Shown in pieces: positions 1-28,495 of a stretch of DNA of 28,495 nt; position 1 is the first letter of the stretch, and the number at the start of each line of letters is the position of its first letter. The stretch lies in the IMG/VR virus record IMGVR_UViG_3300020450_000074, positions 1-28,495 of that record. One strand, given 5' to 3'. A program made the translations under genes and the position numbers. This stretch comes from a virus. A model generated the notes under the pieces. That model ran no database searches. It was not told the DNA's origin and saw nothing but the letters and a program-made list of their open reading frames with translations.

Positions 1-187
1 TGTCTTGTTTGCCTAAGAAATTGGTCCACATACTATTTTTTCTTTTATGTAGATCTTGTCTAAGTTGATCTTCTGCACCTACAAAATTGGCTATGGCTTT
101 ACCAGCCCTACTTATTTCAGCCCCATTTTCTATAGTTTTTTTAATAATTCCGTAAGCACTATTCGCCAAAATTAGGGCTTCCAACAC
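1..187 (-). CDS. Small hypothetical phage protein, partial (cut at window edge)
   Basis: The frame is open from a GTG at 187 to the window edge (62 residues visible, C-terminus missing). The GTG sits 7 nt after a GAGG ribosome binding site that lies inside the end of the preceding gene, and an in-frame TGA just upstream rules out a much longer start. The N-terminus is a short hydrophobic stretch (LEALILANSAYGIIKK), followed by a charged helical part with RAGKAIANFVGAEDQLRQ and a Trp near residue 54. This pattern resembles small proteins often found at the end of structural modules of marine podoviruses, next to holin-like genes; their function is unknown to me. It follows the membrane protein gene by 4 nt, so the two are probably co-translated. 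Confidence 0.6.
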   Translation of the reverse strand, partial: MLEALILANSAYGIIKKTIENGAEISRAGKAIANFVGAEDQLRQDLHKRKNSMWTNFLGKQD

Positions 188-191
188 TGGA

Positions 192-347
192 TTACCTCAC
201 TAACAAGCCGATCAGAAGCAATATAATAGATCCCATCCCAGCATAGAGACCATTCTCTAACCTACGAGTTCGAGAACTTAAATCTTCCATGATTGTTTTG
301 AGACTATTTATTTCACTTTGTAAGCTTGTCATAGTTGGTTTTGACAT
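192..347 (-). CDS. Small holin-like membrane protein (51 aa)
   Basis: A 51-residue protein starts at ATG 347, preceded by GAAAGAGG about 9 nt upstream, and stops with TAA at 192-194. Residues about 7-33 are polar and heptad-like (LQSEINSLKTIMEDLSSRTRRLE), suggesting a short coiled coil. Residues about 36-50 (AGMGSIILLLIGLLV) form one membrane-spanning helix, and the protein ends in Arg. A helical N-terminus plus a single C-terminal membrane helix is the layout of XhlA-type haemolysin/holin-associated proteins and of small single-span phage holins. A role in lysis fits its place at the end of the late operon, but no endolysin is seen in the window. The start overlaps the stop of the previous gene by one base (TAATG). 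Function is inferred from layout only. Confidence 0.65.
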   Translation of the reverse strand: MSKPTMTSLQSEINSLKTIMEDLSSRTRRLENGLYAGMGSIILLLIGLLVR

Positions 348-460
348 TATTCTTTTACCTCTTTCTTTGGCCTACCTTTCTTTGCCGGCTTTGGTTTATC
401 TTCTTGTACCTGGGGCTTTGGTTTTAAATGTGGGTTAAGATCGTATATATGTTTTCTCAT
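347..460 (-). CDS. Tiny basic protein with AT-hook-like core (37 aa)
   Basis: ATG at 460 opens a 37-codon frame ending in TAA at 347-349. A GAGGTG ribosome binding site lies about 6 nt before the ATG, inside the end of the chaperone gene. Start and stop both form one-base TAATG overlaps with the neighbours, which supports real translation. The product is rich in Lys and Pro, with the C-terminal run KPAKKGRPKKEVKE. The GRP flanked by Lys is the core of an AT-hook DNA minor-groove binding motif. It may bind the phage's AT-rich DNA, or it may simply be a basic peptide. No function is established. Confidence 0.6.
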   Translation of the reverse strand: MRKHIYDLNPHLKPKPQVQEDKPKPAKKGRPKKEVKE

Positions 461-1017
461 TAGTTCACCTCATCAGGAAAATCATAGATTGGTGCATTAC
501 CAGTAGGGTCACCATTACTATCTTTAGGCACTAAAAATAATGCTTCAAAATCACTAAGTTTTTTACAAGAATTTATTTTATCTTCTATTGTTTTTGTTGC
601 AGTTCTTACATCTGTTCTATATTTTGAAATGTCACTTGGTATTGCTGTATCTGTTTCAGACTTTCTTGTTACATACCAATCTGATGCAGTCAGTAAACCA
701 TTAGCTGTTGATTTAGTTCTTTCTATCCATTGATATTTCAAACCTCTTTGAATCATTTGTTTACCAGTTATAGGGTCAATAACTGCCTTACCATCATCAT
801 CAACTACATTCTCATCTTCTAGTTTCCTCTCAATACCTTTCGCCCAGTAAAACCTATCGTCATAACTAGTATCTACATCTTTCTCTACAGTTACACCCCA
901 TTTTTTTAAATCATCAGCACTCCAAGATGACTGCCAATTATATGGGTGTTGAATGCCATTATTATCTTTCCATGCCTTACCAACTTTCAGGTATCTATCT
1001 TTATATTTATAAGCCAT
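460..1017 (-). CDS. Tail fibre assembly chaperone-like protein (Phage_tail_APC type)
   Basis: The product has 185 residues with a clear AGGAGA ribosome binding site 6 nt before ATG 1017. The C-terminal half carries the signature of phage tail assembly chaperones (the PF16778 type): LLTASDWYVTRKSE at about residues 108-121, then IPSDISKYRTDVRTATKTIE. This matches the family pattern 'L..TDW.V.R..E......P......YR..LR'. The N-terminal half (YLKVGKAWKDNNGIQHPYNW) is typical of fibre-associated versions that start with a short beta region. It follows directly after the adhesin and fibre genes, where such chaperones belong, and probably helps fold or trimerise them. It is coupled to the 37-aa gene downstream through TAATG. 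Confidence 0.75.
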   Translation of the reverse strand: MAYKYKDRYLKVGKAWKDNNGIQHPYNWQSSWSADDLKKWGVTVEKDVDTSYDDRFYWAKGIERKLEDENVVDDDGKAVIDPITGKQMIQRGLKYQWIERTKSTANGLLTASDWYVTRKSETDTAIPSDISKYRTDVRTATKTIEDKINSCKKLSDFEALFLVPKDSNGDPTGNAPIYDFPDEVN

Positions 1018-1026
1018 TATTTTCTC

Positions 1027-3498
1027 CTATCTTGCATTAGCATATTTAAAAGGTGCTTCGGCAAATGCCATATAAATGTAATTGTTTCCACTTGTATTTA
1101 TATTTCCACTTGTGCTTCTAACTTTAAAACCATTTGAAACAATATCAATATCTGTTCCTGTACCTTCAGAATTTGTACTATTAGCAATTAAAAGTTCTGT
1201 TGCTGGGTTATCATCAGAACGAGCATTATCATAAATGTTCCAACTACTTGTGGCTGAAGTTTCTTTTGTCATAATCCAAGCTGGTCTAAATCCAGTAAAG
1301 ACAAAAACACCATCTGCATTACCATTACCAGTATAACTGCCAAACTTTGAGTAGCCTTCTACCTCTGCGAAACAGTAGGCTACAAAATTATCACCTGACC
1401 TTATCAAAGCATTAGAACTTCCTATACTAAAAACAGTTGATGTTGGTGCTGTATCATTCCAATGTGTATTAGAATCTACTGTGGCATCAGTGGTATCCAA
1501 AACTAGATAATCTGTTTCTGGTGCAGATGTATTTTCTGCATGATATACTTTCCAGTTATAAGCTGCATCTCTATTTTTAACCCAAATTTGTTTTGGAACT
1601 GCACCTAATCCATGACCTATTGTAGCATTAGATGCACCAGTGCCAGTATAAAGAACAATACTAAACCCAGCAGTTGTGTTTGCTTGTACTGTACTTGTTA
1701 TAGAACCATCTGTATTGCTTGAGGTTGTGCCACCATTTGCTTTCCAATTCCAAGCTACATACGTTTGACTTGATTTATTTGTTTCTGTGTTAGCTCCCAA
1801 TGTAAACCCATCTGAATCAAAAGAATCAAAATCATCAGGACTATCTGTCCGTTCTGCTGAAGTTGAGTTTGAACTTAGTCGTTTGTCCACTCCTCTTGAG
1901 CTATCTTGTATAACATGATCTTTTGTTTCCGACCTCGATTTTATCCAAACCCAATCAGGCTGAAAACCAACACCAGTGATAGCATGACCCCCACTTTGAT
2001 TACCACTATAAAGAACTGTATTAAAATGGTCATCAGCTTGTGTAGCCTTATTAGGACTTATGGTTGGTTCTGGTAGGTTAGCTGAACATAATGCTAGAAA
2101 ACCTGATGGTGGTGCATAGTAAAAGTCACCTATACCATTTGCATCTGTGTTGCCTTGTGCTGTTTTATTTCCTGAAAAGGAACTGTCTTGTCCAAAGTTA
2201 TGTATAACTGCACTAAATCCACCTGCATATAATGTTGCACCTGCAAAGTATGTTCCACTTAATCCTGAAAATGCTTCATTTGTTCCACTTGCAGGATTGC
2301 CTGATGCTTGATATGTGCCATTCTTAGCAAACCAAACTTTACCTGCATCCATATCAAGTGCAACACCTATAACATCTCCATTAGTATAAGTTGCACCATA
2401 AGAAGCATTAACACCACTAGCTTGTTTATTTCCAGTATTGGGGTAATAAGCATAGCCTTTATTAGATACATTAGTAGTATTATTATTGCTATAATCTATA
2501 CCATCTGAATCTATAACACCAAAAGTATCCCCTGAGTTAGTTGTTCCAGTTATACCAAATTCATAGTAAAACTTACCAGAACTTACACCCATATTTGAAA
2601 ATGCCATATTATAGTTTCCTGCATTAGGAGCAAGTTTTAAGTTTCCTTCAGAAAAATATGGCATACTAGTAGATTTATTTATTGGATTCATTGTAGCAAA
2701 ATTATTCTCAGGACTATCAGGCACACAATCATGTGCAGATAGACCACTAACAGCAAAATTATGACCATTCCCTGAACTATCATCTCCTATATTTGTTGTA
2801 GCAGTTGTTCCCTCACTAGTTGTGCCAGTTCCAGTATTTTTAAACTGCAATCTAAAACCGTTGTTACCATAACTGGACACAACTGGATTTTTAGCAATCC
2901 AAATTTGATTTTTAAATTCACCAAAATAACTTGGGTCTAATGCTAATCCATCAACAAAGTTTATTTCTGACATATATCCATCAAAGTAATTAGAAGATAT
3001 ATCATTTCTATTACCAAAATAATGAAGTTTTGCCTTATTCCAAACACTAGAATTAGAACTTCTTGATTCTGTGCCATAGCTTGTTATTTTTACACCATTT
3101 ACCCAAAGTTGTTGCCTATCATCTCCACTACCAGCAGAATCAAAAATTGCATGAATATTATACCAAGAAGATGTATCTCTAAATACTGCTGTTGTCGTTA
3201 AGTCGTTAATTTCTGTCACACCACCTGAACTATAATGTTGCCACTCTAATTGGTCATTAGAATCAAAACCAAGAAAACATTCTTCTGAATCAAGGTAAGG
3301 CATCCCAATTATAACTCTTCTTGCACCTAAAGTAGTTAATTTAACCCAAACATTTAAAGTCCATCTATTTTGATTTGTAGGTGTAACAAATGTACGAGAA
3401 AGTTCAGAAGCACTACCGTCATCAAATCGTAATGACTGTGTAGCAACACCATTATAGAAACTTGCTTCTGCTCCAAACCATTTATCAGAACTAAACAT
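1027..3498 (-). CDS. Large lectin-like tail adhesin (LamG + SPRY + repeated C-terminal domains)
   Basis: An 823-residue protein. Residues about 20-200 look like a concanavalin-A/LamG jelly roll (WTLNVWVKL, then a dimmed-loop strand LHYFGNRND and FDGYMSEINFVDG). Residues about 280-440 look like a SPRY domain (GKFYYEFGI, YGATYTNGDVIGVALDMDAG, VWFAKNGTYQASG). The rest contains about three divergent copies of a beta-rich unit whose starts read 'GFQPDWVWIKSR', 'GAVPKQIWVKNR' and 'GFRPAWIMTKET', each followed by a polar stretch and an aromatic 'YVAWNWKA/FVAYCFAE/YIYMAFAE' strand. The copies match the DUF7483-type repeats common in marine phage tail proteins. It follows the T7-type fibre gene by 4 nt. 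The likely role is binding a host surface glycan as a distal receptor-binding protein. No catalytic residues are recognised. Confidence 0.75.
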   Translation of the reverse strand: MFSSDKWFGAEASFYNGVATQSLRFDDGSASELSRTFVTPTNQNRWTLNVWVKLTTLGARRVIIGMPYLDSEECFLGFDSNDQLEWQHYSSGGVTEINDLTTTAVFRDTSSWYNIHAIFDSAGSGDDRQQLWVNGVKITSYGTESRSSNSSVWNKAKLHYFGNRNDISSNYFDGYMSEINFVDGLALDPSYFGEFKNQIWIAKNPVVSSYGNNGFRLQFKNTGTGTTSEGTTATTNIGDDSSGNGHNFAVSGLSAHDCVPDSPENNFATMNPINKSTSMPYFSEGNLKLAPNAGNYNMAFSNMGVSSGKFYYEFGITGTTNSGDTFGVIDSDGIDYSNNNTTNVSNKGYAYYPNTGNKQASGVNASYGATYTNGDVIGVALDMDAGKVWFAKNGTYQASGNPASGTNEAFSGLSGTYFAGATLYAGGFSAVIHNFGQDSSFSGNKTAQGNTDANGIGDFYYAPPSGFLALCSANLPEPTISPNKATQADDHFNTVLYSGNQSGGHAITGVGFQPDWVWIKSRSETKDHVIQDSSRGVDKRLSSNSTSAERTDSPDDFDSFDSDGFTLGANTETNKSSQTYVAWNWKANGGTTSSNTDGSITSTVQANTTAGFSIVLYTGTGASNATIGHGLGAVPKQIWVKNRDAAYNWKVYHAENTSAPETDYLVLDTTDATVDSNTHWNDTAPTSTVFSIGSSNALIRSGDNFVAYCFAEVEGYSKFGSYTGNGNADGVFVFTGFRPAWIMTKETSATSSWNIYDNARSDDNPATELLIANSTNSEGTGTDIDIVSNGFKVRSTSGNINTSGNNYIYMAFAEAPFKYANAR

Positions 3499-3502
3499 TT
3501 AA

Positions 3503-4981
3503 CTATCCAAAGTTAAGCTGTGGTGTACCTAGCAATATTGAATTATCTGCTTTGACTACATAAGGTACAACATCATAATCATTATTAGCTGATGACAATG
3601 TAAGACCACCAGCACCCACAGTTTCATAATCAGTTCCTAGAGATACTGTTCCAGCACTACTGCTACTAGGCTGTATGAATATAATTACACCAGTCTGACC
3701 TATCTGTGATCCTTCTGTACTTGGATTAGCTAATGAGTTAGAACCACTTGATAAAGTAAGTATAAAGTTTTGATATGTATCAAAATCTAAAGTTAAGTTT
3801 GTACCAGTAAATGTGCTTGGCAATTGTGCTTTAGTAAATGTGTTTTGTGCATTAGTCGTTACAATGTTTGCACCAGCTAAAGTAGTTGCACCAGTACCAC
3901 CTTTTGAAATAGCAACCTGACCTGATAGTTGAGAAACAGCAATCGTTTTATTTGTTAGTGTTTGTGTAGCTGAAGCACCGACTATCTCCTGATCTCCACC
4001 AGGGGGAAGGGTCAAAACATTTGTAACACTAGCTGAATGTGGTTGTGCTTTTACTGTTTGTCCATGTGTGTTTACTTCACAATTGAATACTAATGTACCT
4101 GGATTACTGTTACCTTTGAGAACTGTCTTACCAGTGCCGTTAGGTGCTAGTTCTATATCTGCATTTGATGTCGTTACGATATCCTGACCATTGACATCTA
4201 GGTTACCTCCAAGTTGTGGTGAAGTGTCATCAACTAAATTACTCATATCTCCACTACCTGACCCAGCCGGTCCTTGTGGTCCTTGTGGTCCGGTAGCACC
4301 TTGAGGGCCGGTAGCTCCAGTAGCCCCAGTAGCCCCAGTAGCCCCAGTAGCTCCAGTAGCACCAGTAGCACCAGTTGGTATGCCAAGAGAAAATTGTGCA
4401 GTATTACCTGATATAGATACTGATGCTGTTGCATCGCCACCTACACTTACTGTACTAGCTGTAACTGATGCACTTGTTATTTGATTGACAGCTTCAGGGT
4501 TGCCACTTGAAGAATTAAAACCTAGAACTTTGCCTAATCTATCTGCTTTTACCGGCAAGGTCATATCAGCACCTGATAAAACATCATGTTCTGCTTGTCT
4601 TAATGATCTATTGATCTCTTCATTAGTTTGCTGGTGTACAAACATATTTGTATCAAAATCATCTTCTAATGATGAAGCTGTAAGCTGACCACCTGATGTA
4701 TAAACAGATGTCCTCGATAAAGGTATGTCACCTAGGATTGTTATTGTCTGACTGCTTGTTGGAAAATTACCACTTGTAAAAGATATTGTGCCAGCACCAG
4801 TGCTTGAATTTAGAGTTACTGTATAATGACTAGTTTCTGTTTTTTCTGTTGAATCTACATAAACTTTTACTTCACTTGTTGCATTTACCTGAAAAGCAAA
4901 AGCAAAAGGTCCGGCACTGCCATTACCAGTAAATTGTACTCTTCTTGCTGAAGTCTGATCTGTTACGTCATATGTAGCCAT
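3503..4981 (-). CDS. T7-type tail fibre protein with collagen-like repeat
   Basis: The first ~135 residues match the T7 gp17-like fibre N-terminal domain that attaches the fibre to the tail: 'RRVQFTGNGSAGPFAFAF', a YTVTLN strand, GAGTISFTSG, ITILGDIPLSRTSVY, and a terminal helix with NEEINRSLRQAEHD. A shaft follows with a run of Gly-Ala-Thr triplets turning into Gly-Pro-Gln triplets (about residues 200-242), which is collagen-like and trimer-forming. The C-terminus (LTLDFDTYQNFILTLSSG ... YETVGAGGLTLSSANNDYDVVPY) is a type common in marine podovirus fibres. I place the start at ATG 4981, because AGAGAGGTG upstream is a proper ribosome binding site for it; a GTG at 4990 would lie within that site. 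The predicted length is 492 aa. Confidence 0.85.
   Translation of the reverse strand: MATYDVTDQTSARRVQFTGNGSAGPFAFAFQVNATSEVKVYVDSTEKTETSHYTVTLNSSTGAGTISFTSGNFPTSSQTITILGDIPLSRTSVYTSGGQLTASSLEDDFDTNMFVHQQTNEEINRSLRQAEHDVLSGADMTLPVKADRLGKVLGFNSSSGNPEAVNQITSASVTASTVSVGGDATASVSISGNTAQFSLGIPTGATGATGATGATGATGATGATGPQGATGPQGPQGPAGSGSGDMSNLVDDTSPQLGGNLDVNGQDIVTTSNADIELAPNGTGKTVLKGNSNPGTLVFNCEVNTHGQTVKAQPHSASVTNVLTLPPGGDQEIVGASATQTLTNKTIAVSQLSGQVAISKGGTGATTLAGANIVTTNAQNTFTKAQLPSTFTGTNLTLDFDTYQNFILTLSSGSNSLANPSTEGSQIGQTGVIIFIQPSSSSAGTVSLGTDYETVGAGGLTLSSANNDYDVVPYVVKADNSILLGTPQLNFG
4308..4379 (-). repeat. Tandem 9-bp repeat encoding Gly-Ala-Thr triplets
   Basis: On the plus strand the unit reads CCAGTAGCN and occurs in tandem: one degenerate copy (CCGGTAGCT), six close copies (4317-4370) differing only in the last base, then a degenerate copy to 4379. 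It encodes consecutive Gly-Ala-Thr triplets of the fibre shaft on the minus strand. Units are multiples of three, so copy-number change by slippage would lengthen or shorten the shaft without breaking the frame. Confidence 0.9.
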
Positions 4982-5013
4982 ATTAGACACCTCTCTAGGA
5001 TTTATACACTAAA

Positions 5014-7935
5014 TCAATCATTTGGTCTAGTTAGAAACTTTAAATTAACATCTGTATCAATAGTTTGCTTTATAGCAAGCTCCCTTGCATGTCGTAGTTC
5101 TGCTTTCATCATATCCATTTTTTCTTCGTTTGTAGCTAAATTTATATATTCCTTAGATACTATCATTTTATTCAATCTAGATAACAAATTAAAATCTTCT
5201 CTATAGCCAGGCTCATTTGGAGACATAAGTTTGCCATCGTCATTTTCATATAAAGAATTTATGTTTTTTACATATTTATTATATTGTCTATCATTGAATT
5301 TTATTCCGTTGTAACTTCGTCTATGAAAAGAAAAACTTTCCCCAGTTTTTTCTATAAGAGATATAATTTCTTTATCTAATTTTGAAAAATCACCACGACC
5401 AACTCTAAAAGGATTATAATAGTTAGCTGATGTGCCTTTTAACTGTCCATCCACATCCTCAACATAATTGGTTTGTAATATTGGCCTTCCCCAAAAATCT
5501 AATGCTGGCTCAAGTTCATTACTAAATCTTGGATTACCACTTTTAGCAACATTCAAAGCTTTGTAAAAACCTTCCATAAATTTTGGCATGGGGCTTCTTG
5601 TAACTGCATCAAGTTGTTCTTCATTTAACATTGTATTGCTTGCATATGGGTTTTGAACTCTTTCTAATGTTCTTGTAAAAGATGTTGCTCCTGGCACATT
5701 TAAAGTTGATGGAAGGCCTAAATATTGATCAACAACACCGATATTTGAGAAAACAACACCACCTGATTGCTCTCCAAAATATTTTACAAATCTATCCATA
5801 ACATCTTCGTTTGTGCCATGTGGATTTCCCATAGCTTTAGTAAGCTCGGATACACCCTGGAGAAAAGGCATATTCATCGCATAATCTGCCACAGCTAATG
5901 TTCCAGCTTTGTACATTGCTTCTAAAGAAAGCAGATCGCCTTCACCTGAATTTCTTGCATAGTATTGATAATCTGATGCCATAGCTAAAATACCTGACAA
6001 GGGATCAAATCTTGAAAAAGTAACGTATTTAAATGTGTCATCCTCTTGTTTAAAACCAATACTATATTGTGGCACTCCAGCATCTCTCATAATTTTTTTA
6101 GCCATTTTATTTGTTGGGCCACTGCCTACAATCTTAATATCATCTCCAAAATAACCATCAGCTAACAAAACAAACGATGCAAATATACTATTACCAAGTA
6201 TAAGCTTGCTCATAGCTTGATCAAACTCTTTACCGGTAGGACCAGTTTGTCCAGGTAACTTACCTTTTAATGCCTTATATATTGGTGAATAATTAAATGT
6301 TCTATCAAACACTTCTTTTACAATATTAGTTGGTGTTCTTGAAAAAGGTACAATAATTTTCATTCCTGGTAAATTTGCAAACTGAACAAAAGATTGATAA
6401 ATACCTTCAGGATTATCTTGAAATGTTCTTATCTTGGCTTCCTTACTCATCATATCTCTAACATGTTGAGGTGGCTCTGTCATAATATCTTGATATATCT
6501 GCTTTGCTTTCGTAGTTGCTTCCTCTTTATCAACACCTGATCTTATAAGAGTTTCATATGTGATGCTTTGTTCTCTATGAGCTTCTCTAAAAAGGACTGC
6601 CCGTTCTGACAAAACTTTAAAAAACTCATCTTCTGTTGCAAGAAACCTTCCTGGTATTCTTGTCATTATACCTAGTAAATCTAGTGCAGATGGTGCAACT
6701 TCTCCTCTTGCTAGATTTTTAAATACGTCATTAAGATTGTCTGTTCTGCCGATTGCTCTTCTATTTTTTAAATCTATTTTTGATGCAAAGTCACCAGGTG
6801 TACCAGTTAATAATGTCGCACCACTACTCTTCCAAGCATCTCCTACAACATCTGTTAGTCTACCAGTTTTTAAAGCTTCTCCAAACAAAGCATTTATAAG
6901 ACCATGTGATTCATGTAATATTTCACCAGCATAAACACGATCACCTATCTGTCCTTTTCTACCACCTAAAGTTCTTACATTTCCAACAAAACTTGCCAAA
7001 CCAGTTTCAAGAGTTCTAGCAATTTGGAACATTGAGTTACCAGCCATATTTATAATATGTGTTATAGGGGATGAAAGTAGGGCATTTATATAACCTTCCA
7101 TAGCAACATCGTATGTTTTCATGAGCAACCCTGATCTTGCATATGAAGCACGGCCAGTTGATGGCAAAGCAAGATAAGCATTAGCATGATAATCTATAAG
7201 ACCATCATCTAAATTATTAACAAAATCATCTAACTTTTGTGTGTACTCAGTCAAGTCTATGTTTTGTAATTTTGAAACTGACCTTACAACTGCCAATCCT
7301 CTACCATACTCAGAAACAACTCCTGATACTTGGGCAGATAAATTGCTTTGAATTGTTGCTAGCACAGAAAGTTTTTTATATAAATTTTCTTTTTGTCCTT
7401 GGTCAGTTGTTTTAAGTATTTTTTTAGATGTGCTTTCTAACTCACTTCCTAACTTCATCATAGCTATCAAACCACCAATAGTATCTTCTGCCGGAACTAA
7501 TTCACCAGGTTTTCTTTTAAGAAATTTATTTGCGATATTTGTAGCACCAGTTGCTTGGGCCATAGCTACCATCTCTTCTATAGAAGCTGATGGCCTTCTT
7601 AAAAAAGCAAACAACTCTTTGTTGTTACTTTTTATCTTTAGCATCAATTCTTCAATGTTGATTTTCTGTCCTATATCAACCACACCATTTTTAGTTGAAA
7701 CAAAATTATGGACAAGTCTGGATAAATCCAAACCTTTGCCTTTATATCCTATTTCAGTCAAAGCATCATTCAGAGCATTTACATCACTTTCTGAAGCACC
7801 TCTGATAATTATTTCATCTTGACCAGTAATTGTTACGTCATCTTCAGGTGCTGTAAATTTTCTAATTTTTTCTTGTTTCTTCTCTATTTTTTTACCAGCT
7901 TTGAGAATAGATAATAATATACTTTTAGGATTCAT
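5014..7935 (-). CDS. Large internal virion / DNA ejection protein (gp16-position)
   Basis: This is the longest gene in the window (973 aa from ATG 7935). That start has AAGGAG 6 nt upstream and overlaps the previous stop by 11 nt; the ATG at 7950 lacks such a site. The sequence is mostly helical and charged. A hydrophobic segment 'EGYINALLSSPITHIINMAGNS' at about residues 278-299 resembles the 'LLSGPKTHLVNxxSN' motif of large polyvalent phage proteins. A second hydrophobic stretch (KLILGNSIFASFVLLADGYF) lies near residue 590. No lytic transglycosylase motif is visible. Its size and position, last of the internal-protein genes and just before the fibre gene, match T7 gp16, a core protein ejected with the DNA. 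The role is therefore inferred from size and synteny. Confidence 0.7.
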   Translation of the reverse strand: MNPKSILLSILKAGKKIEKKQEKIRKFTAPEDDVTITGQDEIIIRGASESDVNALNDALTEIGYKGKGLDLSRLVHNFVSTKNGVVDIGQKINIEELMLKIKSNNKELFAFLRRPSASIEEMVAMAQATGATNIANKFLKRKPGELVPAEDTIGGLIAMMKLGSELESTSKKILKTTDQGQKENLYKKLSVLATIQSNLSAQVSGVVSEYGRGLAVVRSVSKLQNIDLTEYTQKLDDFVNNLDDGLIDYHANAYLALPSTGRASYARSGLLMKTYDVAMEGYINALLSSPITHIINMAGNSMFQIARTLETGLASFVGNVRTLGGRKGQIGDRVYAGEILHESHGLINALFGEALKTGRLTDVVGDAWKSSGATLLTGTPGDFASKIDLKNRRAIGRTDNLNDVFKNLARGEVAPSALDLLGIMTRIPGRFLATEDEFFKVLSERAVLFREAHREQSITYETLIRSGVDKEEATTKAKQIYQDIMTEPPQHVRDMMSKEAKIRTFQDNPEGIYQSFVQFANLPGMKIIVPFSRTPTNIVKEVFDRTFNYSPIYKALKGKLPGQTGPTGKEFDQAMSKLILGNSIFASFVLLADGYFGDDIKIVGSGPTNKMAKKIMRDAGVPQYSIGFKQEDDTFKYVTFSRFDPLSGILAMASDYQYYARNSGEGDLLSLEAMYKAGTLAVADYAMNMPFLQGVSELTKAMGNPHGTNEDVMDRFVKYFGEQSGGVVFSNIGVVDQYLGLPSTLNVPGATSFTRTLERVQNPYASNTMLNEEQLDAVTRSPMPKFMEGFYKALNVAKSGNPRFSNELEPALDFWGRPILQTNYVEDVDGQLKGTSANYYNPFRVGRGDFSKLDKEIISLIEKTGESFSFHRRSYNGIKFNDRQYNKYVKNINSLYENDDGKLMSPNEPGYREDFNLLSRLNKMIVSKEYINLATNEEKMDMMKAELRHARELAIKQTIDTDVNLKFLTRPND

Positions 7936-8488
7936 CAGCAACTCCTTCATCCATCATTGCACCAGTATCCAGGTCTAGTTCTCGCTGTGCCTTGTCTCCA
8001 ACTTTTTCTAGGCTTTTTTTAATTACCTTTGGACCTTTAGTAACTGCACCACCGACACCACCAAACTCACCAGCAGTGAAACCAGACTTAGCATCTTCTT
8101 TTAATTTAGGGTCAACATCTAGGCCATCAACAAAATTATTAAATATACCTCTGTAATACTCTGATCCTAGGTTAGCTTTTGAAAACTCAGTAAAACCATT
8201 TACAAATGCATCTATTCTATGCCCATCCTCAGCAGATACTGCATCCTTTATTCCCACAAATAGACCAGCAATATCAGTAGGCAATCCTAGTGTTGCTGAT
8301 GTTGCTCCAGCTACTCCACTTGCTACAGTTGATCCAATACCCATAAATGCATCACTTACAGTATCATACCTCGGTGAATAGGTTATTTCGCTTGTACCTT
8401 TACCATTGATCTTTGTAGTATAGGCATCACCACTTAGACGTACTGCACGACTGTTATCAATTTCATTTAAAATATCTTGTTCTTCCAT
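7925..8488 (-). CDS. Probable internal virion protein with hydrophobic segment (187 aa)
   Basis: I do not recognise a named family. The protein has a polar N-terminus and then a Gly/Ala-rich hydrophobic block (GIGSTVASGVAGATSATLGLPTDIAGLF, written in two parts: about residues 50-64 and 65-77) that could insert in or lie along a membrane. An acidic helical part follows, then a second Gly-rich stretch (AGEFGGVGGAVTKG) and a charged tail. It sits between two large internal-virion-type genes, sharing TAATG with the upstream gene and 11 nt with the downstream one. Its place in the operon suggests a small core or ejection protein. A membrane-active role during DNA delivery is possible but unproven. 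Confidence 0.55.
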   Translation of the reverse strand: MEEQDILNEIDNSRAVRLSGDAYTTKINGKGTSEITYSPRYDTVSDAFMGIGSTVASGVAGATSATLGLPTDIAGLFVGIKDAVSAEDGHRIDAFVNGFTEFSKANLGSEYYRGIFNNFVDGLDVDPKLKEDAKSGFTAGEFGGVGGAVTKGPKVIKKSLEKVGDKAQRELDLDTGAMMDEGVADES

Positions 8489-10311
8489 TACAAGTCATTC
8501 CTATTAATCAAAGGATTTTCAATTAATTTTTTTAGCTCAGTTATCGTTCCAGTGTAGTTGTCAACCGGATCAGTGTTAAAAGGTTTTGGTCTTTCCTTTT
8601 TGTTCATGTTATTAAGATTTTCAATAAATCTTAAAAGTGTTTCATAGTCTTGTTTTGTTCTACTGCCAGCATTTATAGACACATTAAGTAATGGATTATC
8701 TCTTTGATTGTCTGCTGTAATAATACCAAAATAATATTCAAATGATTCTTTATCTTTTTTGAATGTTTCTATATTTATTAACTCTATTTCTGCATTTTGT
8801 ATGCTATCAACAAAATCTCTTGCATTAAAAGATTTACCTTCTCTTTGAGCATTTTTTCTAGCTATTTCTAATTTGGAAGATATTCTTGAAACTATTTGAC
8901 TATATTTAAATCTAGGATCACCTGAAGGAATTTCATCATTTATATTAAATCCTAACTTACCAGCTATTTCTCCAATTATTTCTTTCACTTCATCTTTTTC
9001 TATCTGCTCAATTTTTTGTTGTAGGGAAGCTCTAGTTTTTGGAGTGAAACTATTTTTATATTGGTCAAGGGTATCAAAGCTTGCAGATAAATTTGCAATT
9101 TTATTATTTATTTCTTTCAGGTCACTTTGATCATCAAATGTTCTAATACCATCAGTCTTGTTCAATTGAACTTCAAGTTCGTTTGCTTTATCAGTTTCAT
9201 TTAATATTTTAAGTTGTTTTATTAAATCTCGTGCTTTGTTCTCATCGCCATTATCTATAGATATGGTCGCATCTTTAACTAAGGTTTTTGTTTTTTCTTC
9301 GTTTTCTTTTACAAGATTATTTTCATTTGTTTCTTCTAAATCTTCTCTATTTTTATAATTTTGGTTTATTGTATCTCTAAGTGAAGCTTTTTCTGTTGTT
9401 GTTAACTTGTCTAATAATATTTTTATTTTTGGGTTGATACCTTTAAAATTATTTGAATCAAGGGCTTTGAGTATTCTATATTCTGAGTTTTTACTTTTAG
9501 CCACATTTATGACATAATCTTTGAGTGTCTGTTGATGATCGCTATCAAAATCATTAGAAAACTTCATAATAGTGGAAGCATCTCTTTTGAATTTATTTAA
9601 CTCATATGACAATGCACCTTTTTGAATATTTTTAAATTGATCAATTTGTGTAGCTAATTTATCACTATCAGTTTCATTTATTATTTTTTCAAGTTTTGAT
9701 GAGTAGTTTTTTTGAATTTCAAAAACTAAAGCTTCAGAAGTATTTTTAAGTTTTGACAAAGTCTCATTTGCTTTTTTGATTGTATAGCTGTGATACTTTG
9801 ATGATGCAGTGGTATTTAGTGATGCTGTCAATCTTTGACCAACAATAGGGGATGCCTGACTAGCAAGCTTTGAATACTGAAAAGTTACTGCATCAAGGTC
9901 ATCTGCAAGACTATCTACATCCTGATCGTTTTCTATAGCATTCGATATGATATCCGTAAATTGTCTACTAGCTGAAAGTTCAAGCTCTGTTTCTAATATT
10001 GCTAAACTAGCTTTACGACTAGCCCGGCCAAATACAGTGTTATTATCACCTAATCTGTTTTCTATATCTTCTACAGTTAAAGATTGATTTTTCAACTCTT
10101 GTTCAGTTATAGGGTTTTTTGCTCCAAACTCAGCACCTTCTATTTCAGCTATGGCACTTGCTTTTTTAAAAAAGAAATTGGACATTCTATCCAGGTTTGA
10201 TGCTAATACATTCATAGTACGAACTGCTTCCTGGCTACCAACACCTGATGGACCTCTTACTGATACAAGCGATATTCTTTGTTGTAATGTTGGAAATCTA
10301 GTTCTTGCCAT
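8488..10311 (-). CDS. Coiled-coil-rich internal virion protein (gp15-position, 607 aa)
   Basis: The protein begins MARTRFPTLQQRISLVSVRG and is almost entirely alpha-helical and charged from residue ~50 on. It has many Lys/Glu/Asn/Leu heptads (for example ANETLSKLKNTSEALVFEIQK and KKLIENPLINRND at the end) and no enzymatic motif that I can identify. It lies between a gp14-like small gene and the largest gene of the block, where T7 gp15 sits, and is joined to both neighbours by one-base TAATG overlaps. The most likely role is a component of the internal core that is ejected to form the trans-envelope channel. Sequence similarity to T7 gp15 is not evident by eye; the call rests on order, size and composition. 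Confidence 0.65.
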   Translation of the reverse strand: MARTRFPTLQQRISLVSVRGPSGVGSQEAVRTMNVLASNLDRMSNFFFKKASAIAEIEGAEFGAKNPITEQELKNQSLTVEDIENRLGDNNTVFGRASRKASLAILETELELSASRQFTDIISNAIENDQDVDSLADDLDAVTFQYSKLASQASPIVGQRLTASLNTTASSKYHSYTIKKANETLSKLKNTSEALVFEIQKNYSSKLEKIINETDSDKLATQIDQFKNIQKGALSYELNKFKRDASTIMKFSNDFDSDHQQTLKDYVINVAKSKNSEYRILKALDSNNFKGINPKIKILLDKLTTTEKASLRDTINQNYKNREDLEETNENNLVKENEEKTKTLVKDATISIDNGDENKARDLIKQLKILNETDKANELEVQLNKTDGIRTFDDQSDLKEINNKIANLSASFDTLDQYKNSFTPKTRASLQQKIEQIEKDEVKEIIGEIAGKLGFNINDEIPSGDPRFKYSQIVSRISSKLEIARKNAQREGKSFNARDFVDSIQNAEIELINIETFKKDKESFEYYFGIITADNQRDNPLLNVSINAGSRTKQDYETLLRFIENLNNMNKKERPKPFNTDPVDNYTGTITELKKLIENPLINRNDL

Positions 10312-10868
10312 TATGTATTCCCAGGATCATATCTTTTAAATCTTGTTGGACTGCTTGAACCAGCACTTCTAAATCTTTGACTATCACTACCAAATCGACC
10401 ACTAGTATTTGATGTATCTGCACCAGGGCCACCAATAGACTGATATTGCATGATACCGGCACTTAGTGTGCCTAGAGCATTAGCAACACCCTGAGCTTTT
10501 GCTTCTCGACCAGCCCGTCTAAAATCTTCAGCCTGGGCTTTTGTCTGCATCTTAATAAATAATGCATTATCTTTTGCTGTAGCAAAATCTTTAAATGCTG
10601 GATTTAAAATATTGAATGTACCAAAATCAACTGGTGTTCCTATGTTTGGTTCTAATCCACCAGCCCTAGCTGTTGCTGTTACACTGGCCAAAGCTTTTCT
10701 TGCATTTCTTAATGCTTCATTTCCTTGCTCTTTTGCTTTTACACCTTCAACCCTACCTTCAAGTTCTGTAAATTTAGCTTTTGATTCATATGCTAGTTTA
10801 GCTTCTTTACCAGCCTGGTACTGCATCAAGGCTGAAGCTCCGGCTAATACTAATGCTATCTCTGCCAT
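10311..10868 (-). CDS. Internal virion protein, gp14-like (185 aa)
   Basis: The first ~20 residues are hydrophobic and Ala-rich (MAEIALVLAGASALMQYQAG) and are followed by a long amphipathic helix (AKLAYESKAKFTELEGRVEG...). The centre includes ARAGGLEPNIGTPVDF, and a second helix rich in Ala/Lys/Arg ends in a Gly/Ser tail. A short hydrophobic N-terminus followed by an Ala-rich coiled coil is the form of T7-type gp14 internal core proteins, which sit in the outer membrane after ejection. The gene follows tail tube protein B after one base and is coupled by TAATG to the coiled-coil gene, matching the order nozzle, gp14, gp15, gp16 in T7-like phages. Confidence 0.7.
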   Translation of the reverse strand: MAEIALVLAGASALMQYQAGKEAKLAYESKAKFTELEGRVEGVKAKEQGNEALRNARKALASVTATARAGGLEPNIGTPVDFGTFNILNPAFKDFATAKDNALFIKMQTKAQAEDFRRAGREAKAQGVANALGTLSAGIMQYQSIGGPGADTSNTSGRFGSDSQRFRSAGSSSPTRFKRYDPGNT

Positions 10869-10869
10869 A

Positions 10870-12903
10870 TCATTGCCCCATAGATAATTTATATTCGACA
10901 GATAAAACTGTTGCGAATAATGGTTGTGTCATTGTGAATGTGATTTGTGCTGTATCACTGTATCCAAGTAATGGACTAATTCTTTTCCGGCCAGTAAATG
11001 TATTAGGCACTGATCCCATAGTGTAAGGTAAAGTTTCTAATGGAACTTCTGATCCATTGATAGCAATGTTCTGAGTTCTATCTAAAACCGGTGTAACTTC
11101 CAATATTCTTTTCTTACGACTAACTCCAACACCGGATGACAACCTGGGTTCTGCTGGTAAAGTTTTAACTTCAACAGAATAGGGAAGGCCAACCTCAACA
11201 AATGTTGTTGGTGCTTCATCTATTGTTATAGCTCCACTAGATACAGTCTTATCCAATAAAACAAAATTATCTCTTACTACATCTACAGTTTTACCTTCTA
11301 GGTGAGATAAGTTGGAGCAAGTTGTATTCCCTGGTAAAGATTGATCAGGGCTAGTTGCCCCGGAGAAATATTGTATGTTGGCATCTGTTGTTCTTTGATC
11401 ATCAAACATCTCAACATATCTTTTTGTAGCACCATTGATTGTTCTTTCGGTAGCCACATAAATGTCAGTAATATCAACGGCTACGTCTAAAAACTTACCA
11501 TCTGTGATGAACTCTGAGGGAGCTACAACATTCTGTGATCGTAAGATAGAAAAGACAGCCATAGACCCATCAGTATCATTGGTGATCAAAAGAAGGTCAC
11601 CATCATCAGTATTAGTTGCAACACGAAGTGCCATTGACCGGGGAGACTTCAGCAAGTGTGATGCTAGTAGAGAAACATTATTTGCATTGTAATTTAGATC
11701 AACGTCACTAAACAAAAACTCTCTTAGAGCTTTGCCTTCTCGCTGAATAAACAATGTACCACCTTCGGCAGATACTGGCTTGATACCTTCTTTTGATCCT
11801 CGTCTTGTCGCATTTTTTATAACAATGTTTGATGGAGTGATTGGATCAAGTGTAGCTTGTGGAACAAAGAACTCAGCATCCTGGGTAAATATCTGCAAGT
11901 CTCTACCTGATCTCATAGCCGTAATAGCATTCACTGAATCTGTAGATATAGTCACAAACAAGGCATCATCATCAAAAGCTTCACCTGGTTTGAAGTTAAA
12001 AAAATCATCTACCTTTGATCCAAACAAACTATTAGGAAGTGACTTGCTGCCACCAAAATATAACCGGCCTTCATGAAATGTGCATGTACGAAAAAAACCC
12101 CTGGTGCTTGATACTGCATCTTCATAACCTTCTTCTAACTCCCAAGCACCGGAAGCTATAGCTACATCTTTCTCAAAAAAAGGTATTTCTGTTACAGCTT
12201 TTACAACAGTACCGGATTCTCTTTCTACAATCCTGGCACGACCAAAGCCATTCAATACATTGATAAACTGATCCACATGAGAGGATGTAAAAATAGAACT
12301 ACCAGCAGTTATCTTAACTGTTCCATCAACAGCATCGGGTGTAATCGTAGCACTAGGATTTGATGTTGATGTTGAAAAAGCATGTTTGGGAACAGTCAAA
12401 CTAATTGTAGAAAATGTCCAACTAGAATTACTGCCACCTCTAACAATAGATTTAGGAGACATATCTTCATGGACCAGGATCAATGTATCGGCACTTTGAG
12501 TAAAGTACATACGATCAAGATCAATGTCACCCAAGGCACAAACAAGGAAGTCATTGCCTGAACTATTTATATTTGTAATCTGTTGTCCATTAGCAAAGAC
12601 AAACATCCTGGTATTGCTTGTTGTGTTTTTTACAAACACCAGCATATAAGATTGTGTAGTTGAAAATTCAAAAGGAACTAATCTTATACCATCTAAGGTA
12701 GTAAATGATCCACCCAGGTGAGATGATACATCCAACATAAATCTTAGACCAGCCCGTCTTTCAAAACCACCTTGAGGTAGTACTACTACGTTTTGTGCTT
12801 TTTCTAAAGCTGAGGGATATTGCTGTAAATCAACACGACCGAAAAGTAGGGGATCAATCTCACCTACAGTAAAGCTTGATTGGTATTGTGTTATCCTAGA
12901 CAT
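10870..12903 (-). CDS. Tail tubular protein B / tail nozzle (T7 gp12-like)
   Basis: A 677-residue beta-rich protein whose N-terminus carries the family signature: 'YQSSFTVGEIDPLLFGRVDL', then 'YPSALEKAQNVVVLPQGG' and FERRAGLRFM. This 'FT.GE..P.L.GR.DL..Y..al....N....P.GG..rR.G' pattern is typical of podovirus nozzle (tail tubular B) proteins. Later blocks (FHEGRLYFGGS, IFTQDAEFFVPQ) fit the beta-propeller platform of the family. It builds the distal tail tube below protein A and closes the DNA channel until adsorption. It starts one base inside the stop of the gatekeeper gene (TAATG at 12903), so stoichiometry may be set by coupled translation. Confidence 0.88.
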   Translation of the reverse strand: MSRITQYQSSFTVGEIDPLLFGRVDLQQYPSALEKAQNVVVLPQGGFERRAGLRFMLDVSSHLGGSFTTLDGIRLVPFEFSTTQSYMLVFVKNTTSNTRMFVFANGQQITNINSSGNDFLVCALGDIDLDRMYFTQSADTLILVHEDMSPKSIVRGGSNSSWTFSTISLTVPKHAFSTSTSNPSATITPDAVDGTVKITAGSSIFTSSHVDQFINVLNGFGRARIVERESGTVVKAVTEIPFFEKDVAIASGAWELEEGYEDAVSSTRGFFRTCTFHEGRLYFGGSKSLPNSLFGSKVDDFFNFKPGEAFDDDALFVTISTDSVNAITAMRSGRDLQIFTQDAEFFVPQATLDPITPSNIVIKNATRRGSKEGIKPVSAEGGTLFIQREGKALREFLFSDVDLNYNANNVSLLASHLLKSPRSMALRVATNTDDGDLLLITNDTDGSMAVFSILRSQNVVAPSEFITDGKFLDVAVDITDIYVATERTINGATKRYVEMFDDQRTTDANIQYFSGATSPDQSLPGNTTCSNLSHLEGKTVDVVRDNFVLLDKTVSSGAITIDEAPTTFVEVGLPYSVEVKTLPAEPRLSSGVGVSRKKRILEVTPVLDRTQNIAINGSEVPLETLPYTMGSVPNTFTGRKRISPLLGYSDTAQITFTMTQPLFATVLSVEYKLSMGQ

Positions 12904-13520
12904 TATCGAACCTCAGTTAAAAGATAATCTGCAATAACTGGTTTTGATTGGCCACTGCCATCAGCTTGCATGGCAATCCTAAAATAACCACCTCTCATAC
13001 TCTCGGATGGAGTTCCAAGTGCTATAGTTCTCCAATAATCACTTTTGGTTGTTTGATCTGTTATAGGCTCGGCTAAATGCCAGGCCATCTGATAAATAAG
13101 CATCTGTACAAAATATGCTGGCATATCTACTTCAGACACTAATCTTTGATAATCTAAAACTATTGTAGTTTCGTTTGTAAATAATTGATCACCCTGGATT
13201 TCATATTCAGTTATTTTAGGTAATGTACCAGTTGATAAAGAAGCATAGACAGCCCTGGGAACACCAACAAACATATCTGAGGGTAATTGATAAGCATGCA
13301 AATAAACATTTGTGGGTGTGGTTGTAAGACGGCCTAATTGTTGTTTGGTCAATGTAAATGACCAGGGATACATGCTCAAGGTTTGAGCTTTGACACGAGG
13401 ATATAGCACTGAGCAGATAGAGCTAGGGGCAGTGCCATCTGCAAACGATGTGATTTGATTTGCTCCAAGAAGAAGGAGAGCTTGTGAACAAATGCTTACG
13501 TCAGTATCGCCTTCAGCCAT
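12903..13520 (-). CDS. Tail tubular protein A / head-tail gatekeeper (T7 gp11-like)
   Basis: 205 residues, close to the size of T7 gp11. The signature is 'DVSICSQALLLLGANQITSF' followed by 'SICSVLYPRVKAQTLSMYPWSF', the 'A...L....I.sf.d.t..a..c...Y...r...L...pW.Fa' pattern of the tail tubular A family. It continues with YLHAYQLPSDMF and a C-terminal helix (MLIYQMAWHLAEPITDQT). The protein forms a ring between portal and nozzle that closes the DNA channel. The ribosome binding site GCGAGGAT lies just before ATG 13520. It follows the capsid and decoration genes and is coupled to protein B by a one-base overlap. Confidence 0.88.
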   Translation of the reverse strand: MAEGDTDVSICSQALLLLGANQITSFADGTAPSSICSVLYPRVKAQTLSMYPWSFTLTKQQLGRLTTTPTNVYLHAYQLPSDMFVGVPRAVYASLSTGTLPKITEYEIQGDQLFTNETTIVLDYQRLVSEVDMPAYFVQMLIYQMAWHLAEPITDQTTKSDYWRTIALGTPSESMRGGYFRIAMQADGSGQSKPVIADYLLTEVR

Positions 13521-13538
13521 ATCCTCGCCTTTTAGTTT

Positions 13539-13814
13539 TTAGTCGCTATCTGTCATAGCCACAGTTGTGCCATCTGTAACGTCAACAACACTAGATGCAT
13601 TAGATGCAACCATCACTATGCTTAGTGTTGGTGTATTGCTGTCATGTACAAAGATAACATCACCTACAGACAAATCATCAGACATGTCGTTGAAATAACC
13701 AGCTGTGTTTACAGTAGCTATTGAATCGGCTGATGTATAAGTCCACATTTGAGGGGCTACTCCTTTTTTGGATTGGCCACCTATTGGGTTCATACCAGTT
13801 CTACTAAATGCCAT
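13539..13814 (-). CDS. Putative capsid decoration / head fibre-type protein (91 aa)
   Basis: A small beta-rich protein with 'MWTYTSADSIATVNTAGYFN', then DDLSVGDVIFVHDS and a closing VVDVTDGTTVAMTDSD. This 'Y.t.D..atv...gYF.d....l..GD.i.v' pattern recurs in small proteins encoded right after the major capsid gene in many podoviruses and siphoviruses. These are often called head decoration or head fibre proteins, though few have been tested. It starts 2 nt after the capsid stop with a strong GGGAGAG site, suggesting high expression, as expected for a virion component. The function is inferred from family and position. Confidence 0.65.
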   Translation of the reverse strand: MAFSRTGMNPIGGQSKKGVAPQMWTYTSADSIATVNTAGYFNDMSDDLSVGDVIFVHDSNTPTLSIVMVASNASSVVDVTDGTTVAMTDSD

Positions 13815-13816
13815 GA

Positions 13817-14671
13817 TTAACTCTCCCTACAAGTTATATCAACTAGACCATTCGCATCTATTACGATTGCTCCGGCTGAATACATTGCTGTTACCAAGAA
13901 GGAAGTTTTCTCAGGAATGTAGTTGACCTCTGTCTTTGGTGGGATACCAACAGCACAACCGATAGCATCTCTATGAAATGCTAAACAAGTTCTGTCATTA
14001 GACCCATCTTTTGGAAGTCCACCTTCATCACGATCACCAATCATGTGAATAGTGAAACCCATAAATGAGTTTACTTCACCTCTGACTAGAGCCTGGACCT
14101 GAGCAAAGTCTGCTGAGATTGCTCTTTCATCTCCAAGCAATGATGCCAGTGAGTTGGCATGGATAATCATGTGACGATCTGTAGGTGGTACTGACTTAGC
14201 ATCCATCCCTTTTTTCGTTGCAATGATTTTTCCTACATTCAAATCTGAAGCACTTGCAGAACCTGAAGTCACAACAGTGTTGGCCACTGTAGTACCGGCA
14301 GAACCAGCTATTAATGCATCAATAATGATTTGATCTTCTCTTCTTCCTATTGCATTTCCAACTAACTTTGCAAGCTCTTGTCTTTCATCAAAGTTGATTT
14401 TTGCCTGGTTGAATATGTCTGAATATTCAGAAGCAACGTAATCAACAAGAGTTGCAGTTACACTTGAAAATGTACCATTGAGTGGCACAACATCTGTAGA
14501 AGGTGTTCTTACAGAAGCTGAACCTTTAGCCAAGATTGGAAACTTAGCAGTGCTACCTTCCACTCCAGTTCTCATACGAGCAACATTTCTTAGAGTGGCA
14601 GATGCCTGATAAGCTTGATGAACCTCAGCTTCAAACAGCGTTACAAACGCTGGACTTAAAGTTGTAGCCAT
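13817..14671 (-). CDS. Major capsid protein
   Basis: 284 residues beginning MATTLSPAFVTLFEAEVHQA. The order of elements is that of HK97-fold coat proteins of marine podoviruses: an N-terminal helix with 'HQAYQASATLRNVARMRTG', the strand TAKFPILAKGSA, an extended loop 'TPSTDVVPLNGTFSSVTATL', VDYVASEYSDIFNQAKINFDE (spine-helix region, cited to about residue 95), and 'IGRREDQIIIDALIAG'. The C-terminal part contains FMGFTIHMIGDRDEGG and ends in a beta strand region (VTAMYSAGAIVIDANG). It is preceded by the scaffold gene and by 171 bp of non-coding DNA, one of the few gaps in the late region, with GGAG 8 nt before the ATG. A separate leader or promoter for this most-abundant protein is plausible. 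Confidence 0.9.
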   Translation of the reverse strand: MATTLSPAFVTLFEAEVHQAYQASATLRNVARMRTGVEGSTAKFPILAKGSASVRTPSTDVVPLNGTFSSVTATLVDYVASEYSDIFNQAKINFDERQELAKLVGNAIGRREDQIIIDALIAGSAGTTVANTVVTSGSASASDLNVGKIIATKKGMDAKSVPPTDRHMIIHANSLASLLGDERAISADFAQVQALVRGEVNSFMGFTIHMIGDRDEGGLPKDGSNDRTCLAFHRDAIGCAVGIPPKTEVNYIPEKTSFLVTAMYSAGAIVIDANGLVDITCRES

Positions 14672-14842
14672 AAAGACTTCTCCATAGTTAAATTATTACA
14701 TCGTTTTGGTTACCGGAAAATCCGACCTCAACTTTTTACAAGTATGATCGGCTGACGAGAGTTATCGATCTAATTAGACGATACACCAAGATATAGTAGT
14801 TTGTAAAGCCTAGAATACATATCTAGTATTTATACAGAAATA
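14672..14842. promoter_or_regulatory. Non-coding gap between scaffold and capsid genes with short inverted repeats
   Basis: 171 bp with no supported ORF. It contains the inverted repeat CTAGA-7nt-TCTAG (14809-14825), the 10-bp palindrome TCTAATTAGA (14768-14777) and the pair GATCG...CGATC (14746-14770). On the minus strand a weak sigma70-like pair TTGGTG-17nt-GATAAC can be drawn, but it is not convincing. No run of U follows any of the hairpins, so a classical terminator is not supported. It is the only sizeable gap inside the virion operon and lies directly before the most highly expressed gene, so a promoter or mRNA-processing hairpin is likely; its exact form is unresolved. Confidence 0.35.
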
Positions 14843-15628
14843 TTATGTGCCATAAGCTTCATTGAACTTTCTCTCAACACCTTTTCTGTACACTGGATCA
14901 GTTTGATATCTAGGATCAGCTACCATAGCTCGCAACTCATCTTTGTCAGGTTTATCGCCTGGTATTGAGATTGTAGGTATTTCTTGTTCTCCAATCATAC
15001 CTCTAAGCTTTTGAATAACTCTTATGCCTTCAGCAGTACCACCAAGCATTTCTATTTCTTGATAATCAGATTGGTTGAATGTACCATCATTTAGCATCTT
15101 TTGATTCCAACGTACATTTGATTGGATAATCTCAGAAGCATTCGGTCCTATCTTTTCTCTTTCTTTTTGTACATCAAACTCAGCTTCTTGCTCTATACCA
15201 CCAGTGACCTCAATCACTTTATTGATTAATCCAGTAATAGATTTATTTGATAATTGTTTTTCTTTGCCAAACTCTAGAACAGCTTTGACTACTTCGTCAT
15301 TTGGATCAACTTGTACCTCAGATAAATCATATTCATCCGGTGCTGTCTCACCTAACTTCTTCTCCAGGTGATTAATGCTTTTAGCCATGTTCTCAATGTT
15401 TGGACCATCTTTTTCATCCCAAAATTTTTCGGGAAACCAGTCCGGCCTTTCATAGACTTCGCCTTCTCCAAGTTCCTCTTCTGCTCCAGCTTCTTCATTT
15501 TGGATGTGAGAGATTCCTTCTTCTTCGACATTGTTGTCCTCGCTTTCTATGTTCTGAGCTTCTTCTGCCATAAGGCCAGTAGCTTGCTCCTGAGTAGTTT
15601 CTTGAGCTACATCTTTTTCATCATTCAT
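14843..15628 (-). CDS. Scaffolding protein (capsid assembly protein)
   Basis: 261 residues. The first ~75 are strongly acidic and low in complexity (many Glu, Gln, Asp). A conserved block follows, 'YERPDWFPEKFWDEKDGPNI' (about 79-98), then a helix NMAKSINHLEKKLGE. This 'RPdwlpekFwd...G....l.kSy..le.klg' motif is the mark of T7 gp9-like scaffolding proteins. The rest is helical, ending with 'DPRYQTDPVYRKGVERKFNE', whose basic C-terminal helix is the usual coat-binding part. It lies between the portal/Bbp19 pair and the capsid gene, as expected. The start overlaps the Bbp19-like gene by 8 nt (ATGAATGA). Confidence 0.88.
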   Translation of the reverse strand: MNDEKDVAQETTQEQATGLMAEEAQNIESEDNNVEEEGISHIQNEEAGAEEELGEGEVYERPDWFPEKFWDEKDGPNIENMAKSINHLEKKLGETAPDEYDLSEVQVDPNDEVVKAVLEFGKEKQLSNKSITGLINKVIEVTGGIEQEAEFDVQKEREKIGPNASEIIQSNVRWNQKMLNDGTFNQSDYQEIEMLGGTAEGIRVIQKLRGMIGEQEIPTISIPGDKPDKDELRAMVADPRYQTDPVYRKGVERKFNEAYGT

Positions 15629-15914
15629 TATTGCATCTCCTCATACGTTGAATAATTTCTCTTACAATCGAGTTTTGCCCCTCTCTTGAATATCCAAAAG
15701 AAGCATCGCTGCCAGGTGTCCAGGCCGGTTGATCTATGGTAATTGAACGTAAATGATTCAATACTTTTTGACCTTCTTCTGATGAAAACACTCTCATGTA
15801 AACTTTATCTATTTCACTAGGTTCATTGCTAAAAACCATTTCGGGATCATCAATCCCATCCCAGCCATTATTGCTGTTGAGGTATCTGATCTTCTGTGCC
15901 TGGTTCTGATCCAT
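15621..15914 (-). CDS. Bbp19-like small structural protein (97 aa)
   Basis: The core 'VFSSEEGQKVLNHLRSITID' followed by QPAWTPGSDASFGYSREGQNS is the signature of the Bbp19-type family (f.t..G..vL..L......p.......d......REG...v...I...i), found next to portal or scaffold genes of many phages. The C-terminal helix (VREIIQRMRRCNNE) is basic. Its 5' end overlaps the portal gene by 47 nt in another frame. I keep the ATG at 15914 because AAGGA lies 7 nt upstream and the next in-frame ATG would remove part of the conserved N-terminus. The protein probably sits in or around the head-tail interface; its exact role is unknown. Confidence 0.75.
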   Translation of the reverse strand: MDQNQAQKIRYLNSNNGWDGIDDPEMVFSNEPSEIDKVYMRVFSSEEGQKVLNHLRSITIDQPAWTPGSDASFGYSREGQNSIVREIIQRMRRCNNE

Positions 15915-17433
15915 CTAACATTCCTTGTTGTTGTGCTATTTGTGTAGCTTGTTCTATTAGTGCCTGACGTTCTTGAGGTGTAGTTCTCAAGCTTGCCGGT
16001 ATACCAAGATTGTCAGCTATAAAGTCCATAGCTTTTTCTTGATTTAAATATAACTGTCCTTGTGGTCCTAAGCTTTGAGTTATTCTCATAAAGTTCATAA
16101 CTTCGTTTACTCTTTCCATGTTCTGAGCCATAGCAAGGGGAGCAGTAGGGGTGATTTTGACTTGCAGTCCATTGACCTTCAAAGGCAGTTCTATCATTCC
16201 TAGATCATTCATAACCTCTAGAGTTCGCCTAACAATCGGATACATAGTTTCAGATATCAATCTTCCAAATGCTGATCCCAGGTTCTGCGATAACTGTTTG
16301 ATACGTTCCTGAACTTCTGTTGCTGATCTGGCTGACATATTATCCGGTGGCAGACTTTCATCCAGCATAATTGTCTTGATGGATGATATAAGATCATTAC
16401 TGGTAAACTGAGTAAGACTAGCATCACCACTTCTTGGTAGAGGTGTCAAAGATGCTCCGGCTGGACCACCATTTCTAGCTACTGGTATGATTGCCCCTGG
16501 CACGATACGAACTGTATTAGGATTGAGAACACCATCATCAGTTGCAGTAAAAACACCACCGATAGATAAACTAGCATTCTTCAAAGATAATTCTTTAACT
16601 TTATTGAGTGACCGGATGTCAGGTAGGGCAGTTAGTACCGGACCTCTTCCATATCTTTCACCAGCAGTTTTCATGTATCGTGAGACTACCCAGGGGAAAC
16701 TATTAAGTTCTCGATATACAAGCTCTTCATCTCCACTTTGTGAGATAATCTGATAATGTATCTTGCCACTTGTTTTATCGTAGTATGTTCCTTCAATCAT
16801 CTCGACCATTTCAGTTGGGTCTTGTTCGTATCTGCTTTTCATAGCTGGTGGGATTTTAATATCAGGAAATTCTTGGTCTAAAACTTCAAAAGGTCTCTTT
16901 AACCTTCTGTAAATCCTCTCAACATTACCTCTTGGACCTTCATCGAATGAAATCAAAAATGTAGGGATTGCAGTATATCTTATAGGCTCAACATCATCTC
17001 CGGGCTGAATAAGTAAAACAGCAGTTCCTATAGCCAGTTCCATAAGAAACTCACCCATAGCCATATCAAACCTAGATTGTCTCATGACTGAGAACATCTG
17101 CTCTGAATATTTATCTAGGATTTGTTGAACTTCTATCTGTCGTTCTTCAGGTATTTCTTCTCCTGGGGTCAGTCTACACCAAGATTGCTGGGGAGGAAAC
17201 AGACCTGATTGTATTCGGTTAGCAAACTTTTGTGTAGACTGAATTGCTGTTGAATCAAACACTCTAGACATTTTATCTTGTCCAGGAACATTGCCTTCAT
17301 AGTATCCATCGTATAGGTTTCTATCGGGTAGGGCATATCTGTAGGCATCTTCGTATATTGATCTCCAGTGAGCTTTCTGACGATCAGCTTGTTCATATCT
17401 TTTTTTAAGGTCTTTTGGATTTAATTTTGTCAT
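15868..17433 (-). CDS. Portal / head-tail connector protein (T7 gp8-like)
   Basis: 521 residues, near the 536 of T7 gp8. The N-terminal part has 'WRSIYEDAYRYALPDRNLYD', 'RVFDSTAIQSTQKFANRIQS' and GLFPPQQSWCRLTPG, the classic opening of the podovirus head-tail connector family (PF12236). Later come RTVRIVPGAIIPVAR-type strand residues, PPDNMSARSATEVQERIKQL (the long channel helix) and a Gln-rich tail. Twelve copies are expected to form the DNA channel at one capsid vertex, bind the terminase during packaging and hold the tail. It is coupled to the DUF6321-like gene by an ATGA overlap at 17430-17433. Confidence 0.92.
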   Translation of the reverse strand: MTKLNPKDLKKRYEQADRQKAHWRSIYEDAYRYALPDRNLYDGYYEGNVPGQDKMSRVFDSTAIQSTQKFANRIQSGLFPPQQSWCRLTPGEEIPEERQIEVQQILDKYSEQMFSVMRQSRFDMAMGEFLMELAIGTAVLLIQPGDDVEPIRYTAIPTFLISFDEGPRGNVERIYRRLKRPFEVLDQEFPDIKIPPAMKSRYEQDPTEMVEMIEGTYYDKTSGKIHYQIISQSGDEELVYRELNSFPWVVSRYMKTAGERYGRGPVLTALPDIRSLNKVKELSLKNASLSIGGVFTATDDGVLNPNTVRIVPGAIIPVARNGGPAGASLTPLPRSGDASLTQFTSNDLISSIKTIMLDESLPPDNMSARSATEVQERIKQLSQNLGSAFGRLISETMYPIVRRTLEVMNDLGMIELPLKVNGLQVKITPTAPLAMAQNMERVNEVMNFMRITQSLGPQGQLYLNQEKAMDFIADNLGIPASLRTTPQERQALIEQATQIAQQQGMLDGSEPGTEDQIPQQQ

Positions 17434-17702
17434 GTTTTTTTATGCCTTTTCGAAAAGTTTCTCGCACTTTCTTCCGATCTAAATCCCCATCTTTTTAAGG
17501 CTAGAGCCTTTCTTGTAGGCCTTCCTTTTTCATCCTTCATTGGACCTTTCATGCCAGCAAACCTAGAAGCAAAAGATATTCTTCTTGGGTTAGTTCCTTT
17601 ACTCAAAGGTGGTTTTAGATTTGCTCCTTCTGTTTTTTTAAAAAACTTTCTACCAGCTTCATTCAGCCCACCTTTTGGATTTTGATATTTTTTAGCTACC
17701 AT
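17430..17702 (-). CDS. DUF6321-like small basic protein (90 aa)
   Basis: A very basic 90-residue protein with 'GGLNEAGRKFFKKTEGANLK' near the start and GMKGPMKDEKGRPTRKALAL in the second half, ending in KRHKKT. These two blocks define a small conserved phage family (DUF6321-like) that is often encoded next to portal or terminase genes. The function is unknown; the charge suggests contact with DNA or RNA. It overlaps the zinc-ribbon gene by 11 nt and the portal gene by 4 nt, so all three are probably made from the same transcript by coupled translation. Confidence 0.75.
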   Translation of the reverse strand: MVAKKYQNPKGGLNEAGRKFFKKTEGANLKPPLSKGTNPRRISFASRFAGMKGPMKDEKGRPTRKALALKRWGFRSEESARNFSKRHKKT

Positions 17703-17838
17703 CTGTTTTTAACTTACAAGCTGGACATTGAAACTCTACCTCATCACCTTCTTCAACCTTGGCCATAGCAACTTTGCAGATAGGGCATATAGGTAGTTGC
17801 TTTTCAAACTTTCTAGGATTGCGAGGATATGATCTCAT
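17692..17838 (-). CDS. Zinc-ribbon micro-protein (48 aa)
   Basis: ATG 17838 overlaps the stop of the preceding gene (ATGA) and the frame runs 48 codons to TAA at 17692-17694, which overlaps the next gene by 11 nt. The protein has two CxxC knuckles, C18-P-I-C21 and C38-P-A-C41, separated by 16 residues with EEGDEVEF between them. This is a textbook zinc-ribbon arrangement (Cys4). Such ribbons in phage late operons can bind nucleic acid or proteins; here no more precise role can be given. The tight overlap on both sides and the intact knuckles make a chance ORF unlikely. Confidence 0.72.
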   Translation of the reverse strand: MRSYPRNPRKFEKQLPICPICKVAMAKVEEGDEVEFQCPACKLKTDGS

Positions 17839-18113
17839 GCTCTTGGATTTCTACCTGGTCCTAATGTTCTTTGAGGAGCTTCTACACCGACTGTTGGATT
17901 ATCTCTCATGTCTGACATCAACATGTTTCTTCGGCTACCTCTTCGCCTGGCTATCCTTTGAGATGCTAATTTTGTTCTCTCATCTCTCTCAGTTTCGTCT
18001 GCTCGTCTTTCTCTTTCTGAAACTCTATCAAGCTCTTCTTCAGATGGCCCTGGTGGGGCTGGTGTTCTAGATAAACCTAATGCTCTTCCTATTGGTCTAG
18101 TAACTGCACTCAT
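17835..18113 (-). CDS. Small charged phage protein, unknown (92 aa)
   Basis: The product opens MSAVTRPIGRALGLSRTPAP, a pattern seen in short proteins encoded near podovirus portal genes, and is followed by a long highly charged helix (EEELDRVSERERRADETERD...). The end is Gly/Arg/Pro-rich, with 'RGSRRNMLMSDMRDNPT'. No domain of known function is recognised. It has ATGA overlaps with both the GNAT-like gene before it (18110-18113) and the zinc-ribbon gene after it (17835-17838). The helix could be a coiled coil, and the basic C-terminus could bind nucleic acid. Confidence 0.65.
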   Translation of the reverse strand: MSAVTRPIGRALGLSRTPAPPGPSEEELDRVSERERRADETERDERTKLASQRIARRRGSRRNMLMSDMRDNPTVGVEAPQRTLGPGRNPRA

Positions 18114-18598
18114 TCGTATAATCTCCCATAAGCATAATAGTCTTTGATATCAGGGCCATATCTTTTCAATAATCCCTCTCTATGAAAGTAACATGCTTCC
18201 ATCCATTTTATTGCTCGGTAATTTGTAGTCCTAACATAGGTCTGAAGTCTATGAAGCTTTAATTTAGCTGGTGCATAGCGAAAAAACCTCAAAGCACCTT
18301 TATGAAAAGTAAGTTTTATATCTGTTAAATTTTTTGAGGGAAGCATCCAGGCTTCGGCTACACCTTTCCATAAGGGATAGATACCAAAGATTGCATACAC
18401 CTGGCCTTTATAGATCACTGTATATCCTAAACCATCGACTGAATAATCTTCTATATGTGGCCTTCCATAGCCTTCTATAATTTCCTGATCAACATCTCGG
18501 AACTCAGTCATATGCATGTGTCTTGGATGAAAGGGAACTATCCTGAGATAGATACCATCTATCTTCATAACTTCCATTAATTCTTCTGATGTAAACAT
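18110..18598 (-). CDS. GNAT-fold protein, T7 gp13-like
   Basis: 162 residues with the outline of a GCN5-type acetyltransferase fold: a beta strand pair in 'LGYTVIYKGQVYAIFGIYPL' (about 57-76), WKGVAEAWMLPS, an amphipathic helix, then 'KLHRLQTYVRTTNYRAIKWM' and a final helix-strand with YFHREGLLKRYGPD. The 'R.q.yv...n..a..w.e..GF..EG' pattern is the usual C-terminal half of GNAT proteins, although the acetyl-CoA P-loop (Q/RxxGxG/A) is not clear. T7 gp13 and its relatives share this fold and are needed for virion maturation. It follows the large terminase by 7 nt with an AGGTGAT site. Enzymatic activity is uncertain. Confidence 0.68.
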   Translation of the reverse strand: MFTSEELMEVMKIDGIYLRIVPFHPRHMHMTEFRDVDQEIIEGYGRPHIEDYSVDGLGYTVIYKGQVYAIFGIYPLWKGVAEAWMLPSKNLTDIKLTFHKGALRFFRYAPAKLKLHRLQTYVRTTNYRAIKWMEACYFHREGLLKRYGPDIKDYYAYGRLYE

Positions 18599-18605
18599 AA
18601 ATCAC

Positions 18606-20129
18606 CTATGCAAATACGTTGAAGTCGGTTTTGGCTACAAATGGTTGGCTGTATGATTTATTACCTCTAGTCATTCTTCTCATCTCACCACCACCCAGCA
18701 GACAATAACCAACACTATCGCCAACATGGGAATGTTCATTTTTATTTGGTTTATCTCTGAATCTTTCCTGACCAGCCCCTACAGCTACCCTGGTAAAGTG
18801 ATAGCCACCGGATAGTGACTTTCTTAGTCTAAGACATTTTCTATTGACTAGGAAACCAGGCTTGCCTTGTATCAGTCTATTCATCGGCATAGCGACTGCT
18901 TCTCGTCTAACTTTAAAATCATTAGTGGCAGTTGGCCTGGCCAGTATCCCATGTGTTTTTAGAAACTCAAAAGATGTCTGCTCATAGATACCTTCTCTTG
19001 AAGCACCAGCCGGATCACCCCAAACCATAAACTCATTATTTTTTGGAAACCTGATTGCCATTTCTGACTTCAACAGATTCACAAATCTATCCAGGCCCAT
19101 GTCAAAAGTTACAATCTCATGTAAGACATGCCATGCTCCATTTGGCATTTTCTGAGCAAAGACAGCCGAGGGAGTAAGTCCAAAGTCCAGTCCTACTTGT
19201 ACTGGTATATTCTCATCGACCTCTAGATCAGCAGACATTGTGCTGTCATCATATTCAGGCCATACCGGCCTTCCTTCCTGAACGTAAGTATACTTGCCTT
19301 CAGCATAGCATCTTACCCAGTCTAAATTTTTACCACCAAGCAACTGATCATAATATCCATTAGGTAGATTATGTAAGTTCTCAGCCTTTGGATTTGTTTT
19401 AAACCAGCGACCACCAGCCGATATATAACCCTGGGCTTCAGGTATTTCTTTTGGTACATCTTTCAATGGCACTTCTAAAACACCACCTGGTTGCCGGTAA
19501 AACTTCCAGGCAAACTTGCCTTTAGGTTTTTCTTTCTCAGCTAATTTATACATCCAGTGATCATCATCACATGGGTTGCTGTCCATCCATATTCCTCGCC
19601 AGGTACATCCACCATCAGCCATAGAAGGATATCTTCCCACCCTATGAGACAATCCATCAATAACAGCTTTTGGCAACTCCCGTGCTTCATTTACGAATGC
19701 CCCGGTCAGTTCAAGAGATAACAGCTTCCTGGTATCCTTGGGCTGATCTAATGCCAGGAATATTACTTCACAATCTATACCGGATGCATTGCCCCTGGCT
19801 GGTAGTTTTAGATGATGTTTGATCGGTGGTGACCAGTGAAGGCCACCCCAAATATTCTCAGGAAACAATTCTAACCAGGTTTTTATCGTAGTGGTTTTGA
19901 GCATAGGATAGCTGTTTCTAACAACAACAAACCTTGAATATCTTACACCATCCCTGGGTGACGGCTTCTGCTGTACAGCCCGTTTAAATACCTCAGCACA
20001 ACTAGCATACGACTTACCTGATCCCACCGGACCAATCAATCCTCTAACAAAGCTATCATCCTTTAAGAACTTCCAAACAGTAGGTGAGGTACTAAAATCT
20101 AAATTTAATTTATCAGGTTTTTCTGTCAT
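18606..20129 (-). CDS. terL: Terminase large subunit (packaging ATPase/nuclease)
   Basis: From ATG 20129 the protein has 507 residues. Walker A is GPVGSGKS (33-40), with adenine-site residues VRNSYPMLKTTT following; the Walker B/catalytic region is LTGAFVNEARELP. The nuclease half has 'VQVGLDFGLTPSAVF' and FMVWGDPAGASREG as acidic active-site segments and HSHVGDSVGYCLLGG as the last one. It cuts concatemeric DNA and drives it into the prohead through the portal. A TTG at 20159 would add 10 residues; I prefer ATG 20129 because it makes a 4-nt ATGA overlap with the upstream stop and has AGGAG 10 nt before it, but the start remains open. It resembles T7/podovirus-type TerL. Confidence 0.93.
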   Translation of the reverse strand: MTEKPDKLNLDFSTSPTVWKFLKDDSFVRGLIGPVGSGKSYASCAEVFKRAVQQKPSPRDGVRYSRFVVVRNSYPMLKTTTIKTWLELFPENIWGGLHWSPPIKHHLKLPARGNASGIDCEVIFLALDQPKDTRKLLSLELTGAFVNEARELPKAVIDGLSHRVGRYPSMADGGCTWRGIWMDSNPCDDDHWMYKLAEKEKPKGKFAWKFYRQPGGVLEVPLKDVPKEIPEAQGYISAGGRWFKTNPKAENLHNLPNGYYDQLLGGKNLDWVRCYAEGKYTYVQEGRPVWPEYDDSTMSADLEVDENIPVQVGLDFGLTPSAVFAQKMPNGAWHVLHEIVTFDMGLDRFVNLLKSEMAIRFPKNNEFMVWGDPAGASREGIYEQTSFEFLKTHGILARPTATNDFKVRREAVAMPMNRLIQGKPGFLVNRKCLRLRKSLSGGYHFTRVAVGAGQERFRDKPNKNEHSHVGDSVGYCLLGGGEMRRMTRGNKSYSQPFVAKTDFNVFA

Positions 20130-20974
20130 CCAGTACATTCTCCTAAGTTTGCTTGGCAAAAATATCCTTGTTGATCAAATACCCAATCACTTTGTCTTTC
20201 TACATTATCTTTGAGTAAATGCATTTTTCTATCATGGTTAAAAAAACCATAGTCACCACGATGTTTATGTTTGTTTTCTAAGTCTAACCACCACTCAAAC
20301 TTTTCAGGAAACTCTTTGCACAACATAGCTAACTGATCTTCAGATTTCAAAAAACAGCCGTCACAATTTCCATACATAGTTTTGTTTCTAACAACTGGTA
20401 AATTTAATTTAAAATTTTTTTTTGCCCAAAAATCATCGATCATTTGTGCAGTTACTTTGTTTTCTCCTAATGGAAACCACCTGGTAAACACATCTTTTTT
20501 TTGTTTGGTATTTAGTCTTGTTGGCTCATCGTATCTAATACCAACAGCATTAACCCAATTTCTCCAACCTAATTCAAGTGGATTTCGTAAATATCTTTTT
20601 GCTGTTCTAATTTTTAATTCAATCGTACAAAATCTCATCAAGACATTTGGTAAAACTTTTTTGTACTGTATTAGTTTTTCAAAAGGCTCACCATTACGAC
20701 TAGCTGTTTCGTGATTAACTTCCTTGTAAGTAACTTTTCCATCAACAATATCATATTCCAACCAAACAATATTTACATTCCATCTATCAGAACATTCCTG
20801 AACAAAATCCAAAGTCTGTTCCATCTCTCGCCCAGTATTAGTAAATATAACTTTTGCTCGATCAGGCAGTCCATTGTTAGCTTCAAGTATTTTGTAAAGC
20901 ATATAGCCACTGGTCCTACCACCACTAAAACTAATCTGCACATTTCCTTCAGGTAAAAGATAATTATTTGTCAT
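20126..20974 (-). CDS. PP-loop ATPase, PAPS-reductase-like (CysH/DndC superfamily)
   Basis: 282 residues. The PP-loop SFSGGRTSGYM (residues ~15-25) and the following strand VIFTNTGREMEQT are typical of the adenine-nucleotide alpha hydrolase superfamily (PAPS reductase, DndC, sulfurtransferases). Cysteines at about 116 (RFCTIELK), 194 and 197 (NCDGC), 209, 273 and 280 could bind an Fe-S cluster or zinc. The ECGLH C-terminal motif of true PAPS reductase is absent, so sulfate assimilation is unlikely. It lies between the small and large terminase genes, with an 11-nt overlap upstream and a 4-nt overlap downstream. It may activate a substrate by adenylation in a nucleic-acid modification, but the target is unknown. 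Start ATG 20974 has a TAGGA site. Confidence 0.8.
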   Translation of the reverse strand: MTNNYLLPEGNVQISFSGGRTSGYMLYKILEANNGLPDRAKVIFTNTGREMEQTLDFVQECSDRWNVNIVWLEYDIVDGKVTYKEVNHETASRNGEPFEKLIQYKKVLPNVLMRFCTIELKIRTAKRYLRNPLELGWRNWVNAVGIRYDEPTRLNTKQKKDVFTRWFPLGENKVTAQMIDDFWAKKNFKLNLPVVRNKTMYGNCDGCFLKSEDQLAMLCKEFPEKFEWWLDLENKHKHRGDYGFFNHDRKMHLLKDNVERQSDWVFDQQGYFCQANLGECTG

Positions 20975-21338
20975 TAGGTCCTACCATGTTAACTTCTATG
21001 ACACTCGGTTTTTCGCTTTCATGTTCCTTATCAAGGATACCGGCACTCTTAGCCAGCATTTGCAGAACTCTTACCTTATCAATCATTTCAATCTCAACTT
21101 CAAAACTTTCACCAACTGGTCTAGCTTTGATCTTCTTAATTGACTGCAATGCATGTTCAGGTATTTCATCCATATCCTTAATCGTAACCTTGCCTTGATC
21201 ATCCCAATCCACAACATCAGTAACCTTTGCCTGACTAATCGACAGTAAAGCTTCTGCAAGCTTCTCTCTATTCTCAAAAATAACATCCGATCCTCTTAGC
21301 TTCTTCTTGATGTCTCTTACACCACCAAGATTATTCAT
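20964..21338 (-). CDS. terS: Terminase small subunit-like protein (124 aa)
   Basis: I place the start at ATG 21338, 16 nt after the upstream stop; a TTG at 21416 would overlap the previous gene by 62 nt and add an unlikely segment. The protein has an N-terminal basic part (NNLGGVRDIKKKLRGSD), a helix with 'REKLAEALLSISQAKVTD', and a C-terminal block 'ALQSIKKIKARPVGESFEVE' followed by IEMIDKVRVLQMLAKSAG. This last pattern (I...k......G..ie..dk...l..l.k..G) is the oligomerisation end of Terminase_2-type small subunits. The usual N-terminal helix-turn-helix is not obvious. Its position two genes before TerL supports the call. It would recognise the packaging site. Confidence 0.6.
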   Translation of the reverse strand: MNNLGGVRDIKKKLRGSDVIFENREKLAEALLSISQAKVTDVVDWDDQGKVTIKDMDEIPEHALQSIKKIKARPVGESFEVEIEMIDKVRVLQMLAKSAGILDKEHESEKPSVIEVNMVGPNDK

Positions 21339-21354
21339 CTTTGGAATAACTCTT

Positions 21355-21615
21355 TTAGAAGGCAATATCACTCTCCAGGGTTGCATCTTCACTACTAAAA
21401 CCATTTTGCTGATCAACAGCCTTATAATCTTTTGGGAATATCTTCAGCCATACCTCACCCTTATCATCAGGAATAGGATAGCAATCCAACTTCATAGAAC
21501 TCGGTACACCCATCTTTGTAAACAACTTGCCAATCTTAATCCACTGGGTTTTCTCATTGCCTTCTCGATCAAAGTACTTCTTACCTTGAACTAAATCTAA
21601 TGTTTCTTTATCCAT
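21355..21615 (-). CDS. Small conserved phage-type protein, unknown (86 aa)
   Basis: I do not know a named family for this protein, though the form 'LVQGKKYFDREGNEKTQWIK' then IGKLFTKMGVPSSMKLDCYP and GEVWLKIFPKDYK recalls small phage proteins with one beta barrel. The alternating strands ending in an acidic tail (SSEDATLESDIAF) are like single-strand DNA-binding or OB-fold proteins, but this is a guess from pattern. It is the first gene after the non-coding gap and has a near-perfect AAGGAG site 6 nt before ATG 21615, so it is probably made in quantity at the start of the packaging/late transcript. Confidence 0.6.
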   Translation of the reverse strand: MDKETLDLVQGKKYFDREGNEKTQWIKIGKLFTKMGVPSSMKLDCYPIPDDKGEVWLKIFPKDYKAVDQQNGFSSEDATLESDIAF

Positions 21616-21655
21616 GTAAAACTCCTTTATGAAAAAATGGAAAATATTTTTGTGA

Positions 21656-21696
21656 GACCCCCCGTATATGTATATGACCGGGGAGGGGGTAGGGTC
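21656..21696. promoter_or_regulatory. GC-rich hairpin in the leader before the terminase block
   Basis: In very AT-rich surroundings the plus strand has GACCCCCCG at 56-64 of the 21.6-kb block (21656-21664), a 14-nt loop containing TATATGTATATG, CGGG at 21679-21682, a G-rich bulge and GGGTC at 21692-21696. GACCC pairs with GGGTC and CCCG with CGGG, giving a nine-pair stem with a one-sided bulge. No T-run follows on either strand, so a rho-independent terminator is not supported. It lies in the 5' leader of the minus-strand transcript that begins with the small gene at 21615. Possible roles are a leader regulatory element or part of the packaging site. Confidence 0.5.
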
Positions 21697-21713
21697 GCAC
21701 TTTGCAGTCTGAC

Positions 21714-21719
21714 ATTATA
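21714..21719 (-). promoter_or_regulatory. Candidate -10 box of the packaging/late operon promoter
   Basis: The minus strand reads TATAAT here, a perfect sigma70 -10 hexamer, in a gap with no gene and about 100 bp before the first codon of the downstream gene. A good -35 at 16-18 nt is not present; the upstream sequence is an alternating CACACACA tract with TTTAGA further away. The start of transcription would be near 21707, so the GC-rich hairpin would be transcribed in the leader. The box could be served by an activator, or be chance in an AT-rich tract. Confidence 0.35.
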
Positions 21720-21768
21720 TTATTATTGTGTGTGTACATAATCTAAACGACCATCTAGTTCTTGTACA

Positions 21769-22893
21769 TCAAGTGTATCTTTTATTCATTTTATTTACTA
21801 GCCCCTTAATTAATTGCTTGGTGTCTTTTGGTTTACTTACTTTCTTTTGCCACATACTCTTGAAGTAAGCTATCGTGTATGGTGGTCTTGATCTATCCTG
21901 GTTGCATCTATTCAATACCTTAGTAACTTCTTTCATGAATGCATCTATCGTTACTCCAGCTTCTATCATCTCTTCAGCTATTGCTTCTTCTCTCTTGCTC
22001 CATCGCCATTGACCTCGTGTCTTGCAGATATCGTCTAGTGCATGTGAATAACTTCTTAACAATTCAAAAACTTTATCCTTAATAATATTATTATTAGTTA
22101 TAGTATTATAGTTCTGTACAACATCATTGTGTTGTGTATCGGCACAACATCTAGTGTTGTATAACTCCTTCTTATTCACAACCTGACGTTGTATATCTTG
22201 GGCTTTTAAATAGCCTTTTTCTATGGGTGAAAGTAGGCCACAACCGATTTTATTCCAGGCTTCAATAGTCTGTTTACCTGACAGATAAGTGACCATGGCA
22301 TTGTAGACTAGATCATATGGAAAGAACTCAGTCTCATCATTAATATACTTCTGAGTAATATCATTAGCCAGCTTCTCTTGTGCCGGTGATAACTTATTCT
22401 GTTTCTTTTCTATCTTCTTAAATGTTTCTTCTGCTTTATTCTGTTCTACAATAGGATCAGTAGATGTTTTTATTAGCTGAGTATCGCTGATAGCTGGATC
22501 ATATATGATACGATAAGTAGCAGTCTTTTTACCCTTCTGACGTAGGGCATTCTCATTAAGTATCTTCTTAATATATCCCCAATCAATAAGCTTAACTATC
22601 TGCCTGGATATAGCTTGCTGAGACCGGTTAAGTCTTTTAGCCAGGAGAAGCTGTGATGGAAAAGCTGTACCTGATTGACCTGAAACATAAGAACACAACA
22701 CACATAACACCTGGAGTGCTGATGGATTGTTAAGTATCCTAATATCAGCTAAAGCTCTTGAAGGTATATTGATGTAAGGTGAGGGTGATTGCTCATTAGA
22801 AATCCTATACTTTTTAGGTGGCAATGTTATCTGCTCTCTTGCCTTCAATATCTCCTGGGCCTTATCAATCTTAGGAACATTAATCATATTCAT
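21769..22893 (-). CDS. Replication-initiator-like protein with winged helix (lambda O-like layout)
   Basis: 374 residues. The N-terminal third contains a winged helix (about 56-112): NPSALQVLCVLCSYVSG, then FPSQLLLAKRLNRSQQAISR as the helix-turn-helix and LIDWGYIKKI leading to the wing. This matches N-terminal domains of phage replication initiators (helix_turn_helix_36 type). The middle (about 140-270) is polar, with a low-complexity Asn/Gln-rich stretch at ~245-272. The C-terminal part has 'WRWSKREEAIAEEMIEAGVT' and RPPYTIAYFKSMWQKKV, which may bind a helicase or its loader. The DNA of the low-complexity stretch holds three inverted repeats and an AT-rich tract, as in lambda O. The start overlaps the methyltransferase gene by 14 nt. 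It could instead be a transcription regulator. Confidence 0.65.
   Translation of the reverse strand: MNMINVPKIDKAQEILKAREQITLPPKKYRISNEQSPSPYINIPSRALADIRILNNPSALQVLCVLCSYVSGQSGTAFPSQLLLAKRLNRSQQAISRQIVKLIDWGYIKKILNENALRQKGKKTATYRIIYDPAISDTQLIKTSTDPIVEQNKAEETFKKIEKKQNKLSPAQEKLANDITQKYINDETEFFPYDLVYNAMVTYLSGKQTIEAWNKIGCGLLSPIEKGYLKAQDIQRQVVNKKELYNTRCCADTQHNDVVQNYNTITNNNIIKDKVFELLRSYSHALDDICKTRGQWRWSKREEAIAEEMIEAGVTIDAFMKEVTKVLNRCNQDRSRPPYTIAYFKSMWQKKVSKPKDTKQLIKGLVNKMNKRYT
22081..22192. other. Candidate replication origin inside the initiator gene
   Basis: Three inverted repeats with ACAAC/GTTGT arms stand in a 75-bp stretch: ACAACATCATTGTGTTGT (22118-22135, 6-bp arms), ACAACATCTAGTGTTGT (22144-22160, 6-bp arms) and ACAACCTGACGTTGT (22178-22192, 5-bp arms). 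Their centres are about 25 and 33 bp apart. Next to them, at 22081-22116, lies an almost pure A+T tract that could unwind easily. A lone ACAAC half-site is at 22240-22244. Iteron-like sites plus an AT-rich tract in the middle of an initiator gene is the arrangement of lambdoid origins. The function is inferred. Confidence 0.55.
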
Positions 22894-23854
22894 CTACTAT
22901 ATCCCTGATGGCCTGAAAGAAAACTGCTGCACATTGTGGTATTATACTATTTCCAAGTGCCTTCAATTTATCTGCCCTTTGTTCTTCTCCTTTGACAACT
23001 CTTGGCAAGTCTTTTGGTTCGATGGTGTAATCGTAAGCCAGTCTTTGGGATATCCCATCAGCCAGGTTACCCATTTTGAGGAAAGACTTCCGACCTGATC
23101 CTTGTTCTTGTTCTTTTCCTTGTGTATCTGATATGCCATTTCTGTTTCCAGATACTTCTTGTATCTTAGCTTTGCCATGTTCTCTGACAATCCCATTGAC
23201 ATTCCTATCGATGCTCTCGGTGTCGGCCAGATCTTCTGATTCTCCATTTGCGAAACTGCTGTTACAAGTGTTATCTGACCATCTTTTTCCTTCAGATGTT
23301 TCTCTGACCTCGGACCTCTCTTTCCATCCCATGCATTCGGTGTCGGCCACAAGCTCTCCAATGATCCAGCATCTATCTCTTCTGTGTGGTAATCCGAGTG
23401 CATATGCAGATGGAATGACAAAGCTTGCGACCCTATAGCCGATGCTTTCCAGGTCATTGACCGATCTTGGCAATCCCATTGGCATGTTAACAAATCCTCG
23501 CACATTTTCTCCAATGACAAACTTCGGTAAAATCTGTTCAATAATGGAAACCATTTCTGGCCAGAGATCACGACCTTTTTGATCCTCGTGTCCTTCTTTT
23601 TTGCCAGCATTTGACCAGGGCTGACATGGGAATCCTCCACAGATAACGTCAACATATCCACTAAATCGTACTGCATTTTGTTCAAGCTCCTTTATGTCTG
23701 TATAAATCGGTACATTTGGAAAATTCTTTTTTAAAACTTTCTGACAGAAGGGATCAATTTCACAGAAACCAACTGTCTCAAATCCACCAACTATTCTTTC
23801 ACTTGCATATGCAAACCCACCAATACCACTGAAAAGATCAAGGACCTTCAGCAT
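22880..23854 (-). CDS. C5-cytosine DNA methyltransferase (Dcm family)
   Basis: 324 residues with the standard motif order: I DLFSGIGG (6-13), IV GGFPCQPW with catalytic Cys77, VI ENVRG (116-120), VIII LPHRRDRCW (155-163) and X ALGNSIIPQ (299-307). It transfers a methyl group from S-adenosylmethionine to C5 of cytosine in a short DNA target. The recognition region (about 170-290) is low in conserved folds and carries repeated VADTE/LADTE/ISDTQ blocks. No partner restriction endonuclease is clear, so it is probably an orphan methyltransferase protecting phage DNA or marking its origin. It directly follows the nuclease gene (stop 23855, start 23854) and overlaps the initiator gene by 14 nt. A long second frame lies inside it. 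Confidence 0.92.
   Translation of the reverse strand: MLKVLDLFSGIGGFAYASERIVGGFETVGFCEIDPFCQKVLKKNFPNVPIYTDIKELEQNAVRFSGYVDVICGGFPCQPWSNAGKKEGHEDQKGRDLWPEMVSIIEQILPKFVIGENVRGFVNMPMGLPRSVNDLESIGYRVASFVIPSAYALGLPHRRDRCWIIGELVADTECMGWKERSEVRETSEGKRWSDNTCNSSFANGESEDLADTESIDRNVNGIVREHGKAKIQEVSGNRNGISDTQGKEQEQGSGRKSFLKMGNLADGISQRLAYDYTIEPKDLPRVVKGEEQRADKLKALGNSIIPQCAAVFFQAIRDIVDEYD
22963..23685 (-). other. Long alternative-frame ORF within the methyltransferase gene (240 codons)
   Basis: This frame is +1 relative to the methyltransferase and stays open for 240 codons although the DNA is AT-rich. The translation has motifs that also occur in annotated phage proteins: 'DRSMTWKASAIGSQALSFHL', two WPTP blocks (LWPTPNAWDGKRG and IWPTPRASIG) and SSKWVTWLMGYPKDWL. 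Each WPTP lies exactly on a V/L-ADTE block of the methyltransferase, since TGGCCGACACCGA encodes both. No good ribosome binding site or separate promoter is evident. It may be translated, or it may be a shadow of a conserved DNA pattern. Confidence 0.25.
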
Positions 23855-24190
23855 CTAAATCTCTTTTATAACTGTTCCGGGATAACAAGCTTCGACCAGC
23901 TTCTTCTTCAGTCTGTATACCGGTGTCTTAAATCCCTTTACATCTTCAACTATGTAATAACCTATTTGTCCTTGAGGGCCTTCTTCATCTACCATTAGAT
24001 ACTCAAAGTCTGCTTTGTATGTGCAAACCTTCTTACCATTGACCATACATTTGAACTCAGGCTGCAGTTTTAAACTGTTTATAATACCAGCTTTCTCCAT
24101 GATCTTTAGCTCAGAATATCTGTTAGCTTCTCTTTTACTATCAAAGTAAATACCATCAACCATAGTTCTAATAGCTCTATACTTTGTCAT
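23855..24190 (-). CDS. DUF1064-type PD-(D/E)xK nuclease-like protein
   Basis: 111 residues. The order of motifs fits the DUF1064 family of phage nucleases: YFDSKREANRYSELKI (Glu21 as the first acidic residue), LQPEFKC strand, YKADFEYLM (Asp61) and VEDVKGFKTPVYRLKKKL (Asp83 and Lys85), ending in a short strand. This is the E-D-(D/E)xK active-site layout of a restriction-like fold. Family members are predicted to cut branched DNA such as Holliday junctions, or act as RusA-like resolvases. It sits between a ribbon-helix-helix gene (14-nt overlap) and the methyltransferase gene (adjacent). A restriction enzyme paired with the methyltransferase is less likely because the family is common in phage replication regions. 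Confidence 0.78.
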   Translation of the reverse strand: MTKYRAIRTMVDGIYFDSKREANRYSELKIMEKAGIINSLKLQPEFKCMVNGKKVCTYKADFEYLMVDEEGPQGQIGYYIVEDVKGFKTPVYRLKKKLVEACYPGTVIKEI

Positions 24191-24434
24191 TGGCCTTCAC
24201 CATCTGATCTAACTTTTCAGCTATCTTTAAATCCGATATCTGTTCTTTTTGATCATCAAATATAATATCATTACTAATAGAACCTGGTGTTCTTCTTCTT
24301 AATCCTTCCCTTAATATATGCTCAGTTAAGCCAGCCATTGACCATCTTTCTTTCTTGGCCTGATGCTTTAGCATATCGTAACAACCCCTTGATAACCGGC
24401 AATAAAAGGGAACTATCTCTATCTCTTTATCCAT
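24177..24434 (-). CDS. Ribbon-helix-helix DNA-binding protein (85 aa), candidate regulator
   Basis: The N-terminal half has one strand 'EIVPFYCRLSRGCYDML' followed by helix KHQAKKERWSMAGLTEHIL and REGLRRR. This is the outline of an Arc/CopG-type ribbon-helix-helix: a strand pairing in the dimer, helix, turn at the 'S' before a second helix. The C-terminal half (IIFDDQKEQISDLKIAEKLD) is acidic and helical. It is the first gene to the left of the divergent control region, so it probably binds that DNA and regulates itself or the recombinase operon. The stop overlaps the nuclease gene by 14 nt. DNA binding is inferred from the fold. Confidence 0.62.
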   Translation of the reverse strand: MDKEIEIVPFYCRLSRGCYDMLKHQAKKERWSMAGLTEHILREGLRRRTPGSISNDIIFDDQKEQISDLKIAEKLDQMVKANDKV

Positions 24435-24472
24435 TTGTATAAAACCTATGAAAATAAATTTACGTCTAGGTC

Positions 24473-24526
24473 TTGTATTTTAGATATCTATCTGATATAT
24501 GTATATAGGTAAGACATAAGTCTTAC
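24473..24526. promoter_or_regulatory. Overlapping divergent promoters with palindromic operator
   Basis: Rightward: TTGTAT (24473-24478), 17 bp, TATATG (24496-24501). Leftward: TATACA (24500-24505, read on the minus strand), 17 bp, TAAAAT (24477-24482). The two promoters therefore overlap over most of their length. Just beyond lies the palindrome GTAAGACATAAGTCTTAC (24509-24526; 7-bp arms, 4-nt centre), at the expected start of the rightward transcript and just upstream of the leftward -35. A 10-bp palindrome TAGATATCTA (24481-24490) lies between the hexamers. This is the form of a regulated two-way switch. The promoter strengths are guesses. Confidence 0.45.
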
Positions 24527-24554
24527 ATCGGTAATAAAAAAAAAGGGCAAACTA

Positions 24555-24722
24555 ATGTGGAAGATTACAAATATTGGTGAGTGGAAAGTTTACAAAGGTG
24601 ATGCACCTGGTAGTGCTTGGAAGTGGGTTGCAATGCATGAGGATAAAGTCATTGATACATTTCCTACTAAAAAGAAGGCAATGGAATTTGTCGCACAATA
24701 TATACAAGAAGGAGCAAAGTAA
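24555..24722 (+). CDS. Small protein of unknown function (55 aa), first rightward gene
   Basis: ATG 24555 opens 55 codons ending in TAA at 24720-24722, which overlaps the ATG of the recombinase by one base (TAATG). The sequence starts MWKITNIGEWKVYKGDAPGS, has AWKWVAMHEDKVIDTFPTKK and ends with a helix KAMEFVAQYIQEGAK. A beta sheet followed by one helix and the aromatic-rich first half resemble a small beta-beta-beta-alpha domain; no family is recognised. The upstream site is only AGGG, 8 nt before the ATG. Its position as the first gene of the rightward operon and its coupling to the recombinase suggest a regulator or excision partner, but that is only a suggestion. Confidence 0.6.
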   Translation: MWKITNIGEWKVYKGDAPGSAWKWVAMHEDKVIDTFPTKKKAMEFVAQYIQEGAK

Positions 24723-25474
24723 TGAGGGTTAAGAATACTGCCGGTCAAGAACATACTGGTATCTATTGTGCCTATGTAAGGGTATCGACAGACAGTCAGG
24801 ATGTTGCCAGGCAAGAGATGGAGATCAAGAAGTGGCTCAATGGTGGTGATCACCAGGTCATGTGGTTTAGGGAAGAGGGTGTCTCAGGTAAAATTTCACC
24901 TTCAAAAAGACCTGAGCTATCTAAATGTATTGAGACTGCCAAGGTTAACAAGGCTACTATCATTGTAGCTGACCTGGAAAGATTCAGTCGTAGGATGCAA
25001 GATACACTGGACTTCTTTGAAGAGAAGCTGGAGAAGGGCAAGATCAAGTTTGTTGTCTGCAATGAGCCTGAGATATCCGAAAGCTGGGAAAGGTTCTCTA
25101 TGAAAGCTTACTTTGGTGCTATGGAAAGACGTAGGATAGCTGATAGAACTAAGTCAGGTCTTACCAAGATCAAGGAAGAGCTAAGACAAAAGGGTAAGTA
25201 TCAAACCAGGTCAGGCCGTACTATTACTAAGCTTGGCATCCATGATCATATGGATAAGGCAAGAGCTAGGGCTGGTGAAGTTGTAAAGGCTGAGAGTGAT
25301 GGTTTTGCTCAGATTGTAGGACCTACTATCCAGGCCCTTCTGAACTCAGGCATGACTTATAGAGAAGTCGCAATCAACTTAAATCAAATAGGTACAACAA
25401 CTGCAAGAGGTGGTGAGTGGTATGCTTCTACAGTTCGTAACGTCATCAAAAGATTGGAGAGTATGAATGAATAA
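24722..25474 (+). CDS. Serine recombinase (resolvase/invertase family)
   Basis: 250 residues. The catalytic domain has AYVRVSTDSQD (17-27) with Arg20 and nucleophile Ser22, GVSGK (53-57), the arginine block ADLERFSRR (83-91), and the long E helix 'AYFGAMERRRIADRTKSGLT' (129-148). The C-terminal part has 'NSGMTYREVAINLNQIGTTT' then ARGGEWYASTVRNVIKR, the DNA-binding helix-turn-helix of the recombinase family. It is longer than simple resolvases (~185 aa) and much shorter than large serine integrases (~500 aa). It could integrate and excise the phage, resolve dimers or invert a segment; no paired inverted sites were seen near the fibre genes. Integration is plausible because no tyrosine integrase is present. 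Confidence 0.9.
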   Translation: MRVKNTAGQEHTGIYCAYVRVSTDSQDVARQEMEIKKWLNGGDHQVMWFREEGVSGKISPSKRPELSKCIETAKVNKATIIVADLERFSRRMQDTLDFFEEKLEKGKIKFVVCNEPEISESWERFSMKAYFGAMERRRIADRTKSGLTKIKEELRQKGKYQTRSGRTITKLGIHDHMDKARARAGEVVKAESDGFAQIVGPTIQALLNSGMTYREVAINLNQIGTTTARGGEWYASTVRNVIKRLESMNE

Positions 25475-25994
25475 AAAACAATTACAAAATTATCTTGATA
25501 TGGAAATGTCTAAAGTATTGTGTCAGCTTGAGCTTAATATATACCAGGGAAGGCAAGATCGATTGACAACAAAAATACAAAGATATTTTAACTCAACTCC
25601 TCTAAGAAATGCTTTCAATAGAATTGTAACTTACTCTTACATCGTAAACGAGTTTTACACTATATCATGTGTAGCTGATCAACTCAGGACAACAAGACAA
25701 TCAATCTCAAACATGGTCGAAGAGTGTGAAGCTGAAGGCTGGATAGAAGTTGAGAGATCGCCTAATCGTGTTGCATTTAAAGGCACTCAAGAACTTTATG
25801 ATGGGTTCTTATCCTATCTAGAACACCGAAAAGAATTAGCCAGGGATGTGACCAAAGGCAAATGGAATGATCTTACAAGACTAGCCGAATTAGTGGAAAG
25901 TCACTTTACAGTATATGCTAATTTGAGTGACAAACCACATGACATTGATAATCATTCGCAAAATGATAATGTCATAAATAAGGAGATGTCATGA
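25467..25994 (+). CDS. Winged helix-turn-helix protein (MarR-like), candidate regulator
   Basis: 175 residues. The central part forms a winged helix: 'YTISCVADQLRTTRQSISNM' (about 62-81) is the helix-turn-helix with recognition helix at TTRQSISNM, then VEECEAEGWIEVERSPNRVAF is the second helix plus wing. The flanks are helical and polar: an N-terminal KKQLQNYLDMEMSKVLCQLE and a C-terminal 'HRKELARDVTKGKWNDLTRL'. It resembles MarR-type regulators in layout. It overlaps the recombinase by 8 nt and the next gene by 4 nt (ATGA). It is a candidate lysogeny repressor or activator acting on the palindrome upstream. There is no direct evidence of its target. Confidence 0.62.
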   Translation: MNKKQLQNYLDMEMSKVLCQLELNIYQGRQDRLTTKIQRYFNSTPLRNAFNRIVTYSYIVNEFYTISCVADQLRTTRQSISNMVEECEAEGWIEVERSPNRVAFKGTQELYDGFLSYLEHRKELARDVTKGKWNDLTRLAELVESHFTVYANLSDKPHDIDNHSQNDNVINKEMS

Positions 25995-26389
25995 AAGAAA
26001 AGTTTGGCAAAATATTAGAAACCAGGATCAAGAAAATTGGCAAAAGAAATATCAACGGCCATAATATTGCAGACTTGTTTCCAACTTTGACCGGGCCACA
26101 ACGAGAGAAGGTGGCAAGGGCAGTGCTGAATCACGAACACTACATGCACTACAAAGGAGCTAAGACGGCAGTCAGATTGACCATCCCTATTGTTGATAGG
26201 AAAACTATTCGCAATGCTTCCCAGGAACTAAAACAACTGTCCAAGACCCTACAAACTATTCAGCGAGATACTAGCAAGTCAGTATTTCAAAGATGCCTTG
26301 ATGCACAAGATGCTATTACCAGGGCTAACTTTAGTATAAAGTCTAGGTCAGACTTCATGTTTTTATACGGCATACATGGGCTAAGATAA
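25991..26389 (+). CDS. Hypothetical basic protein (132 aa)
   Basis: No family is recognised. The protein is strongly basic and mostly helical: KEKFGKILETRIKKIGKRNI at the N-terminus, 'LTGPQREKVARAVLNHEHYM' in the centre and 'RNASQELKQLSKTLQTIQRD' further on, ending in a more hydrophobic FMFLYGIHGLR. The helical, Arg/Lys-rich character suits a nucleic-acid or protein-binding partner of the regulator before it. ATGA overlap with the upstream gene and TAATG overlap with the next frame indicate coupled translation. Confidence 0.5.
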   Translation: MKEKFGKILETRIKKIGKRNINGHNIADLFPTLTGPQREKVARAVLNHEHYMHYKGAKTAVRLTIPIVDRKTIRNASQELKQLSKTLQTIQRDTSKSVFQRCLDAQDAITRANFSIKSRSDFMFLYGIHGLR

Positions 26390-26451
26390 TGAATAGTAAA
26401 CCTAACAATAACAAACGACTAAAAATAGAATTACTACATTTAGGTGGTGTT

Positions 26452-26480
26452 TTGACACATACTTCTAAGGGTAGTACAAG
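26452..26480 (+). promoter_or_regulatory. Sigma70-like promoter in front of the recombination operon
   Basis: TTGACA (26452-26457, perfect -35) is followed after exactly 17 bp by TACAAG (26475-26480, 4 of 6 matches to the -10). Transcription would begin near 26487. The AAGGAG ribosome binding site at about 26495-26502 and ATG 26509 then follow in normal order. The site lies in a frame that is open but has no protein-like features, so the region is more probably a regulatory gap than coding. Confidence 0.5.
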
Positions 26481-26508
26481 AAAACCATTATTAAGAAGGA
26501 GATATAAT

Positions 26509-26760
26509 ATGGTTAGTAAACAAACACTTAGCGAGAAGAGCCGTTATAGATATAACAGTTTGTCGCATAATATATATATTGGAAGAGGTATAATCAGTGA
26601 GTTTTTGCACAACCATCCAGCTTTTGTAAGCACACTGATGGTCCTAGGTACTATCCTAGCATCTATCTTTACGTTGGTCTACATCTATTACCTACTACAT
26701 TTTGTATGTCTAATTGATGATGCATGCTTCACTCAAAATTTTGGAGTGATCAATGGCTAA
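26509..26760 (+). CDS. Small single-span membrane protein (83 aa)
   Basis: I chose ATG 26509 because it follows AAGGAGATATAAT, a near-ideal ribosome binding site, and because a good promoter lies just upstream; an in-frame ATG at 26389 would add 40 basic residues without a clear site. Residues 1-37 are polar and basic. 'FVSTLMVLGTILASIFTLVY' and IYYLLHFVCLI (about 39-69) form one long or two short membrane helices, with a short tail containing DDACFTQNF. No family is recognised. The stop overlaps the exonuclease gene by 8 nt. A membrane protein before a recombination operon is unusual; an inhibitor of a host process or superinfection exclusion protein is one possibility, without evidence. Confidence 0.58.
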   Translation: MVSKQTLSEKSRYRYNSLSHNIYIGRGIISEFLHNHPAFVSTLMVLGTILASIFTLVYIYYLLHFVCLIDDACFTQNFGVING

Positions 26761-27679
26761 ATATTCAGATGATACTAAGGAGCTAGGTGCTTCAAGAGTG
26801 CCAGCTATAGTTTTGGGTCAGACTAAATTTTCTACTAACGAAAGAGAGAGACAAAAAACTATTCATGCAAGACAAGGTATTCCTACCATTGAATCTGACT
26901 TTGCACAAGATGCAAAGGAAAGAGGTAACTACCTAGAAGAAGCAATTATAGTTTGGTCAATAGACAAGCTTGCCAAGATAGGTGAGGGTGTTGCTGATGT
27001 CAGGGTGCATGATGTCACTGATGGACATAGGATACCGGACCTGGGACTGTGTGCATCTCTAGATGCTATGGTGCAGATAGATGGTGAGATCACAATGCAA
27101 GACCCTCAGACTAAAGGTCACATGATCCTTACTGGTATGGGTGCATTGGAGATTAAAACCACAAACTCAGATGACTTTCCTAGGGCTGACCAGGTCATAC
27201 AACTTCAGACACAATTGCTTTGCAGTGGGTTGAAGTGGGGCATCATTGCTATCTTTGGGAAATCACAAAGACTAAACCTTGTACCTTACAAAGCTGATCA
27301 AGAACTTCATGCTATCATTATGGAAAAGGTCAGTGAGTTTTGGCAGAAGGTTGACTTGGATGAACCATATCCACCATTAGATAATGGTAAACCCTACACC
27401 ATAAACCTAGACCATCTACAAACTAAGAATGAAGTTATTCGTATAGCTATGGACTGGGCCAAGGCTGATGCTGAGGTAAGGGAATGGTCAACTACCAGGC
27501 AAGAATGCCAGGAAGCATTGGAGCTTGTTATGGAAGAAAATGATGCCGAGATAGCTGAGATAGGGGAGTACAGAATACTCAATCCTATCGTCAAAAGAAA
27601 AGCACAACCGGAAAAGACAGTGCCAGCTAAGGAAGCATCTTGGTACAGAAAATTTAAAATTGAAAAGAAGGAGAACTAA
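26753..27679 (+). CDS. YqaJ-type recombination exonuclease
   Basis: 308 residues. The active site follows the YqaJ/lambda-exonuclease pattern: Glu62/Glu63 in GNYLEEAIIVW, Asp104 in LGLCASLDAMV, and Glu133-x-Lys135 in GALEIKTTNSDDFP, followed by the Gln-rich QVIQLQTQLLCSG helix that contacts DNA. These enzymes degrade one strand of double-stranded DNA ends to make 3' single-stranded tails, which the annealing protein coats. The gene lies directly before the RecT-type gene, the usual pairing. A TTGGAG site is 7 nt before ATG 26753. The C-terminal part (about 245-308) is charged and may bind the partner. Its role is in genome replication and repair through recombination. Confidence 0.88.
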   Translation: MAKYSDDTKELGASRVPAIVLGQTKFSTNERERQKTIHARQGIPTIESDFAQDAKERGNYLEEAIIVWSIDKLAKIGEGVADVRVHDVTDGHRIPDLGLCASLDAMVQIDGEITMQDPQTKGHMILTGMGALEIKTTNSDDFPRADQVIQLQTQLLCSGLKWGIIAIFGKSQRLNLVPYKADQELHAIIMEKVSEFWQKVDLDEPYPPLDNGKPYTINLDHLQTKNEVIRIAMDWAKADAEVREWSTTRQECQEALELVMEENDAEIAEIGEYRILNPIVKRKAQPEKTVPAKEASWYRKFKIEKKEN

Positions 27680-27680
27680 T

Positions 27681-28495
27681 ATGACATTACCAACTTTAAA
27701 TCCAACTAACATGACAGAAGCTATGGAGTTCTCTAAGTTTCTAGCATCGTCTACTCACATTCCAAAAGACTTCCAGGGCAATCCCAATAATATCTTGGTA
27801 GCTATTCAGTGGGGATATGAGATTGGCCTAGCACCTATGCAAGCTCTTCAGAATATTGCAGTCATAAATGGTAGGCCGTCACTATGGGGTGATTCAATGA
27901 TTGCAGTTTGCAAGGCACATCCTGATTGGAGAGGTATCAGTGAGACTTATATCGAAGAAGAAGATAAAGCAGTATGTCTGGTCAAAAGAAATGTGCATGG
28001 TGAGATAGAAGAAACGAGGTCTGAGTTCTCATATAAGGATGCACAACGAGCTAACCTTACGAACAAACCTGGTCCTTGGAAGAACTATCCTAAAAGAATG
28101 CTGCAACTTAGGGCTAGGGGCTTTGCTTTGAGGGATGCATTTCCGGATGCCATCAAAGGATTGATCACTGCTGAGGAAGCACAAGATTACCCTGAAAAAA
28201 AAGAGCCTAGGAACGTCACTGATAGCGATAACGATACCAACATGATTGATGATATCAAAAAACAAGTTAAGTCGCTGGAGAAGGCTGAAACAGACGTTAA
28301 ATACATAATGCATTTTATCGGTGATCATCAGCCCATTGTTTACAGTAATCCAAGTGATTTCATCCTAAAATTTTCAGATACCCTAGATAAAATTACCAAG
28401 CTAGACAAACCTGGTGACATGAAGAAAAACTTCTTTAGGGATTTAAGACAAAAAAATTCTGAGACTATTTCCAAGCTTGATCCATTGGAGCAATC
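27681..28495 (+). CDS. recT: RecT-type single-strand annealing protein (partial, runs off the window)
   Basis: ATG 27681 follows AAGGAG 9 nt upstream and one base after the exonuclease stop; 271 codons are visible and the C-terminus is missing. The N-terminal part has 'ILVAIQWGYEIGLAPMQALQ' and NIAVINGRPSLWGDSM; the core has 'TNKPGPWKNYPKRMLQLRAR' followed by GFALRDAFPDAIKGLITAEEA. These are signatures of RecT-family proteins (GPW...YP.RM.Q.RA...a.RdaFPd). The later part is acidic and polar. It anneals complementary strands exposed by the exonuclease and may pair strands during replication or repair of phage DNA. Together with the exonuclease it forms a Red-like system. Confidence 0.88.
   Translation, partial: MTLPTLNPTNMTEAMEFSKFLASSTHIPKDFQGNPNNILVAIQWGYEIGLAPMQALQNIAVINGRPSLWGDSMIAVCKAHPDWRGISETYIEEEDKAVCLVKRNVHGEIEETRSEFSYKDAQRANLTNKPGPWKNYPKRMLQLRARGFALRDAFPDAIKGLITAEEAQDYPEKKEPRNVTDSDNDTNMIDDIKKQVKSLEKAETDVKYIMHFIGDHQPIVYSNPSDFILKFSDTLDKITKLDKPGDMKKNFFRDLRQKNSETISKLDPLEQ

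Follow-up and report, generated by a model that had tools for sequence, protein, structure and literature searches.

The window, which is the whole 28,495 bp of the virus record, carries a gene for a winged-helix protein with three inverted repeats about two thirds of the way along it. In the direction of the gene the order is ACAAC-N5-GTTGT, ACAAC-N7-GTTGT, ACAAC-N8-GTTGT, and then an AT-rich tract (Table 1). The first-pass annotation had placed the three palindromes at exactly these coordinates, and had proposed that they form a lambda-like replication origin bound by the protein encoded around it. It had also pointed to an Asn/Gln-rich linker encoded by the DNA of the array, and this was seen as DIQRQVVNKKELYNTRCCADTQHNDVVQNYNTITNNNII.

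Table 1. Coordinates of the initiator gene, the predicted origin and neighbouring features in the window
Feature	Position	Strand	Basis or remark
Winged-helix replication initiator gene, 374 aa, carrying the predicted origin	21769..22893	-	HTH_36 and PHROG matches; homologues L002-L017, L058-L085
Winged-helix DNA-binding domain, about residues 40-135	22489..22776	-	Pfam match at residues 56-108; Foldseek of domain model
Recognition helix RSQQAISRQ, residues 90-98 (Gln93 at 22615-22617)	22600..22626	-	Pro93 in ATAAC-armed relatives
Accessory middle segment, about residues 164-232	22198..22404	-	Protein alignments; missing from L012-L016
Iteron 1, ACAAC-5-GTTGT, ACAACCTGACGTTGT, predicted initiator-binding palindrome	22178..22192		Arms invariant in relatives
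Iteron 2, ACAAC-7-GTTGT, ACAACATCTAGTGTTGT	22144..22160		Arms invariant in relatives
Iteron 3, ACAAC-8-GTTGT, ACAACATCATTGTGTTGT	22118..22135		Arms invariant; identical 18-mer in L058
AT-rich tract, predicted DNA unwinding element, directly 3' of iterons (gene direction)	22061..22116		Least stable 50-mer
Frozen synonymous block, codons 233-271, iterons and AT tract	22081..22197		2 events against 32.8 expected
Possible host DnaA box TTATTCACA, overlapping iteron 1	22172..22180	+	Kept in 12/12 window-type genes tabulated; not there in L017 subfamily
Second TTATTCACA, opposite side of AT tract	22043..22051	-	Present in some window-type genes
C-terminal part of initiator, residues 276-374	21772..22068	-	Conserved TRGxWRW and PPYT motifs
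PAPS-reductase-like gene	20126..20974		Between small and large terminase genes
GC-rich element	21616..21768		Intergenic
C5 cytosine methyltransferase gene	22880..23854		Between initiator and DUF1064 genes
Serine recombinase gene	24722..25474		
Second winged-helix protein, MarR_2-like	25467..25994		After recombinase
RecE/RecT-type recombination genes	26753..28493		

A GC-rich element, CCCTACCCCCTCCCCGGTC...GGGGGGTCTC, lies in the intergenic region immediately downstream of the initiator gene, and is similar in the related contigs G001 and G002. Both of these contigs begin and end in or beside the element, and their ends overlap by 55 to about 100 bp. The element adjoins the terminase genes, and could be a virion-end (cos) site or an assembly break. 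The PAPS-reductase-like gene between the terminase genes of the window is missing from G001. The initiator of G001 also abuts the DUF1064 gene directly, without the intervening methyltransferase gene of the window, and a different methyltransferase-like gene is found at this place in the diverged relative L017. The second winged-helix protein has a homologue in G001 that gives a weak replication-initiator match, and G006 has no ORF of this type between the recombinase and RecE genes. In L009 (G003, L045) the serine recombinase frame contains an internal TGA, and the gene may be broken.

The description of the gene product as a winged-helix protein was borne out by profile searches, in which it matched Pfam HTH_36 (E 9e-9) and the PHROG family 'replication initiation protein' (E 1.3e-6). 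An O-like PHROG family was matched weakly (E 0.0036), over the winged helix only. The winged helix is N-terminal in the protein, as judged from the HTH_36 match and from a domain model predicted with moderate confidence (mean pLDDT 65). When this model was compared by Foldseek with viral initiator and HTH proteins, the best E value was 1.2e-7; against the PDB it gave weak matches to MarR, ArsR and Rep folds (E 0.01-0.1). A PDB search with the initiator sequence returned zero matches. Structure prediction for the full-length protein was poor (mean pLDDT 46), and the predicted model gave no structural assignment for the C-terminal part, which we infer to be a candidate recruiter of helicase machinery. 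The middle segment, between the winged helix and the origin, seems to be dispensable. In L012-L016 about 70-76 codons have naturally been lost from this segment in frame, unless the other genes gained them. Viral contigs yielded 15 relatives of the initiator gene, bacterial genomes yielded no homologues, and plasmid and phage collections gave weak matches only. A DNA-pattern scan of viral contigs produced several chance single palindromes, which were discarded.

Elsewhere in the window the pattern ACAAC(N2-12)GTTGT occurs only as a singleton at 7611, and no second cluster exists in the window or in any of the contigs G001, G002, G005 and G006, each of which has just the one. In two chance tests, both of them post hoc in that the pattern was picked after being seen, at least three such palindromes arose in 6 of 20,000 synonymous-codon shuffles that kept the protein, and none of 300 Markov shuffles of the window contained three palindromes with the same arms clustered inside 160 bp. 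These results agree with the earlier judgement that repeats at this density are unlikely by chance. As the pattern was chosen after the fact, more weight is given to the tests of conservation and co-variation described below, which are not post hoc. Across the relatives, the spacers of ACAAC palindromes are 5, 7 or 8 bp and never 6, and those of the ATAAC palindromes described below are all 7 bp.

The nearly pure AT tract noticed at 22081-22116 in the first-pass annotation is present, and is one of only two clusters of 36-mers with at least 89% AT in the 28.5 kb. By nearest-neighbour energies, no other 50-mer in the whole window is as unstable as 22061-22110, which adjoins the array. The 50-mer beside the array is also the least stable in the whole of contigs G001, G002 and G006 (about 31 kb each), of which G001 and G002 look complete because their ends overlap. 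In L017 and L058-L063, the least stable 50-mer of the locus lies directly 3' of the array, in some cases overlapping its end. The AT tract is flanked by two copies of TTATTCACA, which are the only matches to TTATNCACA in the window; this arrangement is not kept in the L017 type. Host DnaA may assist at the origin in window-type phages, although the boxes are only suggestive of this.

In a codon alignment of the relatives, synonymous differences per comparable codon were about 0.2-0.35 over most of the gene, and 0.007 over the array. Codons 233-271 of 13 genes contained 2 synonymous changes against 32.8 expected, and none of 100,000 shuffles of the codon columns was as quiet. The same 39 codons contained 18 non-synonymous changes, and the protein is not unusually conserved there. 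A synonymous freeze without unusual protein conservation therefore indicates that the constraint acts on the DNA. Within the array, none of 30 arm positions was variable, compared with 12 of 49 positions in spacers and gaps (Fisher p 0.0025, which is optimistic as the sequences compared are related). L012-L016 are without about 70-76 codons just upstream of the array, yet the array is kept.

The same architecture was found in a diverged subfamily. The initiator of L017 is about 50% identical to the window protein, and four ACAAC-N7/8-GTTGT palindromes are present in the same linker. The peptide encoded there, QHPEVV...NTTLEVV, differs from that of the window, and one of the four palindromes sits in a different reading frame. 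The 17-mer ACAACACTAGAGGTTGT, which is iteron 2 in most close relatives, is also present in L017. Four palindromes each were counted in L058, L059, L061 and L063, and three each in L062 and L081; every relative with a complete linker has 3-4 inverted-repeat copies within its initiator gene. Conservation of the arms among close relatives, which had been put forward as a check on the origin proposal, was thus observed: the arms are invariant, the synonymous sites are frozen, and the array is kept at about 50% identity.

Some relatives carry palindromes with different arms. L060, L077, L078, L079, L080 and L082, in all of which the recognition helix is readable, have no ACAAC palindromes and contain four ATAAC-N7-GTTAT palindromes each, with the identical base change in 8 of 8 half-sites. 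Residue 93 of the recognition helix is proline (RxQPA) in 6 of 6 ATAAC-type initiators, and glutamine in every ACAAC-type protein with the helix covered, as RxQQA or, in L081, ISQQA. Among relatives in which this residue and the arms are both readable, the two segregate together perfectly. The linker was left out of the comparison of alignment columns, because it encodes the arms and must change with them. Outside the linker, only residues 55, 93 and 119 separate the arm types, and all three lie in the winged-helix domain. Neither the middle segment nor the C-terminal part has such a column.

Pairs of closely related initiators with different arms proved to be mosaics. Between L077 (ATAAC) and L081 (ACAAC), identity is 95% over the middle segment and 99% over the C-terminal part, and falls to 77% over the winged helix. 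Comparison of L060 and L080 (ATAAC) with L061 and L062 (ACAAC) gave 91-94% and 92-97% for the same two segments, as against 72-74% for the winged helix. In the mosaics L077/L081, L060/L061 and L080/L062 the arms follow the winged helix, with an intervening segment that is 89-95% identical; sliding identity dips at the winged helix and at the array only, and the stretch between them is intact. The ATAAC type is unclustered in trees of the middle and C-terminal parts, where it needs 4 changes, and is clustered in the winged-helix tree, where it needs 2. It is thus the winged helix, and not its neighbours, that the array follows. Of the in-silico evidence, this co-variation is the strongest, although shared ancestry leaves few independent switches (some two or three mosaics); it supports the view that the initiator reads these palindromes.

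We interpret the array as the replication origin of the phage, lying within the initiator gene and built like ori-lambda, with binding by the initiator, melting of the AT tract and use of host DnaB and the host replisome, and put the probability of this interpretation at about 0.88. At the level of sequence comparison, constraint on the DNA, the architecture of array and AT tract, and the co-variation of winged helix and half-site are established. Array conservation and the joint variation of winged helix and arms give strong support to the original proposal of a lambda-like origin bound by the product of the surrounding gene. GC skew was uninformative as an origin signal, as it follows the gene strand.

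The initiator-like protein might instead bind the palindromes as an operator or a plasmid-partition-like site, with replication starting elsewhere. Winged-helix proteins of this size also include repressors, the PDB look-alikes include MarR, ArsR and TubR, and binding by itself is no proof of origin function. However, the array is about 700 bp into the gene, there is no promoter-like excess over shuffles around it, and a TATAAT-like stretch there is not retained in L015. No Par genes were seen, and the protein matches replication-initiator families. The array also sits on DNA less stable than any other in the contig, a property for which an operator would have no use and which this explanation leaves unaccounted for. 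We regard an operator or partition site as unlikely.

It is more improbable still that the phage serine recombinase uses the palindromes as its recombination site (res or att). On structural grounds this was the strongest competitor, since a res site likewise consists of three imperfect inverted repeats, and the recombinase is encoded 2 kb away, as well as in nearly all relatives. Against this, recombinases that are 96% (L060/L062) and 98% (L082/L081) identical go with different arms, while recombinases only 57-62% identical go with the same arms; the arms of L009 are intact, despite a stop codon in its recombinase frame. No res-like repeats were found in the gap before the recombinase gene. 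The lack of co-variation between arm type and recombinase identity disfavours such a site.

A structured or regulatory mRNA element, as opposed to a DNA site, merits equally little credence. The RNA of the window does fold better than shuffles (z -2.7), but the fold is not shared: L017 gave z -0.4 and the L014 type z -1.8, with other predicted pairings, and no Rfam family was matched. Arms that are identical in every copy, and that all switch together when the winged helix differs, fit recognition by a protein better than base pairing. Finally, the idea that only the amino-acid sequence is conserved and the repeats follow from the peptide, which gains something from the well-conserved linker of window-type relatives, can be dismissed as refuted, because synonymous sites are frozen only at the array block and in the diverged L017 subfamily the motif codes for different peptides and occupies more than one frame.

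For the replication origin, analogy with lambda and SPP1 suggests how the array might act. Initiators, probably as dimers, would bind each palindrome through their winged-helix domains, with one recognition helix per ACAAC half-site. The occupied iteron array would then strain and melt the adjoining AT tract, and the initiator would bring in the host DnaB helicase and the host replisome, with replication starting at the array. No homologues of DnaB, PolA-type (family-A) polymerase or IstB/DnaC were found in 7 relatives, and DnaB was not found in two records of the L017-type subfamily either. Since no DnaB, PolA-type polymerase or DnaC-type loader was found, the replisome is probably that of the host. 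The RecE/RecT-type recombination genes could serve a later, concatemer-forming stage.

The two arm types may represent a one-step natural switch of origin specificity, a proposal whose chances we consider evenly balanced. Replacement of Gln93 by proline, perhaps together with a change at residue 119 in the wing, would re-specify recognition from ACAAC to ATAAC. On this view, the iteron cassette and the winged-helix segment lie on either side of an exchangeable middle but would travel or evolve together within the gene as partners matched to each other, so that a single phage population would hold two origin types incompatible with one another. The paired recognition-helix residue and half-site base offer a ready-made system for studying a joint change of specificity, with both partners written in one gene. 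More generally, a predicted origin has been located and an initiator assigned, from sequence alone, for a group of uncultured marine podoviruses.

The virion had been described as T7-like. PHROG matches in the window to a tail protein and a head-tail adaptor indicate a podovirus-type virion, and to this extent the description is fair; the replication module is not T7-like, in that no PolA-type polymerase was found. Judged by terminase, the closest cultured phage is the Methylophilales phage MEP301, whose terminase is 66% identical to that of the window; the annotation of tail tubular proteins A and B in MEP301 likewise points to a podovirus-type virion. Its authors found no DNA or RNA polymerase genes (PMC8024684). 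MEP301 gp55 (L055, 34057-34662) is distantly homologous to the winged helix of the initiator (hhalign 97%, E 1e-10), and is a candidate for the initiator of that cultured phage. It is annotated as hypothetical, is only 201 aa long, and differs in its recognition helix. It also has no palindrome array, which we count against the origin interpretation.

In SPP1, oriL lies inside gene 38, with repeats beside an AT-rich unwinding element (PMC6316719). As in the window, the origin is within the gene for the origin-binding protein, the replisome organizer gp38. SPP1 differs in that its repeats are direct, that it has a further origin, oriR, and that loader (gp39) and helicase (gp40) are both phage-encoded.

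For lambdoid phages, origins inside the initiator gene with iterons beside an AT-rich region are well established, and lambda uses the host helicase and replisome, as we propose for the window phage (PMC7466680, PMC5043065). When the lambda sequence was measured as a yardstick, four iterons were followed by the AT region, in the same orientation as in the window. In both, then, iterons made of inverted repeats lie within the initiator gene, and the AT-rich unwinding region comes after them in the gene direction. The arms are ACAAC or ATAAC here and of ATCCC type in lambda, and the array is about two thirds along the gene here but in the middle of gene O. The iterons here are 15, 17 or 18 bp long, in 3 or 4 copies, with spacers that vary (5, 7 and 8 bp in the ACAAC types); those of lambda are nearly uniform, and this difference counts against the origin interpretation. 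A P-like partner beside the initiator was not noticed in searches for the DnaB and IstB/DnaC families. The likeness to lambda O drawn in the first-pass annotation holds for the layout, with the origin in the initiator linker, and not for the protein profile: alignment of the initiator with lambda O by hhalign gave a probability of 0.3%, which also counts against the interpretation. The initiator probably works like lambda O, with homology supported only as far as the general group of winged-helix initiators. Embedded iteron origins are already known from lambda O and SPP1 gp38, and what appears unusual here is the clear natural switch in specificity.
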